Source of the DNA: Allosphingosinicella vermicomposti
Lineage (GTDB): Bacteria; Pseudomonadota; Alphaproteobacteria; Sphingomonadales; Sphingomonadaceae
Length of the DNA stretch: 64,000 bases
NCBI RefSeq assembly: GCF_003012815.1
Contig: NZ_PXYJ01000001.1
Location: forward strand, 124,001 to 188,000
Direction: 5' to 3'
The translations under genes were made by a program, and so were the position numbers. The notes beneath the pieces were generated by a model. The model was not told where the DNA came from. It was given only the letters and a program-made list of their open reading frames with translations, and ran no database searches. Positions 1 to 64,000 of this stretch are shown here, piece by piece (the stretch's first letter is position 1; the number at the start of each line of letters is the position of its first letter).

Positions 1-183
1 GCCAAGGCGGAAGTAACGGTGGGCGGCATCGCGACGGACGGGCTTTCATCGCAGACGATGGAAGCGCGCAAGGTGCCCGGCTTCTATGCGATCGGCGAGG
101 CGGTGGACGTGACCGGCTGGCTTGGCGGCTATAATTTCCAATGGGCGTGGGCGAGCGGCTGGGCGGCGGCGCAGGCCTTGTAA
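1..183 (+). CDS. C-terminal end of a BaiN/HI0933-family flavoprotein (partial)
   Basis: The window opens inside this gene; only about 60 C-terminal codons are present, ending in TAA. The visible part has the segment GFYAIGEAVDVTGWLGGYN followed by a WAWASGWAAA helix. This is the FAD-contacting end of the HI0933/BaiN (YhiN) family of NAD(P)/FAD-dependent oxidoreductases: a Gly-Glu pair, then a glycine-rich loop that closes over the isoalloxazine. The physiological substrate of most family members is unknown. The 5' end lies outside the window, so the start and the N-terminal Rossmann motif cannot be checked. Confidence 0.8.
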   Translation, partial: AKAEVTVGGIATDGLSSQTMEARKVPGFYAIGEAVDVTGWLGGYNFQWAWASGWAAAQAL

Positions 184-192
184 GGGGCTCAG

Positions 193-261
193 GTGCTCCG
201 GCGAAGGCCGGAGCCCAGAGGCGCTGACGGAAGAACTGGGCTCTGGCCTTCGCCGGAGCAC
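193..261. repeat. Intergenic palindromic repeat (GTGCTCCGGCGAAGGCCGGAG type)
   Basis: The left arm GTGCTCCGGCGAAGGC and the right arm GCCTTCGCCGGAGCAC are inverted copies flanking a short spacer. The element fills the gap between two convergent genes and could act as a bidirectional hairpin terminator, although no T tract follows. It belongs to the class of dispersed palindromes seen at several other gaps in this window. Confidence 0.6.
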
Positions 262-269
262 AATGTCGC

Positions 270-1175
270 TTAAGTCGCCCGCACTCGAACCCGGCTCATT
301 CGTACGCCGTCCGCCGCGAAGATTGCGAGCGCGGTCCAGATGAGCCCGAAACAGACGATGTGCGACGTCGTCAGCCGCTCGCCAAAGGCCAGCACCGCCA
401 GCAGGAATTGCAGCGAGGGCGCGATATATTGGAGGAAGCCGAGCGTCGAATAAGGCAGGCGCTTGGCCGCCGCGGTGAAGAGGAGCAGCGGCACCGCCGT
501 CACCGCGCCCGACACGATGAGGAGGATGGTGGTGCCGCTGCCCATATCGAGGCCGCTCGCTCCCTGCGCGTGGAGCGTCATCACCCAGAAGAAAGCGAGC
601 GGGGTGAGGATCAGGGTTTCGATCGAAAGGCCTTCCACCGCCTCGACCGGAGCGATTTTGCGCAGCAGGCCGTAGGTCGCGAAGGTGAAGGCAAGGGTTA
701 GGCTGATCCACAACCCCTCGCCCGCTCCCGCCGCGAGGATCGCGACGCCGATCCCGGCCAGCGCCACCGCCGCGATCTGTGGGCGGGTGAGCTTTTCTTT
801 CAGGATCGCGACGCCGAGCAGGATATTGACGAGCGGGTTGAGATAATAGCCAAGGCTGCCTTCGAGCACATGCCCGTTCAGGACCGCCCAGATGTAGACG
901 ACCCAGTTGATCGCGATGAGCGCCGCGGTTGCGGCTAGAATGGCAACGACCCTGGGTGTGCGAAGCGCAGCGGCGAGCGTTTTCCACCGCCGCCAGACCG
1001 TAAGTAGAACGGCAAGGAACAGCAGCGACCAGAGGATGCGGTGGGCGACGAGCTCCACCGGATCGACATGAGCGAGCAGCTTGAAATAAGCGGGAAGAAA
1101 GCCCCAGATGCTGTAGGCCGCGATGCCCAGCCAGATACCGGAGCGATGGCTTGGCTGAGAGGCGGTGTCGGTCAT
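270..1175 (-). CDS. rarD: RarD-type EamA-family membrane transporter
   Basis: A 301-residue polytopic inner-membrane protein, the usual RarD length. It starts GIWLGIAAYSIWGFLPAYFK, the characteristic first helix of RarD with its WG..P.YFK motif, and continues with about ten hydrophobic segments in two EamA repeats. The HRILWS motif near residue 46 is also typical of RarD. RarD was named for chloramphenicol sensitivity; the transported substrate is not firmly known, and many relatives export or import amino acids or metabolites. The gene converges with the upstream flavoprotein and is divergent from the lipoprotein gene at 1286. Family assignment is firm and substrate is open. Confidence 0.88.
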   Translation of the reverse strand: MTDTASQPSHRSGIWLGIAAYSIWGFLPAYFKLLAHVDPVELVAHRILWSLLFLAVLLTVWRRWKTLAAALRTPRVVAILAATAALIAINWVVYIWAVLNGHVLEGSLGYYLNPLVNILLGVAILKEKLTRPQIAAVALAGIGVAILAAGAGEGLWISLTLAFTFATYGLLRKIAPVEAVEGLSIETLILTPLAFFWVMTLHAQGASGLDMGSGTTILLIVSGAVTAVPLLLFTAAAKRLPYSTLGFLQYIAPSLQFLLAVLAFGERLTTSHIVCFGLIWTALAIFAADGVRMSRVRVRAT

Positions 1176-1285
1176 GGCGCGGCACTAGACAAGGCGGTTG
1201 CGTTTCGCAACTGGCCTTGCCGATTGGCGCGGGCATCGGCCTGGGCTAAACGGCGGGATTGATCCTGTGGGGAAGGGAAAAGATT

Positions 1286-1771
1286 ATGCGTTTTGTGACG
1301 ATTTCGGCCGCGATTGCGGCATTGGCCGTGAGCGGCTGCAGCGCGGGCGAAGACGATGTCAACGCCGCCGTCGAGCTTGGCAACGGCACCGTTTCGGTGT
1401 CCGCGCCGGGCTTCGATCTTGCCGCCGACCTGCCGGGCAATGAAACGCACAAGGTGGAGATCACGACCGATTCCGAAGCGCTTTATCCGGGCGCGAAGGC
1501 GACGGGCCTGACGATGAGCCGCGACCAAGCCACGGGCACGCCGCGTTTCAACATCGGTTTTGCGGCGAAGGACGATATCGATACGGTCGCCAAATGGTAT
1601 GGCGATCCGCGCCGTTCGGGCAATTTCAAGGTGACCGGGATCAACATCACCAACGGCGTCCATTCGATGAGCGTGGTCGACGACACGGGCGAACCGTTCA
1701 ACCTGATCCTGAAGCCGGGCGAGGACGGCGGCACGACCGGGACGCTGAGGTTCCGCGACCGCGGACAATGA
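1286..1771 (+). CDS. Putative lipoprotein of unknown function
   Basis: The chosen ATG follows GGAAGGGAAAAG. The 161-residue product begins MRFVTISAAIAALAVSGCSA, a short signal peptide ending in a lipobox (AVSGC), so it should be lipidated at Cys18. The mature part is acidic and soluble, with no motif I recognise. An upstream in-frame start at 1259 would add nine residues in front of the signal and is less likely. The next gene begins one base after the stop, so the two are probably co-translated. Lipidation is inferred from the signal; function is unknown. Confidence 0.75.
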   Translation: MRFVTISAAIAALAVSGCSAGEDDVNAAVELGNGTVSVSAPGFDLAADLPGNETHKVEITTDSEALYPGAKATGLTMSRDQATGTPRFNIGFAAKDDIDTVAKWYGDPRRSGNFKVTGINITNGVHSMSVVDDTGEPFNLILKPGEDGGTTGTLRFRDRGQ

Positions 1772-1772
1772 G

Positions 1773-2132
1773 GTGAACGCGCTCGCCGACTGGCAGGAGG
1801 TGCGCGCGCACCTTATCGCCGCTGCGCGGGCGGGCGCGACCATCACTTATTCGGAGCTCCTGGCGCATCTGGGCTATGCCTTTTCACGGCCCAAGATGCG
1901 GCAGCTTTGCGCCGTGCTCGGCACGGTGGATGAGGATGCGGAGGCGCGCGGCGAGCCGGAACTTGGGGTGCTTGTCGTCCGCCAGTCGGACGGGCTTCCG
2001 GGGCAAGGCTGGTGGGTAGCCGGAACGCCGCGCCGCGAGCGGGGTTATGACGGGCTATGGGAAGGACCGGAGGCCCGGCGCTTCATTGCGACCGTGCAGA
2101 AGGAGGCGTTCGAATTTTGGCGAACGCGATAA
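1773..2132 (+). CDS. Conserved hypothetical protein, possible alkyltransferase-like fold
   Basis: A GTG start lies just after the lipoprotein stop, which suggests translational coupling. The product has 119 residues. The segment ITYSELLAHLGYAF, then an Arg-rich helix, then VVRQSDGLPGQGWW is reminiscent of the winged-helix part of O6-methylguanine methyltransferase and ATL proteins (TYGE...R..G...HRVV...G). The PCHR active-site motif is absent, so alkyltransferase activity is not expected. The resemblance is a pattern judgement only. The downstream hairpin at 2134 probably ends the transcript. Confidence 0.6.
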   Translation: MNALADWQEVRAHLIAAARAGATITYSELLAHLGYAFSRPKMRQLCAVLGTVDEDAEARGEPELGVLVVRQSDGLPGQGWWVAGTPRRERGYDGLWEGPEARRFIATVQKEAFEFWRTR

Positions 2133-2133
2133 T

Positions 2134-2167
2134 GGCTCTCCTCCTTTAAAAGAAGGAGAGCCTTATT
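2134..2167. terminator. Bidirectional hairpin terminator
   Basis: GGCTCTCCT (2134-2142) pairs perfectly with AGGAGAGCC (2154-2162), with extra pairing toward the loop, followed by TTATT on the plus strand. The loop-side bases are A/T-rich. It lies between convergent genes ending at 2132 and 2175 and can serve both. Confidence 0.7.
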
Positions 2168-2174
2168 GTAGCGA

Positions 2175-2837
2175 TCAGGCCTTGGTGCGCGGCGCGGCGG
2201 GCTTGCGGCCGCGCGTGCCGGTGCTCTTCGGCTTGGCGGTTTTTGCAGATGCGGTCTTGGCCGAAGCCGCGCGCGTGGCGGCCGGCTTTGCGGCGGTGCC
2301 GGGATTTCCCGATTTTGCCGTGCTGGCCCTTGCGGTCGTCGCCTTGGGCGCGGCTGACTTTGCCGTCGTTGCCTTGCGCGGGGCCGCCGCCTTGCTTGCC
2401 GCTGGTTTGCGGGTTGGAGCAGACTTGCGCGGCGCCGCCGGTTTCGCGGGCGCCGAAGCGCGGCCGGTTTCGCCACTGTCCGATTGCGTGCTGGTTGTGC
2501 CCCCATTTTTCGATCCGCCGCCGAGCAATTTGCGAACCGCATCGGCCGCCGCGCTGATCACGGCTGCGCCGATCCGGGTGGCTTGATCGAAGGCATCTTC
2601 AGCGGTTTCCGCCGCATCCTTGCCCGCCTTTTTCGCGGTGTCGCGAACCTTCTTGTTCGTCGAAAGCGCCGCCGCTGCCGTCACCAGGCCCGCAGCCATC
2701 ACGCCGCGTGCAACCGGATCCTTGGACAGTTCGGCGGCCTTCTGACCCGCCTTGCGCAATTTTTCCTTCGCGGCCGCCGATTTGGCGCCGTCGTCCGAAT
2801 TCGTACCGGCATTCTTGGGTGCAGTCGATTGTGCCAT
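2175..2837 (-). CDS. Histone H1-like Lys/Ala/Pro-rich protein
   Basis: A 220-residue basic protein. Residues 1-105 hold a helical region with a hydrophobic stretch (ARGVMAAGLVTAAAALS) and an amphipathic helix (AVISAAADAVRKLLGG). Residues from about 130 to the end are a low-complexity tail of APRK, TARK and AAKPAA repeats, like the C-terminal tails of histone H1 and bacterial H1-like proteins. Binding to DNA or another polyanion is inferred from composition only. The hydrophobic centre is unusual for a plain H1-like protein and might mean membrane association. A GGAAC-N16-CGTC element at 2874-2898 could be a weak stress promoter. Confidence 0.7.
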   Translation of the reverse strand: MAQSTAPKNAGTNSDDGAKSAAAKEKLRKAGQKAAELSKDPVARGVMAAGLVTAAAALSTNKKVRDTAKKAGKDAAETAEDAFDQATRIGAAVISAAADAVRKLLGGGSKNGGTTSTQSDSGETGRASAPAKPAAPRKSAPTRKPAASKAAAPRKATTAKSAAPKATTARASTAKSGNPGTAAKPAATRAASAKTASAKTAKPKSTGTRGRKPAAPRTKA

Positions 2838-2873
2838 TGCCGTCTCCAGCTTATCCGTTCTTCAACCGTAACA

Positions 2874-2898
2874 GACGAGCAGCCCGGAAAACAGTTCC
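2874..2898 (-). promoter_or_regulatory. Weak EcfG-like promoter upstream of the H1-like gene
   Basis: On the minus strand GGAAC is followed after 16 bases by CGTC. The EcfG consensus is GGAAC with CGTT at 16-17 bases, so the last base of the -10 element does not match. It is placed about 40 bases before the start codon. Confidence 0.3.
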
Positions 2899-2968
2899 GA
2901 AATCGCGCAACGAAAAAGGGCGGCCTCTTTGACAAGACCGCCCCGTATTTTCGATGATCGAGAAAGGC

Positions 2969-3271
2969 TTAACGGTCGCTCTCGAACTCGGCATTGCCGT
3001 CGCTTTCGAACTGCACGTCACCTTCGCCGGCATTGTAGTCTTGGTCATCCTGACGCTGCTGGTTGCGGTCGCTTTGTCCGATGCTGCCGCCCTGCTGGCT
3101 TTCGGAGCCGAGATCCTGCGGGCTCTCCTGACCCGTCTGATCCTGACGGCTCTGGTCTTGGCTCTGCTGGCTTTGGTTCTGCTGTTGATCCTGACGGTTG
3201 CCGCCCTGGTCCTGCTGCTGCTGGGACCGGTCATTCTGGTTTTGCGGGTTGTTCTGGTTCTGGCCTTCCAC
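2969..3271 (-). CDS. Gln/Asn/Asp-rich, probably disordered small protein
   Basis: A 100-residue protein made mostly of Q, N, D, S, R and G, with no hydrophobic core and an acidic end (FESDGNAEFESDR). The start is a GTG at 3271. GGAGG lies five bases upstream, and an in-frame TAG just before the Shine-Dalgarno excludes a longer N-terminus. The ATGATG overlapping the site is in another frame and too close to GGAGG. A consensus EcfG promoter lies 25-50 bases upstream, so this is probably a general-stress gene. Because Gln codons read as Leu on the other strand, the opposite strand shows a hydrophobic open frame that I consider spurious. Molecular function is unknown; hydration or aggregation protection would be a guess. 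Confidence 0.68.
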   Translation of the reverse strand: MEGQNQNNPQNQNDRSQQQQDQGGNRQDQQQNQSQQSQDQSRQDQTGQESPQDLGSESQQGGSIGQSDRNQQRQDDQDYNAGEGDVQFESDGNAEFESDR

Positions 3272-3296
3272 ATCATCCTCCTATGTTGGACGATTG

Positions 3297-3323
3297 AAAC
3301 GAGCCGTGCCGCGTCGCCGTTCC
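3297..3323 (-). promoter_or_regulatory. EcfG-type general-stress promoter
   Basis: On the minus strand GGAAC (3323-3319) and CGTTT (3301-3297) are separated by 17 bases, an exact match to the alphaproteobacterial EcfG (sigma-EcfG) consensus. It sits just upstream of the Gln/Asn-rich protein gene with its GTG start at 3271. Confidence 0.7.
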
Positions 3324-3467
3324 GCGCGCCTGGCGCGGGTTGGCGCCAATCAAGCGCGGCCTGGCGCAAGCCGGTTGGGACGCAGGGTGGCGATCGACCC
3401 GAACGGCTTTAGGCCAAAACGGAACGATCGCCGATAGTGTGGCGCAAGCCAGCCGACTTTACAGCGC

Positions 3468-4784
3468 CTATTTGATGACGTGAGGCTTGGGGTCAGCGTC
3501 GAAATGCCAGCTGATTACGGTTTTGCTATCAGTCTTGGTGTTACTGCCTTTTTGACCATACCAATATCCTTTTGCCGCACCCGGAGGATTGTCACGACTG
3601 GTCGTCCACGAGCCCTGAAAATTGCTGCGTGAGCCCATCGGCGTGCCTACGAACAGTTTTTTCCAATTGGGCGTCATTGTCGACCAATCCATTGGATTGT
3701 GGGTTGCGCGGCGGGATGTACCATTCTTCGTTTGAACCGAGGAATTTTGGCCCTCCCCGCTATTTTGAGGCGCCACAATGGCGTCGCGCGTTACATCATG
3801 GCCATCGATCACGTTACCGTCAGCGGTAATTCTCCGCGAGACCGAATGGTCGGACGAGACAATGAGAGCTTTGCCTGAATCGCCACCGAAGCTTTCCGTC
3901 GTCGCGACCGTGCCGCCACCCCAGTCAATGGATATGCTGGCTTTATTGGTCATCTTGCCGACCGACACGAGCACCTGGCAGGCGTTGCGGCGCTCGGATC
4001 CCTTCTCGCTATAGGATGAACTCTCCAGCCTCACTCCGTTATAAGGATCGCCGTCATCAAGGGCGACCGTGCCGCGATCGTCGATGGTGGCATCGATCCT
4101 GCAATCGGTGGAAATCCAGTTTTCGAAGGGGCCGCTCTCGACGCCCTTCTTCCCGGGGATGCACTGTCCCGGCCGCGTCGGCAGTTCCGCAACCTGCCCG
4201 TCGTCGCCGCCGAATATGGCGGCGCACATTGGATTGTCCTCCGACTCGGGATCGTCGGGATCGCACTGTCGCTCCGCCTCAGCGCCGATCGCCTTTACAG
4301 CCTCCATCTGACACTGCATCAGATCGGGGCCGCCCTTTCTTTGGCATTCGGCGATGCGCGTCTGCATCTTTTGCGCCAGCCCGCCGACTGCGCTGTTGCC
4401 AAGGTTGCGCTTGCCGTCGACGATCGGCGTTTCGCCCGGCTCGAAGCCGTCGGGAATGTCCGGCGTGCGGGTGATTTCGCCATAGTCCGTCGCGTTTGCA
4501 TCGAGATCATCATGGTCGCTTTCGCCATTATAGACCATGCGTGCCACGCCCTTCAGCGTGCGCGAGCGCTGGACGTCCGCCCTGTACATCTTGGCTTCCG
4601 ATTTATGCGTGCCGGTCACATCAATGCTGAATGTGAAAGTGGCGACCCGCTGCGTCGGCGGCGGGGGGCAGAAAGGCGTCTGCCCCGGCTTTAGGGATTC
4701 CGCCATGGCGGGCACTGCGAAGGTCGGTGCGAGTAAGGGCAATGCGACGAGCCAGGCGGGGATTGCACGGTAAAGCTTGGGCAT
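3468..4784 (-). CDS. Secreted protein of unknown function (438 aa)
   Basis: The start MPKLYRAIPAWLVALPLLAP is preceded by GAGGAGAC and opens a classical signal peptide with likely cleavage after AMA (about residue 28). A start 63 bases further upstream is possible but would bury the signal. The mature protein is about 410 residues, polar, with several Cys (PFCPPPP, NACQV, STDCRI) that could form disulfides in the periplasm. It has no recognisable domain. Later segments such as SIDWGGGTVATTESFGG look beta-rich. It is divergent from the glycosyltransferase gene across a 282-base gap in which I see no gene. Not recognised; export is the only supported inference. Confidence 0.68.
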   Translation of the reverse strand: MPKLYRAIPAWLVALPLLAPTFAVPAMAESLKPGQTPFCPPPPTQRVATFTFSIDVTGTHKSEAKMYRADVQRSRTLKGVARMVYNGESDHDDLDANATDYGEITRTPDIPDGFEPGETPIVDGKRNLGNSAVGGLAQKMQTRIAECQRKGGPDLMQCQMEAVKAIGAEAERQCDPDDPESEDNPMCAAIFGGDDGQVAELPTRPGQCIPGKKGVESGPFENWISTDCRIDATIDDRGTVALDDGDPYNGVRLESSSYSEKGSERRNACQVLVSVGKMTNKASISIDWGGGTVATTESFGGDSGKALIVSSDHSVSRRITADGNVIDGHDVTRDAIVAPQNSGEGQNSSVQTKNGTSRRATHNPMDWSTMTPNWKKLFVGTPMGSRSNFQGSWTTSRDNPPGAAKGYWYGQKGSNTKTDSKTVISWHFDADPKPHVIK

Positions 4785-5066
4785 GACGGTCTCCTCGTCC
4801 GCCTTTACTAAAGCGCGAGGGTTGGAGGTGGAGCGGGGTGCGTCCAAACCCTTTGTCGATGCGACGAAAGTTAGCGCTTATTCACAGCTTAGCCGCTTGT
4901 CTGCCCTATTTTCCGATAACGGATGCCCCGCCATTTCCCAAACAATCACGGAACCGGAGTGGGCTTGGTCCATTTTGGACATATGGTTAATTTGCTTTGC
5001 TTACCCTCAACCCTTTCTCTCCATCACTCATTCAAACTCACACTTCGTTAACGAGCGCCTTCTTCT

Positions 5067-6413
5067 ATGCAGGGGGCCGCTTCGGCGCGGGCGCGTTTGC
5101 GCGTTCCGGTCGCCGTCAAATTTTCGATCGCGCTTGGCGTCGCGATCCTTTGGACCATGTTTTCCATCTGGGTGTCATCCCGGTGGAAGGATGATCTGGG
5201 GGCGCTGACTCATCCCTTGGCGGCGCTCGTCGCGATTACCTTCATTGCTTATGTGCCGGGCTTCATGAATGCATTTCTGGTGGCGACATTGCTGCTCGAC
5301 CGCCGCCCGCCGCGTGTTCGGCAGGAAAGTTATCCCGGCATTACGATCCTGATCGCCGCCTTTCAGGAAGAAGCGGCGATCGCCGATACGCTGAAGAGCA
5401 TCGCCCGCGAAGATTATCCGGGCGCGATCGAGGTGATCGTGCTGAGCGACGGATCGACCGACCGGACCGTTGCGGAGGCCGAGGCGGCGGCGCGGGCCCA
5501 TGATTTTTCGGCCAATAGCGTGGTGCGGATCATCGATTATGCCGCGAACCGGGGCAAGGCGGCGGTGCTGAACAGCGGACTTGCCGAAGCGAGCCACGAC
5601 CTGATCGTCACGATCGACGGGGATTCCCGGCTGGAAGGCGGGGCGCTGACCCATATCGTCGAACGATTGCTGTCGGACCCGCCGGAAACCGTAGTGGTGG
5701 CGGGCGCCGTGCTGGTCCGCAATGCGCATGAAAGCCTGATGGTCGCCGCGCAGGAATGGGATTATTTTCACGGCATCGCCGCCGTGAAGCGGATGCAGAG
5801 CATGTATCACGGCACGCTGGTCGCGCAGGGCGCCTTTTCCATCTACCGGCGCGAGGCGCTGATCGAGGTCGGCGGCTGGCCCGAATGCGTCGGCGAGGAC
5901 ATCGTGCTCACCTGGGCGATGCTCAGGAAAGGCCATCGCGTCGGCTATGCCGAGGATGCCATCGTCTTCACCAATGCGCCGACCACCTACCGCCAATTCG
6001 CGCTGCAGCGGAAACGGTGGTCGCGCGGGCTGATCGAGGCGCTCGACCACCACGAGCGGCTGCTGTTCCAGCCGCGCCTCGCGGTGCTGTTCATCTGGTG
6101 GAACCTGCTCTTCCTGCCGCTCGACCTCATCTACACCTTCGTGTTCATCCCGGGCCTGATCGCGGCTTTCTTCGGCATCTTCTGGATCGCCGGGCCGATG
6201 ACGCTGGCGGTGCTGCCGCTCGCGGGGCTGTGGAACATCCTCATCTACCGCAAGCAGAAGAGGATGGTGCGGCGCCAGAAGGTCGAAATGCGCCACCATA
6301 TGGGCGGGCTGCTCTACTACCTCTTTGTCTACACATTGGTCATGCAGCCCGTCTGCGTCTGGGGCTATGCCTCTGAAATCATGGGCCGAACCAAGAAATG
6401 GGGAACGAAGTGA
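5067..6413 (+). CDS. Membrane-bound family 2 glycosyltransferase (processive type)
   Basis: A 448-residue GT2 enzyme with two N-terminal membrane helices, a cytosolic GT-A domain and three or four C-terminal helices. The order matches PgaC/NodC/cellulose-synthase-like processive enzymes. Visible motifs are DGSTD (128-132), DGDS (184-187, the metal and nucleotide-sugar site), CVGEDIVLTW (acceptor and catalytic base region) and QRKRW (314-318), the QxxRW signature of processive synthases. It would polymerise a nucleotide sugar and thread the chain through the membrane. The sugar cannot be told from sequence. The next gene overlaps its stop by four bases and encodes a probable outer-membrane barrel, so this looks like an exopolysaccharide synthesis/export pair. 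The Shine-Dalgarno is weak, leaving the exact start uncertain. Confidence 0.85.
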   Translation: MQGAASARARLRVPVAVKFSIALGVAILWTMFSIWVSSRWKDDLGALTHPLAALVAITFIAYVPGFMNAFLVATLLLDRRPPRVRQESYPGITILIAAFQEEAAIADTLKSIAREDYPGAIEVIVLSDGSTDRTVAEAEAAARAHDFSANSVVRIIDYAANRGKAAVLNSGLAEASHDLIVTIDGDSRLEGGALTHIVERLLSDPPETVVVAGAVLVRNAHESLMVAAQEWDYFHGIAAVKRMQSMYHGTLVAQGAFSIYRREALIEVGGWPECVGEDIVLTWAMLRKGHRVGYAEDAIVFTNAPTTYRQFALQRKRWSRGLIEALDHHERLLFQPRLAVLFIWWNLLFLPLDLIYTFVFIPGLIAAFFGIFWIAGPMTLAVLPLAGLWNILIYRKQKRMVRRQKVEMRHHMGGLLYYLFVYTLVMQPVCVWGYASEIMGRTKKWGTK

Positions 6414-7318
6414 AATCCTTTACCATCCATCTGTTCGCTTTGACTTCAGGCTTGGCTTCGCCCGCTTTGGCTCAGGACGCCGCGAGTACCCGCCAGGCGG
6501 CTACGGCCGATATCTTCTATTCGGCCGATGCGGACGATACCGAGGTGATCCGCTATAGCCTGACCCTGGATTGGCTCCACGATGGCCCGGAGCGGCGGCA
6601 GGGTGTCCGGATCGAAAAGGCGCTGTTCAATCCCATCGGGCAGGGGCAGCAGGGCCGGGAGCGCGTCTACCTGCAGGCTGCGGACGGCGAGCGCTGGAAA
6701 TGGAATGCGAGCATTGGCACGGACGGCGACACGGTTTTAGGATCGGCGGCCATCCACAATGAAAGCCGTTTCCGGCAGGAATATTTCATCGAGCGCGATA
6801 TTTTGGAAACGCCGCGTGGGCTGCGCGAGGGCATTTACTACACCTTCGCCGGAGCCAGCATCGACCTGCCGGTCGACGGGCGAAATATGGTCAACCTCCT
6901 TGCCGGAGTGCAGGAATTCACCGGCGACAATGTCCGCACCCATATACGGGGCAATTATGTTCACACGATCGACCCCGACCTTGGGCTGAGCGCGCAGCTG
7001 CGCGGGCGATATTTCCGCAACAGCGACCCGCGCGAATATGATTATTATTCGCCACGTTGGTATGCGCAGGCGATGCCGGTGCTGCAGATCCGGCGCTTTT
7101 CGCAGGGCTGGCGATATATGGCGGAAGCGGGCGTTGGCGTGCTGCGCGATTCCAACAGCGGATGGCGGCGGTCCAGCCACCTGCGGATCGAGACGATAAG
7201 CCCGGTCGGAAAGAATTGGGCGGTGAAGGCGTCCTTCCTTTGCAGCGAAACGCCAACCGCAGCGGGGCTGGGCTACGAATATGTCCAGGCTACTTTTGGG
7301 CTGACCCGCGCCTTTTAA
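6410..7318 (+). CDS. Probable outer-membrane beta-barrel protein paired with the glycosyltransferase
   Basis: A GTG at 6410 overlaps the glycosyltransferase stop (GTGA) and has GGGGA five bases upstream. It gives a clean signal peptide, MKSFTIHLFALTSGLASPALA, cleaved before QDAAS; an ATG four codons earlier is the alternative. The mature 280 residues consist of alternating aromatic/polar strands (GIYYTFAGASIDLP, LSAQLRGRYFRNS, WAVKASFLCSE) and end in a terminal Phe (LTRAF), both typical of outer-membrane barrels. By position it resembles the barrel part of PgaA-type polysaccharide export porins, but I see no TPR domain. A role in exporting the polymer is inferred from the gene pair. Confidence 0.7.
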   Translation: MKSFTIHLFALTSGLASPALAQDAASTRQAATADIFYSADADDTEVIRYSLTLDWLHDGPERRQGVRIEKALFNPIGQGQQGRERVYLQAADGERWKWNASIGTDGDTVLGSAAIHNESRFRQEYFIERDILETPRGLREGIYYTFAGASIDLPVDGRNMVNLLAGVQEFTGDNVRTHIRGNYVHTIDPDLGLSAQLRGRYFRNSDPREYDYYSPRWYAQAMPVLQIRRFSQGWRYMAEAGVGVLRDSNSGWRRSSHLRIETISPVGKNWAVKASFLCSETPTAAGLGYEYVQATFGLTRAF

Positions 7319-7327
7319 GAGCGGGCC

Positions 7328-7552
7328 CTAGCGGAGCATGTCGCGGAAAATCTCTTCGGCATAGCGTCCGCCCGCAGCTTTGTCGAAAAGGTCGGAAGCG
7401 GCCTCGGTCATGCCCACTGTCATAACCAGTGCGGTGAAGGCGAGGGCGATGATGCGGAGCGACCGGTTTGATGATCCGGCGCCCGCGCTCTCCGCATTTT
7501 CGTAGGGTGTACCGGCAATGGCGTGACGTTCGATCTTGATGATTGTGCTCAT
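7328..7552 (-). CDS. Small single-pass membrane protein
   Basis: A 74-residue product with a polar N-terminus, one hydrophobic segment (LRIIALAFTALVMTVGM, about residues 32-48) and a polar C-terminus (DLFDKAAGGRYAEEIFRDML). No family is recognised. The gene converges on the barrel gene ending at 7318 with a ten-base gap. A GGAAC sequence lies upstream, but the matching -10 is GGTT rather than CGTT, so I do not call a promoter. Confidence 0.55.
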   Translation of the reverse strand: MSTIIKIERHAIAGTPYENAESAGAGSSNRSLRIIALAFTALVMTVGMTEAASDLFDKAAGGRYAEEIFRDMLR

Positions 7553-7649
7553 GCAAAATCAAACCACGCGAGCCGGAGCGGTTCCAAGCGGCAGGGCGAC
7601 AGGTCAGCGCAACACCGCGAGACGGTTCAATAGAGCGATGAAAAGTAAA

Positions 7650-7726
7650 TGGTCGGGGAGAGAGGATTCGAACCTCCGGCCCCTGCCTCCCGAAGACAGT
7701 GCTCTACCAGGCTGAGCTACTCCCCG
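7650..7726 (-). tRNA. tRNA-Pro (CGG anticodon)
   Basis: The minus strand folds as a 77-nt cloverleaf. The acceptor is CGGGGAG with CTCCCCG, followed by A73 and an encoded CCA. The anticodon loop is TTCGGGA, giving CGG (reads CCG codons). The T arm is GGAGG-TTCGAAT-CCTCT. The sequence resembles E. coli tRNA-Pro closely, including the leading C1. Confidence 0.95.
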
Positions 7727-7819
7727 ACCGATGCGTCTGACCCGAGGGCCAACCGGAAGGCAGGTGGACGCCTATAGGGGCGGGTTGGGGCCGATGCAAG
7801 CGGGCTTGGCCTGAGTTTT

Positions 7820-9130
7820 TCAATTGCCCCGCGCGGCGTCCAGCATCTCGCCGATCCGGGTGAACTTTTCGCGCGGTGCGCCTTCCCGGGCGCGGACAGC
7901 TTCGGCCGCTTCGATTTTCTGCCAATCGCGGAATGTGACGAGGTCGACGCCACGCGTGGCGAGCAGCGCGTCGAGGCCCGCGCGCCCCTGCCGCCCGCTA
8001 TCGCCGGGGCCGAGCGCCGCAACGATCTTTTCCGCCACGTCATAGCCGTCGGGCCGGTTGGTGCCGATCGTACCGGTCGGCCCGCGTCGCGCCCAGCCGA
8101 CGCAATAAAGGCGGTCGGCGATCAGGCCGCCTTCATTGGCGAACCGGCCAAGCGCTTCGTCATAAGGAATGCCGGGGATGGCAGGCGTGCGATAACCGAT
8201 GCAGCTGATAATGAGGCTTGCGGGCACGGCATAGGTTTCGCCGGTGCCGGCTGCGCGGCCGGTTTCATCGACGTGCGTGCGCTCAACGATGATGCGCTGG
8301 GCGTGGCCGTCACCCTCGATCGCGACCGGCGCGGCGAAGAAATCGAAATCGATTGTCTTGGCCTTGTCGGGGGCGCCTCCAGCCGCCGCAAAATTACGAA
8401 GGTGCGCGACGGATTTGCGCAAGCCCGGTTCGAGCGCGGCGTCCGCGTCTTCGGGCGGCAGATCGGCGGGATCGACACGAGGCGCGGCGTTGGCGAGGTG
8501 GCCAAGCTCCCCCAATTCCTTCGGCGTCATCGCGATCTGATGCGGGCCGCGGCGGCCGAGGATGTAAATGTTACGGATCGCGGAGCTTTTAAGGGCTTCG
8601 AGCGCGTGGCCGACAATGTCGGAGCCCGCAAATTCGTCTTCCGTCTTCGCCAGGATGCGGGCGACGTCGAGCGCGACATTGCCGTTGCCGATGACGACGG
8701 CGTCCGTGCCGTCAAGCGGTGGATCGAGGGTGGCGAAGTCGGGATGGCCGTTATACCAGCCGACGAACGCCGCCGATCCGATGACGCCGGGAAGATCGCT
8801 CCCCGGAATGTCGAGCGGCCGATCCTGCGGCGCCCCCGTCGCGAGGATGACCGCGTCGTAGAGATTCAAGAGTTCGTCGACCTTGATATCCGTGCCGACG
8901 CTGACATTGCCGGCGAAACGGACATTGTCGGACAAGGCGACCTTTTCATAACGCCGGGACACGGCCTTGATCGATTGATGATCGGGCGCAACGCCGAAGC
9001 GAATAAGGCCGTAGGGGACGGGCAGGCGGTCGATCACGTCGATACGGATGTCGCCGCCGAAAGCGCCCTGCAAAGCCTCGGCACTATAATAGCCCGCCGG
9101 GCCCGAACCGATCACCGCCACATGCCGCAT
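7820..9130 (-). CDS. FprA/adrenodoxin-reductase-type ferredoxin--NADP reductase
   Basis: A 436-residue flavoprotein of the adrenodoxin reductase/FprA family. Motifs in order are GSGPAGYYSAEAL (FAD Rossmann, residues 8-20), PVPYGLIRFGVAPDH (family signature), GNGNVALDVAR (NADP Rossmann), GRRGPHQ (NADPH phosphate contacts) and GWARRGPTGTIGTNRPDG (FAD closing loop). It moves electrons between NADPH and a small ferredoxin in the cytosol. A [2Fe-2S] ferredoxin gene occurs at 24379, a possible but unproven partner. GGGAGACGCAC precedes the ATG. The length is slightly below the usual 450-460. The functional class is secure and the physiological partner is unknown. Confidence 0.88.
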   Translation of the reverse strand: MRHVAVIGSGPAGYYSAEALQGAFGGDIRIDVIDRLPVPYGLIRFGVAPDHQSIKAVSRRYEKVALSDNVRFAGNVSVGTDIKVDELLNLYDAVILATGAPQDRPLDIPGSDLPGVIGSAAFVGWYNGHPDFATLDPPLDGTDAVVIGNGNVALDVARILAKTEDEFAGSDIVGHALEALKSSAIRNIYILGRRGPHQIAMTPKELGELGHLANAAPRVDPADLPPEDADAALEPGLRKSVAHLRNFAAAGGAPDKAKTIDFDFFAAPVAIEGDGHAQRIIVERTHVDETGRAAGTGETYAVPASLIISCIGYRTPAIPGIPYDEALGRFANEGGLIADRLYCVGWARRGPTGTIGTNRPDGYDVAEKIVAALGPGDSGRQGRAGLDALLATRGVDLVTFRDWQKIEAAEAVRAREGAPREKFTRIGEMLDAARGN

Positions 9131-9206
9131 GTGCGTCTCCCGTTATGTCAGGCGATGGTAACCGGACTTAGGCGGCCTTTCCAGTGGCCTGGAATCATCG
9201 GCGTTT

Positions 9207-9291
9207 CGTCATTGCGAGCGGAGCGCGGCAATCCAGACACAGCCTTGGGGCCCATATGGATTGCTTCGTCGCAGGGCTCCTCGCAATGACG
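9207..9291. repeat. 85-bp intergenic palindromic repeat (CGTCATTGCGAG type)
   Basis: Perfect terminal inverted arms CGTCATTGCGAG (9207-9218) and CTCGCAATGACG (9280-9291) enclose a second inverted pair, GCAATCCA (9228-9235) and TGGATTGC (9257-9264). This nested-palindrome design is typical of dispersed intergenic repeats in alphaproteobacteria. It lies between two same-strand genes. Confidence 0.75.
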
Positions 9292-9301
9292 AGGGAAAAT
9301 G

Positions 9302-9628
9302 TCAGGCTTTGCCCGGTGTTTTGTCTTCCAGCAATTGGCCGCCCTTGCCGCGCAAATAGGCTTCGATCTGCCCTGCGAACATGCCGAGCATGCCGGGCAA
9401 GACGAGTTCGACGTGCACCTTCTTGTCCTCGACATCGATGCGGGTCGTGACCGTCTGCCCCATCGCGGTGACGGCAAGATGCATGCTGTCGCCTTCCCAA
9501 TGATGGCGCACATCCGCCGCGCCGCCGGGGATATGGCTGGACAGCTTCCCGACGCCGCCCTCCATGCGCCGCCGCGCTTCCTGTGTGCCGAGCGAATGAG
9601 GGAGGTCGATGACGAGAGGCCGGGTCAT
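9302..9628 (-). CDS. Polyhydroxyalkanoic acid system family protein
   Basis: A 108-residue protein beginning MTRPLVIDLPHSLGTQEARRR. The IPHSLG..EA..R opening followed by a DVRHHWEGDSMHLAV strand pattern and a VELVLPGMLGMFAGQIE segment matches the small family annotated as polyhydroxyalkanoic acid system proteins, found near PHA genes in some bacteria. Its molecular role is poorly understood. No phaC or phasin gene is near it here, so a link to PHA granules rests on family membership only. Confidence 0.75.
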   Translation of the reverse strand: MTRPLVIDLPHSLGTQEARRRMEGGVGKLSSHIPGGAADVRHHWEGDSMHLAVTAMGQTVTTRIDVEDKKVHVELVLPGMLGMFAGQIEAYLRGKGGQLLEDKTPGKA

Positions 9629-9671
9629 GGGACGAGCCTAGCGGCTTTCCGGCCCGCCCCGCAAGCCGCCC

Positions 9672-10385
9672 TTAGACCTGAGTGAAACGATTGCAGCTAT
9701 AGGGCTGGATCTTGCCGCCGTTGCGGATGAGCTGGTTGGCGCGCTGGCGGACGTTGAAGGCCATGATCGACTTGATTTCGGTATCGCCGAGCCAGTTATC
9801 GAAGAAGACCGGCTGATAATCGTAGACGACTTCGGCAACCATGACCGCGCTGCCGCCCGGCGCCTGGATCTGGCGGTCAGCGGGCCCCATGCCCGTAATG
9901 GTCTGCTTTTCCCAATGGCTGGGGGCGGCGCTCTGGTTGGTACGGTTTTCGGCGAGCACTTCGGTGCCGTCGATGATGGCCGTGCCTGCCTTCGACATGG
10001 GACGGCCATCGGACGAATTGACGTTCTTCTGCCCAATGCAGCGTTGCCAGCGTATCCACTGCTTGGTGCCATCATCGCTCGTTTCCAGGCTGGACAGGAT
10101 AATCCGGCCATGCTCGGTGAAGCCGATCGAACTGCCAGATGTCCGGGCACCGACGAAAAGCTCGACGACGTCGGATTCATCGATCGAATCCCGGACGCGG
10201 GAGGCATTGTCCGCGGTCATCATCGAAATGTTGCTGACCCGAAGATGAGACATGACGAGGTTTGCGACTTCGATGCCCGTAAGGCTCGCCATCAGCAAAA
10301 TGGGCAAAGCCATGGCGAATTCGATATAGGCGACGCCGCGATTGGACTTGCAAAGGCGGCGCAGCATCAGGACTGGGGCAAACAT
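9672..10385 (-). CDS. TadE/TadG-like pilus-assembly protein
   Basis: A 237-residue protein with a short basic N-terminus, then NRGVAYIEFAMALPILLMAS. This is the pseudopilin-like TadE motif (G..A.IEFA...P) with one membrane helix at about residues 18-42 and a periplasmic remainder. TadE/TadF/TadG proteins are minor pseudopilins of Flp/Tad pili, processed by TadV and placed in the periplasm. It overlaps the next upstream gene by 19 bases. No tadA/B/C or cpaB gene is in the window, so this may be a detached minor-pilin cluster. Confidence 0.82.
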   Translation of the reverse strand: MFAPVLMLRRLCKSNRGVAYIEFAMALPILLMASLTGIEVANLVMSHLRVSNISMMTADNASRVRDSIDESDVVELFVGARTSGSSIGFTEHGRIILSSLETSDDGTKQWIRWQRCIGQKNVNSSDGRPMSKAGTAIIDGTEVLAENRTNQSAAPSHWEKQTITGMGPADRQIQAPGGSAVMVAEVVYDYQPVFFDNWLGDTEIKSIMAFNVRQRANQLIRNGGKIQPYSCNRFTQV

Positions 10386-10969
10386 ATTTCCTCCGCCTGA
10401 GGGGCGCTGCGCGATGCGAAAGGCTGGTTGCGAAGCGGGGTGGACGAGGAGACGGTGATCTTGTCCTGCATCCCGAACCAGCTGCCGACAGGAACCAGAC
10501 GATCATAGGTCAGCACGATTTCGTAATCGACGATATCGTCACTGCCGCCAAGGCCGCCCTTGCCACGATCGGTATCGTAGGTTTTGTTGCCATTGACGTC
10601 GCGGAAGCAGTCGCCGGGATTATATTGGCCTACAGGATCGATATCCTGCGTAATCACTTCCGGCTTTCTGACGCCGGCAAAGTCGTAATAGCTTTTCTTG
10701 TGAATCTGGATCGCGCCGTCGTCGCTAAAATGTTGCAACCGGCTTTTGACATGATCGTCAATGTCTTGGCCTGTCTTGTTGCCGACCGTGGCAAGGCGCG
10801 CGGCTTCAAACAAAGTGCCTTGAACGGCGGAGCGCACATAGACCTGATAGGTAAGATCCAAAAGGCCCAGGATGAGGATGCACAGGGGTGCCAGCACCAT
10901 CGCGAATTCGACGGCGGTCGCCCCCTGTTCATCGCCCGCAAGGCGGCGGATGATCGTCCGCCCTGCCAT
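10367..10969 (-). CDS. TadE-like pilus-assembly protein
   Basis: A 200-residue minor pseudopilin. GDEQGATAVEFAMVLAPLCI carries the same G/E motif as its neighbour (G.TAVEFA), followed by one hydrophobic helix and a polar periplasmic part with a Cys pair (DCFRD and EEICLP). The start abuts the stop of the VWA-domain gene upstream, so the three pilus genes form one operon transcribed leftward. The function within the pilus is assigned by family only. Confidence 0.84.
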   Translation of the reverse strand: MAGRTIIRRLAGDEQGATAVEFAMVLAPLCILILGLLDLTYQVYVRSAVQGTLFEAARLATVGNKTGQDIDDHVKSRLQHFSDDGAIQIHKKSYYDFAGVRKPEVITQDIDPVGQYNPGDCFRDVNGNKTYDTDRGKGGLGGSDDIVDYEIVLTYDRLVPVGSWFGMQDKITVSSSTPLRNQPFASRSAPQAEEICLPQS

Positions 10970-12750
10970 TAGAGGCTGAGCCTCAACGAGCCGATATTCT
11001 TGCCGATCTCCGTAAATTTGGCGATCAGTTCGTCACGGTTGTTCGAGCGGAAGGCCTGGGACTCGCTGCTCGCGCAGAATTTGAGGGAGTCGGTAAGGCC
11101 GGTGCCGAAAGCAACCACCCAGAGCGACACATTCTTTGCCTTTGCGGCATCGCAGGCCATGCGGAACCTTTTGTCGTGGCGGACGGTGAGGCTGTCGCCG
11201 CTATTGCCACGGACGCGGTGATCGCGGTTTTCGATGCCGTGGAAGGTATAGAAGGAATCATTGGTCACGAGCTCGCCGTCGGTCATGTAGATGATGTGGC
11301 GCGATACCGGCATGCTGTTGTAATTATCGGGATTGTCCGATGCGAAGATGCCGCCGCTGGAAATCAGGCGCGCGCCCCAGATCATCCCGATGTCGTGATA
11401 GGTGTTGCCGTGCGCAACAAGCGCGTTGACATAATTTTGCATGTCCGACTTGGACCATTTTTGCAGGCGTTTAGCCTTTGCCGGGCAAGCTACGCTTTCG
11501 CCGCCATTATATCCATAAGGATAGCCGTCCGTATTGCTTTCCATATTATAGATGATTTCGGGCCAATAGGGCCGCCACGTTGAGGCTTCATCCTGCGGGA
11601 CGAGATCGATGTTGAGGTCAAGCGCGCCTGCGGGAACGGGGCGGACCGGGGTCGATGACGCAATGGTGGTGACCGTATCGCGTTCCTCGATACAGCCCTT
11701 CCACGTCGAATGTTGCCACTCGCTCGGTTGGTTGGAATCCATGTGCGGCGTCGGAATTCCGCCAGCGGTGCTGACATAGGCGCGCACGTCCTGGTTGACG
11801 ATGCCGTAGCGCCACTGCTTGTTGCCGTCATTGTCGGTCTTTACCCGCTCATCCTGACTATTGGCAAAGGTGGACGCGATCAACCAGCAGTCACGCTGGG
11901 CCCCGCCGCTCCGCGCCCAAACCGTCTCGGTCAGCGTTGCCGGATAACCGGTTTCCGGATCGCGAAGCCGCTGCTGGCCGTGGCAGATGCCGCGCGTCGT
12001 GTTGCCCTGCCTTGTGACGGTAGAGGTCCGATAAATCGGCCGGCGGGAATGATAATACCAATTGTCCGCGATATATTTCTGGCCAGCGGGCTCCATCTCC
12101 TTGACGATATGCCCGACGCTGACATTGCTCGAATAAGGCACGATCCCGTAGCGAAGCCGCATGCCATTGGCCTCAAGCTGGGTCTGGATCGGCTCCAATT
12201 CCGTATAAAGCGCCATTACCGCATCGCGCAGGGCGGCGATGCGCGATCCCGCCATGGAGCCGGTGGTGTCGAGCACCAGGATGATGTCGGTGTTGACGAA
12301 ATTCTGCGAGGCTTCGCACGACACCTCGAGCGGCAAGGTGGAGAAGCCGAAAATCTTCATGATCGACGTCGGAATCCGCGTCTCGACATCGATATGGACG
12401 GTGCCCTGGGCGGGCTTGGTGACGACGGGAGTGAAGGCGAGCGTGCCGTAGGTTTCCTGCGGGAAGTTGAAGTTGATGAACTTCTTGGCTTCCTTGACGA
12501 CATCGTCGGTCAGCGTGTCGTTCTGCATGACGCGGCGGGCGGCGAGGGAGGCGGAGTCGCAGGCGCTCTGGAGGCGGTTCTTGGCCATGTAAGCGCGCGA
12601 GAGGTCGACGCCGGAACCAACCATGGCCGTGAGCGGGATAAAGGCCGCGCCCACGATGGCGAGGGTGTTCCCTCGCGTGTCGCGCATGAGACGCGACAGG
12701 AAGGTGGTTCGCTTGTTATCGCGAGCGTTGCAAATTGCGCGTTTGTTCAT
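10969..12750 (-). CDS. TadG-like pilus-assembly protein with von Willebrand factor A domain
   Basis: A 593-residue protein. The N-terminus has a TadG-type helix (RDTRGNTLAIVGAAFIP, about 24-40) anchoring it in the inner membrane, followed by SRAYMAKNRLQSACDSASLA, a classic TadG segment. From about residue 150 there is a VWA domain whose metal site DTTGSMAGS is intact (DxSxS-like). Very aromatic and polar insertions follow, with several Cys. It probably helps anchor or scaffold the Flp/Tad pilus in the periplasm. First gene of the three-gene operon; the gap upstream contains no other gene and a small dyad of ACATGT. Confidence 0.86.
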   Translation of the reverse strand: MNKRAICNARDNKRTTFLSRLMRDTRGNTLAIVGAAFIPLTAMVGSGVDLSRAYMAKNRLQSACDSASLAARRVMQNDTLTDDVVKEAKKFINFNFPQETYGTLAFTPVVTKPAQGTVHIDVETRIPTSIMKIFGFSTLPLEVSCEASQNFVNTDIILVLDTTGSMAGSRIAALRDAVMALYTELEPIQTQLEANGMRLRYGIVPYSSNVSVGHIVKEMEPAGQKYIADNWYYHSRRPIYRTSTVTRQGNTTRGICHGQQRLRDPETGYPATLTETVWARSGGAQRDCWLIASTFANSQDERVKTDNDGNKQWRYGIVNQDVRAYVSTAGGIPTPHMDSNQPSEWQHSTWKGCIEERDTVTTIASSTPVRPVPAGALDLNIDLVPQDEASTWRPYWPEIIYNMESNTDGYPYGYNGGESVACPAKAKRLQKWSKSDMQNYVNALVAHGNTYHDIGMIWGARLISSGGIFASDNPDNYNSMPVSRHIIYMTDGELVTNDSFYTFHGIENRDHRVRGNSGDSLTVRHDKRFRMACDAAKAKNVSLWVVAFGTGLTDSLKFCASSESQAFRSNNRDELIAKFTEIGKNIGSLRLSL

Positions 12751-12884
12751 TTGTTACATGTCCTGCCCACACATGTCGGATCATGCGTCATGCACCATTC
12801 TTCCTAATCCTTGCTGAAAGAAGATGGTTAACGGTGATTTTTTGGCGGGAAAAGGCGCTGGATGCGGATGCGCAACGATTGGCG

Positions 12885-13361
12885 TTAACCAATCATCCTT
12901 CGGAAATTGGACGCGGTCTGATCCGGATTGACGCCGTTGCGGAGCGCCACGAACAAAGTGTCGTCGCCCGCAAGCGTGCCCGCGATTTCATCGGGCTGAA
13001 CCTGATCGAGCGCGTGGCCCACGATATGGGCGGAGCCGGGCGGCGTCTTGAGGACCAGCAATTGGCCCGCCGGTTCGACCGAGAGCACCCATTCGGCGAA
13101 GATCCGTTCGAGCCGGCCGGGCGGCGGCGCGGCGGGTGTGTCGCCGGGGAGTGCGTAGCGAAGCGTGCCGCCTTGTCGCACCTTGATCGCGCCGAGATGG
13201 TCTAGGTCGCGGGATACGGTGGCCTGGGTGACGGCGAGGCCCATCTGAGCGAGACGTTCGGTCACTTCCTCCTGGCTCGAGACGATATTGCCGCCGATGA
13301 TTTCGGCGATGACGCGCAGGCGCCGGGCGCGGGCGGTGCCGCCTGGCGTAACGTCGTTCAT
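12885..13361 (-). CDS. argR: Arginine repressor ArgR
   Basis: A 158-residue ArgR. The N-terminal winged helix includes ARRLRVIAEIIGGNIVSSQEE and the recognition helix VTQATVSRDLDHLGAIKV (T.aTvSRDL signature). The C-terminal oligomerisation and arginine-binding domain contains GSAHIVGHALD and AGDDTLFVAL (GdDT is the arginine contact motif). As a hexamer with L-arginine it should repress the arg operon. It is the last gene of that operon: its ATG overlaps the argF stop (ATGA), so it is translated with the genes it controls and is autoregulated through the ARG boxes at 17274-17306. The same frame stays open upstream inside argF, which must not be read as a longer protein. Confidence 0.93.
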   Translation of the reverse strand: MNDVTPGGTARARRLRVIAEIIGGNIVSSQEEVTERLAQMGLAVTQATVSRDLDHLGAIKVRQGGTLRYALPGDTPAAPPPGRLERIFAEWVLSVEPAGQLLVLKTPPGSAHIVGHALDQVQPDEIAGTLAGDDTLFVALRNGVNPDQTASNFRRMIG

Positions 13362-14242
13362 CGCCCCTGCCCCATGATCCACGCCATGGCGCCGCGCGCC
13401 GTGTGCATCCGGTTTTCCGCCTGGCGCCAGACGGCGCTGCGCGAACTGTCCATGACGCCCGCCGACACTTCCTGTCCGCGAATGGCAGGCAGGCAATGGA
13501 GGAAGTAAGCATCGGCGGAGCGGGCCATCAGGGCCTCGTCGACCTGATAGGCGGCAAAGGCGCGCTGGCGCTCGGCGGCTTCGCCATCCTGGCCCATCGA
13601 AACCCAGACATCGGTATAAACGATCTGCGCGCCCTCGACCGCTTCGACCGGATCGACGACCTGCCGGACAGTGCCCAGACGGGCCAGTTCGGCAGCGGAG
13701 AAGCCGTAGCCTTCGGGGCTGGCGAGAGTGAGTTTGGCACCCATTAGCGCGCAGCCTTCGGCGAGCGAGCGGGCGACGTTGTTGGCGTCCCCGACATAAG
13801 CGATCTTCGCGCCTTCCAGCCGTCCGAGCAGCTGGCGGATGGTGAGGAGATCGGCCAGGCCCTGAAGCGGGTGATCGGTGTCCGAGAGCATGTTGAGCAC
13901 GGGCGTGTCGGTCGCCGCTGCCATGCCGCTCAGCAAGCGGTGATCGTTGACGCGCGCGGCGATGATGGCGTGATAGCAAGCGAGGGTGCGGGCGACGTCC
14001 TCGACACTTTCGCGTGTGCCGGGGCCGAGCTCATCCTTCTGGATATAGATGGGGTGGCCGCCAAGTTGCACGGCGGCCATCTCCATCGAATTGCGGGTCC
14101 GCGCCGAAGGTTTCTGGAAGAAGAGCGCGACGCCCTTTCCGGACAAGGGCTTTCCCGCATCGCCTTCGGAAAGGGCGAGGATCGCTTCGATGTCGGCGCG
14201 GGTGAGATCCGCGAGGCTGAGGAGGTCGGGGCGGTTCACCAA
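13358..14242 (-). CDS. argF: Ornithine carbamoyltransferase
   Basis: Converts ornithine and carbamoyl phosphate to citrulline in the cytosol. The carbamoyl-phosphate loop is SARTRNSME (Ala in place of the common Thr of STRTR). The other signatures are HPLQGLADLLT (HPxQ motif), DVWVSMG (ornithine site) and HCLPA (catalytic Cys). At 294 residues it is a little short of the usual 305-310 but complete. It overlaps argB by seven bases and argR by four, so translation is coupled through the operon. Confidence 0.94.
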   Translation of the reverse strand: MVNRPDLLSLADLTRADIEAILALSEGDAGKPLSGKGVALFFQKPSARTRNSMEMAAVQLGGHPIYIQKDELGPGTRESVEDVARTLACYHAIIAARVNDHRLLSGMAAATDTPVLNMLSDTDHPLQGLADLLTIRQLLGRLEGAKIAYVGDANNVARSLAEGCALMGAKLTLASPEGYGFSAAELARLGTVRQVVDPVEAVEGAQIVYTDVWVSMGQDGEAAERQRAFAAYQVDEALMARSADAYFLHCLPAIRGQEVSAGVMDSSRSAVWRQAENRMHTARGAMAWIMGQGR

Positions 14243-15102
14243 TTCTTCTCCCTCTTCACCATCGTACCGATGCCCGCATCGGTCAGCAATTCGATCAACA
14301 GCGCATGGGCGACGCGGCCGTCGATGATGTGGGCGGTGTCGACGCCGCCATCGACAGCTTCGGCGCAGGCGCGGAGCTTGGGGATCATACCGCCCTGCAC
14401 ACTGCCGCTTTCGATCCGCGCGTTGAGCTCGCTCGACGTGAGGCGCGGGACGAGGGTGTCGGGATTGTCCTTGTCCTCAAGCAGGCCGGGCGCCGCGGTC
14501 AGATAGACGATCTTTTCCGCGCCCATGGCGACGGCGATGGCGCGGGCGGCCTCGTCGGCATTGACGTTGTAGGGTTGGCCGTTTTCGTCCGCGCCGATGG
14601 TCGACACGACCGGTGTCAGGCCTTCATCGAGAAGGCGGTGAAGCACGGACGGGCGGACGTGGCTGACATCGCCGACGAACCCCAGGGAGCTGTCGCGCGG
14701 CGTGACCGTCAGCAATCCGGCATCCTCACCCGAGACGCCGACCGCAACCGGCTCCTCGCGTGTTTCGCCGTTGATGGTGGCGACGAGATCGCGGTTGATC
14801 TTGCCGACCAGCACCATGCGGACGAGCTCCAGCGTCTCGGCATCGGTGACGCGCAGGCCATCGCGAAATTCCGGCTCCTTGCCGACGCGGCGCATCATCG
14901 CGTCCACCTGCGGTCCGCCGCCGTGGACGAGCACACAGCGCACGCCGACGCTGCGGAGAAGCAGGACGTCTTGCGCAAGGGCGCGGTCCAATTCCTTGTC
15001 GATGGCGGCGCCGCCAAGTTTCACCACCACCGATTTTCCGGCGAAGCGCTGGATATAAGGCAGGGCCTGAACCAGGATGTTTGCGGTTTGAACTGGCGTC
15101 AT
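14236..15102 (-). CDS. argB: Acetylglutamate kinase
   Basis: Phosphorylates N-acetylglutamate, the committed step of arginine synthesis. A 288-residue amino-acid-kinase fold: [10 protein letters not shown] (ATP phosphate loop), [13 protein letters not shown] (substrate loop), [17 protein letters not shown] (substrate and metal residues) and the C-terminal [10 protein letters not shown] motif. An N-terminal helix precedes the kinase domain, as in hexameric arginine-sensitive forms, so feedback inhibition by arginine is likely but inferred. It overlaps argJ by four bases. Confidence 0.94.
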
Positions 15103-16259
15103 GACGTCTGGCTATTCTCTTTGATGTAACCCGGGCCAAGATCGATGCCGATCGTGCGGGCGGAGCCGCTTCCGACGCCGAGGCCGACTTCGATCAGAAT
15201 GTCCCGGCCCTGCATATGTTTCGCCACGGCAGCCTTGTCGTGATCGATTTCCACGCCGCCCTGCGCCACACGGATGCCGCCATAAGCGACGCTGCAGCCT
15301 TCCATGCTGAACGTGACGCCCGCCGATCCCGCCGCGCCGAGCAGGCGGCCCCAATAAGGATCGCTGCCATACCAGCTGCATTTGACGAGGTTGTTTTCGG
15401 CAATGGACTTGGCGGCGATCCGCGCTTCCTCATCGCTCGCCGCGACGGTTACCCTGAGCGTGACGATCTTGGTCATGCCCTCCGCATCGGCGGCCATCAT
15501 GAGGGTGAGCTGCATGCAGGCCGTTTCGAGCGCCTTCGCGAATTCCTCCATGTCGGGACGGCCCTTCTTGCCCGATGCGAGCAGGATCACCGTGTCGTTG
15601 GTGGAGGTCGCGCCGTCGACGTTCAGCGTGTTGAAGGTGGCGTCCACGGCCTGCTTCAGCAGCGCCTGCAATTCGGCCTGGTCGACATCGGCGTCGGTCG
15701 TCAGGAAGGCGAGCATCGTCGCCATGTTGGGCGCGATCATGCCGCAGCCCTTGGCCATGCCGCCAAGCGTGAAGGTGGAGCCTTTCACCACCACTTCCTT
15801 GGGCTGGGTGTCGGTGGTGAGGATGCCCTTCGCCGCTTCGGTCGCGCCGCCGGGCGACAGGCCTGCCGCGAGCTTCGGGACGGCCACGAGGATCGTGTCG
15901 ATCGGCAGCGGGATGCCGATAAGGCCGGTCGAACAGACGAGCACATCCCGGGCATTGCAGCCCACCGCCTGCGCCGCCGCGGCGCACATCGCCTCCGCGT
16001 CCGCGCGGCCGGGTTCGCCGGTGCCCGCGTTGGCATTGCCCGAATTGACGATGATCGCCGCGCAGCGCCCGCCATTGGCCTCAAGCCGCGCGCGGCTCGC
16101 CACGACCGGAGGGGCGACGAACTTGTTCTGGGTGAAGACGGCGGCGGCAGTGACGGGCTGGCCGTCGGCCGTGGCGACCAGCGCCATGTCGTGCTTTGCG
16201 GCCTTGATGCCGGCATGAAGACCGGAGGCGACGAAACCTATAGCGGCGGTTACGCTCAT
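15099..16259 (-). CDS. argJ: Bifunctional ornithine acetyltransferase/N-acetylglutamate synthase
   Basis: ArgJ recycles the acetyl group from N-acetylornithine to glutamate and in many bacteria also makes acetylglutamate from acetyl-CoA. The 386-residue precursor should self-cleave before Thr181 ([10 protein letters not shown]), the conserved nucleophile that becomes the N-terminus of the beta chain. The motifs [10 protein letters not shown] and GGMAKGCGM are present. The start at 16259 overlaps the argC stop by four bases; a longer open frame upstream is inside argC. No argA or argE is seen in the window, which fits the cyclic pathway. Confidence 0.93.
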
Positions 16260-17272
16260 GGAAATACTCCTACGCAGGGTAAGCCTTCGGTCTCGTCGAG
16301 ACCCAGCATCAGGTTCGCGCACTGGATCATCTGGCCGGCGGCGCCCTTCACCAGATTGTCTAGGGCGGCGATGGCGACGACGCGGCGGGTGCGCGGATCG
16401 TAGCGGGCGGTGAGGTGGACGGCGTTTGACCCGAGCGTCCATTTGGTCGCGGGAAGCGCGTCCGACACATGAATGAAGGGCTCATCCGCATAAGCGGCCT
16501 TCAGCGCTTCGAGCGGCGCGTTCGCATCCATCTCCCGCGGGGCGGTGCCGTAGCATGTGGCGAGGATGCCGCGGTTCATGGGGACAAGGTGGGGGGTGAA
16601 CAGCACCTCGCCGCCCGTGCCCATTTCCATTTCCGCCGTGTGGCGATGGTTGAGGAGGCCGTAGGCCGCGAAATTTTCGTCCACGGCGCAGAAATGAGTG
16701 TCTGCCTTCGCGGCGCGCCCGGCGCCCGTCACGCCGGAGGCCGCGTCAACGATGATGCCGGTCTTTTCGATCAGGCCCGCATCGACCAGCGGTTTCAGGG
16801 CCAGGATCGCGGACGTCGGATAGCAGCCGGGCGCGGCGACGAGCCTGGCCCCCCTGATCCGGTCGCGCGCGATTTCGGGGAGGCCGTAGACGAACTGGGC
16901 GAGCAGGTCCGGCTCCTGGTGCGCTTCGCCGTACCAGCGTTCGAACGTCGCGGCATCGTCGAGCCGGAAATCGGCGCCGAGATCCACGAAAGCGACGCCG
17001 CTCCTCACCACGTCGGCGGCCATTTTCTGCGATTCCCCGTGCGGCATGCAGGCGAAAAGCAGATCGACCTGTTTCAAATGCGCGGGATCGAACCGCTCAA
17101 ACCGCGCATCAGGATAAGCGAGCGCGAGATGGGGATGAACCGAGGCGAGGGTCTCACCCGCCTGGCTATCGCCGAAGAAAAGAACGGGCGTGAAGGCTCC
17201 ATGCGCGGCGCAGAGCCGCAACAGCTCCCCGCCCGCATAACCCGATGCGCCCAATATGCCGACTTTGATCAT
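16256..17272 (-). CDS. argC: N-acetyl-gamma-glutamyl-phosphate reductase
   Basis: The NADPH-dependent reductase of the third arginine step. [16 protein letters not shown] is the nucleotide-binding loop, APGCYPTSA holds the catalytic Cys150, and HRHTAEME has the active-site His. I chose ATG 17272 (338 residues, beginning MIKVG). An ATG at 17293 adds seven residues (MNVHIMQ) that are written entirely by the ARG-box palindromes, so the longer form would put the operator inside the gene. There is no clear Shine-Dalgarno before 17272. First gene of the argCJBFR operon. Confidence 0.9.
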
Positions 17273-17273
17273 C

Positions 17274-17306
17274 TGCATAATATGCACATTCATGCATAAT
17301 TATGCA
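17274..17306 (-). promoter_or_regulatory. Tandem ARG boxes (ArgR operator)
   Basis: Two palindromes, TGCATAATATGCA (17274-17286) and TGCATAATTATGCA (17293-17306), are centred about 20 bases apart, roughly two helical turns. This is the spacing and AT-rich dyad form of paired ARG boxes bound by an ArgR hexamer. They sit immediately before argC, and the operon encodes its own ArgR. Confidence 0.75.
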
Positions 17307-17310
17307 AGAG

Positions 17311-17390
17311 CGTCATTCCGGCGAAAGCCGGAATCCCGTGGAGAAGGGTGCCCTTTTCGTCATGAGACCCCGGCTTTCGCCGGGGTGACG
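17311..17390. repeat. Intergenic palindromic repeat (CGTCATTCCGGCGAAAGCCGG type)
   Basis: The left part CGTCATTCCGGCGAAAGC and the right part GCTTTCGCCGGGGTGACG are imperfect inverted arms ending in the CGTCA/TGACG termini common to such elements. Each arm also forms its own small hairpin (CCGGCGAAAGCCGG and CCCCGGCTTTCGCCGGGG). It lies just upstream of the ARG boxes. Confidence 0.65.
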
Positions 17391-17473
17391 GAGGTGGCGG
17401 CGGGGTGAAGGGGGGGCGACGAAGGGGTGACGAGCGGAGTAAGGGGCGGAGCGTGAGGGCTCCGCCCCGCATC

Positions 17474-18085
17474 TTATTTCAGGTTGAATTCGCCGCTAAT
17501 GAGCAGCTTTACGTCCGACCCTAGCGCCGGGGCGTAGGTGTTCATGCCGAACTGAGTGCGGTCGATCGTGCCTTCGGCGGAGAAGCCGGCGGTGTAGATC
17601 TTGGTCATCGGGCCGTCGGCGGCCTTGTTGAGCGTGACGGCCAGCGTGACGGGTTTCGTCACGCCGTGAAGGTTGAGGTCGCCGGTGACGGTCGCGGTGG
17701 TGGGGCCGGTGCGCTCGACCTTGGTCGAGGTGAAGGTCGCCTTCGGAAATTTTTCGACGTCGAAGAAATCGGCCTTTTTAAGGTGCCCGTCGAGCGCATC
17801 GTCATGCGTATCGACCGAATCCACGTCGATGGTGACGTTCAACTTGCTGTTTTCCGGATTGGCGCCATCCAGCGTCAGCTGCGCGTCGAAATCTGTGAAT
17901 TCGCCATAATAGGTCGAAAAGCCCATGTGGGAGACGCCCCACACGATCTTCACATGACTCTTGTCGAGCGCGTAACTGCCGCTCTTTACCGCTTCCGCCG
18001 CCGGAGCGGGCGCCGCCTGCTGGGTGGCGTGGGCGGTGGCGATGGTGGCCGTGACGAGGGAAGCGGCAATCAGATATTTGCGCAT
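17474..18085 (-). CDS. YceI-family periplasmic lipid-binding-like protein
   Basis: A 203-residue protein with signal peptide MRKYLIAASLVTATIATAHA. The start is set by CTGGAGAC upstream. The mature part has the YceI pattern: SYALDKSHVKIVWGVSHMGF, FTDFDAQLTLD, DVDSVDTHDDALDGHLKKAD, FFDVEKFPKATFTSTKVE, NLHGVTKPVTLAV and a terminal GSDVKLLISGEF. YceI proteins form a lipocalin-like barrel that binds polyprenoid lipids in the periplasm. The physiological ligand is not known. A single-gene unit with a palindromic repeat downstream. Confidence 0.9.
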   Translation of the reverse strand: MRKYLIAASLVTATIATAHATQQAAPAPAAEAVKSGSYALDKSHVKIVWGVSHMGFSTYYGEFTDFDAQLTLDGANPENSKLNVTIDVDSVDTHDDALDGHLKKADFFDVEKFPKATFTSTKVERTGPTTATVTGDLNLHGVTKPVTLAVTLNKAADGPMTKIYTAGFSAEGTIDRTQFGMNTYAPALGSDVKLLISGEFNLK

Positions 18086-18234
18086 GAATGTCTCCAGGGG
18101 TGATGGATGATGCCGGACGTAAAGGGTCGCGCGGTTTTGCGAAAGACTATTCACATGCATTAATCCGTTGCGGATTGCGCAACGCTGGCCGGCAGCCGTT
18201 CGGGTGTGGGTGTTGGGACTTGTGTTGGCTGGAA

Positions 18235-18366
18235 CGTCCTTCGACAGGCTCCGGACTAGCGGGTGGTGTGCGGGGTGCGGAGCTACCAAGTCATAGGCCC
18301 GTTCCAAGCTGCCCAACCCTTACAGCCCCCGCCCGCAACCGTTAGTCCTGAGCTGGTCGAAGGACG
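18235..18366. repeat. Inverted pair of CCTTCGACAGGCTCAGGACTAG repeats
   Basis: A copy at 18235-18263 (CGTCCTTCGACAGGCTCCGG onward) faces an inverted copy at 18341-18366. The same core recurs near 21550-21704 and 24792-24864. The 440-base gap between the YceI gene and 18526 holds this pair and nothing else I can support as a gene. Confidence 0.65.
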
Positions 18367-18525
18367 GTTCCAGCTTGCGCCGCGCTTCGACGGTCCAGAC
18401 CCAGCGGATGAATGAGGCAGGTTGAACGTGATGAGGCGTTCGCCGACATTGCCGATGTTGCGCGACACGTGAGCGATGCGCCCAATTCCGTTTCCACGCG
18501 TTATGCATCCGAAAGGAGAACAGCC

Positions 18526-18708
18526 ATGGAAGGCAGGAACGGCCAGCTCGTTGACGAGGACGTTATGGAAACCGCCTCCGTCGCACCGCCCGAACCCCGC
18601 AAAGAGGAAAATGGTCAGAAGGAGCGCCAGCAGGGGCAGGGCGACTCAGGACATTCCGATCGGGATCAAAACCAGGCAGAGCCCATTATCCGACCATCGC
18701 CAGACTGA
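18526..18708 (+). CDS. Small hydrophilic protein, probably disordered
   Basis: ATG 18526 follows GAAAGGAGAACAGCC, a strong Shine-Dalgarno with good spacing, and gives a 60-residue acidic/polar peptide (MEGRNGQLVDEDVMETASV, then Glu/Lys/Gln/Asp-rich). It has no hydrophobic segment and no family I know. An upstream in-frame ATG at 18412 lacks a ribosome site. The composition resembles other small stress-associated disordered proteins of this window, but I see no EcfG promoter here. Confidence 0.5.
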   Translation: MEGRNGQLVDEDVMETASVAPPEPRKEENGQKERQQGQGDSGHSDRDQNQAEPIIRPSPD

Positions 18709-18976
18709 CGCCTACCGGCGCGAACCCCAAAAAACTGTGGAAAACTTCATGACGTGGAAGGGGCCGCAAACCTCTTCTACGCCGCACGCATGGCCGGTTT
18801 TCCGCATTTCCATGTGCCTGGCACTGGGTAATTTCACCTTGTTTCGCAGGCGATTTAATCATTGCGTGTTAAGGCTTTGCATGATTCACTCGTCCTTGGG
18901 AGCGGGGAAGATCAAATTCATGTCCGGGAAAGCCGGGCGGAACCATGATCTTTCCAAGGGCAAGAGGAGTGGGGTC

Positions 18977-19525
18977 ATGAGTACACAGGTGAAGCCGGCG
19001 GACGGCACGCTCGCGCTGGTCGAGATGAAGGAGTTCGCAACATTTCCGGCCGCGACGCAGCGCTATATCCGCCGCTCGCTGGACGTGGGGCTTAATCGTC
19101 GCGACGCGCTGAAGCGCTGGTCGCGCAATGCCAACGAAGCGGCGAGCATCCGCGCGCAGGAGCATGTCTATCGGCGCCTCGACCATATCCGCGATCATGT
19201 GCCAGACGATAGTGGCCTCGATGCGATGGAGCCGATGATGGGCCCGCTCATCACCGCGACGGCGTTCGATCTGGGTGAGGGGAAGCTCAGTGATTTCGCG
19301 TCCTACCGTTTTCTGTACGAGCGGTTGATCGGCGCGGCGGTGCGGCCGTGGCTACCCGCGGCTTTCTGTTCGGCGGCTGCACTTCCGCACCTTCACCCCG
19401 ACCGGAGGCGCCTCCTCCTCCAGTCGATCAGCGAAGCGGCGGCGACGGCGCCGGGCTGGTCGAACCGGGAAGCGGTATTCTTCCCCGAATGGGTGGAAAA
19501 GGTCGATCTGACCGTCGCCGGATAG
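18977..19525 (+). CDS. Hypothetical cytosolic protein (182 aa)
   Basis: ATG 18977 is preceded by AGAGGAGTGGGG. The protein is rich in charged helices (YIRRSLDVGLNRRDALKRW, QEHVYRRLDHIRDHV) and shows no signal peptide or membrane helix. No family is recognised. The same frame is open for 500 bases upstream, but that part shows no coding character and no start with a ribosome site. The 268-base gap before it has no gene that I can see. Confidence 0.6.
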   Translation: MSTQVKPADGTLALVEMKEFATFPAATQRYIRRSLDVGLNRRDALKRWSRNANEAASIRAQEHVYRRLDHIRDHVPDDSGLDAMEPMMGPLITATAFDLGEGKLSDFASYRFLYERLIGAAVRPWLPAAFCSAAALPHLHPDRRRLLLQSISEAAATAPGWSNREAVFFPEWVEKVDLTVAG

Positions 19526-19541
19526 GCGTTAACCGATATGG

Positions 19542-19582
19542 ATGTTGCATGAACCGGACGTAGTTTTGGGTTCATGCAACAT
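19542..19582. repeat. Perfect 14-bp inverted repeat (operator or hairpin)
   Basis: ATGTTGCATGAACC (19542-19555) and GGTTCATGCAACAT (19569-19582) are exact inverted copies with a 13-base spacer. No T tract follows on either strand, so a plain terminator is not well supported; a regulator site or a transcript hairpin is possible. Confidence 0.55.
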
Positions 19583-19646
19583 CGGGCATCATCTCCGTGT
19601 TTCTAGTCCCGTCCGCCCCGTGCGGGCGAGTTTTCGGGAGAGTGTG

Positions 19647-19988
19647 ATGCGTAAATTGATATTGGCCGCGGTCGCCGCCGCGATGATGCCGGTGGCGCCA
19701 GCCTTGGCGGATAGCCCCCGCTCCGATTATCGCGACTATCGCCGCGACGTTCGCGAGGCCCAGCGCGACTATTATCGCGACGTGCGCCGTGCCGACAGCC
19801 GCCGCGATGTACGGGAAGCCCGCCGCGATTATCGACGCGACATGCGCGAGGCGCGCCGCGACTATCGCCGCGACTATCGCCGCGATACGCGCGACTGGCG
19901 ACGTGACCACCGCCGGTGGAACAACAATGGCTGGACCGATTACAACAATCGCTATTGGGACGGCTATCGCTGGCGTTACCGGCGCTGA
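19647..19988 (+). CDS. Exported Arg/Asp/Tyr repeat protein (RcnB-like N-terminal part)
   Basis: A 113-residue protein with signal peptide MRKLILAAVAAAMMPVAPALA. The mature part is built from degenerate RRDYRRD/VREARRD units, a highly charged helical array, and ends WRYRR. Similar arrays precede the C-terminal domain of RcnB-family periplasmic proteins, but the Trp/Tyr-rich RcnB domain is reduced here to WNNNGWTDYNNRYWDGYRW. It may be a truncated relative or a separate repeat protein. GGGAGAGTGTG provides the ribosome site. Confidence 0.65.
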   Translation: MRKLILAAVAAAMMPVAPALADSPRSDYRDYRRDVREAQRDYYRDVRRADSRRDVREARRDYRRDMREARRDYRRDYRRDTRDWRRDHRRWNNNGWTDYNNRYWDGYRWRYRR

Positions 19989-20064
19989 GGCCCTTCACTT
20001 CTATTGACCTTGTAACGGCGCCCCTCCATCCTGTTACTAATGTAGCGGGGCGGAGGGGCTTTCC

Positions 20065-20991
20065 ATGAATAATCGACTTTGCAGAATTTCAGCGGTGGTT
20101 TTGCTGACCATTTTCGGGACTCAGCCAGCTCCAGCAAATGCGTCTCAACCGGCGGAAAGCCAAGAATTGCCGTCCAGCGTGATCCGGAATTCGGTGGGTT
20201 TCATTCAAGGCTATATCGGATCGAGCGGACCTCATTGGTTTTTGGTCGATACGGGCGCTAACCGTTCGGCGTTCGACACGTCCATTTCCCAGGCGCTCGC
20301 TCTTCCCGCTGGGGCATCGACAAAGGTGGAGGGATCGGCAGGAACCATCGAAGCGTCATCCGTAGACGTGGCCGAGGCCCATATAGGCGGCATCACGGTG
20401 CATAACCTCAAGCCGACCACATACGATCTGTCGGGGTCTCTGGCGCCGGACGGGCATCGGATCGCCGGAATCCTCGGCTATGACGCGTTGAAGGACCATG
20501 CAATCCTGTTCGACCGGACGAGGGGTGTCGTGCGCATCGCGGCGAAGGCGAACTTGCTTGCCGATCTCTCAAAGGCCGAGATCGTGCCTTTCGAGCTCGA
20601 CAACAATATTCCGAGCATTGTCGCTGCCATCGACAGCGAGGCTGTCAAATTACGGCTGGATACCGGCGCCTCCATAGGTGATGGGCCGACAAGTTTCGTG
20701 AATGTCACAGAAGCATTTTACGAGAGGTTGAAGGCGTCGAATGGGAAGCTCGAGCCTTACACGCATTTCACGGCGAGCGGTGCCGGTGGCGAAATAAGGA
20801 TTCCCGTGGTCAAGGCTTCCTCGTTTCGGGTCGGGCAGCTTGAAATCCGTGAACCCCATCTGATCGTACAGCCCAGAACCGGCTATTTCGCCCGGCCCGA
20901 CGCAATCGGCTTTCTTGGCGCTTACGCCTTTCAGAGCCGATCAGCCTTTATCGTCGATTATCCGGGGAAGCGCCTTATCCTGCTACCCTGA
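20065..20991 (+). CDS. Exported retropepsin-like aspartic protease
   Basis: A 308-residue protein with a signal peptide (cleavage near ANA-SQ) and two aspartyl-protease-like half domains. The first has FLVDTGANRSAFD with a later IAGILGYDAL; the second has LRLDTGASIGDG with IGFLGAY. Each half thus holds a DTG catalytic triplet and the paired hydrophobic-hydrophobic-Gly flap element, so the two halves could form a pseudo-dimeric active site in one chain. GGAGGGG precedes the ATG. The substrate is unknown; the periplasm is the expected location. Confidence 0.8.
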   Translation: MNNRLCRISAVVLLTIFGTQPAPANASQPAESQELPSSVIRNSVGFIQGYIGSSGPHWFLVDTGANRSAFDTSISQALALPAGASTKVEGSAGTIEASSVDVAEAHIGGITVHNLKPTTYDLSGSLAPDGHRIAGILGYDALKDHAILFDRTRGVVRIAAKANLLADLSKAEIVPFELDNNIPSIVAAIDSEAVKLRLDTGASIGDGPTSFVNVTEAFYERLKASNGKLEPYTHFTASGAGGEIRIPVVKASSFRVGQLEIREPHLIVQPRTGYFARPDAIGFLGAYAFQSRSAFIVDYPGKRLILLP

Positions 20992-20995
20992 TCGG

Positions 20996-21472
20996 TCAAT
21001 CGTGCCGGGGCTTCCCTTTCAGGACGAATTGTTCGTTGACGCGCACGTGGCGCGTGGCGACCGTCACTTCGGCGAGGAAGAGGAGGAGGCCGAGGGTGAG
21101 GCTGATCATCGCCGCGATGAACAGCAATGAGACGGGGATCGCGAAATTGATCGTGACGAGATCGGCCACGAACAACACGACCACCACCAGACAGATGAGC
21201 AAGGCGGCCGCAGTGCAGAGGCCGATCGCCCAATGGGTGTAGGCCATGCGCCGGTCGAGCACGGCGAGGGCGCGGATATCGGCCGCGCGCAATTCGCCCG
21301 TCTCCTCCGGCACGCGCGCCTCGATCCGCCGCGCATGATCGACGACGCGGGCAAGGCGATGGGCAAGCACGTTCAGGATGCTGCCGATCCCGGCGAGCAG
21401 GAAAACCGGTGCCACGGCGAGCTGGATGATATGCGCGATCTGCGAGATGTTGGCGTCGATAACGTCGGTCAT
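20996..21472 (-). CDS. DUF2721-family membrane protein
   Basis: A 158-residue protein with an N-terminal hydrophobic helix (IQLAVAPVFLLAGIGSIL), a conserved cytosolic stretch NVLAHRLARVVDHARRIEA, and two further membrane helices (IGLCTAAALLICLVVVVLF and IPVSLLFIAAMISLTLGL). This order is the DUF2721 family, whose function is unknown. It converges with the protease gene, with a four-base gap. Confidence 0.82.
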   Translation of the reverse strand: MTDVIDANISQIAHIIQLAVAPVFLLAGIGSILNVLAHRLARVVDHARRIEARVPEETGELRAADIRALAVLDRRMAYTHWAIGLCTAAALLICLVVVVLFVADLVTINFAIPVSLLFIAAMISLTLGLLLFLAEVTVATRHVRVNEQFVLKGKPRHD

Positions 21473-21549
21473 TAGGCGCGACCATGCGGGGCCGTCACGG
21501 GGGCGTCAATCTGTGTTCTTGCTTTTCGCGGCTGGTGGGGTGGACCGGG

Positions 21550-21704
21550 CTTCGACAGGCTCAGCCCTGGCGGGGTTGGGGTAGGCTGTATTTCCCCACG
21601 GACTGGTGGGGGTGAACCGGCCTCGACAAGCTCAGCCCTTGCGGGTGGAGTCATCGGCTTCCCCTTATCCACGCCGCCGCTAGTCCTGAGCTTGTCGAAG
21701 GACG
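21550..21704. repeat. Cluster of three CTTCGACAGGCTCAG repeats
   Basis: Copies at about 21550-21575 and 21621-21646 run in one orientation and an inverted copy lies at 21677-21704. They share the core of the elements near 18235 and 24792. The gap from 21473 to 21734 holds nothing else I can support. Confidence 0.6.
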
Positions 21705-21734
21705 ATCCAGTACGCACCGCACCTGCGGCGGCGA

Positions 21735-21929
21735 TCAGCCTCCGTTGGTGGTCGTGATCTCGACATCCACTTTTTCGGGCGTATCCGCGCCGGCGAAGAT
21801 ACTGTCGCGGAACAGGAAGAGTGCGAGGAGAACGAGCAGGACAAGCACGATCAGGGCGATCGTGCCGCCGCCTCCGCCGCTGCGCGTTTCGACCACGGTG
21901 ACATTTTCCTCGCGGGGGCGTTCGTCCAT
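21735..21929 (-). CDS. Small single-pass membrane protein under a stress promoter
   Basis: ATG 21929 follows GGGAGATTGACG and gives 64 residues: a polar N-terminus, a Gly run (SGGGGG), one strong membrane helix (IALIVLVLLVLLALFLF) and an acidic/Thr C-terminus. An upstream in-frame ATG at 21998 lacks a ribosome site and would include the promoter. The EcfG-type promoter at 21963-21988 makes general-stress expression likely. The function is unknown. Confidence 0.65.
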   Translation of the reverse strand: MDERPREENVTVVETRSGGGGGTIALIVLVLLVLLALFLFRDSIFAGADTPEKVDVEITTTNGG

Positions 21930-21962
21930 CGTCAATCTCCCTGATGATTGTGATGGCGGAAC

Positions 21963-21988
21963 GAACGTCTGCATTGCGCGCCGGTTCC
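21963..21988 (-). promoter_or_regulatory. EcfG-type general-stress promoter
   Basis: On the minus strand GGAAC (21988-21984) is followed after 16 bases by CGTTC (21967-21963), matching the EcfG consensus. It lies about 35 bases before the start of the small membrane protein gene at 21929. Confidence 0.65.
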
Positions 21989-22013
21989 CGAGCACCACCT
22001 CTTCCAGACAAGC

Positions 22014-22045
22014 GAAAGGGCCGCCAGACCTCAGCCTGACGACCC
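22014..22045 (-). terminator. Rho-independent-like terminator of a small transcript
   Basis: On the minus strand GGGTCGTCAGGC and GTCTGGCGGCCC form a 12-bp stem (three G-U pairs) with a TGAG loop, followed by TTTC. It closes the small unit that begins near 22187. Confidence 0.55.
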
Positions 22046-22100
22046 TTCCAACATGGTCAGCGGCCGGAGAGGCTCCAGCCCGGGAGAATGAAAGAAGGCC

Positions 22101-22157
22101 TTAAGCCTCCGTCTCCCGAACGAACCGAACCGACCTCTTAGCTGAACCATGAGACAT
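22101..22157 (-). CDS. 18-residue small ORF with a 14-nt perfect Shine-Dalgarno
   Basis: ATG 22157 opens an 18-codon frame (MSHGSAKRSVRFVRETEA) ending in TAA at 22101. AAAGGAGGTGATCC (22172-22159) lies one base upstream and is complementary to the whole 3' tail of 16S rRNA. The core GGAGG is seven bases from the ATG, the ideal spacing. The peptide is basic in the middle. Downstream on the same strand follow an 8-bp hairpin at 22080-22062 and a terminator at 22045-22014. It could be a true microprotein, a leader peptide, or part of a regulatory RNA that binds ribosomes. There is no homologue I can name. Confidence 0.5.
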   Translation of the reverse strand: MSHGSAKRSVRFVRETEA

Positions 22158-22192
22158 CGGATCACCTCCTTTCGCTCGTTGAAGATGAGACG

Positions 22193-22221
22193 AATATGAT
22201 TCGGGTCGAGTCGCCGATCAA
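22193..22221 (-). promoter_or_regulatory. Candidate housekeeping promoter of the small transcript
   Basis: On the minus strand TTGATC (22221-22216) and CATATT (22198-22193) are separated by exactly 17 bases. The predicted start near 22187 leaves a short leader before the perfect Shine-Dalgarno. Confidence 0.45.
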
Positions 22222-22326
22222 GACTTGTTCGAAACTAAATTCCCGATAAGATTCATCGCTTCGCGCCAAATCCGGACCGCCATGCCGGTCAGGCTCCACA
22301 TGCCGCGCGGCGCGATGGCGCTCCCT

Positions 22327-22866
22327 TCATCTTCGGCAGTCTTCGACCGTCCGGGCGACTTCGGGCCAGGCCGGGAGGATCAGCATCGGCAGGCCCGCCG
22401 CTTCCACCGAAAAGCGCCCGCGGCTGAACGCCATGCTGTCGAGCAGGGGATCCTGCGCGGCGAGCGAGGCCGCCGTGCGGGGCATCGGATCCTGCGCCAC
22501 GGTCGCGGGCAGGCTGCGCACGGTGAAGGATGTGCGGATGGCGAGGGCGGGCGAGGTTGCCGCCCCCTCCCGTTCCAATGCGATCCGGCCGCTGGCCTTG
22601 TCGCAGCGCACCGTGAACTGCCCCTCGCTCGCGGGCACGCCGAACATGGCGGCGGATGTCGCGCCCTGATCGCGGTAGAACCATGTGCCCGGCGTCAATG
22701 GAATGTCCGCCCAATTTTGCGGCGCGGCGGGTGGCGGCGCCGGTGCGGGCGGGGGGGGCGGGACAGGGGGCGGCGCCGGCCGTGGGGCAGGGGCTTCGGG
22801 CTTTGGAACACAGGCTGCGGCGGCGAGGGCGGCGCCGGTGAGCAGCAGATGACGCGACAGGTTCAT
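22327..22866 (-). CDS. Putative lipoprotein with proline-rich linker
   Basis: ATG 22866 follows GGGAGAAG and gives 179 residues. The signal MNLSRHLLLTGAALAAAAC has a lipobox ending at Cys19, and a proline/alanine-rich linker (about residues 21-50) leads to a globular domain. That domain begins WADIPLTPGTWFYRDQG, contains TVRCDKASGRIALERE and ends with VEDCRR. The domain is common in sphingomonads as an uncharacterised exported protein. The two Cys of the domain may form a disulfide. No function is assigned. Confidence 0.7.
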   Translation of the reverse strand: MNLSRHLLLTGAALAAAACVPKPEAPAPRPAPPPVPPPPPAPAPPPAAPQNWADIPLTPGTWFYRDQGATSAAMFGVPASEGQFTVRCDKASGRIALEREGAATSPALAIRTSFTVRSLPATVAQDPMPRTAASLAAQDPLLDSMAFSRGRFSVEAAGLPMLILPAWPEVARTVEDCRR

Positions 22867-22985
22867 AACTTCTCCCTTTGACGGTTGCACGGGGCTTGGC
22901 GCGCGTGACGAACCGGTTAATGGTGCGGGTCTTAAACCACAAACGGCCGATGGACGAGGCCGTGCCATGATCTTTGGAGCCGATG

Positions 22986-23306
22986 ATGCGCCGAGCCCGG
23001 TCGATTGCCTATCTTGTGCCCTTCGCGCTGATCGCATCCTGCGCCCAGCCGTTCGAAGGCCGCGTTGCGACGCGGCTGTCGGAAGCGGGCCTGTCGCGGC
23101 CGATGGCGGAGTGCATGGCGGAACGCTGGACGGACCGGCTGACCGTGTTTCAGCTGAACAAGATTTCGAACCTTGCCGACGATCTAAAAGGCGACAAGCG
23201 CCGCCTGACCGTGGCGCGCTTCATCGACCGCGTGCGAGCGGTGAACGATACCGAGATTTTCGAAGTCGTATCGGCCTCGACCGTGGCGTGCGCGCTCAAG
23301 GCTTGA
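22986..23306 (+). CDS. Small putative lipoprotein
   Basis: The start ATG 22986 has GGAG six bases upstream; an ATG three bases earlier is also possible. The 106-residue product begins MRRARSIAYLVPFALIASCA, a signal with lipobox (LIASC). The mature part is a helical, charged domain with two more Cys (AECMAERW and TVACALK) at its ends that could bridge. It is divergent from the neighbouring lipoprotein gene. The family is not recognised. Confidence 0.62.
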   Translation: MRRARSIAYLVPFALIASCAQPFEGRVATRLSEAGLSRPMAECMAERWTDRLTVFQLNKISNLADDLKGDKRRLTVARFIDRVRAVNDTEIFEVVSASTVACALKA

Positions 23307-23316
23307 ACGCCAAACC

Positions 23317-23412
23317 TCAACGCGCGTTGCGGACGGCCCACATGAGCATGCGCCCGAACAGGGGCCAGCCCCCGCGGGACAATGATCCGGATCGTGGTGC
23401 GATACTAGCCAT
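23317..23412 (-). CDS. 31-residue small ORF with good ribosome site
   Basis: ATG 23412 follows GAGGAG at seven bases and opens a 31-residue frame (MASIAPRSGSLSRGGWPLFG, then a short hydrophobic/basic tail) ending in TGA at 23317. It is small and unsupported by homology. The ribosome site is the main argument for it. Confidence 0.35.
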   Translation of the reverse strand: MASIAPRSGSLSRGGWPLFGRMLMWAVRNAR

Positions 23413-23486
23413 CGTTCATCTCCTCGCACCCAGCCGTAGAGGACGGCGGTTGCGGTTCGATGACAAAGGGTAAGACCCGATAAGCC

Positions 23487-23618
23487 TTAGACGCGATCCT
23501 TGCGGCGGCGGGCGATCGCCTGCCGCTTATTGTACTGGTGCCGCGAAAAAAGCTCGTAAGCGGCAAAAGGTGCCGCCACGGCGAGCGCCGCGAGACCGAA
23601 AAGCGCAAATTCTGTCAT
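23487..23618 (-). CDS. 43-residue small membrane protein
   Basis: A short frame from ATG 23618 to TAA at 23487. It encodes one N-terminal membrane helix (MTEFALFGLAALAVA onward) followed by YELFSRHQYNKRQ and a strongly basic tail (AIARRRKDRV), a plausible N-out/C-in anchor. The ribosome site is weak (GGGG). The helix-plus-basic-tail design looks like a real small membrane protein rather than chance. Confidence 0.5.
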   Translation of the reverse strand: MTEFALFGLAALAVAAPFAAYELFSRHQYNKRQAIARRRKDRV

Positions 23619-23673
23619 GGCCGCGCCCCTACTTTTTGCCGGCGAAAAGTTCAACCCCGCAATCGACTAAACC

Positions 23674-24291
23674 CTAGATCGGGACGACGTGCCTATGATG
23701 CCAGCTGAGGATCGCCGCCGCGCCGCGATGCGGGCGCCAAGGTTCGGCAAGATTACGCACCGCTTTTTCCGTGGGCTTTTCGGGAAGGCCGAGGATGCGG
23801 CCAATCTCGATCTGGACGGCCAAGTCGCCAGCGGGCCACATGTCGGTGCGTCCCTCCGCGAACAGCAGATAGATTTCCGCCGACCAGCGGCCAATGCCTT
23901 TGACCTTTACGAGCTTGGCGATTGCCTCCTCATCGTCGGCGGGCAGGTTGAGGAGGTCGAGGCGACCCGAAAGCACCTCGTCGGCCAGGCTATGCGCGTA
24001 AAGTGCCTTCATCCGGGACAAGCCCGCGCCGCGAAGCGTCTCCTCGCTCGCAGCGGCGACACGCGCGGGATCGTCGGCACCGCCGACCGCGGCGTCGAGC
24101 TTGTTCCAGATCGCGGCGGCTGCCTTGATGCTGACCTGCTGCCCGACAATCGCTCGCAGCAATGTCACATAGCCGGGGGCACTGATCCGGGGTTCGGGAT
24201 AGCCGATAGACGCGATGACTCGCCCAAAGGCGGGCTCGATCCCCGCCAGCGCATCCAGCGATTCCTTCAATCGTTCCGCAGAAATCCCCAC
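23674..24291 (-). CDS. DNA-3-methyladenine glycosylase II (AlkA-type)
   Basis: A 205-residue HhH-GPD DNA glycosylase that removes alkylated bases. GQQVSIKAAAAIWNKL is the conserved helix, LVKVKGIGRWSAEIYLL the helix-hairpin-helix, and DMWPAGDLAVQ carries the catalytic Asp. The N-terminal TBP-like domain of E. coli AlkA is missing, so it resembles the shorter AlkA forms common in alphaproteobacteria. It is divergent from the ferredoxin gene. Exact substrate range is not predictable. Confidence 0.88.
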   Translation of the reverse strand: MGISAERLKESLDALAGIEPAFGRVIASIGYPEPRISAPGYVTLLRAIVGQQVSIKAAAAIWNKLDAAVGGADDPARVAAASEETLRGAGLSRMKALYAHSLADEVLSGRLDLLNLPADDEEAIAKLVKVKGIGRWSAEIYLLFAEGRTDMWPAGDLAVQIEIGRILGLPEKPTEKAVRNLAEPWRPHRGAAAILSWHHRHVVPI

Positions 24292-24378
24292 TGACCTCGC
24301 CTCGCTTGATTTGACCGGGCCCGCCTAGCATAGACGCGCCGGGATGCGCTCCCGTTTCTTGCGCTAAAAGGACAACGG

Positions 24379-24696
24379 ATGCCGAAACTCACCATCGTTA
24401 CCCGTGACGGATCGGAACATGTCGTCGAAGGGCGAGCGGGTTACAATGTCATGGAAGTGATCCGCGAGGCGGGTATCGACGAGCTTCTTGCCCTGTGCGG
24501 CGGCTGCTGTTCGTGCGCGACCTGCCATGTTCAGGTTGATCCGGACTGGGCCGACAAATTGCCCGCGCGGAGCGGCGATGAGGAGGATCTCCTCGACAGT
24601 TCGGATCATAAGGGACCGACGAGCCGGCTGTCGTGCCAGCTGATCTTCGGCCCGGAGCTCGACGGCCTGCGGGTCACCATTGCTCCGGAGGATTGA
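24379..24696 (+). CDS. [2Fe-2S] ferredoxin, adrenodoxin type
   Basis: A 105-residue ferredoxin. The cluster ligands lie in [12 protein letters not shown] (pattern C-x5-C-x2-C), with the fourth Cys in [10 protein letters not shown]. One extra Cys lies inside the cluster loop (GGCCSC), a small departure from the usual GG.C.C. AAGGACAACGG precedes the ATG. It carries single electrons to monooxygenases or related enzymes; the FprA-like reductase at 7820-9130 is a conceivable partner but is not linked. Confidence 0.88.
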
Positions 24697-24791
24697 GGCC
24701 AGGTGAATTGTCCGGCAAGGGCCGGATTGAGCGGCCAACGCAGGCAGGCCGGCCCGGGCAGCTTGCGCTTTAACGCTCAGTCATTTCCACC

Positions 24792-24864
24792 CCGCTAGTC
24801 CAGAGTTTGTCGAAGGACGGTGCACGCTGGTGCCGTCCTTCGACAGGCTCAGGACTAGCGGGGG
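24792..24864. repeat. Inverted pair of CCTTCGACAGGCTCAGGACTAG repeats
   Basis: A copy at 24792-24820 on the minus strand and one at 24833-24864 on the plus strand form a long hairpin between the ferredoxin and the lipoprotein gene. The arms match the elements near 18235 and 21550. Confidence 0.65.
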
Positions 24865-24884
24865 AAGGGCATTTGGAGACCGGT

Positions 24885-25754
24885 TTAAAGGCCGATCAGG
24901 GCGTCTGGAATACCCTTGTCGAACAGGCCGGTTTTCCAAGTCAGCGTCTTTAGACCGGCCTTGGTCACGGGGCCCTCATCCGTATTGTTGGTGAGGATTT
25001 CGGCATCTGTCGTCAGCGTGAACGTGCCATTGGGTTGCTTCATCACGCCGGCGCCATCCTTCATCATTTCCGCCATCGCGATATTGACCACTGCTCCAGT
25101 CATTTCCCCTTCCTGGGATTGGACGAAAGCGGGGGCGGAAACACGCACCTTGTTATCCGTGCGGCGCGCGGCCTGGACGAAGGGCGCCATGATGTTCACG
25201 CCGTCGAAAACCGGAAAGATGAAGTCGCGGTCGATCTGGCCGGAAATTTCATATTCGACGTCGAATATGCCTGGTTTGTTGCTGTAAGAGACCTTCTTCC
25301 ACCCCTTTTGCAGCTGTATGCGGCGGGCAAATTCGGTCATTGTCGCCGGGTCGGAGGGGTCGAGGCCGCCGAACATCGCCTTCATCGTTTCGAAGGTTTT
25401 CTTATCCTGCTCGACCCGGGCCGTCTTTTCGGCCTCCCAATCCTTACGCTTCTGCGCGAGCTCTTCCTCGCTGCAGGGGCGGGTGTCCGAATTCCCGTCC
25501 TCGTCTGCTTCCGTAAAGCAAATTTCATTATCCGGGTTGAAGGTTTCCGCCGCGCGGTCCGCCGCTTCCTTGGCGGCCACCTGCTGCATGATGCCGAACT
25601 GGGTCAGGAACTGGATCTCACCAGTATAACGATAGGTGAAGCTGCCATCCTTACGAATCGTCATCGCCGCATCGTAATTGCCCGGAGTCAGGAACTGACA
25701 CCCGGTGAGGACAAGCGCCACCGCGCCCGCCGCCAGAGCCTTGAACATCTTCAT
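24885..25754 (-). CDS. Putative lipoprotein of unknown function (289 aa)
   Basis: ATG 25754 follows GAGGGGG and gives a signal MKMFKALAAGAVALVLTGCQ with a clear lipobox (LVLTGC). The mature part is mostly polar, with a long charged helix at about residues 90-130 (EEELAQKRKDWEAEKTARV) and beta-rich flanks. Two Cys (EICFTEAD and TRPCSEEE) flank the helix base. No family is recognised. The frame is open for 120 further codons upstream inside the methyltransferase gene, which I exclude. Confidence 0.7.
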   Translation of the reverse strand: MKMFKALAAGAVALVLTGCQFLTPGNYDAAMTIRKDGSFTYRYTGEIQFLTQFGIMQQVAAKEAADRAAETFNPDNEICFTEADEDGNSDTRPCSEEELAQKRKDWEAEKTARVEQDKKTFETMKAMFGGLDPSDPATMTEFARRIQLQKGWKKVSYSNKPGIFDVEYEISGQIDRDFIFPVFDGVNIMAPFVQAARRTDNKVRVSAPAFVQSQEGEMTGAVVNIAMAEMMKDGAGVMKQPNGTFTLTTDAEILTNNTDEGPVTKAGLKTLTWKTGLFDKGIPDALIGL

Positions 25755-25779
25755 GATAACGCCCCCTCTTTGCGTTGTT

Positions 25780-26523
25780 TCAGCCCTTATGAGCGGCAAC
25801 GGCATAGAGGGCAATGGCGGCCGCATTTGATACGTTGAGGCTTTCGATCCGGTCGCTGATCGGCAATTTGGCGAGCGCGTCACAATGCGTCTGCGTATTC
25901 TGCCGCATCCCTTCGCCTTCCGCGCCAAGGACAAGCGCGATCTTTTTCGGCCCCAAAGCGTCGGCGAGGAAAGTGTTGGTGTGGCCGGTGAGGCCAACCC
26001 GCCAGAAGCCTGCTTCCGCGATTTCCTCCAGCGCGCGGGCGAGATTGACGACGCGCACCCAGGGCACGGTCTCCAGCGCGCCGCTCGCCGCCTTGGCAAG
26101 CGCTCCGGATTCGGGCGGCGCATGCCGGTCCTGCGTCACGATGCCGAGCGCGTTGAAGGCTGCGGCCGAGCGTAGGATCGCGCCGACATTGTGCGGGTCG
26201 GTCACCTGATCGAGGACGAGGAGTGGCCGCCCCTCCTCCGCCTCGTCGAGCAGATCGCCGAGCCAGATGTCGGGCAGCTTCTCCACTTCCGCGACGATCC
26301 CCTGATGCGGCGCGTCCTTCGGCACCAGGCGGCCAAGATCGGCGGCGTCGGCATAAGTGACGGGGGTAGCAGGATCGAAATCATAATCGACCGCAGCCTC
26401 ACGCGTAACCGAAACGCGGATGATGCGCCGCTCCGGATTGGCGAGGGCGGCGGAGACGGCGTGGCGACCCCAAAAGCGGGGACGATTCTGCGGATTGGTG
26501 GCTTGACGGGCTTTACGGCGCAT
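25780..26523 (-). CDS. rlmB: SpoU-family 23S rRNA methyltransferase (RlmB-like)
   Basis: The N-terminal substrate-recognition domain (RPRFWGRHAVSAALAN) is followed by the SPOUT domain with its three signatures: LDQVTDPHNVGAILRSAAAF (motif 1), ALVLGAEGEGM (motif 2) and LPISDRIESLNVSNAAAIAL (motif 3, knot). RlmB 2'-O-methylates G2251 of 23S rRNA. The length of 247 residues from ATG 26523 fits. A more upstream ATG at 26562 is possible, and neither start has a strong ribosome site. The target nucleotide is assigned by similarity. Confidence 0.82.
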   Translation of the reverse strand: MRRKARQATNPQNRPRFWGRHAVSAALANPERRIIRVSVTREAAVDYDFDPATPVTYADAADLGRLVPKDAPHQGIVAEVEKLPDIWLGDLLDEAEEGRPLLVLDQVTDPHNVGAILRSAAAFNALGIVTQDRHAPPESGALAKAASGALETVPWVRVVNLARALEEIAEAGFWRVGLTGHTNTFLADALGPKKIALVLGAEGEGMRQNTQTHCDALAKLPISDRIESLNVSNAAAIALYAVAAHKG

Positions 26524-26651
26524 GGGTTTCCAATGGCCTTGCCCGCGCGCCAAGGCAAGCATGATGCAAAAAGCGCGATTTAATCGTGCGTGGCGCGTTG
26601 ACAGCGCGGCGCCCTTTCGCCATGTGGCGCCTTCCTATCTTGAGGCACCAT

Positions 26652-26737
26652 GGACAGGTGGCCGAGTGGTTAAAGGCAGCAGACTGTAAATCTGCCCGCG
26701 TGAGCGTACGCTGGTTCGAATCCAGCCCTGTCCACCA
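26652..26737 (+). tRNA. tRNA-Tyr (GTA anticodon)
   Basis: An 86-nt class II tRNA with a long variable arm. The acceptor is GGACAGG with CCTGTCC, then A and an encoded CCA. The anticodon loop CTGTAAA gives GTA, reading UAU/UAC. The T arm is CTGG-TTCGAAT-CCAG. Confidence 0.95.
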
Positions 26738-26782
26738 TCCTGCTTCGCTCCTTGCGGAGCTACGCAGGACAGGTCCTGATCC

Positions 26783-27034
26783 ATGCATTATGTTTATTTG
26801 ATCGAAGGCGCCGGTGGAGCCCGCTATGTCGGCTGCACCAATGATTTGAAGCGCCGTTTGGCGGAGCATAATGCCGGGGAATCATCGCACACCAAAAGGC
26901 TCATTCCGTGGCAGCTGGTGACATATATTGCGTTTCAACATGAGCAAAGTGCGCGCGCGTTCGAAGCTTATTTGAAGCATGGCTCCGGTCACGCTTTTGC
27001 AAAAAGACACTTCTGGACAAGGCCTGCCCATTAG
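26783..27034 (+). CDS. GIY-YIG endonuclease-domain protein
   Basis: An 83-residue single-domain protein of the UPF0213/YhbQ kind. MHYVYLIEG and GGARYVGCTNDLKRRLAEHN form the GIY-YIG core with the catalytic Tyr (YVGCT) and Arg (RRLAEHN). The conserved Glu is probably in EQSARAFEAYLKHGSG. It may nick or cut branched nucleic acids; the biological role of this small group is not settled. It lies between two tRNA genes, 45 bases after tRNA-Tyr. Confidence 0.85.
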   Translation: MHYVYLIEGAGGARYVGCTNDLKRRLAEHNAGESSHTKRLIPWQLVTYIAFQHEQSARAFEAYLKHGSGHAFAKRHFWTRPAH

Positions 27035-27089
27035 TGCAGATGTCCGCGCTACCAGCAGGGCCTGCCCTGCGAAGCCTTGGCGCAGCAGG

Positions 27090-27163
27090 GCGGGTATAGC
27101 ATAGTGGTAATGCTCTAGCCTTCCAAGCTAGCTAGAGGGGTTCGATTCCCCTTACCCGCTCCA
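27090..27163 (+). tRNA. tRNA-Gly (TCC anticodon)
   Basis: A 74-nt cloverleaf: acceptor GCGGGTA with TACCCGC, discriminator T, encoded CCA; anticodon loop with TCC reading GGA/GGG; T arm GGGG-TTCGATT-CCCC. Gly identity also fits the U73 discriminator. Confidence 0.95.
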
Positions 27164-27337
27164 GCCTCGCCCTTCCTAAAAATCCTGAATATAGATTGCG
27201 CGAAAGCCCGCCACGCATCCGCAAACGCTATGCGGGAAGGCGCGTTCTGGGGCTAAGCAATTAGCCGTAAATTGAAATGGCTGTTTCGCGATGGACCCAA
27301 AAAGGCAGATCGAAGGTTGAACTTGCGGGAGGGTTTC

Positions 27338-30471
<3,134 letters not shown>

Positions 30472-30475
<4 letters not shown>

Positions 30476-31350
30476 TCGAAGCGGACGGGATGGATCCCGT
30501 AGCAGACATCGAAACCGAATTGTTGCTGGAGGCGATCCGGCAGCGTTATCATTATGATTTTCGAGGCTATTCGCGCGGGTCGCTGCAGCGTCGCCTGGAA
30601 CGGGCGCGGCAGCATTTTGGATGTGCGAGCCTGTCGGCCTTGCAGGACCGGATGCTGCGGGACGCGGGCATGTTCTGGCAGCTGATGGGTTATCTCACGA
30701 TCCAGGTGAGCGAGATGTTCCGCGACCCGGCCTATTTCCGGGCGCTGCGCGAGCACGTGGTTCCCCACCTGCGAACCTTCCCCTCGCTTAAAGTGTGGAT
30801 TGCAGGCTGCGCCAATGGTGAGGAATTCTATTCCCTCGCCATTCTCTTCCGTGAAGAGGGGCTGGAGGACAGAACGCTTTTCTATTGCACCGACATCAAC
30901 CCCGCTGCGCTCGAGAAAGCGGAGGCTGGTGTTTACGACCTCGAGCGGGTTCCGCTCTTCACGGCCAATCATCAGGCGTCGGGCGGGCGGACGTCGCTTT
31001 CGGACCATTATACCGCCGGCTACGGCCGCATCGTCTTCGACAAGTCCCTTCGCCGCCGCGCCGTCTTCGCGGAGCATAATCTGGCGTCGGACGAGGTGTT
31101 CTCGGAAATGCAGCTCGTATCCAGCCGCAACGTGCTCATCTATTTCGACCGCACGCTGCAGGATCGCGCGCTGGGTCTGTTCGGCGACGCGCTGGTGCGC
31201 GGCGGGTTCCTGGGCCTCGGGTCCAAGGAAAATCTGCGTTTTTCCCGCTATTCGGATTGCTTCGCGGATTTCGATCCCGGCGAAAAGATCTACCGGCGCA
31301 CCGCCGGGCGGCGCCTGGATCAACAGGAGGCCGACCATGAAGCCGCTTGA
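30472..31350 (+). CDS. CheR-type methyltransferase
   Basis: The ATG overlaps the kinase stop (ATGA). The 292-residue protein has the CheR N-terminal helices (YDFRGYSRGSLQRRLERARQ) and the SAM-binding domain: VWIAGCANGEEFYSLAILF (usually CSTGEE), FYCTDINPAALEKA and SSRNVLIYF. CheR methylates glutamates of chemoreceptors, yet no receptor or CheB gene lies here. In this setting, between two kinases, it more likely modifies a sensory protein or acts as a signalling adaptor. It overlaps the next gene by 14 bases. Confidence 0.9.
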
Positions 31351-33157
31351 TCCGGTGAAGCTGCTGATGGTCGACGATGTCGACAAGAATCTCGATGCGC
31401 TGCAGGCGCTGCTTGCGCAGGAAGGGGTCAACCTGCTCCGGGCGCGGTCGGGCGCGGAGGCGCTGGAACTGCTGCTCGTCCACGATGTCGCGCTTGCTTT
31501 GCTCGACGTTCAGATGCCGGGCATGGACGGCTTCGAGCTTGCCGAGTTGATGCGCGGGACCGAGCGGACGCGCCGAGTGCCGATCATCTTCCTCACCGCG
31601 GTCGCCACTGATGAACGCCGCCGGTTTCGGGGCTATGAAGCGGGCGCGGTCGATTATCTGCTCAAGCCTGTCGATCCGCAGGTGGTGCGCAATAAAGTCG
31701 ATATCTTTGTCGAGCTTGCGCGGCAGCGGCAGGAAATTGCCAGCCAGCGCGACGATCTGGCATCGGCGCTGGCCCGCATCCAGGCGCATGGCGACAATTC
31801 ACCGCTGGCCGTGGTCGAATTCGGACCGGACCTCAGGATCATCAGCTGGTCAAAGGGGGCCGAGCGTCTATTCGGTTGGCCCGCCGCCGATGTTCTTGGC
31901 TTGCCCGCAGCGGAACTGCCCTGGTTGCCGCAAGACGAGATCCATGCGCTCGAACGCTGCATCCGCGAAATCGGGGAGGCCGCCGAGCGCCGCCGGGTCG
32001 AGACGTTCCGCGCCCGCCACCAGGACGGCAGCCCGATTGCGAGCGAATGGTATTGCTCGGCCTTGCTGAGCCCCGTCGGTACGCTCGTTTCGGTCAACGC
32101 GCAGATTCTGGACGTCACCGAACGGCAGAAGGCTGAAGAGACGCAGCGCCTGCTGATCGGAGAGCTCAACCACCGCGTGAAGAATACCCTGGCCTCGGTC
32201 CAGGCGATCGCGGCGCAGACCCTCAAGCATTCGGCCGGACCCGATGATTTCGCGCCGACTTTCATGGGGCGCATTCACGCGCTTGCCGCCGCCCATTCGC
32301 TGCTGAGTGCGACGACATGGAAGGGCGCACGGCTGCGCGAACTGGTCGATGGGCAGGTGCAGCTTGGCACGATCGACCCGTCGCGGCTGCACATTGGCGG
32401 GCCAGCGGTGGATCTTGACCCCGAACCGGCCTTGCATCTCGCACTCGTCCTGCACGAGCTGTTTACGAACGCGATCAAATATGGCGCGCTGTCCAATGAT
32501 CAGGGCAACGTCCGCCTGAATTGGACATTGGCGGATAATAAGCTGGACATGGACTGGGTCGAAACGGGCGGGCCAGCTGTCGCCGCGCCGTCGCGCCGCG
32601 GCTTTGGCACGTCCCTGATCGAGCGCAGCCTGAAGGCCGAGGGCGGCATCGCGCAGGCCAGCTACGATCCGGACGGCCTGCATTGGCGGCTGACACTTCC
32701 TTATGAGGGCAATATCGCGCTGGATGCGGGTGAGGATCGCATTGCGCCGCAAATCACATCGGCGCCGGTCAGAGCAGGGATCGTTCAGGGCAAAAGGTTC
32801 CTGGTGATCGAGGATGAGCCGCTCGTCGCGCTCGATCTGCTGTCGCTGCTCCATGACGCGGGGGTGGAGGCGGTGGGGCCTGCCGCCACGGCAGAAGACG
32901 CCCTGCGCATCATCGGGAAAACGGCGCTGGATGGCGCGTTGCTTGACGGCAATTTACAGGGGCAGGCGGTTGATGAAGTCGCCGCCGCGCTCACGCAACG
33001 GAATGTGCCGTTCCTGTTTGTCAGCGGCTACGGGCCGGAGCACCTTCCGCGCGATTTCGCCGACGTGCCGATCCTTACCAAGCCGTTCAATCCGGAACTG
33101 CTGCTCGAAAGCATGGCAAACCTTGTCGATGCAGTTGCGATCGACGCGGCAGCGTGA
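31337..33157 (+). CDS. REC-PAS-HWE kinase-REC signalling protein (HRXXN family)
   Basis: ATG 31337 has AGGAGG seven bases upstream. The 606-residue soluble protein has an N-terminal receiver (Asp57), a PAS domain (about 150-260), and a kinase core with His279 in LNHRVKNTLASVQAIAAQTL, the HRxxN motif of HWE/HisKA_2 kinases. An ATP lid region with HELFTNAIKYGALS and a C-terminal receiver with Asp537 follow. HRXXN kinases control the EcfG general stress response through PhyR in sphingomonads (established for the family). Whether this one does is inference from its type and from EcfG promoters nearby. A longer reading into the CheR gene is spurious. Confidence 0.92.
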   Translation: MKPLDPVKLLMVDDVDKNLDALQALLAQEGVNLLRARSGAEALELLLVHDVALALLDVQMPGMDGFELAELMRGTERTRRVPIIFLTAVATDERRRFRGYEAGAVDYLLKPVDPQVVRNKVDIFVELARQRQEIASQRDDLASALARIQAHGDNSPLAVVEFGPDLRIISWSKGAERLFGWPAADVLGLPAAELPWLPQDEIHALERCIREIGEAAERRRVETFRARHQDGSPIASEWYCSALLSPVGTLVSVNAQILDVTERQKAEETQRLLIGELNHRVKNTLASVQAIAAQTLKHSAGPDDFAPTFMGRIHALAAAHSLLSATTWKGARLRELVDGQVQLGTIDPSRLHIGGPAVDLDPEPALHLALVLHELFTNAIKYGALSNDQGNVRLNWTLADNKLDMDWVETGGPAVAAPSRRGFGTSLIERSLKAEGGIAQASYDPDGLHWRLTLPYEGNIALDAGEDRIAPQITSAPVRAGIVQGKRFLVIEDEPLVALDLLSLLHDAGVEAVGPAATAEDALRIIGKTALDGALLDGNLQGQAVDEVAAALTQRNVPFLFVSGYGPEHLPRDFADVPILTKPFNPELLLESMANLVDAVAIDAAA

Positions 33158-33160
33158 ACG

Positions 33161-33541
33161 TTATTGCGCGCTCCTGTTGCGTGTCAGCTTCATGGCCCAG
33201 CCAAGGGCGAACAAAGCGATGGCCAGCATGATCGATAGAGCCGCTGTGTAAAAGCCGACCTTGGCCTTGGGCGGGCCGAACAGCAAATGGTCGAGCGTCG
33301 GCACGAGCAGGCTGAGCATATGGCCCGCGAGCAGAGCCCAGGCCGCAACGAGTGGAAGCGTGCCGAACCGCCGGGTCAGCGCAGCCCAAATGAGCGCGGC
33401 GGCGATCAAAATTTCTTCGAAGGCGAGGGGGATGAAACGGGGATTGCCCCACCAGCGCGCAACTTCGCCCGACAGGATCAGCGCCGCGATGGCGACGGCC
33501 AGAAATCGCAGCCGCTTTTCGCTTCTGCCGGAGACGGGCAC
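33161..33541 (-). CDS. Small polytopic membrane protein (126 aa)
   Basis: Four predicted membrane helices (FLAVAIAALILSGEVA, ILIAAALIWAALT, PLVAAWALLAGHMLSLLV, AALSIMLAIALFALGW), with a basic C-terminus. The start is a GTG at 33541, eight bases after the PilZ gene stop, so the two are probably co-transcribed. The ribosome site is weak. No family is recognised. Confidence 0.6.
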   Translation of the reverse strand: MPVSGRSEKRLRFLAVAIAALILSGEVARWWGNPRFIPLAFEEILIAAALIWAALTRRFGTLPLVAAWALLAGHMLSLLVPTLDHLLFGPPKAKVGFYTAALSIMLAIALFALGWAMKLTRNRSAQ

Positions 33542-33549
33542 CGCCTGAC

Positions 33550-34173
33550 TCAGCCCTTCGGCCGAAGCCAGTCCATCAATTCGTGAAAGCGCAGCACTTC
33601 GTTGAACGCGATGCCGCCCAGGCCATTATGATGCCAGCGGATGACGCCGGGCAGCGGACGGAATTTTTCCAGCGTGACGATGACGTCGTCGCCGGGATTA
33701 AGCTCCGTATCCACCTCGACGCGGACGCCGCCTTGCGAGATATCCTGCACCGTCGCGGTGATGACATGGGCGCCGATGCGCAGGGTGGCGAGGCGGTCTA
33801 CCTCGACGCGCGGCATGCGCGGCTGCCAGCCGTCTTCCTGGATCTGGTTGGACAGCAATTCCTCGACATCGATCGGGCGGTCGAACTGGACGCCTGCATT
33901 CGAATCGCTGACCCACATGATCGTGCCGTCGATCGATTGGGAGGATTTGAGTTCCACCGTCACGCGCTGACCGACATTGAAGTCGGAATAGATATGCACG
34001 ATGAGCCCGCCCGCCGACACATTGCGGATGAGGCAGAGTTCACGGCGGCCGTTCACGATCAAGGTGCCGACGCGCAGAATCCGGATACGCGGCGACTGGC
34101 GGCGCGGATCCTGTTCCGGCATTTCCGTTGAAAAGGAGAAAACCGTCTCCTCCTCATTCGCCTTGTTCAGCAT
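33550..34173 (-). CDS. Tandem PilZ-domain protein
   Basis: The 207 residues contain two PilZ-like domains. The first (about 23-107) has RRQSPRIRILRVGTL, then CLIRNVSAGGL, near the c-di-GMP signature RxxxR...D/NxSxxG. The second (about 118-205) has PRMPRVEVDRLATL and VQDISQGGVRVEVD, where the second element fits (D)ISQGG. The first motif supplies NVSAGG and an Arg pair, so c-di-GMP binding is plausible but some Arg positions are not canonical. ATG 34173 is preferred (AAGGGCAG upstream) over a start 42 bases before it. Signalling role inferred. Confidence 0.82.
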   Translation of the reverse strand: MLNKANEEETVFSFSTEMPEQDPRRQSPRIRILRVGTLIVNGRRELCLIRNVSAGGLIVHIYSDFNVGQRVTVELKSSQSIDGTIMWVSDSNAGVQFDRPIDVEELLSNQIQEDGWQPRMPRVEVDRLATLRIGAHVITATVQDISQGGVRVEVDTELNPGDDVIVTLEKFRPLPGVIRWHHNGLGGIAFNEVLRFHELMDWLRPKG

Positions 34174-34276
34174 GCAGCTGCCCTTTGCATCTGAGCGTGT
34201 TCCATTCCGGATCATCTATCCGGAAACGGTTTAAGAATGATTTACCGCGACCGTTCTAAACCGCCCGCCGGTGCGA

Positions 34277-35650
34277 TTAAAAGCTCATTTCCTCATAAAT
34301 ATGGCGGACATCACCCTTCCACGCGTTCTGATAATGGTCGAGCAGAAGTTCGGCGGGCGTCGTGCCGCGCGCGACGACTTCACGTAAGGGATCGAGATAG
34401 CCCGTCTCATTGTCCCCCGATGCATTGATGCGACCGCGCGCGTTGAGGCCGCCCGCCGATATGTCGAGGATGCGGACGCCAAGCTCGCGCAACGTCTCGC
34501 CATCCGGAGTCCGCGTCTTGAGGCCAAGCTTTGGAACCTCGTCGCGCAGCCGCTGCCGATCCGCGATCGACCAATGTTTGACCGCGTCCCACGCCGCGTC
34601 GAGCGCGGCCTGATCGTAGAGCAAGCCAACCCAGAAAGCGGGCAGGGCGCAGATGCGGCTCCACGGCCCGCCGTCCGCGCCGCGCATTTCAAGGAAGCTC
34701 TTCAAACGCACTTCAGGGAAAGCGGTGGAGAGATGGTCGTTCCAATCCGAAAGACGCGGCTTCTCGCCCGGAAGGACGGAGAGTTCGCCCTTCATGAAAT
34801 CCCGAAAGGACAGGCCCGCCGCATCGATATATTTGCCGTCGCGGAAAACGAAGTACATCGGCACGTCGAGCGCATAATCGCGATAGCGTTCGTAGCCAAA
34901 GCCATCTTCGAACACGAACGGCAGCATGCCGGTGCGGTGCGGATCGGTGTCGGACCAGATATGGCTGCGGAATGAAAGGAAGCCGTTGGGCTTGCCCTCG
35001 GTGAAAGGCGAATTGGCAAAGAGCGCGGTGGCGAGCGGCTGAAGCGCGAGGCCGACGCGGAATTTCTTCACCATATCGGCTTCGGATGCGTAATCGAGGT
35101 TTACCTGGATCGTGCAGGTGCGCAGCATCATGTCGAGGCCGAGCGAGCCGACGCGCGGCATGTGGCGCAGCATGATGCCGTAGCGGCCCTTCGGCATCAC
35201 CGGCAATTCGGCGCGCGTCTTGTCCGGCCACATGCCAAGGCCGAGGAAACCAAGGCCAAGCTTGTCGCCAGCTTCCTTCACCTGACGAAGGTGGCGGCCC
35301 GCCTCGGCGCAGGTTTGATGAAGATGTTCGAGCGGCGCGCCCGACAGTTCGAATTGGCCAGCGGGCTCAAGGCTGATCGTGCCATCCGCACCGGCGAGCG
35401 CGATGACGTTGTCGCCCTCCATCACCGGCTGCCAGCCATATTCGGTGAGCGCCATCAGCAGGTCGCGAATGCCGCCGGGCTCGTCATAAGAAGGCGCGCG
35501 ATGATCGTCACGGCGATAGACGAATTTTTCGTGTTCCGTGCCGATCCGCCATGCTTCAGGCGGCTTCTCGCCCTTGACGAAGGGAGCGAGCAAATCGTCG
35601 CTCGTCTCGATGAGGGGATCGTTTCCGCCTGAGGCCACGCGTGTCGTCAT
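34277..35650 (-). CDS. gshA: Glutamate--cysteine ligase (plant/alphaproteobacterial type)
   Basis: Makes gamma-glutamylcysteine, the first step of glutathione synthesis. The 457-residue product has the family layout: WRIGTEHEKFVYR (ATP and Glu site), SLEPAGQFELSGAP, MLRTCTIQVNLDYASE (metal/ATP), SFRSHIWSDTDPHRTG and SFLEMRGADGGPW. This is the form homologous to plant GSH1, not the E. coli GshA. The gene stands alone between RsmE and PilZ genes transcribed the same way. Confidence 0.92.
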   Translation of the reverse strand: MTTRVASGGNDPLIETSDDLLAPFVKGEKPPEAWRIGTEHEKFVYRRDDHRAPSYDEPGGIRDLLMALTEYGWQPVMEGDNVIALAGADGTISLEPAGQFELSGAPLEHLHQTCAEAGRHLRQVKEAGDKLGLGFLGLGMWPDKTRAELPVMPKGRYGIMLRHMPRVGSLGLDMMLRTCTIQVNLDYASEADMVKKFRVGLALQPLATALFANSPFTEGKPNGFLSFRSHIWSDTDPHRTGMLPFVFEDGFGYERYRDYALDVPMYFVFRDGKYIDAAGLSFRDFMKGELSVLPGEKPRLSDWNDHLSTAFPEVRLKSFLEMRGADGGPWSRICALPAFWVGLLYDQAALDAAWDAVKHWSIADRQRLRDEVPKLGLKTRTPDGETLRELGVRILDISAGGLNARGRINASGDNETGYLDPLREVVARGTTPAELLLDHYQNAWKGDVRHIYEEMSF

Positions 35651-35692
35651 GCGCGGTGCTGTAACGGGGCGCGATGCCGTCCGCTAGCGGGT

Positions 35693-36448
35693 TTAAGATC
35701 GTGGCGACATCGACCAATCGCCAGCCGCGCCCATCCAGATGCTGATCGCGGCTACGGCCGCCGTGTCGGCGCGCAAGATGCGGGGACCGAGCGATACCGC
35801 ACTGGCGGCGGCAATCGCACGGATCGTCTCGCGCTCTTCATCCGTGAACCCGCCTTCCGGCCCGATGAGAATAGCGGCGGGCCCGGGCCGGGCGGTGGCG
35901 GCGAAAGGCTCACCGCCCATTTCATCGGCAAAATAGAGGGTGCGATCGTCCGGCCAGTCCTTCAGCACGGCGTCCAGCTTTCTAGCGTCGTCGAGCAAAG
36001 GCAGGGCGGTTCGCTCGCATTGCTCGGCAGCTTCGACCATATGCGCGAACAGGCGATCCTGGTTCAGCCGGTCGACGATGGTGCGCCGGGTGATGACCGG
36101 CACCAGGCGCGCGACGCCCAATTCCGTCGCCTTCTCGACAATCCAATCGATCCGGCCCTTCTTGATCGGCGCGAAGAGCAGCCAGAGGTCCGGCACTGGT
36201 TCGAGCCCGCGCAGCTGCCGTGTGATGCGGAGCAACAGCCGCTTGCGCCCAGCCTCCTCAATCGCGGCCAGCCATTCGCCGGTGCAATTGTCGAACAGTT
36301 TCACCGCATCGCCGGGCTGCAGCCGCAATACGGCGCCGAGATAATTGGCCGGAGCGCCGTCCAGGGTCAGCGCCAGATCCTGTGCGAGCGGCTGATCGAC
36401 ATAAAGGCGCGGGAGGCTGGACGGCGGCCAGGCGGGCGTTGCGGGCAT
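35693..36448 (-). CDS. rsmE: 16S rRNA (uracil1498-N3)-methyltransferase RsmE
   Basis: A 251-residue SPOUT enzyme. The N-terminal PUA-like domain (PRLYVDQPL...GDAVKLFDN) is followed by LLFAPIKKGRIDWIVEKATELG and the trefoil-knot motifs AILIGPEGGFTDEE and SLGPRILRADTAAVAA, which are near invariant in RsmE. It methylates U1498 of 16S rRNA. Single gene in this strand segment next to gshA (42-base gap). Confidence 0.92.
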   Translation of the reverse strand: MPATPAWPPSSLPRLYVDQPLAQDLALTLDGAPANYLGAVLRLQPGDAVKLFDNCTGEWLAAIEEAGRKRLLLRITRQLRGLEPVPDLWLLFAPIKKGRIDWIVEKATELGVARLVPVITRRTIVDRLNQDRLFAHMVEAAEQCERTALPLLDDARKLDAVLKDWPDDRTLYFADEMGGEPFAATARPGPAAILIGPEGGFTDEERETIRAIAAASAVSLGPRILRADTAAVAAISIWMGAAGDWSMSPRS

Positions 36449-36559
36449 GGCATCGCTCTAGCCGCGCGTGGTGCCAAGGTCGAGACGCTGTCGATCACTG
36501 ACAAATCGCAAGGCGCCTGGTGCTGAAGCATTTTAATGTCCCGCATCCGGAGGCAAGAG

Positions 36560-37369
36560 ATGAACGCAAACAAGGCATTGTGGGAAAAAGGCGATTTCAC
36601 CCGGCTCGCCGCGACGATCCGGGATAGTGGCGAAGAGCTTGTCGATACACTCGGCATCCGCGAGGGGATGGATGTTCTGGATCTCGGCTGCGGCGACGGA
36701 ACAACCGCCCTTCCCGAAGCGGAGCGCGGCGCGAACGTTCTGGGCGTCGACATCGCCTCCAATCTCGTCGCGGCCGGACGGGCGCGTGCCGCCGCGGCGG
36801 GGCTCGACAATGTCCGCTTCCAGGAAGGCGACGCGTCCGACCTTCGCGATCTTGCGGACGAAAGCTTCGATCTCGTCGTCAGTATATTCGGGGCGATGTT
36901 CGCGCCGAGACCCGTCGACGTCGCCCGCGAAATGGTCCGCGTCACGCGGCCGGCCGGGCGGATCGTGATGGGCAACTGGATTCCGGGCGACCCCACGCTT
37001 GTCGCGCAAATCCTGAAGATCAGCGCAAGCTACACGCCGCCCCCGCCCGAAGGCTTCGTCAGCCCAGTCACCTGGGGCATTCGGCAAGAAGTCGAGAAAA
37101 GGTTCGCGGCGGCGAGCGTCGATCCCTTCGCGATCGACTGCCAGCGCGCGACCTACACCTTCCGCTATCCGGGTCCCCCGGAAGATTTCGTCGCCTTATT
37201 CCGCAACTATTACGGCCCGACGATGAACGCATTCGAAGCGGCCACGGCGAACGGGCAGGAAGACGAGCTTCTGGCCGAACTCAACCAGCTTTTCATCGAA
37301 CAGAATAAGGGCGGCGCGGCGAGAACCGAAATTCCCGCCACTTACCTGAAGGTCACCGTCCAGCTGTGA
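36560..37369 (+). CDS. SAM-dependent class I methyltransferase
   Basis: ATG 36560 is fixed by CGGAGGCAAGAG. The 269-residue protein has the Rossmann motif VLDLGCGDGTTALPEA (motif I, about 38-53), GVDIASNLV (post-I acidic), EGDASDLRDL (motif II) and a VTRPAGRIVMGNW segment. It belongs to the broad UbiE-like small-molecule methyltransferases. The substrate is unknown. The 3' end overlaps the convergent TpsA gene by 17 bases. Confidence 0.82.
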   Translation: MNANKALWEKGDFTRLAATIRDSGEELVDTLGIREGMDVLDLGCGDGTTALPEAERGANVLGVDIASNLVAAGRARAAAAGLDNVRFQEGDASDLRDLADESFDLVVSIFGAMFAPRPVDVAREMVRVTRPAGRIVMGNWIPGDPTLVAQILKISASYTPPPPEGFVSPVTWGIRQEVEKRFAAASVDPFAIDCQRATYTFRYPGPPEDFVALFRNYYGPTMNAFEAATANGQEDELLAELNQLFIEQNKGGAARTEIPATYLKVTVQL

Positions 37370-40300
37370 TCCGGTGCGATGAGGAGCGAGCTGCGAGTCC
37401 GGCCCCCGGAGGCCGTTTCCACACCTCATTCTCCGCCGTCGTCATGCAGGTTTCGCGATCCTCATCCGTCGCCGGGCAGAAAGCCCGGCTGGCATCGAGA
37501 ATCTCGCCGCGCGCGCGTATGCGGTGCCGCTTCGACAAGGCATTGGCGAGCGTCGCGAGATCCTGCGCAGGATCGGGCCGCTGCGCCTCCGGATCGGGGC
37601 GGATCGTAAAGGTGCCCGGATTATAGACGATCTGATAATTGTTCGACGCGGTGAGCGACCCCTGACCGATCGCATAACGGCCAATCCTCTCGCCCGGCGC
37701 GCGGGCGACGTTGCCGGTCAGCACATCGCCCTCAACCAGCGTCCCGCTTGTCACGACATATCCCAAGAGGGGGTCGTCCTTGCCGGAATATTTGGTGGCA
37801 TTGTTCGCCTGTACGACGAGCGTGCGGCGGAGAATGGAAGCCAGAGTGGAGGCGGGAATGACGATGTTGTAGTTGCCCACATCGGCGCCGCTCACCACGG
37901 CATTGGTGATGTTGACCGTCTTGCCATTTGCGGCATTCGCGTTGTCGAACGCAAAATCCGCCGTCGCCGTCAGGATATCGCCATCGACCTTGCCGTTGAA
38001 GGTGAACGAACCTGTCGTCCCGGCAGTGCCGTCATAGGTCTTGTTCTGGGCCGTTGCGACTGCGGTAATGTCCTTTTTCAGGATATCGGCCAAGGCGCTG
38101 ACGGGAACGACGAGATTATAATTGCTGGCGTCGCCCCCGGTCAGGATCGTGCCCGCAATCGTCACCGTCTTGTCCGTCCCGGCATTCTTGTCGTCGAACC
38201 TGAAGGTCGTGCCGGCGGTATTGACGTTGTCGTCATCCAATATGCCGTCCAGCGTAACCGATCCGGTTCCCAGGTTGTTGCCGTCATAGGTTTTGTCGTT
38301 GGCCGTGACGGTGGCTGTGACCGTCTTCGGGGTGACTGTGATGAGGCCGTTATTGACGAAGGCCAGCGCGTAGCCGCTGAGCGGGCTCATGGATCCCTGG
38401 CTGGCCGTTACGCCATAAGGGCCGCCCACCACGCCCGCCTTCATCGCCGCGCCCGCCGAACTGATCAGCGGGGTGCCCGAGAAGACGCTCTCGGCGGTGT
38501 CGGCAAGGAAAGCGCCGGAAACGCCCGCCTGCAGGCCGCCGACCGTATACATAGTTGCCAGTGCGCCGGAGAGATCGTCGCCATAAGTCTTGGTGGCGCC
38601 CGTCGTGGAGATGGTGACCGTCGGCTGATAGGCGAAAACGTAGCGGTTGCCCGAAAGGCTGTTGATCGCCCGGCTCGTCATCGTGCCGTTCCACACGGCG
38701 TGGTTGTTGCTGTCCAGCCCACCATAGCTGTGCCCCGCCGGATTGGTGAGGTAGATCGCCCAATGATCGAGCGCGGTAACCGCATCGTTGCCGCGCGCAT
38801 TGACGAAGGTGCCGCCGCTCGACAGGCCGACCAGATTGCCGCGCACCTGACCGCCGCTCGCAATGGTGAAATTGCCGCTCGTCCGGACCGAAATGTCTCC
38901 GGTGCCGCCGGCGACCACGCCTTCGACCACGAGGTTGCCGACATTGTTGAGCGACAGCGCGCCGGACGAGTTGCCCAGTGCGGCGATCCGGTTCGCGCCG
39001 TTCAGGATGGCATTCGAACCGGCATATTGGAGCAGCGCCGTATCGATGACCCCGGTCACCGATATCGTGCCGTCGCCCGCGTTCAGGACAACATGATCGG
39101 CGGTGATGTCCTGCCCATCGATGCCGCCATTGGCTGAAACGGGCATATTGAGGGCGACAGTCTCTGCGCTGAGGCTGCCGAAGCGGATGCCGCCGGTTGT
39201 CGTGGTGATCGCGATATCCTGATCAGCCACGACAGTGTCGAGATCGAAGCTGCCCGCCGTCATGATCGCCGATCCGCCCGCACTGACGGTGCCGTTGACA
39301 GTCAGGCTGCTAAGAGCAACCGCGCTGCCGACGATCACATCCCCATCCGTGGAGATCGCCGCGCCACCGGTGCCGATGGTAATATTGCCGCTGCCATCGA
39401 TGCTGATGTCGCCAGCGTTCAGAGCAGCGAGACTTGCGATCGTCTTGTCTCCATCTCCCGAAATCGAAAGATCGGACGCGGAGGAGAGGGCGCCGGCGAC
39501 GATGCCGCCTGCCGCGATGGCCAGCGGGCCTCCAGCGGTTTCAACCCTGTCCGCTGTAAGAAGGCCGCCAGCAGTAAGGCTGATGCCGCCTCCGGTCGAC
39601 CGAAGGAGCCCGCGTGCGGTGATCGTCCCGGCGTCGATGGTTATGGTGCCTGCTGCGGACACCTGTCCGCCGCTAGCTTGGCCAAGCCTTGCCGCGCCGT
39701 TGGTCGCGACGCGCAGCGTGCCGCCGGACGACAGGTTGCCGGTGCTGACATCGCCATCCGCTTCAATCCCAACAGAGCCGCCGGCATTGATACTGCCGTT
39801 GACGGTCAGGCTGCCGAGCGCAACCGCGTCGCCAACGATCACGTCCCCGTCCGTGGAGATAGCCGCGCCGCCGGTGCCGATCGAAATGTCGCCCTGACCA
39901 TCGATCCTGATGTCGCCAGCATTCAGAGCCTGAAGGCTTGCGATCGTCTTGTCCCCATCGCCCGAAATCGAAAGATCGGACGAGGAGGAGAGCGCACCCG
40001 CGACAATGCCGCCTGCCGCGATGACGAGCGGGCCTCCTGCGGCGTCGATCCTGTCCGCAGTGAGGAGTCCGTCAGACGTGAGGCTGATGCCGCCGCCGCT
40101 CGATCGCATGAGCCCGCGCGCGGTAAGTGACCCGGCATTGACGGTGATCGCGCCCGTCGCGGCCACCTGTCCGCCGCTGGCCTGACCGAGCGTGGCCGCG
40201 CCATCGGCGGTTACCCGTAATGCGCCGCCGGACGACAAATTGCCCGTGGTGACATCACCACCCGCTTCGATCGCAAGATAACCATCGGCAGCAATATTGC

Positions 40301-43300
40301 CGGTTGCCGTCACATTGCCCGATGTCGAGAGCAAATCAACATCGCCGGAACTCGCCACATTGCCATTGAACGTCATGTCGCCAATGGTTCGAACCGCGCC
40401 GTTCAGGTCCACGGTGCCGTTGATGACGAGCGATCGTAGCGCGCTGGACGCACCGACCGCGCCCCCCAATGTCACGGACGCGGCGGTGATCGAGAGGTCG
40501 CCCCGGCCGGCATTTCCGTCGATGCCGTTGGTGAAATTGACGTTCCGCCCCGCAGTCAAAGTGGCCGTATCCGAGACGATCGTCTGCCCCGCCACCTCGA
40601 TATCGTTGACCGCCGAAAGCGCGGCGCCCGCAACGAAATCGACACTTTGACCATCAAGAGAAATGGTCCGGCCGTAGACCCCATTGCCGATCTGGATTCC
40701 GCCCGCCGGACCCGCCTGCGTCAACGTCACGTCGCCGTTGAGCGACCGAAGACCGGTCGTTCCGGACGACAGGCTGAGTATGCCGTCCTGCGCGGAAATC
40801 AGGATATCGCCCGATACCGTGATGTCGCCGATCGCGAAGTCGCCGGCGGTGTCGTAGATGCTGAGATCATCGCCGATCGTCAGGTCCGCAAAGGCATCAG
40901 CGGACCATGACGCGGCGGTCATGGTGAGGCTGCCGCCGGTCGATACGGCGCCCGTGTCGATGGTGCCGGCTGCCGTCAGATCGATATCGGAAGCGGCACT
41001 GACATTCTGCGCGTCAAGATTGCGCCCGGCGGTCAGGGAAACAGTCCTGCCGCTAGAAACAGCGCCGCCCGCAGCCGCATCGATGTTGAGATCGCTATTC
41101 CCGCCTGCAGTGCCGATGATAACGGCCCCAGCCACTCCCCTGACCAGGCCGGAGATTGTCAGCGTTGCGTTGTTGTTGAAATAGAGGGCTTGAGCACTCG
41201 TGAAGCCAGCAAGTTCTGCGATGGTGTTGGCGCCGGTCAGATTGGCCGTGTTGCCCGATGTCCCTGAAAGGCTGGCCGCGTTGATTGAGGACGTCTCAGC
41301 CTGAACGATAGAGGCTGCCGAGTTCAGGGCGAGATTGCCGAGCGCGTTGATGGTCCCATCGAGCAAGATGTTGCCGGTGCCTGATGTGGAAAGCTCGACA
41401 TCGCCAGTTGCCGACGACAATGCGCTTCCCGCCGCAAGCGCCAGGTTCGCGCCGCTCGACAGAGAGATCAGGGCCCCGTTTATGGTGCTGCCGTTGGCGG
41501 CCGTGAGGCTACCGCTCGTCGTGATCGCAACGTCCGCGGCGCCCGCGTCGAGCAGGTCGTTGATCGACAGATTGACGACATTGTTGAGGCTCAGCCCGCC
41601 CGTCGATGCGCCAAGCACCGCGATCCTGTTCGCGCCTACAAGATTGGTTTGCGATCCGTTGTAATGAAGCAGCGGCGTGGTGACGACGCCGGATATCGTG
41701 GTGGTGCCGGCGCCGCCGTTCAAACGTACGACGGTGCGCCCGGTGACATCCTGCCCGGTTATGCTGCCGTTCGCCGAAGCGCTCAGGGCGGCAGAGACAT
41801 CGTCGCCGCTCAGGCTGATGAAGGAGAGATCGCCGGCTGTCGCCAGCAACGCGATATCTTCGCCCGCCGCCACACTATCGAGATCGAGACTGCCAGCTTC
41901 CATCGCGACGGACCCGTCCGCGATGACGGCACCGGTTACGGTCAGGCTGTTCGGCGCATCGATATTGCCGACGATCACGTCGCCCTCCGCGTCGATGCTG
42001 CCGACCACGACATTGCCGCCGCCTTCGATCAAGACGTTTCCGGTGGCAGTAGAGCCTAGTTTTCGGGCATCTAGGCTGGCAATCGTCTTGTTGCCATTCC
42101 CCGCGATGGAAATCTCGCGGTTCGAATAAAGCACGCCGGCCGTCAGGCCAAGGCCTTCGATTTCAAGACTCCCACCATGGGCAGTCACCGATTGCGCCGT
42201 GATGGCGCCGGTATTGGCCGTAAGACTGATGCCGCCACTAGAAACGAGGTCACTAAGCAGCGTCAGATCGCCAGCTTCAATCTCGACCGACGTCCCATTA
42301 ACCAGACCTCCCGCCCGGCCCAACGTCACCGAACCGTCGGCTGCTATCTGCAGACGTCCCCCAACGCTCAAATTTCCGGCCTCTAGGTCGCCGCTCGCCG
42401 CGACTTCGAGGTAGCTGCTCGACAGGTCTCCAATCGCAGCCGAACCTGTTGCAAGGATTTCGAAGCCTCCTCCGACCGCGACATCACCCATCGTCAGGGT
42501 TGCGGCATTTCCGGTGCGGATGAAGGCCGCGGACGCCACGAGCGTGCCCGCGGCAATATTGCCCGGGGTCTGGACGTTGAAGACGGTATCGAGAGTGACA
42601 TCGCCCAGAGTCAGATCGCCGCTCACCGACAGGTTGCCGCTCAACCCCGTAACAGGATCGAAGGTGCGGAATGAGCGCGCGGATATGTCATCCGTCGTTA
42701 CGCCGTGAACGCTTTTGCCGATTCCGATGTCCGATTGCCGATCCGTCCCGCCCAGAAGCGTGACACCGGCTAAATCGATATCAGCGTTGATAGCGTCGAG
42801 AAGCAGCATCTCCTCGCCAATGCCATCGCTGTTCGACTGGATCGTCAGCCCCGACGCGCCGGTGATGTCACCCGCCGTGCTGGCGACCGTCACCTCGCCC
42901 TGCGCACGCTGGATTATGCCATCGACGCTGCCGAGCGAAACGGACTGACCCTGCACGCGATAATTGCCGCCCGCATCCACATTGGCCGCGACCGTGGCCG
43001 TGCCGAACGCCGATACGATATCGATATCGCCTGGGCTGTAGAGATCTCCATTGAACGTCACATCGCCGCTGGTCCGGACCACGCCGTTCAGCTCGGCCCG
43101 TCCGTCGACGGTGAGCGAGGTGAGGGCATTGGTGGCACCAACGTCGCCGTAAAAATACGCCATATTTCCGGCCGTGATCGACAAAGCGCCGGTTCCGGCC
43201 GCGCGGTCGATCGTATCGTGCACGTAGATGTCGTTTCCGGCCGTCAACGTCACCGGACCTGAGACCTGCACCCTTCCAGTGGCAGAAATATCGGTCGTTG

Positions 43301-45785
43301 CTGAAAGGCCGATATTCGGGCCAATCGTGATAACGCCGGTCGTATTTATATTGATGGAGTTTGCGGTGATCGCGTTCCCGATATTGATCCCGGCCGCCCC
43401 TCCGGACGCTTGGGATAGAGAGATGTCACCGTTTAATGATTGAAGCCCGGTTGATCCGGGCAGGAGGCGGAGCAACCCGCTTAGCGTGTGAATGCTGATC
43501 GACCCCGACATGGAGAGATCGCCGATTTCAAAACCGCCGCCCGTATCGGTAATCGATAAATTTCCGCCAACATCCAACTGAGCGAATGCATCGCTGGACC
43601 ATTGTTCGGCGCGTAGGCTCAGGTCGCCTCCGACCGACATAATACCCGTGTCGATGGTTCTACCCGCAACTAAACCAACATACGAACCACCGGTTACATT
43701 CTGGGCGTCGATATCCCGGCCCGCCGACAGGTTCACGAGGTCACCGGAAACCGATCCCCCGGCCGCTGCATCGATGATGAGATCGCTGGTTGCGCCGCCA
43801 ACAGAAATAACAACTGGGCGCCCCTGCGCAGCTTCGACGCTGCCCGTGACGGTCAGCGTTCTATCATTTGTGAAACTGACTCTGCCCCCACTTACGAGAC
43901 CCGCCAAGGTCGACACCTGATTCGCGCCGGTGAGGATCGCGTTGCCTGCGGCAATTCCAAACAGGCTGCTGGAGAAGATGGAGGATGTTGCCGTTTGCGT
44001 GAGCGCGCCTGACGATATCAGCCTCACCACACCTGGACTATTGATCGTCCCATCCAGCGCAATAAGTCCGCCGCCGACGGTGGACAGCACGACATCGGAA
44101 TTTGCCGACGACAAATTGCCGCCTACCTGGCTTAGACTGCCGCCATTCGTGACGTTGATCGTCAGCGTGCCCGGCGCGCTGAGAGTGCCCACGGTGAGGC
44201 CGCCGCCCGTGTCGGTGATCGTGAACTTGCTGTTGGCGCCCGTCAGGTTCGGGTTGAAGCCGCCGCTGAAATCCTGCGCGGTAATCGCATAATCCCCGCC
44301 GACGGTAACGTCGCCTTGATAGATCATGTTCGACGCGTTGAGCATCGCGTCGCGGGTAGAGGTAGTGCTCGAGAAAGTGATGTTACCGGCAGTCGCGGTC
44401 GCGCTTAGATCGCGCCCAGCACTGACGGCCGAGGCCTGCATACTTTTTCCCTTAAGAAGGATGTCGCCGGTCGATGTCAGGTTTTTACCAAGAACTGTGC
44501 CTGTAGTGGCAACAGCCTCGATCCTGGCAAGGCTGACGTCGCCCTGAAAATCGATGTTGCCGGAGTCGCTTTGGGCCTTGATCCAACCGTTCCCCGAGCC
44601 GTTACTGATGCTTCCCTCAATCTGAATGTTGCCGAGGTTTGATATCCACGTTTCACCAAATAATACTAGGCTGTTTCCTATTAATAAATTACCTCTCGCC
44701 GAGAGAGTCGATGGGCTATCGAATAAATTCAACACATTTATCGGATTTGGGGAAAAAATCTCCAGATTTCCCGCCGATTGGGCTTGCCTGATTTGGACTG
44801 AGCTGTTGGCGAAGACGCCGATATCGGCAACATTACTTGTATGTGTTTTGTAGGTTACCAATGTGCCGGACGAATTGATATTGACTCCTCCACCCGTTGC
44901 ACCGGTATCGGGCGCCAACTCGATGCCACTAGCTGATACACCGGCGGAGAGCACGATCCCGCGATCGGAGGGGCTTGCCGTCGTCGCGGCTAGGTAACCT
45001 GCAACTCTCAGCGTTGACGCGCCGGCACCTTCTTGCGCCGCCATGGCGGCATAAATGTTCCGACCGGTCACTGAACCTGCAAGTGTAACGTCACCGCCGG
45101 TCGTCCCTCGCGAGATGGTAAGCGATAGCGGGCTTCCTATTCCCGATATAGTCACTTCCTGTGCGGTAACGATAACCACATCATCGGCAGCCGCAATCAC
45201 GCCTAACCTCGACAGTTCGTCACGCCCATTAATGTGGATGCCGCCCGCTGACGCTAAAACAACCCTACCGCTTTTTGTTCTGACTTCTGCGCCCGATAGC
45301 ACTTGGACCTTAGCCGAGGAGTCACCAGCCAGCTTCATGGCCCCGCCGTCCATGAAATCGTCGGAGTCCATGCCGAGTGTGCTTGCAACAAGCCCACCAA
45401 CGTTCACATTAGCGCCGGTCCCAAAAACCACACCGTCGGAATTCAGGATATAGACGTCGAGATTGGACGGGCCGTTGATCGCGCCGGTAATTGTAGACTG
45501 GTTGCCGCTCTGATCGCGGTTCAGCACCGCGCCTCTTTCGCTGCCTCCATAGGTGAAATCTAAGCGATTCCCGGTCCCGACATTGAATGTTTCCCAGTCG
45601 ATGATCGTATTGGTCTGATTGAGGCCAACCGTCATTGTCGAGCCGTCCGACGTGATCGTCGGCGCGGGGCCAGCGCCGAAGGTCGGGTTCGTGGGCAGCG
45701 CTTGCGCGCCCGCGCTGGTTGCGGCGAGCGGGACTGAGACGAGCGCGGTGGTGGCGACGAGGGTCAGGCGGAACGTTTGGGCCAT
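37353..45785 (-). CDS. TpsA-type filamentous haemagglutinin-like exoprotein (two-partner secretion)
   Basis: A 2810-residue secreted protein. The signal peptide (cleaved after AGAQA) is followed by the TPS/haemagglutinin-activity domain: IIDWETFNVGTGNRLDFTY, then ILNSDGVVFGTGANVNVGG near residues 110-130, where NSDG stands for the more common NPNG. Most of the rest is a beta-helix of short Gly/Asn/Thr-rich repeats, including two near-identical 168-residue units (39291-40298). The C-terminal third has YDG/MBG-like domains (NDKTYDGNNLGTGSV, QNKTYDGTAGTTGSF, NATKYSGKDDPLLGY). The final 90 residues are basic with one Cys pair (FCPATDEDRETC). The TpsB gene is 12 bases upstream in the same operon. 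Likely role is adhesion or surface attachment; no specific partner is known. Confidence 0.88.
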   Translation of the reverse strand: MAQTFRLTLVATTALVSVPLAATSAGAQALPTNPTFGAGPAPTITSDGSTMTVGLNQTNTIIDWETFNVGTGNRLDFTYGGSERGAVLNRDQSGNQSTITGAINGPSNLDVYILNSDGVVFGTGANVNVGGLVASTLGMDSDDFMDGGAMKLAGDSSAKVQVLSGAEVRTKSGRVVLASAGGIHINGRDELSRLGVIAAADDVVIVTAQEVTISGIGSPLSLTISRGTTGGDVTLAGSVTGRNIYAAMAAQEGAGASTLRVAGYLAATTASPSDRGIVLSAGVSASGIELAPDTGATGGGVNINSSGTLVTYKTHTSNVADIGVFANSSVQIRQAQSAGNLEIFSPNPINVLNLFDSPSTLSARGNLLIGNSLVLFGETWISNLGNIQIEGSISNGSGNGWIKAQSDSGNIDFQGDVSLARIEAVATTGTVLGKNLTSTGDILLKGKSMQASAVSAGRDLSATATAGNITFSSTTSTRDAMLNASNMIYQGDVTVGGDYAITAQDFSGGFNPNLTGANSKFTITDTGGGLTVGTLSAPGTLTINVTNGGSLSQVGGNLSSANSDVVLSTVGGGLIALDGTINSPGVVRLISSGALTQTATSSIFSSSLFGIAAGNAILTGANQVSTLAGLVSGGRVSFTNDRTLTVTGSVEAAQGRPVVISVGGATSDLIIDAAAGGSVSGDLVNLSAGRDIDAQNVTGGSYVGLVAGRTIDTGIMSVGGDLSLRAEQWSSDAFAQLDVGGNLSITDTGGGFEIGDLSMSGSISIHTLSGLLRLLPGSTGLQSLNGDISLSQASGGAAGINIGNAITANSININTTGVITIGPNIGLSATTDISATGRVQVSGPVTLTAGNDIYVHDTIDRAAGTGALSITAGNMAYFYGDVGATNALTSLTVDGRAELNGVVRTSGDVTFNGDLYSPGDIDIVSAFGTATVAANVDAGGNYRVQGQSVSLGSVDGIIQRAQGEVTVASTAGDITGASGLTIQSNSDGIGEEMLLLDAINADIDLAGVTLLGGTDRQSDIGIGKSVHGVTTDDISARSFRTFDPVTGLSGNLSVSGDLTLGDVTLDTVFNVQTPGNIAAGTLVASAAFIRTGNAATLTMGDVAVGGGFEILATGSAAIGDLSSSYLEVAASGDLEAGNLSVGGRLQIAADGSVTLGRAGGLVNGTSVEIEAGDLTLLSDLVSSGGISLTANTGAITAQSVTAHGGSLEIEGLGLTAGVLYSNREISIAGNGNKTIASLDARKLGSTATGNVLIEGGGNVVVGSIDAEGDVIVGNIDAPNSLTVTGAVIADGSVAMEAGSLDLDSVAAGEDIALLATAGDLSFISLSGDDVSAALSASANGSITGQDVTGRTVVRLNGGAGTTTISGVVTTPLLHYNGSQTNLVGANRIAVLGASTGGLSLNNVVNLSINDLLDAGAADVAITTSGSLTAANGSTINGALISLSSGANLALAAGSALSSATGDVELSTSGTGNILLDGTINALGNLALNSAASIVQAETSSINAASLSGTSGNTANLTGANTIAELAGFTSAQALYFNNNATLTISGLVRGVAGAVIIGTAGGNSDLNIDAAAGGAVSSGRTVSLTAGRNLDAQNVSAASDIDLTAAGTIDTGAVSTGGSLTMTAASWSADAFADLTIGDDLSIYDTAGDFAIGDITVSGDILISAQDGILSLSSGTTGLRSLNGDVTLTQAGPAGGIQIGNGVYGRTISLDGQSVDFVAGAALSAVNDIEVAGQTIVSDTATLTAGRNVNFTNGIDGNAGRGDLSITAASVTLGGAVGASSALRSLVINGTVDLNGAVRTIGDMTFNGNVASSGDVDLLSTSGNVTATGNIAADGYLAIEAGGDVTTGNLSSGGALRVTADGAATLGQASGGQVAATGAITVNAGSLTARGLMRSSGGGISLTSDGLLTADRIDAAGGPLVIAAGGIVAGALSSSSDLSISGDGDKTIASLQALNAGDIRIDGQGDISIGTGGAAISTDGDVIVGDAVALGSLTVNGSINAGGSVGIEADGDVSTGNLSSGGTLRVATNGAARLGQASGGQVSAAGTITIDAGTITARGLLRSTGGGISLTAGGLLTADRVETAGGPLAIAAGGIVAGALSSASDLSISGDGDKTIASLAALNAGDISIDGSGNITIGTGGAAISTDGDVIVGSAVALSSLTVNGTVSAGGSAIMTAGSFDLDTVVADQDIAITTTTGGIRFGSLSAETVALNMPVSANGGIDGQDITADHVVLNAGDGTISVTGVIDTALLQYAGSNAILNGANRIAALGNSSGALSLNNVGNLVVEGVVAGGTGDISVRTSGNFTIASGGQVRGNLVGLSSGGTFVNARGNDAVTALDHWAIYLTNPAGHSYGGLDSNNHAVWNGTMTSRAINSLSGNRYVFAYQPTVTISTTGATKTYGDDLSGALATMYTVGGLQAGVSGAFLADTAESVFSGTPLISSAGAAMKAGVVGGPYGVTASQGSMSPLSGYALAFVNNGLITVTPKTVTATVTANDKTYDGNNLGTGSVTLDGILDDDNVNTAGTTFRFDDKNAGTDKTVTIAGTILTGGDASNYNLVVPVSALADILKKDITAVATAQNKTYDGTAGTTGSFTFNGKVDGDILTATADFAFDNANAANGKTVNITNAVVSGADVGNYNIVIPASTLASILRRTLVVQANNATKYSGKDDPLLGYVVTSGTLVEGDVLTGNVARAPGERIGRYAIGQGSLTASNNYQIVYNPGTFTIRPDPEAQRPDPAQDLATLANALSKRHRIRARGEILDASRAFCPATDEDRETCMTTAENEVWKRPPGAGLAARSSSHRITAGR
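39291..40298 (-). repeat. Two tandem 504-bp near-identical units inside the TpsA gene
   Basis: The sequence starting GCCGTTGAC at 39291 recurs at 39795, exactly 504 bases (168 codons) later. Both units carry SDLSISGDGDKTIASL, GGAAISTDGDVIVG and LLRS/LMRS-SGGGISLT. A more diverged third unit lies near 41900-42400. Recent duplication or gene conversion is the likely origin. Confidence 0.8.
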
Positions 45786-45797
45786 GCGCGGTGTCCT

Positions 45798-47525
45798 TTA
45801 CCGGACTTTCGAACTGAACTGGGTGGTAAGCGAAACAAGGAAGCGGCTGGACGCGGTCGCCGGATCGGTCGCGAGCGCCTTGTCTTCGGGGATCGCGTAC
45901 ATGAATTCGAGCGCGGCACGCCCGAGCAGGCTGAGGCGCGCGCCAAAGCCCCAAGATCGCAGGATGCGGCCATCTTCAGCCGTGAAGCGGTCGAGGTTCC
46001 ACACCTTCACATGATCGTAAAAGGCAAAGGCCTGCGCCCGCACCGGGCCGGTCAGCGGCAGCTCGGCACGCGGTTCGAAGCGGAAGCCGAACGCGCGGTC
46101 GCCGCTCGTCGCGCCCGGATCATAGCCGCGGCCGAGGCGGTAGTTGCCGATCGAATATTCTTCGAAGCTCAGCAGCGGATCGTCCGCATATTGCCCCTGC
46201 ACCGATGTGGCGAAGCTGAGGCCGGGCAGGACGCTTGCCATGCCGTCGAAGGTGCCGCGCAGCACGATCGCTTCCGGGTTGCCGTCGGTGCGGCTGAGCG
46301 CCAATTCGCCCTCTTCGCTCGCATTCAGGATGCCGAGTCCCTTGCGCAGTTCGATCGAACCGCCAAGCGCATAGCCGTCGGGCGCGCCAAAGCGCGGCGC
46401 GCGGATGCCCCCCTGAAAGCGGGCATAGAAGACGCGCAACTTGTCGCGGGTGATGAGAGGGCCGTTGTCTGGTTCGCCGAGATAAGAGCGCTGCTCGATC
46501 AGCTCGAGGCCCGCGCCAACGCTCACATTTTCGCGCACAGCCCGGACGAGCGGCATTGCGGCATCGACCGAGAAGATCAGCGAGCGTGACTGGAAATCGA
46601 GCGATCCGATATCCGGATACGACCAGGCATAGCTCACCTGCGCGCCGAGCGTGCCGCCGCGATCGTCACCGAAGAAATGGCCGGCCTGAATGGTCTGCTG
46701 TTCATCGACGTCGAAGGTCGAGGACAGGCCGATGAAGGTGCGGTCGGAAAGGCCCGTGAGCCCGTAAAAATCGGCCCGCACGGACGTGCTTTCGCGGCCG
46801 ATCGTCCGCGATCCCATATTTTGTGCATTCGTGGTGACCGTCCACGGCGTGTAAGCGACCGAGAGGATACCGTTCACCTCTCCGGGCGCGGCACCGGCGG
46901 GACGCAGGTTGAGCGCCACGTCGAGCCCGGGCACGTCGCCCGCGATCAGCAGGATGCGCTCCACCTCCTGACGCCGTAGCGCGCCAAGCGCCTTCAACTG
47001 CGCGATGCGCGCCGTGATGGTCGCCTTATACGGGCCGGGGTTGCCCATGATTTGCACGTCTTTGAGGCGAGCGGGGATGATCTGCAACGCCGCTTCGCCA
47101 CCGACGATTTCCTGTGGCGGAATGTCAACCGAGGCGATGTAGCCCGCAGCATTCAGCCTGTTCGCGGCCTCGTCGCGCAAGGCGCAAAGCGCCGACAACG
47201 GCTGGCTTCCGGCCTTGGGCGTCACACCTGACACATGCGCCAGAATCTCGGCTGGAAGCGCCTCGCCACCCGGACCGACGAACCGCAGCCGGTCGAGGCT
47301 CACTTCCAAGGGCGAATTTTCGAATGCACAAGGCGGACGCGCCACATCCTGCGTGCGAATGTCGACCTGGCCGCGAGATTGCGCCTGTTGTTCCGGCAAA
47401 ATCTGGATCTGTTCGCGAGAGGGAAGCGCGTCCTGCGCGGATGCTGCGGCACCGATGCCGCCTGCGATAAGAACGGACGAACGCAACAGGGCGCGCGCAT
47501 GCGCACCCACGCCAACCATAACCAT
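45798..47525 (-). CDS. TpsB/FhaC-type outer-membrane transporter (two-partner secretion)
   Basis: A 575-residue ShlB/FhaC-like protein. After the signal (to about GAAASAQ) comes a Pro/Gln-rich linker, then POTRA domains (LEVSLDRLRFVGPGGEALP, DIPPQEIVGGEAALQI) and the 16-strand Omp85-type barrel. The barrel holds YSIGNYRLGRGYDPGATSGDRAFGF in two stretches, the L(R)GY..G...GD.....E motif of loop 6. The final residue region SSKVR lacks the usual terminal Phe, although TTQF lies just before. It should bind the TPS domain of the adjacent TpsA and thread it across the outer membrane. ATG 47525 is preferred over TTG 47540. Confidence 0.9.
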   Translation of the reverse strand: MVMVGVGAHARALLRSSVLIAGGIGAAASAQDALPSREQIQILPEQQAQSRGQVDIRTQDVARPPCAFENSPLEVSLDRLRFVGPGGEALPAEILAHVSGVTPKAGSQPLSALCALRDEAANRLNAAGYIASVDIPPQEIVGGEAALQIIPARLKDVQIMGNPGPYKATITARIAQLKALGALRRQEVERILLIAGDVPGLDVALNLRPAGAAPGEVNGILSVAYTPWTVTTNAQNMGSRTIGRESTSVRADFYGLTGLSDRTFIGLSSTFDVDEQQTIQAGHFFGDDRGGTLGAQVSYAWSYPDIGSLDFQSRSLIFSVDAAMPLVRAVRENVSVGAGLELIEQRSYLGEPDNGPLITRDKLRVFYARFQGGIRAPRFGAPDGYALGGSIELRKGLGILNASEEGELALSRTDGNPEAIVLRGTFDGMASVLPGLSFATSVQGQYADDPLLSFEEYSIGNYRLGRGYDPGATSGDRAFGFRFEPRAELPLTGPVRAQAFAFYDHVKVWNLDRFTAEDGRILRSWGFGARLSLLGRAALEFMYAIPEDKALATDPATASSRFLVSLTTQFSSKVR

Positions 47526-47704
47526 TTGATTAACCCCCAAGAAACCAACCTTCTATCGCATTTTTTAACCGTTGCGTCGAGAAGGTGATTGATCTGTGAT
47601 ATCAGTGACTTGACTTGAGATTGCTCTCGAAGGTTGGAGCGACTCGCAGAAGGCAGAAACGACGCCCCCGGAGGCCGCGCTTCGAAATCGACGATTTTAG
47701 AGGT

Positions 47705-47780
47705 TGGTGGAGCCGAGGGGAATCGAACCCCTGACCTCTGCAGTGCGATTGCAGCGCTCTCCCATCTGAGCTACGGCCCC
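47705..47780 (-). tRNA. tRNA-Ala (CGC anticodon)
   Basis: A 76-nt cloverleaf on the minus strand. The acceptor GGGGCCG pairs with CGGCTCC, keeping the G3-U70 wobble that defines tRNA-Ala. Encoded CCA; anticodon stem CTGCA/TGCAG around ATCGCAC, giving CGC (reads GCG). T arm GGGG-TTCGATT-CCCC. Confidence 0.95.
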
Positions 47781-47904
47781 GCGCTTTTCTCGCGAAGGCG
47801 CTTCCAATAACTCTCCCAAAGCGGCGATGCAATCGGCCAATTGGTGGATCAGGCCTTGCCAAATCCGTTTCGCCGCCGCTGCACCACAGATCGGCTCTTC
47901 ATCA

Positions 47905-47930
47905 GGAACGCCGCCTTTTCCGCTTCGTTT
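47905..47930 (+). promoter_or_regulatory. EcfG-type general-stress promoter
   Basis: GGAAC (47905-47909) and CGTTT (47926-47930) are separated by 16 bases, a full match to the EcfG consensus. It points to the DUF2171 protein gene at 48007, about 75 bases downstream. Confidence 0.72.
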
Positions 47931-48006
47931 TGAATGGCATCGAGCGGGTCATGCCCGCCCGCGCCCCGTTCTGGTGCGCGCACGATCAACGAAGGAGAGA
48001 GACGAG

Positions 48007-49104
48007 ATGGCAAATTACCGCAGTGACAATCGCTCGGGCGGGCGCTGGCAGGGTCGGGATCAGGAACGTGGCAGCTATGGCCGCGATTATGACCGGCGCT
48101 ACGGGCGCGAGGATGACGATCGCGGTTTCTTCGACCGCGCGGGCGATGAAGTCCGCTCCTGGTTTGGCGACGAGGACGCGGAGCGCCGCCGCGAGCGCGA
48201 CCGTATGCGCTGGGAGGCCGAAGGGCGTGACCGCGGCTGGACCACCGGCAGCTCGAACGATCGCGGCGACTGGAGCCGTGGCGGTTATGAAGGGCGCGGC
48301 TGGAGCGGCGAGCGCGCTGGCGGCGGTTGGGGCAATGAAGTCTCCAGCGGATTGGGCTATCGCTCCAGCGGCGGCGGCTCCAGCAATTATGAAGATGGCC
48401 CCGGCGGTTATGGCCGCAGCTCCGGCTCCAGCGCCCAGGATACCTGGGGCGGCTCAGGCTTTGGCGGCAGCGAATTTGGCGGACGCCGTTTCGACCGCGC
48501 CGACGTCGGCAGCACCGGCACCCATGGCGCGCATCCGATGACAGCGCCCTACGGTGCTGGCGGCGGCTTGTATGGCAATACGGGCAGCGGCTATCGCAGC
48601 TCGGCGCGCTCGGCGGCCATCTATGGCGCGAGCAGCAGCTCGGGCGGTGATCATCATGACCGCAGCTATTCGGAATGGCGGAGCCGCCAGATGGGCGAGC
48701 TCGACCGCGACTATGACGAATATCGCCGCGAGCACCAGTCGCAGTTCGAACAGGAATTCGGCAATTGGCGCTCCAAGCGCCAGGGTCAGCGTTCCTCGCT
48801 CGGCAAGGTGACCGAGCATATGGAAGTGCTCGGCTCCGATGGCGAGCATGTCGGCACGGTGGACAAGGTGCGCGGCGACCGCATCATTTTGACCAAAAGC
48901 GATGCGTCGGCCGGTGGCCATCACCATTCGATCCCGTGCAGCTGGATCGAGACGGTCGAGGACAAGGTCACGATCAACAAGAGCGCCAGCGATGCCATGA
49001 AGGCGTGGCAGGACGAAGAGCGCAGCCGCGCCCTGTTCGAACGCGAAGATTCGGGAAGTGACGGCCCCCGTGCTTTGAACCGGAGCTTTTCCGGCACTTA
49101 CTAG
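48007..49104 (+). CDS. DUF2171-domain protein with long disordered glycine/arginine-rich region
   Basis: ATG 48007 follows GGAGAGAGACGAG. The 365-residue protein has an N-terminal SWFGD motif region (DEVRSWFGDEDAERRRERDR, about 48-67), then a Gly/Ser/Arg/Tyr-rich disordered region (about 75-215), then a coiled helix segment (SYSEWRSRQMGELDRDYDEY). The C-terminus is a DUF2171-like barrel (LGKVTEHMEVLGSDGEHVG, then GDRIILTKSD, HHHSIPCSWIETV). DUF2171 is related to PRC-barrel folds. The EcfG promoter and the terminator at 49154 delimit a single-gene unit, probably of the general stress regulon. Molecular function is unknown. Confidence 0.82.
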   Translation: MANYRSDNRSGGRWQGRDQERGSYGRDYDRRYGREDDDRGFFDRAGDEVRSWFGDEDAERRRERDRMRWEAEGRDRGWTTGSSNDRGDWSRGGYEGRGWSGERAGGGWGNEVSSGLGYRSSGGGSSNYEDGPGGYGRSSGSSAQDTWGGSGFGGSEFGGRRFDRADVGSTGTHGAHPMTAPYGAGGGLYGNTGSGYRSSARSAAIYGASSSSGGDHHDRSYSEWRSRQMGELDRDYDEYRREHQSQFEQEFGNWRSKRQGQRSSLGKVTEHMEVLGSDGEHVGTVDKVRGDRIILTKSDASAGGHHHSIPCSWIETVEDKVTINKSASDAMKAWQDEERSRALFEREDSGSDGPRALNRSFSGTY

Positions 49105-49153
49105 TTGTAGGCTTTGAGGCCGCCCCAATTCACGAGCTTGGGGCGACACAAGG

Positions 49154-49197
49154 GCCCGGCCGGCGCTTCAACAGCACCGGCCGGGCTTTTTGTTTTT
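49154..49197 (+). terminator. Rho-independent terminator of the DUF2171 gene
   Basis: GCCCGGCCGG (49154-49163) and CCGGCCGGGC (49177-49186) form a perfect 10-bp stem, followed by TTTTTGTTTTT. Confidence 0.88.
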
Positions 49198-49225
49198 AGG
49201 CATTGTGAGCCCTCCCTCAATCTAA

Positions 49226-49254
49226 GCCCTTCCCCATCAAGGGGGAGGGCTTTT
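49226..49254 (+). terminator. Second hairpin with T tract from an intergenic repeat
   Basis: GCCCTTCCCC (49226-49235) pairs with GGGGGAGGGC (49241-49250) with one G-U, followed by TTTT. The core is shared with the CCCCTTGATGGGGGAGG repeats at 58478 and 63303, so it may be a repeat copy doubling as a terminator. Confidence 0.5.
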
Positions 49255-49303
49255 ATCGATACGTTTGCCCAGCTAATCTCCCCCAAAACACAGGAGAATT
49301 CCG

Positions 49304-50296
49304 ATGACCGGCACCAAGGCATGGCACCTCGTCTCCCGCCCATCGGGCATGCCGACGATGGATAATTTCGAACTGAAAGATCTCGACCTCCCGCCGCTGG
49401 GGGAGAATATGGTGCGGGTCGAAAATAGCTGGCTGTCCGTCGATCCTTATATGCGCGGCCGGATGAACGATGTGAAAAGCTATGTGCCGCCCTTCGCGCT
49501 TGGGGAGCCGTTGCAGGGCGGAGCGGTCGGCACGGTCGTTGAATCCAATGCGCCGGAGCTGAAGGTTGGCGACAAGGTCCAGCATATGCTCGGTTGGCGC
49601 GAGCAGGCGGTGGGGCCGGCCCAGCTTTTCACCAAGCTTCCCGAACTGGGCGTCGCGGACGAACAATGGCTCGGCAATCTCGGCCTCACCGGCGGCACGG
49701 CTTATTTTGGCCTGCTGCGCGTGGCGGAGGCCAAAGAGGGCGATATCGTCTTTGTGTCGGCGGCGGCGGGCGCGGTCGGGTCGGCGGTGGTGCAGATCGC
49801 CAAAGCGAAGGGCATGACCGTGATCGGATCGGCGGGCGGCGCGGATAAATGCGCCTTTGTAAAGGAACTCGGGGCCGACGCGGTCATCGATTACAAGGCC
49901 GGGCCGGTGGTGAAGGCGCTGATGGAGGCGGCTCCGAAAGGGATCGACGTGTATTTCGACAATGTCGGCTCGGACCATCTCGACGCCGCCTTCGCCTGTG
50001 CGCGGCAAAATGCGCGCTTCGCGATCTGCGGCATGATCGACAGCTATAACAAAGGCGAACCGCAGTCCTTCCGCTACATCATGCGGGTGATCGCCGCGCG
50101 TATCCAGATGCGGGGCTTCATCTGGACCGATTATCTGGGTGAGATCCAGGATTTTTACCGCGACATGGGCGGCTGGATCGCGAACGGCCAGGTGAAGTCA
50201 CGCGAAACGGTGCGCGATGGGATCGAAGCGACACCGCAGGCCTTTCTCGACCTGTTCAGCGGCGGCAATATGGGCAAGATGCTGGTGCGGCTGTAA
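49304..50296 (+). CDS. NADP-dependent oxidoreductase of the LTB4DH/CurA group (MDR superfamily)
   Basis: A 330-residue zinc-free medium-chain reductase that reduces the double bond of alpha,beta-unsaturated carbonyls. The N-terminal GroES-like fold contains NSWLSVDPYMRGRMND, a hallmark of the prostaglandin/leukotriene reductase group. The Rossmann domain has GLTGGTAYFGLLRV, VSAAAGAVGSAVVQIAKAKG (NADP loop AxxGxxG) and FDNVGSDHLDAAF. AGGAGAATTCCG precedes the ATG. The natural substrate is unknown; a detoxifying role is usual for the family. Confidence 0.9.
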   Translation: MTGTKAWHLVSRPSGMPTMDNFELKDLDLPPLGENMVRVENSWLSVDPYMRGRMNDVKSYVPPFALGEPLQGGAVGTVVESNAPELKVGDKVQHMLGWREQAVGPAQLFTKLPELGVADEQWLGNLGLTGGTAYFGLLRVAEAKEGDIVFVSAAAGAVGSAVVQIAKAKGMTVIGSAGGADKCAFVKELGADAVIDYKAGPVVKALMEAAPKGIDVYFDNVGSDHLDAAFACARQNARFAICGMIDSYNKGEPQSFRYIMRVIAARIQMRGFIWTDYLGEIQDFYRDMGGWIANGQVKSRETVRDGIEATPQAFLDLFSGGNMGKMLVRL

Positions 50297-50303
50297 TCCC
50301 TTC

Positions 50304-50377
50304 CGTCATGCTGAACTTGTTTCAGCATCCATGTCGATGGGATCGCGAAGGCGTCCTGATGGACCCCGGATCAAGTC
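50304..50377. repeat. Left part of a host palindromic repeat interrupted by the IS element
   Basis: CGTCATGCTGAACTTG begins the repeat at 50304; the internal hairpin TGCTGAA...TTCAGCA and the later CCCCGGATCAAGTC belong to it. The remainder, CGGGGTGACG, lies at 52891-52900, on the other side of the inserted element. Joining the two across the 9-bp duplication restores CCCCGGATCAAGTCCGGGG and the TGACG terminus. Confidence 0.7.
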
Positions 50378-50399
50378 GGGACTGATATACTTGACAAAG
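50378..50399. repeat. Left terminal inverted repeat of the IS1595-family element
   Basis: It reads GGGACTGATATACTTG then ACAAAG. It differs from the right end (read on the minus strand) at two of 22 positions. GATCAAGTC (50369-50377) directly precedes it. Confidence 0.85.
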
Positions 50400-50425
50400 C
50401 AATCCTCTGCCAGTAGGTAGAGGGC

Positions 50426-51385
50426 ATGGATATCACCGCGCCCCGTTTCACGAATGAAGACGCAGCCCGCGAGCATCTGGAGGCCCTGCGCTGGCCAGAT
50501 GGCCCGTTCTGCCCGCATTGCGGTTCATTCAGCGCAAAGCGGCTCCCTCCGCAGCGCGGGCGCAAGACGAAGGCACATCCAGAAGGGGCGCTCCGCAAGG
50601 GCGTGGTTCAGTGCAACGATTGCCGCGAGCAGTTCACGGTAACGGTCGGCACCCTCTTTGAAAGCAGCAAGGTTCCGCTTCACAAGTGGGTGCTGGCAAC
50701 CTTCCTGCTTTGCTCGTCCAAACGCGGTATGTCGGGCCACCAGCTCGCCCGCATGCTCGGCGTGACTCAGAAGACCGCGTGGTTCATGTCTCACCGCATC
50801 CGCGAGAGCATGCGCCCTGCGGAAGGCGAACCGCCGCTAGGTGGTGAGGGCAAGACGGTTGAAGCGGACGAAACCTTCATTGGTGGCAAGGAAAAGAACC
50901 GCCACAAGAGCAAGCGCGCCACGCGCCGCCTTGGCGGTAGCTGGGGCAAGGAAACCGTCTTTTCTCTGGTCGAGCGTGACGGCAAGGTTCGCTCAACCCA
51001 TGTTCAGAGCGTGACCGCTGCCAACCTCAAGCCGATCCTTGTCGAGCAGATTGACGCGGCCACCACGCTCTGCACCGATGATGCGGGTCAGTATCGCCAC
51101 ATGCACCGCGCCTTTAAGCATGAGATCGTGAACCATAGCGCTGGCGAGTATGTGCGCGGGACGGCTCACACCAACACGGTCGAGGGCTATTTCTCGATCT
51201 TCAAGCGCGGCGTGGTCGGCACCTACTACCATATGTCTCCGAAGCACCTGCACCGCTACTGCGTCGAGTTCGACTTCCGCTACAACACGCGTAAAGACAA
51301 CGACTTCGAACGCTGCGAGCAAGCCCTCAAGGGCATCACTGGCAAGCGCCTTACCTATCGGCGGGCTGACCACATCGGAGCCTAA
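50426..51385 (+). CDS. IS1595-family transposase
   Basis: A 319-residue DDE transposase of the ISXO2-like kind. It has an N-terminal zinc ribbon (CPHCGS and CNDCREQF), an HTH-like region (GMSGHQLARMLGVTQKTAWF) and the catalytic acids in VEADETFIGGKEKN (D), LCTDDAGQYRHM (D) and HTNTVEGYFSIFKR (E/N region). The ATG is 26 bases inside the left inverted repeat. The reading frame is intact, with no sign of decay. It cuts and joins the element ends. Confidence 0.93.
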   Translation: MDITAPRFTNEDAAREHLEALRWPDGPFCPHCGSFSAKRLPPQRGRKTKAHPEGALRKGVVQCNDCREQFTVTVGTLFESSKVPLHKWVLATFLLCSSKRGMSGHQLARMLGVTQKTAWFMSHRIRESMRPAEGEPPLGGEGKTVEADETFIGGKEKNRHKSKRATRRLGGSWGKETVFSLVERDGKVRSTHVQSVTAANLKPILVEQIDAATTLCTDDAGQYRHMHRAFKHEIVNHSAGEYVRGTAHTNTVEGYFSIFKRGVVGTYYHMSPKHLHRYCVEFDFRYNTRKDNDFERCEQALKGITGKRLTYRRADHIGA

Positions 51386-51396
51386 GAAGGTTGGAC

Positions 51397-51416
51397 CTCC
51401 CCGCGAGATCGGGGAG
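51397..51416. terminator. Hairpin between transposase and cargo operon
   Basis: CTCCCCG (51397-51403) and CGGGGAG (51410-51416) form a 7-bp perfect stem with a 6-base loop between the convergent transposase and cargo genes. There is no T tract, so termination is only likely. Confidence 0.4.
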
Positions 51417-51427
51417 AAGCGAAAGCG

Positions 51428-51538
51428 CTACTTCCGCTGATCCTTCTGTTTCAGGTCCGACTCTTTCGGCGGCTTGTGCGGCTTAGGCGGCGTGTTCAGC
51501 ATCCTGCGGAGCACTTCGTCTTCCTCAGTGGACTGCAT
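51428..51538 (-). CDS. 36-residue cargo peptide of the IS1595 element
   Basis: ATG 51538 has AGGAG about seven bases upstream (GGCAGGAGTGTCCC). The product is MQSTEEDEVLRRMLNTPPKP, then HKPPKESDLKQKDQRK: an acidic start, a short helix (EVLRRML), a TPPKPHKPP motif and a Lys-rich tail. It overlaps the end of the DUF1828 gene by 14 bases, so it is the last gene of the cargo operon. Small proteins with an LRRML-TPPKPH core occur widely in alphaproteobacterial mobile DNA to my recollection, but their function is not known to me. Confidence 0.55.
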   Translation of the reverse strand: MQSTEEDEVLRRMLNTPPKPHKPPKESDLKQKDQRK

Positions 51539-52304
51539 GGGACACTCCTGCCAGCTTCGCCACTCGGCCAATTGCCCCAGTCTCGTCGCCTCTGAAATGG
51601 AGGACGCCAGATAAGCGATTAGTGGCCTGCTGACGAACCTTTGCAGTGACGGCCTTCTCTCGCTCTAGCAGGGCCAATATTTTGATGTCTAAATGCTCTT
51701 CGTGCTCGGCGCGCATTTGGACATAAAGAGCTTCGAGCACGCGAGCATCACTTGTCCCCAGAAAAATCGCTACTGGCGGGCTCTCATCATGTCGGATCAC
51801 AAAGTCTGGTAGAAAGTCGGACAGTTCGGCGGAGATCGGCGCGCCTTCACTTATAAGCGCCCTTCCGCCGATTTGCTCATTCAACATGCGCTGGACATCC
51901 AATCGGAAGGTGCTGGCCACTCGATCCTCAGAGAGTAGCAGCAGGTCGCTCACGCGGAGCATAAACGAAATGAACCTCATTGCCGCAGCAGGCAAATCAT
52001 CTTCGGAGACGCTGCTTAAGCGGAATTCGCGATCGCCTTCGTCGAGCGACACCCCGTATTCAGCTTGCAGCTCCGCGAAAGCCTCAGCACGGCTCTTGTT
52101 TGAGAGGTCAAGGCCGCTAGCTTCTAGGTTCGGAAACACCAGCCCACTGTCCTGAAGCTCGAACAGCCCATTCCCCTCTCGCTTCACGTAAAAGCCGATG
52201 CGATCACCATCCGGAAAGGCGAACGCGGTGCTAACCGCCAGCCCGAATGGAAATTCTCGCACGGTGATTTCATCACAGAAGGCTCGGCAAAGCTGTTCTT
52301 TCAC
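51525..52304 (-). CDS. DUF1828-type protein, cargo of the IS1595 element
   Basis: A GTG start overlaps the stop of the upstream gene (GTGA). The 259-residue protein has an N-terminal DUF1828-like domain (about 8-120). It contains FPFGLAVSTAFAFPDGDRIG, FYVKREGNGLFELQDSGLVF and YGVSLDEGDREFRL, i.e. the GD.I..Y......F.L.D.G pattern of that family. The C-terminal half (about 125-259) contains DFLPDFVIRHDESPPVAIFL and a long helical segment and may correspond to the DUF1829 region often fused to it. No catalytic motif is evident. The family is of unknown function; it occurs with phage and mobile DNA. Confidence 0.7.
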   Translation of the reverse strand: MKEQLCRAFCDEITVREFPFGLAVSTAFAFPDGDRIGFYVKREGNGLFELQDSGLVFPNLEASGLDLSNKSRAEAFAELQAEYGVSLDEGDREFRLSSVSEDDLPAAAMRFISFMLRVSDLLLLSEDRVASTFRLDVQRMLNEQIGGRALISEGAPISAELSDFLPDFVIRHDESPPVAIFLGTSDARVLEALYVQMRAEHEEHLDIKILALLEREKAVTAKVRQQATNRLSGVLHFRGDETGAIGRVAKLAGVSHAVH

Positions 52305-52732
52305 AGCAACAAACCTTGTTCTCCGGAGGCTGCGCCATCCGCTACCCTGAATGCTTTGTAGGCGCGGTTTACGGCCTCAATGTGTCCCATCTCGTAAGCT
52401 CTAACCCGGTTGTAACCTCCCTTTGGAGGAATGCGAATTCCCCCCGGACGCTGTCGCGTTGCACCTGTCGCAAAGTCGCTCAATTCGGCGCATTTGGTGT
52501 GCCAGTGCCAGCTTCCGTGATCGAAGTGGTGTTCTAGACACACCACGATAGCCAGTTCTTCAGGCCCTCGCTCAACAGCCAGATACGCGATGTAATTCGC
52601 CTTTTCTAAGTGGAACGCGATTAAAATGCGGCCAGAGATGGCCCCGCACTGGTAGTGGTCCAGCTTCCACCACCATTGATTGCCAAGGATAAAGCTGCGC
52701 TTCCTCGCCAAAGGGAATGCCGTCTTAGACAT
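52301..52732 (-). CDS. Unrecognised cargo protein, first gene of the element's minus-strand operon
   Basis: ATG 52732 gives 143 residues. The frame is open to a TTG at 52819 (172 residues), and neither start has a convincing ribosome site; the segment between looks protein-like. Notable features are an aromatic stretch (ILGNQWWWKLDHYQCG), a His/Trp cluster (CLEHHFDHGSWHWHTKCAEL) that could bind a metal or form an active site, and a basic C-terminal helix (NRVRAYEMGHIEAVNRAYKAF). No family is known to me. The Cys and His in the cluster are spaced like a metal site (C-x3-HH-x2-H...H-x-H-x2-C). Confidence 0.6.
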   Translation of the reverse strand: MSKTAFPLARKRSFILGNQWWWKLDHYQCGAISGRILIAFHLEKANYIAYLAVERGPEELAIVVCLEHHFDHGSWHWHTKCAELSDFATGATRQRPGGIRIPPKGGYNRVRAYEMGHIEAVNRAYKAFRVADGAASGEQGLLL

Positions 52733-52859
52733 CCTTTGCTTGGTATCCAGGGCGCCACATTTCCATTGCCCAGCCTTGGTCAGTACTTTTGGCGTTTTCA
52801 GGAAGGCTCGAATTTCCAAGGGCGCAACCTACCCGCGCTACGAGGAACGTCAAGCGGAA

Positions 52860-52881
52860 CTTTGTCACGTATATCATTCCC
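52860..52881. repeat. Right terminal inverted repeat of the IS1595-family element
   Basis: On the minus strand it reads GGGAATGATATACGTG then ACAAAG, 20/22 identical to the left end. The 9-bp direct repeat GATCAAGTC (52882-52890) directly follows it. Confidence 0.85.
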
Positions 52882-52907
52882 GATCAAGTCCGGGGTGACG
52901 ACTTTCA

Positions 52908-54356
52908 TCAAGCCAGCGCCTTCACCCGTTCGCCGATGCGGGCCAGATCCTCGACGAACCTCGCATATTCCGCCTCGCGATTGTCGCGGACGCGCAGGAT
53001 GAAGCTCGGGTGGACGGTGACCCATGCTTCGCCACCATCATCGAGCTGATGCGCCGAACCGCGCAAGGATGAGATGGTCATCGCCCGCCCGAACACCTGC
53101 CGCACTGCGGTCGCGCCAAGGGCGACGGTGATGGGCGGGCGGATCAGTTCGCGTTCTTTTTCATACCACCAGCGGCACGCCTGGATTTCCGGAGTCTGCG
53201 GCGTTTGGTGAAGCCGCCTCTTACCGCGCATCTCGTGTTTGAAATGCTTGACCGCGTTGGTGACATAGGCGCGCGTGCGGTCGATCCCGGCTTCCTCCAG
53301 CGCCTTGTCGAAAAGCTGTCCCGCCGGGCCGACGAAGGGGCGCCCGGCTAGGTCTTCCTGATCGCCCGGCTGTTCGCCGACGAACATCAAGGGCGCGTCG
53401 ACCGGCCCTTCGCCGAACACGGTCTGTGTGCCGATCTTGTGGAGGTGGCAGCGCGTGCAGCCGCGGGCCTCTTCAAGCAACGCCTGCCAGGCGGCAAGCG
53501 CATTGCCGCCGGGCTGTAGGCGGCGCTCTGCCGCCCCCGCCGCATCATGTCCCGATTGCCGAACCTCCGCAGCAACCTTGGTGCGCGATCGTTCGACCAT
53601 CTCCGCCTCCCGTGCCTGGGCGCCTGCGATCAACTTTCCGACCAACGCCGTCTCGGGCATGTTTTTCCAATATTTCTTCGGCATCTCCTTGGTCATGGCT
53701 TTGACCTTCACCCGCGCCGGATTGAAGATGGACGCGTAATAGGTCTTCCACGTCTCCTCGATCGGATCGCCCTCGGGAGCCTCGGCCTGCGTCGCGCCCG
53801 GCCCTTCGGTCAGCCGCTCGCCATCCCAGTGGATCGACACTTCAGGGGTCAGGATCGACCAGCGCATGGTGTTGAAGCGCCGGACGAAGAAGCCGGCATT
53901 GGTGCGCACGATATGATTGTCGGGCTCGAACCAGGCGACGTAGCGCGCGCCGCCGTCCGGCTCCTCCACCTCGCGGAACCGCACGAAGGCGTGCATCTTG
54001 TGCATGTCGCGCCGCACCTCCTTCGCCATGCCCTCGATCCGGCGGACGAGCGGATCGGCCTGATCTTCCAGCATGCGCGGCTGTGCGCGGACGCGCAGCA
54101 GCAGGGTGTAGAGCAAGGAGAATCGCTGCGGATCGCGGTGGCAGATCGCGGCGCGTGCGAGGGTGACGAACGGGCGCGGCACGGAAAAAGCGGGCGCATC
54201 GGCGGGAAGCACCGCTTCCTCCCCGAACAGGTCGCCCGGGCTATCCCCGGCCGACCATGTCACACCCTCCGGCGGCACATGGGCCAGCACAAGCGCGCGG
54301 GCCGCATCGCGCCAACCGTCAAAATCCTCTTCATGAGCCAGGGTCACGGCGCGCAT
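52908..54356 (-). CDS. UdgX-type uracil-DNA glycosylase fused to a DUF4130-type domain
   Basis: A 482-residue two-domain protein. The N-terminal 260 residues match the DUF4130/TIGR03915-type domain (RDMHKMHAFVRFREVE, WFEPDNHIVRTNAGFFVRRF). The C-terminal domain is a family 4-like UDG: CTRCHLHKIGTQTVFGEGP (Fe-S Cys), GEQPGDQEDLAGRPF (motif A) and the R-loop GKRRLHQTP with His383. That His is the residue by which UdgX forms a covalent bond with the uracil site in DNA (established for the family). Its gene partner, the radical-SAM protein at 55340, is nearby on the same strand. The gene ends 18 bases after the IS element's direct repeat. Confidence 0.9.
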   Translation of the reverse strand: MRAVTLAHEEDFDGWRDAARALVLAHVPPEGVTWSAGDSPGDLFGEEAVLPADAPAFSVPRPFVTLARAAICHRDPQRFSLLYTLLLRVRAQPRMLEDQADPLVRRIEGMAKEVRRDMHKMHAFVRFREVEEPDGGARYVAWFEPDNHIVRTNAGFFVRRFNTMRWSILTPEVSIHWDGERLTEGPGATQAEAPEGDPIEETWKTYYASIFNPARVKVKAMTKEMPKKYWKNMPETALVGKLIAGAQAREAEMVERSRTKVAAEVRQSGHDAAGAAERRLQPGGNALAAWQALLEEARGCTRCHLHKIGTQTVFGEGPVDAPLMFVGEQPGDQEDLAGRPFVGPAGQLFDKALEEAGIDRTRAYVTNAVKHFKHEMRGKRRLHQTPQTPEIQACRWWYEKERELIRPPITVALGATAVRQVFGRAMTISSLRGSAHQLDDGGEAWVTVHPSFILRVRDNREAEYARFVEDLARIGERVKALA

Positions 54357-54413
54357 GAGGGATCAAGCATCGAAGGAAAGGCGCGTTCCAAAAGCGCCTT
54401 TCCGACATGGACC

Positions 54414-55277
54414 CTAGAAGGGGCTGACGTTTTCGACGAGGATGAGCCAGCCATTTTCACGGCGTTGCCACACGCGCAGATAAAAACCTTGCTTTGCCGT
54501 TCCTTTATCGTCGCTCCAATTGGCGGTGCCATAGGTATAGCCAAGGTCGCCCGCCGCCGAAACGCCGCCGCCCTGATGTTCGGTCTTGAGGTCCGCGGCA
54601 CGGCCCGCAAGCACGGTCCGCGCAGCTTCGATGCCGTTGACTGCGGGTGCCTGGTAGCCAAGCAAGCGCACTTCCGGCGCATAATGGGCAGCGGCCTTCG
54701 CATCGGCCACCGGCAACACGCTCAGAGCCTTGTCCTCGTCCTGCAGCATTGCCCAGGCTTTTTTCGCCTTCATCCGCTTCACCTTGGACACGGGCACGGT
54801 GAACACATCGGTCGTCGTTTCGGAGGCTAGCTTGCGCGGTTTCGTTCCCTGATCCAGCAGCCACTTCCAATTGCCGTCCGGCTGTTTTTTCCAGACAGTG
54901 AAATACTCGCTATAGGCTTTGTCGCCGCCATATGATGCCGGCCCGGTCGTAAAGCCAAGGTCGCCGGATTGGGCGATACCCGCCATAGTCGGCCACCACT
55001 TGATGAAGCCCGCGTCGGCTGAGTCGGGCCAAGTCCCAATGAACTCTTTGATATTTTTGACGCCCTCTTTGGTGAGCGCGATGCCGTCCGGCGCGGAATA
55101 TTCGAGGAAGGTCTCCTTTACGGAAATCTCCTGGTGCCGCCTTGCAAAGGCATTCTCGGCAGCGATGACCGGAAAAGCGGATGGCGCGGTCAGCCTCTCG
55201 CCAGTGTCGGCCATCGCCGGCGCGGACAACGCCACGGCAACCACGGCCACAAGGCCGCCCAATCGTATACAAGCCAT
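54414..55277 (-). CDS. Exported protein with two NTF2/SnoaL-like domains
   Basis: ATG 55277 follows GGGGAG and opens a signal peptide (MACIRLGGLVAVVAVALS, cleavage after AMA). The mature protein (about 260 residues) has two similar alpha+beta halves. Each contains a GDLGFT/GDLGYT-TG strand motif and a final W-rich strand (YFTVWKKQPDGNWKWLLDQG and LRVWQRRENGWLILVENV), as in DUF4440/SnoaL-like domains. No catalytic residues can be assigned. The gene separates the UdgX and radical-SAM genes. Confidence 0.75.
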   Translation of the reverse strand: MACIRLGGLVAVVAVALSAPAMADTGERLTAPSAFPVIAAENAFARRHQEISVKETFLEYSAPDGIALTKEGVKNIKEFIGTWPDSADAGFIKWWPTMAGIAQSGDLGFTTGPASYGGDKAYSEYFTVWKKQPDGNWKWLLDQGTKPRKLASETTTDVFTVPVSKVKRMKAKKAWAMLQDEDKALSVLPVADAKAAAHYAPEVRLLGYQAPAVNGIEAARTVLAGRAADLKTEHQGGGVSAAGDLGYTYGTANWSDDKGTAKQGFYLRVWQRRENGWLILVENVSPF

Positions 55278-55339
55278 TTTAAAACTCCCCTCGGCATCCG
55301 GCACTCCGGCTGCCCCCCTGAGCTACATAGCAGTCAAAA

Positions 55340-56584
55340 TCATGCTGCAAAGAGTTCCAGCTGGGTCTGGGGGGGCTGTATTCTACGAAGCAGGTCGTTT
55401 TTGTCGACTAAACTGGTGGGCCGCCATCCATCGGCGACGATGAAGGGCCTGATTTTCTTCAATGACAGGGTCAGACGGCCGATATCGTCGAGCGTGAGTC
55501 GTCGCCAGCGCCGCGAAACCAGGATGCGGTCGACAGCCTTCACGCCCAGACCCGGGACGCGCAGCAATGCTTCCCGGGGTGCGCGGTTGACGTCGACGGG
55601 AAAATGTTCGCGAAATTTGAGCGCCCAAGCGAGTTTGGGATCGATGTCGAGCGGCAACATACCGGATTTGTCGGTCGCCGCGATCACCTCATCGGGCCGG
55701 AAATTGTAAAAGCGCATCAGCCAATCGGACTGATACAGGCGATGCTCGCGCATCAGGGGCGGGCGCTGCAGCGGCAGCACCGCGCTTGCGTCGGGAATGG
55801 GGCTGAAGGCGGAATAATAAACGCGCCGCAGGGAGAACCGGCCATAAAGGCGGCTCGCTCTTTGAATAATCGCCCCATCATCCGCCGCATCCGCGCCCAC
55901 GATCATCTGCGTGGATTGGCCTGCGGGCGCGAAGCTCGGCGCCGACTTATACCGCGCTTTCGCATCTCTCCCGTCTTCAATCGCGACCTTCATGCCCTTC
56001 ATCGCGCCTTCGATCCGGCCGCCATCCTTTTCCGGCGCCAGGCGGGCAAGTCCCTGATCGGTCGGAAGCTCGACATTGATCGATACGCGATCGGCATAAA
56101 GGCCCGCTTTATGGATCAACTCGGGATCGGCATCGGGAATGGTCTTAAGGTGGATATAGCCGCGAAAATCATGATCCTCGCGAAGGCTCCGCGCCACTTC
56201 GACGATCTGCTCCATCGTATAATTGGACGAACGGATGATGCCGGAGGACAGGAACAGCCCCTCGATATAATTGCGCTTGTAGAAAGCGAGGGTGAGCTGA
56301 ACCACCTCCTGCGCCGTGAACCGCGCGCGGCGCACATTCGAACTCTTGCGGTTGATGCAATAATGGCAGTCGAAAATACAGCTGTTGGTAAGCAGGATCT
56401 TCAACAGCGAAATGCACCGCCCGTCCGGCGCATAAGCGTGGCAAATGCCCATCCCTTCGGTCGAGCCGATCCCCTTGCCGCCGCTGCTGTCCCGCTTCTT
56501 CGTCCCCGAAGACGCGCAACTCGCATCATATTTCGCGGCGTCCGCAAGGATCGCGAGCTTCTGGCGGGTGTCGAGTTGAGCCAT
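55340..56584 (-). CDS. Putative DNA modification/repair radical SAM protein, UdgX partner
   Basis: A 414-residue radical SAM enzyme. The cluster motif is NSCIFDCHYCINRKS (CxxxCxxC), followed by a TIM-barrel and a C-terminal HhH-like region (LLRVPGLGVKAVDRILVSRR). The family (TIGR03916 type) occurs together with the DUF4130/UDG proteins and is annotated as DNA modification/repair; its reaction is unknown. The HhH fits DNA contact. ATG 56584 begins MAQLDTRQKLAILADAAKYD; the frame is open for 33 more codons upstream without a ribosome site. Confidence 0.88.
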   Translation of the reverse strand: MAQLDTRQKLAILADAAKYDASCASSGTKKRDSSGGKGIGSTEGMGICHAYAPDGRCISLLKILLTNSCIFDCHYCINRKSSNVRRARFTAQEVVQLTLAFYKRNYIEGLFLSSGIIRSSNYTMEQIVEVARSLREDHDFRGYIHLKTIPDADPELIHKAGLYADRVSINVELPTDQGLARLAPEKDGGRIEGAMKGMKVAIEDGRDAKARYKSAPSFAPAGQSTQMIVGADAADDGAIIQRASRLYGRFSLRRVYYSAFSPIPDASAVLPLQRPPLMREHRLYQSDWLMRFYNFRPDEVIAATDKSGMLPLDIDPKLAWALKFREHFPVDVNRAPREALLRVPGLGVKAVDRILVSRRWRRLTLDDIGRLTLSLKKIRPFIVADGWRPTSLVDKNDLLRRIQPPQTQLELFAA

Positions 56585-56701
56585 GTGTTCGATATATGTT
56601 CCTGTGCGACCAATGTCCAGCGTCCGCCCGCGCGATCGGCGATAGCTTGCCTGAACGCGCGGCTCGACTAGGGTGCGCGCCAAACCGATCAGGAGACCGC
56701 G

Positions 56702-58465
56702 ATGCGCTTCACTCTCGCTTTTGCCGCTGCCCTTGCTTCCACCTCACCGCTCGCCGCCGCGCCGTCCGACGATTTCGCGAAGCTGCTCGACGATCATTAT
56801 GCCTGGCTGCTGCGCAACGCGCCCACTTATGCGACCACGCTCGGCGTTCGGGATTATGACGACAAGGTACAGGATTACAGCCTCGCCGCGCAGGATCGGT
56901 ATGCGTCGGAGGCGGCGGCCTTCTTGAAGCGGTTGCAAGCGATTCCCGCCGACCAGCTCACCGATACGGACCGGACCAATCACGCGATCCTGACGCGGAT
57001 GCTGGGCGAAACGGTGGAGGCCAATCGTTATCCGCAGCGTACCATGCTCTTCACCACTTATTATGGCTGGCATCAGGGTTTTGCGAGCCTCGCCGACGAT
57101 CTGCCGTTCCAGACGAGGGCGGATTATGAAAGCTACCTGACCCGCCTCGGCCTTTATCCCAAACTCAACGATCAGGCGCTTGCCGTCACCGCGCAGGCGG
57201 TGAAGGGCGGCTATGTTCTCCCCTGCTCGGTACTCGGCAATTATGAGCGGACGATCGCGGGCGTCATCGCGCAGGATGTGACGAAATCGCGCTTCTACGG
57301 CCCGTTCGCGCGCACTCGTCCGTCCGCCATTTCTGAAAGCGATTGGGCGGCGCTGCAGGCGCGGGGCCGGGCGGCGATCACGGATGTCGTGAACCCGGCT
57401 TATGCCAAGCATCTCGATTTCTACCGCACCCAATATCTGCCGAAATGCGCGAAGGCCGATAGCGTGTCGGCGCAGAAAGGCGGCAAGGATTATTACGCCT
57501 TCCGGGTCCGTGCGGAAACGACGACCGACCTGACGCCGGAGCAGATCCACGACATCGGCCTCAAGGAATCCGCGCGCATCCGGGCCGAGATGGAAAAGGT
57601 CGCGAAGGAGGCGGGCTTTGCGAGCCGCGAAGCCTTTATCGCGGACCTGCGCACCAATCCCGCTTATTATGCGAAAACGCCCGAAGAATTGCTGGAAAAG
57701 GCCGCGGCGGAAGCCAAGAAGATCGACGGCAAGATGCCGACCCTCTTCGGCCGCCTGCCGCGCCTGCCTTACGGCATCCGCCCCATTCCGGCCGAAATCG
57801 CGGAAGGGACGACCACGGCCTTTTACGGTCAGGGATCGCCGGAAAGCGGCCTTGCCGGCACTTATTATGTGAATACGTCAAAGCTCGATCAGCGCCCGTT
57901 CTGGGAGCTGCCCGCGCTGACCGCGCACGAAAGCGTGCCGGGCCATCACCATCAGATTGCGCTGCAGCAGGAAATGGAGCTGGCGCCGTTCCGCCGCAAC
58001 TTCACGCAATTCACCGCCTTCACCGAAGGCTGGGGTCTGTATGCGGAAAGCCTGGGCGAGGAGATGGGCCTTTACGATACGCCCGCCAAGAAAATGGGCC
58101 AGCTCTCCTACCAGGCCTGGCGCGCCGCGCGGCTCGTCGTCGACACCGGCATCCATGCCAAGGGCTGGGACAAGGCCAAGGCCGTCGCCTTCATGAAGGA
58201 CAATACGGCGCTGACCGAGGCTAATATCGATGCGGAGGTTAATCGCTACATCAGTTGGCCGGGCCAGGCGCTTGGCTACAAAGTGGGCGAGCTCAAGATC
58301 CGCGAATTGCGGGCGAGGGCGGAAAGGGTGCTCGGCGCCCAGTTCGACCTGAAGCGCTTCCACGACGCAGTGCTGGCCAACGGTTCGGTGCCACTCTCGG
58401 TGCTGGAAGCCGAAATCGATCGTTGGATCGCAGCCTATAGCGGCGTGAGCGGACCGGTGTCGTAA
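56702..58465 (+). CDS. DUF885-family exported protein (putative metallopeptidase)
   Basis: A 587-residue protein with a short signal (MRFTLAFAAALASTSPLAAA). It is the DUF885 family, predicted to be related to gluzincin carboxypeptidases: HESVPGHHHQIALQQE provides the H-E-x-x-x-G-H-like zinc site, FTEGWGLYAESLGEEMGLY the second Glu, and the helical C-terminal half matches. Activity is inferred from the family. AGGAGACCGCG precedes the ATG; the gene is divergent from the radical-SAM gene. Confidence 0.86.
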   Translation: MRFTLAFAAALASTSPLAAAPSDDFAKLLDDHYAWLLRNAPTYATTLGVRDYDDKVQDYSLAAQDRYASEAAAFLKRLQAIPADQLTDTDRTNHAILTRMLGETVEANRYPQRTMLFTTYYGWHQGFASLADDLPFQTRADYESYLTRLGLYPKLNDQALAVTAQAVKGGYVLPCSVLGNYERTIAGVIAQDVTKSRFYGPFARTRPSAISESDWAALQARGRAAITDVVNPAYAKHLDFYRTQYLPKCAKADSVSAQKGGKDYYAFRVRAETTTDLTPEQIHDIGLKESARIRAEMEKVAKEAGFASREAFIADLRTNPAYYAKTPEELLEKAAAEAKKIDGKMPTLFGRLPRLPYGIRPIPAEIAEGTTTAFYGQGSPESGLAGTYYVNTSKLDQRPFWELPALTAHESVPGHHHQIALQQEMELAPFRRNFTQFTAFTEGWGLYAESLGEEMGLYDTPAKKMGQLSYQAWRAARLVVDTGIHAKGWDKAKAVAFMKDNTALTEANIDAEVNRYISWPGQALGYKVGELKIRELRARAERVLGAQFDLKRFHDAVLANGSVPLSVLEAEIDRWIAAYSGVSGPVS

Positions 58466-58477
58466 CTAGAGGCCTAT

Positions 58478-58570
58478 CCCCTCGATGGGTGAGGGTGATG
58501 CTTCCGGAAAAGGCGGCGCCCTGCGTCGTAGATCACCCCCCACCCAACCTCCCCCATCAAGGGGGAGGGG
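58478..58570. repeat. Intergenic repeat with CCCCCATCAAGGGGGAGGGG
   Basis: A left arm (CCCCTCGATGGGTGAGGG) and a right arm (CCTCCCCCATCAAGGGGG) flank a spacer with GGCGGCGCCC. The same element type is at 63303 and as a fragment at 49226. It lies between convergent genes. Confidence 0.6.
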
Positions 58571-58578
58571 AATGAGTT

Positions 58579-59082
58579 TTAACGCGGCTGCGCGTTGTCC
58601 TCTTCGCGCTCGCGGATTTCCGCCTCGACAGCGGCGGCGTCGGCATCGATGCGGCCGAGGCGTTCCTGGCGCGCTTCTTCAATCAGGCGGTTCCAGTTCA
58701 CGTCGTCGCGATTTTGGCGTTCCAGTCGAGCCTGGTTGAGCAACTGCCCGAAGCACCCTGTCCAGCCGCCGGGTCCGGTGGGCGAGCAGCTGCCCGCGCC
58801 GGTGCGGCCGACATAGGACAGCTCTTCCACGCGATTGGACCAGGCATTGTTGCGCTGATCGCCTTCCTCGCGAAGGTTCTGCGGGATGCGGTAGCGGTCT
58901 TCTTCCGGCAGCTTGGCGCAGACGTTGATTTCCGTTTCCGTACTCGCCGGGCACGTATCCTCGCCATAAATGTAAAGCTGGTTGATCTTGATATCAGCGG
59001 GCCCGACGGCGGGTGCCGCAGCCTGTTGCGCGGCGGCGGGCGCGGCAAGAATGGCGGCGGCGGTCAGCATATATTTCAGCAT
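58579..59082 (-). CDS. Exported hypothetical protein (167 aa)
   Basis: Signal MLKYMLTAAAILAAPAAA, then a mature part with TETEINVCAKLPEEDRYRIP, a motif (I.VCA..PE..RYRIP) that I know only from uncharacterised sphingomonad exported proteins. Four Cys (DTCPAST, NVCAKL, GSCSPT, TGCFGQ) probably form disulfides. The C-terminal quarter is a charged helix. The Coq7 gene starts upstream with its own stop five bases before the limit of this gene. No function is assigned. Confidence 0.68.
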   Translation of the reverse strand: MLKYMLTAAAILAAPAAAQQAAAPAVGPADIKINQLYIYGEDTCPASTETEINVCAKLPEEDRYRIPQNLREEGDQRNNAWSNRVEELSYVGRTGAGSCSPTGPGGWTGCFGQLLNQARLERQNRDDVNWNRLIEEARQERLGRIDADAAAVEAEIREREEDNAQPR

Positions 59083-59086
59083 GGGA

Positions 59087-59644
59087 TCAAATCCTCTTGG
59101 AAAGCGCGATCGCGGCGCGGCAGCCGGCGCGGATGAAGGCGGTCAGGACGGGATAAGCGACGGCATTTTCGGCGCCCGCCGCGATCGCGGTGTCGCGATG
59201 TTCAAGCTCTTCGGCCTGGAATTCGCGGATGGTTTCGGCAAGCTCGGGCTCGTCGCTGCCGAGCGCGTCCAGTTGCTCGGCATAATGTTTGTCGATTTCG
59301 GTTTCGACGGCAGCGGTGCAGGCCATGGCGGCGTTCGGGCCGATCAAGGCGGTGGCAGCGCCCAATGCGAAGCCAGCGACGTTCCAGAATGGCTGGAGGA
59401 GGGTGGGGCGCACGCCGCGTTCCGCCAGCATCGCGTCGAAATGCTTGAGGTGGCGATCTTCCTGCAGCGCCATGCCTGCGATGAGGCGCGCGGCGGGGTG
59501 GCGGTCGCCAAGCACGGCAAGCTGCCCGGCATAGATGCGGGTCGCGCCATATTCGCCCGCCTGATCGACACGTAGCATGGATGGCACGTCCGCCCGCCGG
59601 TCGCCGGGACGCCAGCCGCGCGTTGTAAGCGTTTCGCCCGTCAT
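59087..59644 (-). CDS. coq7: Ubiquinone biosynthesis hydroxylase Coq7
   Basis: The diiron hydroxylase that converts 3-demethylubiquinol to the 6-hydroxy intermediate in ubiquinone biosynthesis. The 185 residues form a four-helix diiron fold: GEYGATRIYAGQLAVL (Glu ligand), MALQEDRHLKHFD (E..H), AAVETEIDKHY and FQAEELEHRDTAI (E..EH) provide the carboxylate/His ligands. ATG 59644 overlaps the dsbB stop (ATGA), so they are co-translated. The length fits the bacterial form. Confidence 0.92.
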   Translation of the reverse strand: MTGETLTTRGWRPGDRRADVPSMLRVDQAGEYGATRIYAGQLAVLGDRHPAARLIAGMALQEDRHLKHFDAMLAERGVRPTLLQPFWNVAGFALGAATALIGPNAAMACTAAVETEIDKHYAEQLDALGSDEPELAETIREFQAEELEHRDTAIAAGAENAVAYPVLTAFIRAGCRAAIALSKRI

Positions 59645-60132
59645 GCCAGCGCCATCGGTCGCCTGAGGCTGAGCCATAGGATCAATCCCGCCGCTCCAAG
59701 GGAGATAAGAGCGTTCCAACCGGCGAGCGACAGGCCGAGGAACGTCCATTGCACTTCATCGCAACGAACGAGCGGGGTCGCCATAATATCCGCGAGGATA
59801 TCGGCATTGGACGCGCCGGCGGTCCCGCCAGCCGAACAGGTTGTGATGCCTTCGAAGAAGCCCCATTCGACGCCCGCATGATAGACGCCGATCGCGCCGC
59901 TCAGCGCAATGGTAAGGGCGGCGAGCCACACGAAGCTGCGCCCCTTGTCCGGCCCGCGTGCGAGCAGGAAGGCGATCAGCGCAAGCGGTATGGCGGCGAA
60001 ATGCGGATAGCGCTGCCACCAGCACATTTCGCACGGATGGAGTCCACCGATCATTTCCGAGCCATAGGCGCCCGCAAGGAGCGAGACGGGGATCAGCAGC
60101 GACAGCCAGCGTGCCTTATCGAGATTGGTCAA
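59641..60132 (-). CDS. dsbB: Disulfide bond formation protein DsbB
   Basis: A four-helix inner-membrane quinone reductase that reoxidises DsbA. The first Cys pair is HPCEMCWWQR (Cys34/Cys37), the second pair lies in GITTCSAGG and LVRCDEVQ. TTG 60132 is chosen because GGAGGGGAG lies in the right place upstream. Two GTG starts further upstream are inside a repeat that spells TGACGGAGGG twice. Same operon as coq7; ubiquinone is the electron acceptor, which gives the pairing a simple logic. Confidence 0.9.
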   Translation of the reverse strand: MTNLDKARWLSLLIPVSLLAGAYGSEMIGGLHPCEMCWWQRYPHFAAIPLALIAFLLARGPDKGRSFVWLAALTIALSGAIGVYHAGVEWGFFEGITTCSAGGTAGASNADILADIMATPLVRCDEVQWTFLGLSLAGWNALISLGAAGLILWLSLRRPMALA

Positions 60133-60162
60133 ACGTCTCCCCTCCGTCACTCCAGCTCCCTC

Positions 60163-60239
60163 CGTCACTCCAGTGAAAGCTGGAGTCCATGCGCTCTGTC
60201 TCGAACATCGTCTGGATTCCAGCTTTCGCTGGAATGATG
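60163..60239. repeat. Intergenic palindromic repeat (CGTCACTCCAGTGAAAGCTGG type)
   Basis: CACTCCAGTGAAAGCTGGAG and CCAGCTTTCGCTGGAATG form imperfect inverted arms. Part of the left arm is duplicated at 60145-60160, next to the dsbB start. Confidence 0.6.
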
Positions 60240-60246
60240 GCTTAGA

Positions 60247-61605
60247 TCAACGCCCGCCCGACTTCTTTGCACCAGCAACCTTCTTCGGAGCATCGGCCTT
60301 CGCCTGCTGGAAGGAGCCGAGGCGCGAAATCGTATTCAGCGCATAGTGAAGCTGGAAATCCTTGATCCCCTTTTTCTCCAATTCCTCCGCCGTCGCGGTG
60401 AAGCGCGGATCGGGCTTGCCGTCGTCCTGGATCACGTCATCCTCGACCTTGGCTTCGTTGACGAGGTGGCGGCGCAGATCCGCCTCACGGATGCGCGGGC
60501 GATCCTTGTAATCGGGATCGGAAAGCTGCGGCACGGCGATGTCCGGCGCGATGCCGCCTTCCTGCACCGAACGGCCCTTCGGCAGATAATAGCGTGCAGT
60601 GGTGAGGCGCAGGCCCGTCGTGCGGGACAAAGGCAGCAAGGTCTGAACCGACCCCTTGCCGAAGCTGCGCTCGCCCATCACGATCGCGCGCTTGTAATCC
60701 TGCAGCGCGCCGGCAACGATTTCGGACGCCGAAGCGCTCCCCGAATCGATGAGCACGATCACCGGGCGGCCCTTGGCGAGATCGCCCGCTTTGGCATAAT
60801 AACGTTCGACATCGCCCGCCCGGCGCCCGCGTGAGGACACGACTTCGCCGCCTTCCAGGAAGACGTCCGAAAGTCCGACCGCTTCGTCGACCAGCCCGCC
60901 CGGATTGGATCGCAGGTCGAGGATATAGCCCAAGGGCGGTCCGCCTGGCTGCTTTTCCATCTCGGCAATAGCCTGGGCGGCGAGCGGGGTCGTCGTGCGG
61001 TTGAAGGCGTTGACGTTGAGGATGCCGACGCCGTCCTTCACTTCCCACTTCACCGCCTTGATCTCGATCATCGCGCGCGTGATCTTCACATCGAACGGCT
61101 TGTCGCGGCCGGACCGGACGACGCGTACGGTGACGTCGGTGCCGGGAGCGCCGCGCATCTGATCGACCGCCTCATCGAGCGTGCCGCCATAGATGAGTTT
61201 GCCGTCGATATGGGTCAGATAGTCGCCAGCCTTGATCCCGGCCTTGTCCGCGGGCGTGTCTTCCGTTGCGGCGACGACGCGCACGGCACCATCTTCCATG
61301 CCAACGGTAAGGCCAAGGCCGCCATATTCCCCGTCGGTCGAGGTGATCAGGCGATCGAAGTCGCGCTCGTCGAGATAGCCAGAATGCGGATCGAGGCTCG
61401 CCAGCATCCCGTCGATCGCGCCGCGCACCAGCGTCTTGTCATCCACCTTTTCGACATATTCGGAGCGGACCTGGTTGAAGACGAGCATGAACTGCTCGAG
61501 CTCCTTATAGGTCGCGCTGTCGACGGCGGCGATCCCGGCCGTTGCGGCGGGAATGAGCGCGACGGCGCTGACAAGGCCGATCGATCGGATGAGGTTGCTG
61601 GCCAT
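60247..61605 (-). CDS. ctpA: Carboxy-terminal processing protease (S41 family, CtpA-like)
   Basis: A 452-residue periplasmic serine protease: an N-terminal membrane/signal helix (LIRSIGLVSAVALIPAATAG), a PDZ domain (GLGLTVGMEDGAVRVVAATE, DTPADKAGIKAGDYLTHIDG) and an S41 catalytic core with the Ser in IDSGSASASEIVAGAL and the Lys in RSFGKGSVQTLLPL. The C-terminal tail is long, Lys/Ala-rich and probably flexible. It degrades or trims envelope proteins. ATG 61605 is selected by AAGGAC; a GTG 18 bases upstream is the alternative. Confidence 0.9.
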   Translation of the reverse strand: MASNLIRSIGLVSAVALIPAATAGIAAVDSATYKELEQFMLVFNQVRSEYVEKVDDKTLVRGAIDGMLASLDPHSGYLDERDFDRLITSTDGEYGGLGLTVGMEDGAVRVVAATEDTPADKAGIKAGDYLTHIDGKLIYGGTLDEAVDQMRGAPGTDVTVRVVRSGRDKPFDVKITRAMIEIKAVKWEVKDGVGILNVNAFNRTTTPLAAQAIAEMEKQPGGPPLGYILDLRSNPGGLVDEAVGLSDVFLEGGEVVSSRGRRAGDVERYYAKAGDLAKGRPVIVLIDSGSASASEIVAGALQDYKRAIVMGERSFGKGSVQTLLPLSRTTGLRLTTARYYLPKGRSVQEGGIAPDIAVPQLSDPDYKDRPRIREADLRRHLVNEAKVEDDVIQDDGKPDPRFTATAEELEKKGIKDFQLHYALNTISRLGSFQQAKADAPKKVAGAKKSGGR

Positions 61606-61736
61606 ATCAATAGAGTCCTTCACGCATCTGGCGCGATGCTACAGTCTTTTTATCGCCGCGAAAAGAAATGGCGGATGAACGGGCGGATAATTGCGCCGCT
61701 TCACCGCTCGCCGTCCCTTTTCCCTCGCAATGACGA

Positions 61737-62864
61737 CTACCGAAGCGCCACCAGAGGCGCGATCGGAAATGGCGCACCACCGCGCCGCAGTTCGACGATG
61801 ACAGGCCGGTCCCCCGTGCGCCCGATCGGCTCCCCGACCCGCACGGCCTGTCCGCGCCGCACGCCGAGTGTTTGAAGGCCGGTGATCAGGCTCGTCCAGC
61901 CGCCGCCATGATCGACGATCACAATCTCGCCATAGGATCGGAACGCGCCCGCATAAGCGATCCGCCCGCCTGCCGGAGCGACCGCCTCGGCATCGGCGGG
62001 CACGGCAAGCGTAAGGCCACGGCTGTGAACGCCTGCGGCGGACAACTCGCCCATTCCGGTAACAACCCGGCCCGCGACGGGAAGGCGATAGGCCGGCTGG
62101 CCGGGGCGCGGGCGCTTCCCGGCAGGCTGCAATGCGGGTCCGGCAAGGCGGGCGAGGCTGGCGGAAGCCTGCTGCTCCCGGCGGGTCGTTTCGGCAGCTG
62201 AGAGAAGCCCGAAGGCCTGCTCATTCCGGGCCAAAGCGCGCGTCGTTTCGCGGAAGGCGGCCCCCGACAAAGCGGTGCCGCGGGCCTCTTCCTGCGCCTC
62301 AAGCGCGGCAAGCGACGTCAGCCGCGCCTGTAGATCCCTGCGCGCTTCCCTCCCGTCCGCGACGGCGCGCCCGGCAGCTTCGCTCAGCCACCTGCCTTCG
62401 GCGACATCGGCGCGCAGACTGGCGGTTTTGGCACGAACGGCGGGGAGCGCGGCATGCAGCGCGGCGCGGGCGCGGACCATGTCGCGGAGCGATCCCGGCG
62501 CGGCCAGAGCAAGGGCAGGCGGGCGGCGGGCGAGAGTGGCGAGCGCACCGGTCAGCCGTGCCGCCGGCCTCGATTCCCGGGCCAGACGTGCATGCAGCTG
62601 ACCTTGCAGGGCGCGAACCTCCCGCGCGCGTTCCTCCGCCGCCGTGATCCGCGCCTCCGCCGCTTCGATACGGGCAAGAAGCGCCGCGCCTTCGGCCCGG
62701 CGGCGTACCGCCTGGTCGCGGGCCACGCGCGCTGCCCCCTCCAGCTTCGCCGCGCGGGCAGCGGCCTCTGCCGCCTCTCTCCGCGCCTCTTCAACGCCGG
62801 GCGCGGCAACAGCGACGCCGATCGGCAGTGCGAAGGCAATGGCGAAGGCGAGGCGGAGTGTCAC
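61737..62864 (-). CDS. EnvC-like murein hydrolase activator with degenerate M23 domain
   Basis: A GTG start at 62864 follows AAGGGTAAAGGC, two codons after the rlmH stop, and gives 375 residues with signal VTLRLAFAIAFALPIGVAVA. A long Ala/Arg/Glu coiled coil (about 28-240) leads to a LytM/M23-like domain: PVAGRVVTGMGE, GLTLAVPADAEAVAPAGG, YGEIVIVDHGGGWTSLITGL. The zinc ligand set is incomplete (no H..D pair at the usual first site; VDHGGG remains), so it should activate amidases rather than cut peptidoglycan. A much longer upstream open frame runs through rlmH and is not used. Confidence 0.86.
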   Translation of the reverse strand: MTLRLAFAIAFALPIGVAVAAPGVEEARREAAEAAARAAKLEGAARVARDQAVRRRAEGAALLARIEAAEARITAAEERAREVRALQGQLHARLARESRPAARLTGALATLARRPPALALAAPGSLRDMVRARAALHAALPAVRAKTASLRADVAEGRWLSEAAGRAVADGREARRDLQARLTSLAALEAQEEARGTALSGAAFRETTRALARNEQAFGLLSAAETTRREQQASASLARLAGPALQPAGKRPRPGQPAYRLPVAGRVVTGMGELSAAGVHSRGLTLAVPADAEAVAPAGGRIAYAGAFRSYGEIVIVDHGGGWTSLITGLQTLGVRRGQAVRVGEPIGRTGDRPVIVELRRGGAPFPIAPLVALR

Positions 62865-62868
62865 GCCT

Positions 62869-63291
62869 TTACCCTTCGCGATGATAGGGGTGGTTCGCAA
62901 GAATGCTCGTCGCCCGCCACAATTGTTCGGCAAGCATGGCGCGGGCAAGGAGGTGGGGCCAGGTCGCCTTGCCAAAAGCGATAAGAAGGTCGGCGTGCGC
63001 GCGATCCTCATCGCCGAACCCGTCCGCGCCGCCGATCAGGAAGCGTGCTTCGCGGCGGCCATTGTCCCGCCATTTTTCGAGGTGCCGGGCAAAGGCCATG
63101 GAGCCCAGCTGCTCACCCTTCTCGTCGAGCAGGACGGTGACGCTGTTGTCGCCCGGTGGTGGAACCTTGCCGCCGCTTTCGGGAAGCTCTGAGATTTTCG
63201 TCGGCCACGACACCCGCTTCAGATAGCGCTCGACCAGCTCGCCCTCAGGACTGCGGGCAATGCGGCCACGGGCGATGATATGGAGGAGCAT
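62869..63291 (-). CDS. rlmH: 23S rRNA (pseudouridine1915-N3)-methyltransferase RlmH
   Basis: A 140-residue SPOUT methyltransferase. SVTVLLDEKGEQLGSMAFA, ARFLIGGADGFGDE and the C-terminal HPYHREG are the highly conserved RlmH motifs. It modifies pseudouridine 1915 in helix 69 of 23S rRNA. The adjacent rsfS and EnvC-like genes form the usual alphaproteobacterial order. Confidence 0.94.
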   Translation of the reverse strand: MLLHIIARGRIARSPEGELVERYLKRVSWPTKISELPESGGKVPPPGDNSVTVLLDEKGEQLGSMAFARHLEKWRDNGRREARFLIGGADGFGDEDRAHADLLIAFGKATWPHLLARAMLAEQLWRATSILANHPYHREG

Positions 63292-63302
63292 ATCTTTTAA
63301 GC

Positions 63303-63412
63303 CCCTCCCCTCGATGGGGAGGGGTTGGGGAGGGGTGATGCTGGGGCTAGGCTCGGTGCGGGCGGAGAGATCACCCCCACCCGGCCTCCCCCATCAAGGG
63401 GGAGGGGTGTAG
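63303..63412. repeat. Intergenic repeat with CCCCTCCCCTCGATGGGGAG
   Basis: Arms CCCCTCCCCTCGATGGGGAG and CCTCCCCCATCAAGGGGGAG enclose a GGTGATG...ATCACCCCC inner pair. This is the full version of the element at 58478. It lies between rlmH and rsfS. Confidence 0.65.
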
Positions 63413-63418
63413 GGTAAG

Positions 63419-63817
63419 TCACGCCTCGGCGGGCACCGATGCCTGCGCACTCTCCTCGAACGCCCACATCCGCTCCAGATTGTAGAAGGTGCGCACTTCG
63501 GGGCGGAAGAGGTGGACGATCACGTCGTCGGCATCGATCAGCACCCAGTCTGCGATCGGAAGGCCCTCGATCCGCACGTTGCGGCCGAGTTCGCGCTTGA
63601 TGCGCTCCTGCAGCTTCTGCGCCATGGACGCGACCTGGCGCGTCGAGCGGCCGCTCGCGACGACCATATAATCGGCGATGCTGGACTTGCCGGAGAGGGG
63701 GATGGAAACCACTTCGACGGCCTGATCGTCGTCGAGGGAGCTCAGCACGAGATCGTGCAGCTTTTCCACTTGGTCTTTGCCGCCGTCGGTTGACGGGGCG
63801 GGGGAAGGGTCGGGCAA
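63419..63817 (-). CDS. rsfS: Ribosomal silencing factor RsfS
   Basis: A 132-residue protein that binds ribosomal protein uL14 on the 50S subunit and blocks subunit joining in starvation (established for the family). LHDLVLSSLDDDQAVEVVSI, ADYMVVASGRSTRQV and DWVLIDADDVIVHLFRPEVR are the RsfS/Iojap signature strands. The TTG start at 63817 has AAGGAGG just upstream, which overlaps the nadD stop. Confidence 0.93.
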   Translation of the reverse strand: MPDPSPAPSTDGGKDQVEKLHDLVLSSLDDDQAVEVVSIPLSGKSSIADYMVVASGRSTRQVASMAQKLQERIKRELGRNVRIEGLPIADWVLIDADDVIVHLFRPEVRTFYNLERMWAFEESAQASVPAEA

Positions 63818-63826
63818 ATTGCCTCC

Positions 63827-64000
63827 TTATTTCAATTGCCTGCGCGTCACGCCGTCACGCAGGGCTTTGGTTTGGAACGTTCCGGGGAACTTTTGGTGCC
63901 AGCCGGGGCTCGCGGCGCGCAGGGCCGTTGCAGATGTCGGATCGAGCGGCAGATCAAGCAGCACGAGAGCCGGCAGTCTCCACTTCGTCCAGTGCCGAGC
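63827..64000 (-). CDS. nadD: C-terminal end of NadD nicotinate-nucleotide adenylyltransferase (partial)
   Basis: The last 57 codons of a gene running beyond the window edge, ending in TAA at 63827. LLDLPLDPTSATALRAASPG contains the TSATALR form of the ISSTxIR motif of NadD and related adenylyltransferases. Its position directly before rsfS fits the conserved nadD-rsfS order. It makes NaAD from nicotinate mononucleotide in NAD synthesis. The N-terminal HIGH-like motif lies outside the window, so identification rests on this tail and the context. Confidence 0.72.
   Translation of the reverse strand, partial: ARHWTKWRLPALVLLDLPLDPTSATALRAASPGWHQKFPGTFQTKALRDGVTRRQLK

Follow-up and report, generated by a model that had tools for sequence, protein, structure and literature searches.

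Why should a short element of the minus strand carry a Shine–Dalgarno (SD) sequence complementary to the whole 3′ tail of 16S rRNA in front of a reading frame of 18 codons? The element was analysed within the window, by which the entire stretch of 64,000 nt is meant, and lies at positions 22227 to 22013 of the minus strand, on which a promoter-like region, the SD, the ORF, nested hairpins and a terminator-like hairpin follow one another in this order. The features are collated in Table 1. The initial annotation had proposed a small dual-function transcript at this place, and all of the parts that it named (TTGATC-17-CATATT, SD, 18-codon ORF, 8-bp hairpin and terminator-like hairpin) were found at the coordinates given there. 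Two details required correction: the SD, described as the 14-nt AAAGGAGGTGATCC at 22172–22159, is present but becomes 15 nt long once the G before it, at 22173, is included, and the 3′ hairpin is present with a predicted stem of 17 bp (22050–22013) rather than the claimed 12 bp, followed by no real T run.

Table 1. Features of the minus-strand element (position 1 is the first letter of the window).
Feature	Position	Strand	Remarks
Promoter-like region, upstream part, CAAGTCTTG	22219..22227	(-)	Overlaps -35; CAAGNCTTG in 26/26 same-genus loci (own included)
Putative -35, TTGATC	22216..22221	(-)	Consensus match
GANTC site 1, GACTC	22208..22212	(-)	Between -35 and -10; GANTC enriched in class I promoters
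GANTC site 2, GAATC	22198..22202	(-)	Touches -10; GANTCAT in 26/26 same-genus loci
Putative -10, CATATT	22193..22198	(-)	17 nt from -35
SD, GAAAGGAGGTGATCC, perfect 15-nt complement of 16S 3′ tail	22159..22173	(-)	
18-codon ORF, MSHGSAKRSVRFVRETEA*	22101..22157	(-)	ATG at 22157, TAA at 22103-22101; stop at apex of predicted rod
P1 5′ arm, CATGGTTCAGC, codons 3-6	22141..22151	(-)	Invariant within genus
P1 3′ arm, GCTGACCATG	22052..22061	(-)	
Inner rod, P3 (CGGGAGA/TCTCCCG) and P4 around stop codon	22081..22118	(-)	Double changes: 2 pairs in P3, 2 pairs in P4
Local hairpin P5 (8 bp), or 3′ half of P2 with codons 8-10	22062..22080	(-)	Rfam model hairpin at same place
3′ hairpin, predicted 17 bp, terminator-like, weak T run	22013..22050	(-)	Predicted fold
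Whole-model match, Rfam RF01867 CC2171	22018..22181	(-)	53.9 bits, E 8.5e-11, model 1-159, gathering score 75

Relatives of the element were sought by BLAST in 60 genomes (own included). Matches were obtained in 25/25 of the other genomes of the genus, in 9/10 of the family and in 0/24 of the other families of the order; among the nine family matches, one (G028, E 0.0075) is the GTG-start relative L045, and another, the lower-ranked locus L049, carries an altered SD. The start-region pattern (≤2 mismatches) occurred in 135 of 246 genomes of the order, which by a hand count of rows are 135/163 of the own family and 0/83 of the others. Within the class, the start motif (≤2 mismatches) was present in 32/385 genomes, and the reversed control pattern was unmatched among the matches listed. 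At least 119 stretches were returned by a scan of named genomes, mostly from Sphingomonadales and also from Brevundimonas, Aquidulcibacter and Phycosocius. A pattern scan of IMG/VR gave seven stretches, which look like bacterial elements or other genes and were not taken for phage genes.

The RNA of the window was predicted to fold with a z-score of −5.4, and 0/200 dinucleotide shuffles were as stable. When 26 same-genus loci were submitted to RNAalifold, 55 pairs were obtained, and for 14 of these one or more sequences had both partners changed. In this aligned set the 3′ hairpin was paired in 357/364 cells and had seven pairs with double changes, the inner rod (P3 and P4) had four, and the closing helix P1 had none because it is nearly invariant. 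P5 and the long-range pairing P2 compete with each other; double changes occurred in neither, and the paired cells amounted to 155/156 for P2 versus 150/172 for P5. Covariation, which had been proposed as a check, was accordingly seen for the 3′ hairpin and not for the 8-bp hairpin within these 26 loci. Between the classes, one P1 pair is compensatory (G–C in 115/120 class I loci, U–A in 39/39 class II and 12/18 class III loci), as judged by a permissive test in which any [AG]CxATG within 280 nt was accepted and in which the complementary base was absent in 5/120 class I and 6/18 class III loci. The three other bases at x, taken as a control, were found in 7–27/120 class I, 3–13/39 class II and 1–3/18 class III loci, the wrong bases being far rarer than the complementary one. 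P1 was weakly favoured thermodynamically in 38 distant loci (0.30 vs 0.23 in shuffled sequences), and 4/38 loci exceeded every one of 12 shuffles. In the predicted rod, the 5′ arm is made up by the ORF and the apex holds the stop codon. In L057, L077 and other class I loci of Sphingomonas, the stop codon and the closing helix are separated by additional sequence that includes a hairpin such as GGGGGGTATYCTCCCCCA.

At the gathering score, only two tRNAs were returned by Rfam for positions 15000–30000 of the window. The relation to RF01867 (CC2171) surfaced with the relatives' loci and a relaxed threshold: 11 of the 18 relatives' loci scanned exceeded the cut-off of that family, and the window element matched the model end to end at a score below the curated cut-off. 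Shared with RF01867 are the SD and start (model consensus GAAAGGAGGUGAUCCAGUGUCUCAU), the closing helix and the 3′ hairpin, and the alignment to the model also places the consensus 5′ segment GAAAGGAGGUGAUCC..UGUCUCAU in the window element. The consensus of RF01867 has a full SD with a GUG start, whereas the window element has AUG; where RF01867 has CAUUGUC/GACAAUG, the element has CAUGGUUCAGC/GCUGACCAUG; and the 18-codon MSHGSA ORF, the GANTC promoter and the score below the cut-off set the element further apart. The curated score excludes the element from RF01867, whereas its anatomy and E-value make it a relative. The element is thus a diverged lineage of the CC2171 kind that is specific to the family.

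At E ≤ 0.001, RF01867 was matched in 85/385 alphaproteobacterial genomes (13 over the cut-off; matches inspected in part) and in 1/14 control genomes, namely that of Caulobacter vibrioides. Two matches (E ≤ 1e-8 or better) were present in 13/23 genomes of the genus, one belonging to class I, the type of the window (MSHGSA..), and one to class II (MSHC..), which is closer to Rfam; in the window's own genome a single match was found. Among 37 genomes (23 of the genus), three passed the 75-bit cut-off, through three matches at the places of class II loci. CC2171 reportedly goes back to the 2008 Caulobacter sRNA survey of Landt. Within the literature searched, and leaving aside chance matches of the string, CC2171/RF01867 appeared in a table of the Rfam 15 paper and in a list of a Mesorhizobium survey, in neither of which a description of function was found, and the available portions of the reports on Caulobacter Hfq-bound RNAs (PMC11005374) and on Zymomonas transcription (PMC7566282) do not mention CC2171.

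Rfam types RF01867 as a gene for an sRNA, whereas the window element carries a reading frame that appears to be under selection. The frame test comprised 182 of 196 anchored loci (120 class I, 39 class II, 18 class III and 5 other); loci were dropped if they ended too early downstream or were duplicates over 90 nt, and L049 was left unanchored. The first in-frame stop of class I stood at codon 19 in 107/120 loci and after 15–20 codons in 120/120 (TAA 68, TGA 33, TAG 19), and the first stop in the other two frames was scattered from 5 to >100 codons. In class II the in-frame stop followed after 17–28 codons in 38/39 loci, L033 having no in-frame stop for 165 codons, and in class III after 21–26 codons in 18/18. 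A quick tree, from whose construction the stop codon was left out, required at least 36 changes in the type of stop and gave eight in the length of the ORF. Because the choice of the 107 loci with exactly 18 codons fixes the stop, codon 19 was recounted in all 120 class I loci, in which 108 stops, 12 sense codons and no TGG (0) were found. The distant set consisted of 40 weaker RF01867 matches from other families; two of these (L267 and L274) are without an SD, look false and were rejected as members, and one with a 55-aa ORF (L241) was set aside, leaving 37 distant members. An in-frame stop, a feature that the RF01867 model was not built to find, occurred after 14–35 codons in 37/37 of them (TGA 14, TAG 12, TAA 11) versus 12/37 and 2/37 in the other frames. 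The short reading frame thus looks selected as far as the comparison of sequences goes, and an RNA family filed as non-coding may be read by ribosomes. In Caulobacter, according to the accessible part of PMC4117421, the regions of most ncRNAs are not translated, and two earlier predicted ncRNAs are. In other alphaproteobacteria, L171, L172, L241 and L289 have a full-length or nearly full SD and an (A/G)TGTCT start before secreted-looking proteins of 55–59 aa (L171 and L172 were counted in the group 'other' of the frame test); a small protein gene may have arisen from the RNA there, or the start site of the RNA may have been co-opted.

That the ORF encodes a microprotein had been one suggestion of the initial annotation, and the length and stop of the ORF are indeed kept. 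The peptide itself was assessed in the 107 class I loci whose ORF is exactly 18 codons long, in which no sign of selection on its sequence was detected by entropy or synonymous fraction: over codons 7–18 the mean entropy was 1.09, 1.14 and 0.79 bits at codon positions 1, 2 and 3, so that the third position is less variable than either of the first two, and 58/264 single changes between close class I pairs were synonymous (0.22, vs 0.28 expected without selection; pairs not independent). By eye, peptides look unrelated between families, and the nucleotide motif GGAGCARCCTYC of several distant members is read in different frames (EQPS, RSNLF). Conservation of the peptide or of the two hairpins in relatives had also been put forward as decisive for the element; the hairpins and the ORF length are conserved, and the peptide sequence is not. 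These data bear on the view that the RNA is a plain mRNA of a functional microprotein, whose strong SD merely serves high expression. Such an mRNA would account for the selected frame and for a second codon that is TCN in 35/37 distant members, serine being specified by the synonymous TCT, TCG, TCC and TCA, but it is at odds with the entropy values, the synonymous fraction and the unrelated peptides, and we regard it as unlikely.

The microprotein view draws further on a relative in Sinorhizobium meliloti. The record concerned (L288) has an ORF, MSNEISDLVMDMGEVKESRQPSA, of 23 aa followed by a terminator-like hairpin; no annotated feature lies beneath it in the PLSDB table, which is incomplete, and similar DNA was found in 13 plasmid records of Sinorhizobium, Rhizobium and Shinella. 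The computed pI of the peptide is 4.177, and about 1.9% of random 23-mers fall within 4.15–4.21. SEP1 of S. meliloti is described in the accessible text of PMC10117765 as having 23 aa and a pI of 4.18, as conserved in Rhizobiaceae, as having the highest translation efficiency of 54 unannotated sORFs in ribosome profiling, and as giving a Western blot signal. With 23 aa and a computed pI of 4.18, the L288 peptide is probably SEP1, an identity based on length, pI and taxon only, and in that event a peptide of this family has been detected by Western blot. SEP1 differs in having been published as a small protein, and a link to CC2171 is absent from that part of the report (PMC10117765). One extra base is inserted into the SD of the S. 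meliloti relative, so a complete 15-nt match is dispensable in that case.

A different role for the ORF was considered from pairing between the SD and the ORF body of the same RNA. This pairing was in the best 5% of shuffles in 9/18 class III loci (0.9 expected), 13/37 distant members (1.9) and 7/39 class II loci (2.0), as well as in 17/120 class I loci (6 expected; loci not independent) and in 2/26 loci of the window's genus (1.3 expected). L182, L183, L185, L186, L188 and other class III loci have a CCTGGATCGTCGCCTCC-like stretch in the ORF (about +34 to +43 relative to the start codon) that is similar to the 16S tail and predicted to be able to pair with the own SD and start. A further type with a similar 14–16-codon peptide, VS[YN].KRCHLA..AR, was noticed in the IMG/VR contigs L281, L282, L283 and L285 and in L248, and its codons contain GTCACCTCG, which is complementary to the SD. 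By the pairing statistics, sequestration of the own SD is supported for class III and the distant members and weak for class I. The RNA could then be a self-regulated anti-SD switch, whose ORF contains a 16S-like segment that would bind the own SD and, once released, the SDs of other mRNAs; the excess of pairing in class III, distant and class II loci and the likeness of the class III CCTGGATCGTCGCCTCC to the 16S tail fit this, but the weak signal in class I and in the window's genus makes the switch a quite improbable account.

Complementarity was determined against the Sphingomonas 16S end, ...GGCTGGATCACCTCCTTTCTAAGG. The 15-mer GAAAGGAGGTGATCC is the exact complement of GGATCACCTCCTTTC, the 16S 3′ end on a Sphingomonas plasmid record, and is intact in the best 30 of the BLAST loci (30/30), each of which has an 18-codon ORF. 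In the own genome the 14-mer was found once at ≤1 mismatch, and in 11/11 genomes the element was the sole match of the 15-mer, the 16S genes seemingly lying outside the searchable sequence of these genomes. The exact 15-mer also occurs in 23/37 distant RF01867 members, a count that is no independent test of SD conservation since the search model favours the 15-mer. Long SD pairing beside a start codon has a parallel in Staphylococcus aureus, which is reported to rely on extended SD pairing in the passages available from PMC13009471; there the extended SD is general at initiation sites, whereas here one small RNA keeps the whole 15-mer. Capture of ribosomes had been another of the roles first suggested, and the RNA may have it. 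In one form of this idea the RNA would be an untranslated binder of the ribosome or of 16S rRNA, its 15-nt complement capturing 30S or pre-16S and the ORF being incidental. Complementarity to the whole 16S tail and the 15-mer of the distant members, read with the reservation just given, agree with such a binder; the stop position, kept through changes between TAA, TGA and TAG, and the start codons of the 38 distant loci (ATG 25, GTG 7, TTG 6), with nearly fixed SD spacing, do not, and we rate the untranslated binder as decidedly improbable.

In class I promoters (−110 to −26, 85 nt), 149 GANTC sites were counted in 114 loci, 85 of which had at least one; shuffles gave a mean of 34.5 and a maximum of 53, and the observed 1.31 sites per locus compare with a flank rate of 0.17. 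Class II had 7 sites in 38 loci and class III 8 in 18 (shuffle mean 5.1). A GANTC between −35 and −10 is present in the promoter-like region of the window, and the genome encodes a GcrA match (150 bits) and three N6/N4 methyltransferase matches, none assigned to CcrM. In Caulobacter, as stated in the available sections of PMC4287350 and PMC3667746, a GANTC between −10 and −35 goes with activation at 40–60 minutes of the cycle, and GcrA recruits polymerase to methylated promoters, respectively. The class I promoter points to a connection with the cell-cycle methylation clock, and by analogy the window element may be timed in the cell cycle. The Erythrobacteraceae-type class I loci L050, L085 and L089 have a GANTC by a −10-like ACATT/AAATT about 95 nt upstream of the ATG and, between this region and the ATG, the extra 5′ sequence GGCCAGCGG..

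Behind the element, a small membrane-protein gene (21929–21735) lies on the same strand about 80 nt past the hairpin, and the sequence of a short ORF and a terminator-like hairpin would suit a leader or attenuator of this gene. A leader had been among the roles first suggested, but the gene was found beside 2/182 loci only (tblastn, E 1e-4, flanks of limited length), and of the 13 loci at which the neighbour at 20996–21472 was detected by the same search, 12 have it in convergent orientation; the missing synteny argues against a leader as the general role, which was rejected, and leaves it very improbable for the element. As the downstream gene is not conserved, the RNA looks like a unit of its own. 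The dual-function sRNA rnTrpL/peTrpL is similar in being a small transcript with a translated ORF (14 aa), and differs, by the accessible text of PMC10117765, in being a leaderless trp attenuator, whereas the window element is SD-led and free-standing with no conserved gene behind it. Chance assembly of the motifs, for which nothing was found in favour, is refuted by the conservation, the fold z-score and the frame test, as well as by the start motif in 32/385 genomes compared with its control, and its probability is next to nil.

At the level of sequence, the locus is a conserved, structured and independently organised unit with a short frame under selection and a maximal SD, and the original proposal of a structured small transcript unit, in which a short ORF follows an unusually complete SD, is backed by the conservation, fold and frame tests. 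The best explanation, which in its entirety stands at about even in our estimation, is that the element is a stand-alone small transcript unit of about 170–180 nt, that it represents 'class I', a lineage of the Sphingomonadaceae with kinship to the CC2171 RNA family, and that it acts either as a regulatory RNA gated by translation or by draining initiating ribosomes, by which a throw-away peptide of fixed length would be translated. We infer that the element is transcribed and highly translated, that its peptide is irrelevant and that its expression is timed by methylation. The most economical mechanism is one in which the RNA regulates through its state, folded or ribosome-loaded: ribosomes would bind the RNA strongly and translate the throw-away peptide, translation would open the rod, of which the ORF is the 5′ arm, and after termination at the apex the RNA would refold. 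Since ribosome loading would open the rod and the RNA would then refold, the useful product would be the state of the RNA (ribosome-loaded or folded) and not the peptide. The timing may be tied to replication via CcrM methylation and GcrA.

This translation-gated RNA is supported by the end-to-end likeness to RF01867, the kept frame, the unconserved peptide, the lack of a conserved downstream gene, the GANTC sites and the fit with SEP1. Counted against it are the inserted base in the S. meliloti SD, the weak P1 of the distant members and L033; that long SDs can be ordinary, as indicated for S. aureus in the available part of PMC13009471; and that most ncRNA regions of Caulobacter are not translated, as given in the accessible part of PMC4117421.

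In the boldest mechanism, the CC2171 superfamily is a ribosome-titrating RNA of Alphaproteobacteria that would mimic a perfect start, engage initiating 30S and yield a meaningless peptide of fixed length, one copy in Sphingomonadaceae being switched on by CcrM methylation and adjusting translation capacity once per replication cycle; we think this unlikely to hold as a whole. An analogy is offered by 6S RNA, which binds RNA polymerase: the element would likewise occupy a core machine by mimicking its ideal binding site, with ribosomes here in the place of RNA polymerase. If translation were confirmed, the annotation of a non-coding family matched in 85/385 of the alphaproteobacterial genomes sampled would change, and the element would, if the explanation is true, represent a clean natural case of selection on the act of translation and not on the peptide.

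Follow-up and report, generated by a model that had tools for sequence, protein, structure and literature searches.

A cargo-carrying IS1595-family insertion sequence in Allosphingosinicella vermicomposti with a candidate phage-defence gene pair

We analysed a stretch of 64,000 nucleotides of the Allosphingosinicella vermicomposti genome (contig NZ_PXYJ01000001.1, positions 124,001–188,000), referred to here as the window, in whose numbering coordinates are given unless another sequence or the element is named. It contains a complete insertion sequence (IS) of the IS1595 family with passenger genes between its ends. From sequence comparisons, the element is probably a cargo-carrying IS (tIS) with an exchangeable cassette slot, and the gene pair that occupies this slot a mobile phage-defence or superinfection-exclusion module, possibly of toxin–antitoxin type.

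Results

The element is complete and belongs to the IS1595 family

The element spans positions 50378–52881 and measures 2504 bp. Its left terminal inverted repeat (GGGACTGATATACTTGACAAAG, 50378–50399, plus strand) and its right counterpart (GGGAATGATATACGTGACAAAG in reverse complement, 52860–52881, minus strand), both located by direct reading and a pattern scan, carry the same base at 20 of 22 positions; two given 22-mers would agree this well or better by chance with a probability of about 1e-10. Each end is flanked by a copy of the 9-bp target repeat GATCAAGTC (50369–50377 on the left, 52882–52890 on the right). With up to three mismatches allowed, the end pattern had an expectation of zero matches in shuffled windows; neither the rest of the window nor the rest of the 2.5-Mb genome contains it. 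No further near-identical copy was found in this genome, making the element single copy. A preliminary description drawn from the sequence alone had reported the inverted ends with 20 matching positions, the direct repeat next to them and a 2504-bp unit with a transposase and three other genes; direct reading agreed with the ends and repeat, its length and all its coordinates were correct, and open reading frames (ORFs) and domain matches bore out the gene content.

The transposase gene (50426–51385, plus strand) encodes 319 residues that match PF12762 (E = 1.6e-37), PF12760 (E = 1e-9), which covers an N-terminal zinc ribbon, and NF033547 (E = 5.2e-60), in line with the IS1595 assignment made earlier. 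A transposase search of 250 genomes of one bacterial family gave matches in 101, and 66 units, the window element included, were delimited in the fetched regions by paired ends and target repeats, the latter with one mismatch in three units. Of 65 transposases of this lineage, at least 98% have each of the zinc-ribbon residues C29, C32, C63 and C66 and of D148, D218, N250, E253 and K260, so the window transposase looks intact. We take D148, D218 and E253 to form the DDE catalytic triad, assigning these roles from knowledge of the family. The ends, the target repeat and the cargo likewise appear intact, as first described.

Members of the IS1595 family usually have an 8-bp target repeat and a single transposase gene, and the zinc ribbon is missing only in the IS1016 group (PMC8101967). 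Those with passenger genes are designated tIS, among them ISNha5, whose passenger encodes a transcription regulator, according to PMC11891212, which cites Siguier et al. (2009) for this; it agrees with the earlier statement that cargo-bearing members are known. The window element resembles these in its transposase domain, zinc ribbon, inverted ends, short target repeat and passenger genes, whereas its sublineage has a repeat of 9 bp rather than the usual 8 bp.

The insertion lies in a palindromic repeat that is empty in the closest relative

The left copy of GATCAAGTC forms half of an interrupted palindrome, and the reconstructed target, CCCCG-GATCAAGTC-CGGGG, is an inverted repeat. In the closest relative within the genus (genome G054), the same flanking genes, which from their sequences we take to encode an alcohol dehydrogenase-like and a uracil-DNA-glycosylase-like protein, are 150 bp apart with an uninterrupted GCCGGATCAGGTCCGGGG between them. 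This locus is a natural empty site, of the kind that the preliminary description had suggested looking for in related strains. Elements related to it, with ends of the same type, occupy other sites in other genera, and in no relative did we see the three cargo genes at this place without the ends, the case that had been named as refuting the unit. That the element is real, complete and correctly read is virtually certain. Because of the paired ends, the target repeat, the intact transposase, the empty site and the related elements elsewhere, its interpretation as a complete cargo-carrying IS of the IS1595 family that arrived by transposition is well supported by sequence. A genomic island bounded by chance repeats or host REP sequences could be proposed in its place, given that the palindromic repeat of which the direct repeat is part also exists by itself elsewhere; this is extremely improbable, however, since 65 other units, whose transposases are related, have similar ends and target repeats of 8–9 bp accompany nearly all units, and the empty site already contradicts it.

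Transposition into this type of repeat appears to be shared. Ranked by transposase similarity, eight of the top 20 delimited elements have targets whose flanks pair at five or six of six positions, compared with 0.7% of random positions in the same loci (binomial probability about 6e-13, with elements counted as independent of kinship). The window element and the elements L031, L030, L038 and L081, from five genera, share the same repeat type and a 9-bp target copy, and the other elements of the lineage have other targets, with 8-bp repeats in nearly all. Apart from this site, the genome of the window has just two occurrences of the exact repeat core, so its abundance alone does not explain the choice of target. 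We infer that this sublineage picks the centre of a palindromic REP-like repeat. Another branch (L099, L103, L105, L102, L116, L119 and L120) is repeatedly inserted just downstream of TTGACATCGTGACG in several genomes, preceded in several members by an AACC...GGTT motif; judged by sequence, this is apparently one conserved promoter-like target.

Three cargo genes face the transposase

The three cargo genes lie on the minus strand, convergent to the transposase. The outermost (52301–52819, TTG start) encodes a 172-residue protein with a conserved His-rich core ending in HxH. It overlaps by 4 bp the next gene (51525–52304, GTG start), which encodes a 259-residue DUF1828 protein (PF08861, E = 1.2e-17), and the stop codon of the latter is overlapped by the start of a 36-codon ORF (MQSTEEDEVLRRMLNTPPKPHKPPK..., 51428–51538). 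This small ORF is conserved in the close clade and would form the inner border of an exchangeable cargo slot. A possible promoter of the cargo operon, TTGACG-N16-TAGGTT, lies at 52820–52855 on the minus strand; it is largely kept at the right end in both further elements that bear the pair, and a sigma-70 consensus scan found no promoter and did not pick up this motif.

PADLOC assigned the DUF1828 protein to PDC-M24B (PDLC04539, E = 3.6e-19, residues 23–144). A protein of PDC-M24B type is thus common to PDC-M24 and the window pair, whereas the 172-residue partner fits no PADLOC model (E ≤ 5) and has no Pfam match. PDC-M24 is listed in PADLOC as a candidate system only, which counts against a defence function. 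Sequence searches of the PDB with both cargo proteins returned chance matches only. In the papers searched, we found few mentions of DUF1828 or DUF6978 and no paper on PDC-M24.

We then modelled both proteins with AlphaFold2, using final alignments without phage-record rows. The 172-residue model (pLDDT 76.7) is predicted to form an antiparallel sheet with the conserved histidines in a cluster, and Foldseek gave no significant match to it in the PDB. For the DUF1828 protein (pLDDT 83.4), the Foldseek matches included, for the C-terminal half, the PD-(D/E)XK-type enzymes EndoMS, NucS, Kpn2I, McrC, Can2, Card1 and BamHI; those to EndoMS/NucS had a probability of 1.00 at E values of 0.01–0.02, and no PDB match reached E ≤ 0.001. 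In 12–15 homologues, D167 is invariant and the following strand is without ExK. The C-terminal half may be a degenerate or atypical nuclease domain. Assignment of the protein as a nuclease was dropped for want of the canonical ExK motif, and since the homologues are without it we do not claim cleavage.

The gene pair is found in other carriers and in phages

The Sphingomonas pokkalii element L006 carries the same pair, with 85% and 78% identical proteins, next to a transposase that is only 55% identical, and DNA similarity to it extends over element positions 1109–2441. By contrast, the transposases of L031, L030 and L038 are 82–84% identical to that of the window, and their cargo is unrelated, so the pair and the transposase have different histories. 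In L007, from a Sphingomonadales metagenome-assembled genome, an end of the family type lies about 60 bp upstream of the pair, and the fetched stretch ends before any transposase. Relatives of the 172-residue and of the DUF1828 protein were each present in 4 of the 250 family genomes. Both genes lie inside the ends of the window element, and relatives of both also occur outside IS contexts: the pair is found outside delimited transposons in G028, G195 and G140, the last on L157, a viral contig according to IMG/VR. The partner gene is almost always directly upstream of DUF1828, mostly with a 4-bp overlap.

Pairs of the same layout occur in temperate phages, with an S24 repressor upstream in Rhizobium phage RHph_N28_2, cI upstream in Pseudomonas phage 5399 and S24 repressors upstream in the prophage contigs L156–L158; further viral contigs hold such pairs too. 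The position next to the repressor is a usual one for immunity or exclusion genes in a prophage. The DUF6978–DUF1828 pairs of Pseudomonas phage 5399 and Latilactobacillus phage TMW 1.1365 P3 resemble the window pair in gene order, sizes and a His-rich partner with HxH, and that of phage 5399 also in its 4-bp overlap. The partners in these two phages match Pfam DUF6978, whereas the window partner does not: its assignment to DUF6978 (PF22398) was rejected for lack of a Pfam match and an hhalign probability of 0.1%. A viral scan with the partner alignment found no relative. These comparisons indicate an independent module that passes from carrier to carrier: three different elements hold the pair, and the lysogeny region of temperate phages has one of the same layout.

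Among plasmids, tblastn with both cargo proteins gave no match, and a DNA-level search yielded nothing beyond transposase-type matches and a single partial match, on the Sphingobium plasmid pTomTYG64a (AP027328.1, 254853–255850; L101). The latter lies in the transposase half (24% of the query at about 80% identity), is annotated as hypothetical proteins only and, from its sequence, is probably a decayed copy.

Cargo differs across the lineage, with a probable fixed slot in the close clade

All 66 units, which range from 1505 to 6005 bp (median 2503 bp), contain ORFs besides the transposase, and the majority of cargo proteins are without a relative in any other element. Members of the close clade share a conserved stretch that begins at the left end, takes in the transposase and reaches the 36-codon ORF; in most comparisons with close relatives, DNA similarity to the window element stops at element position 1146, give or take two bases. 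The ATG of plus-strand cargo usually lies at or a few bases from the start of this ORF, often overlapping it as CATG; such overlap or closeness is seen in L034, L042, L033, L040, L039 and L036 despite unrelated or distantly related cargo. We infer a fixed cargo slot behind the transposase in this clade. Here the element departs from described tIS, in that the whole sampled lineage bears varying cargo with a slot fixed in the close clade, and its own passenger pair was not found described for the family.

Several units have other arrangements. A second IS1595 unit lies outside the window in the same genome (G000:C1:111365–114402, corresponding to L124:4366–7403), with ends and repeat AAGGGCAG and a transposase 42% identical; its cargo comprises one unknown gene, one SocA/Panacea antitoxin-like gene and a third gene from a group with P63C matches in relatives. 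At L088 (3654–6029 and 6038–8580), two different IS1595 units form a tandem with a common target repeat, AAGAGGCG. The 6-kb unit at L141:4474 (oriented) appears composite, with an inner second transposase-like stretch and a PIN-type gene pair.

The cargo often resembles toxin–antitoxin, restriction and defence genes

Pfam families in 93 cargo proteins included P63C, DUF3800, PIN, SocA/Panacea, N6-methylase, IrrE peptidase and Bro-N, along with type I specificity, D12 methylase, GmrSD, PemK, ParE, GIY-YIG, HNH and similar families, among others. Individual cases were a GmrSD type in L091, a capP-like IrrE protein in L006 and type I specificity/PDC-S13 in L137. In L098 (9024–10406), IS1595 ends and 8-bp repeats enclose a PD-Lambda-5_A-like gene (PADLOC E = 3e-178). 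PD-Lambda-5 is a listed defence system, of a family other than that of the window cargo, and is here part of an IS1595 unit of the same lineage. The cargo matched 129 PADLOC models compared with 10 in 93 flanking genes, a contrast that is indicative only, as redundant models inflate the 129. The flanking genes matched 84 Pfam families, and the 25 of these that were listed were mostly metabolic, regulatory or phage structural. A HEPN-like R[N/D]x3H motif was present in 20 of 106 cargo proteins and 4 of 103 flank proteins (Fisher p = 0.0008), with 4 expected in the cargo after shuffling; the motif alone is no proof of a HEPN domain. As judged by such matches, the lineage cargo is often of toxin–antitoxin, restriction or phage-defence type, unlike the flanking genes. 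A large part of it belongs to no recognised family, which counts against the overall interpretation.

Discussion

The arrangement suggests how the element might work. A DDE transposase would move the unit, and the cargo operon, comprising the 172-residue, DUF1828 and 36-codon genes, would be read inward from the right end, in the direction of the transposase. The DUF1828 protein, which has a nuclease-like C-terminal domain, would act together with its His-rich partner, and as payload the pair would favour retention of the element by its host; the lineage as a whole would form a small vehicle with an exchangeable cassette slot.

On the sequence evidence, we lean slightly towards a role of the pair in phage defence or exclusion. 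The missing canonical ExK motif of the DUF1828 model, its PDB matches all above E = 0.001, and a partner that matches nothing in Pfam, PADLOC or the PDB and fails to align with the phage DUF6978 proteins weigh against it. As the main alternative, the pair might instead be a toxin–antitoxin or addiction module that keeps the element in the genome with no direct anti-phage role. The tight overlap of its two genes and the PIN, PemK, ParE and Panacea families among the cargo of relatives would suit this, yet both proteins are larger than those of typical toxin–antitoxin pairs and match no known toxin or antitoxin family, and the phage site beside the repressor fits immunity equally well or better; we consider it unlikely. 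Rather less probable still is passive hitch-hiking, in which chance capture brought in cargo that serves no selected function there. Such capture would agree with cargo that differs in nearly every copy and with the rarity of the pair in the family genomes surveyed, but not with the presence of more than a transposase in every unit, a cargo composition unlike that of the flanking genes and the recurrence of the same pair in three elements.

Beyond the probable defence or exclusion module in the window, the chances seem to us evenly balanced that this lineage of very small IS1595 elements as a whole is a specialised carrier of exchangeable anti-phage and toxin–antitoxin cassettes. Each copy would house one or two modules, in a slot fixed behind the transposase, with exchange of modules among elements and prophages, and the sublineage in REP repeats would insert with little harm; the window pair would be one such candidate immunity module. 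In a literature search that left aside Siguier et al. (2009) itself and ISfinder, we found no account of the window cargo pair, of defence-type cargo across an IS1595 lineage or of IS1595 insertion into REP-like palindromes.

Searches for phage-defence genes usually target defence islands, prophages and large mobile elements. If insertion sequences of 2–3 kb routinely carry such modules, their precise ends would delimit each module exactly and provide an unusually clean listing of new defence and toxin–antitoxin candidates. Such elements are also of a size that allows transfer among chromosome, plasmid and phage. The copy in A. vermicomposti offers one concrete, testable two-gene candidate.
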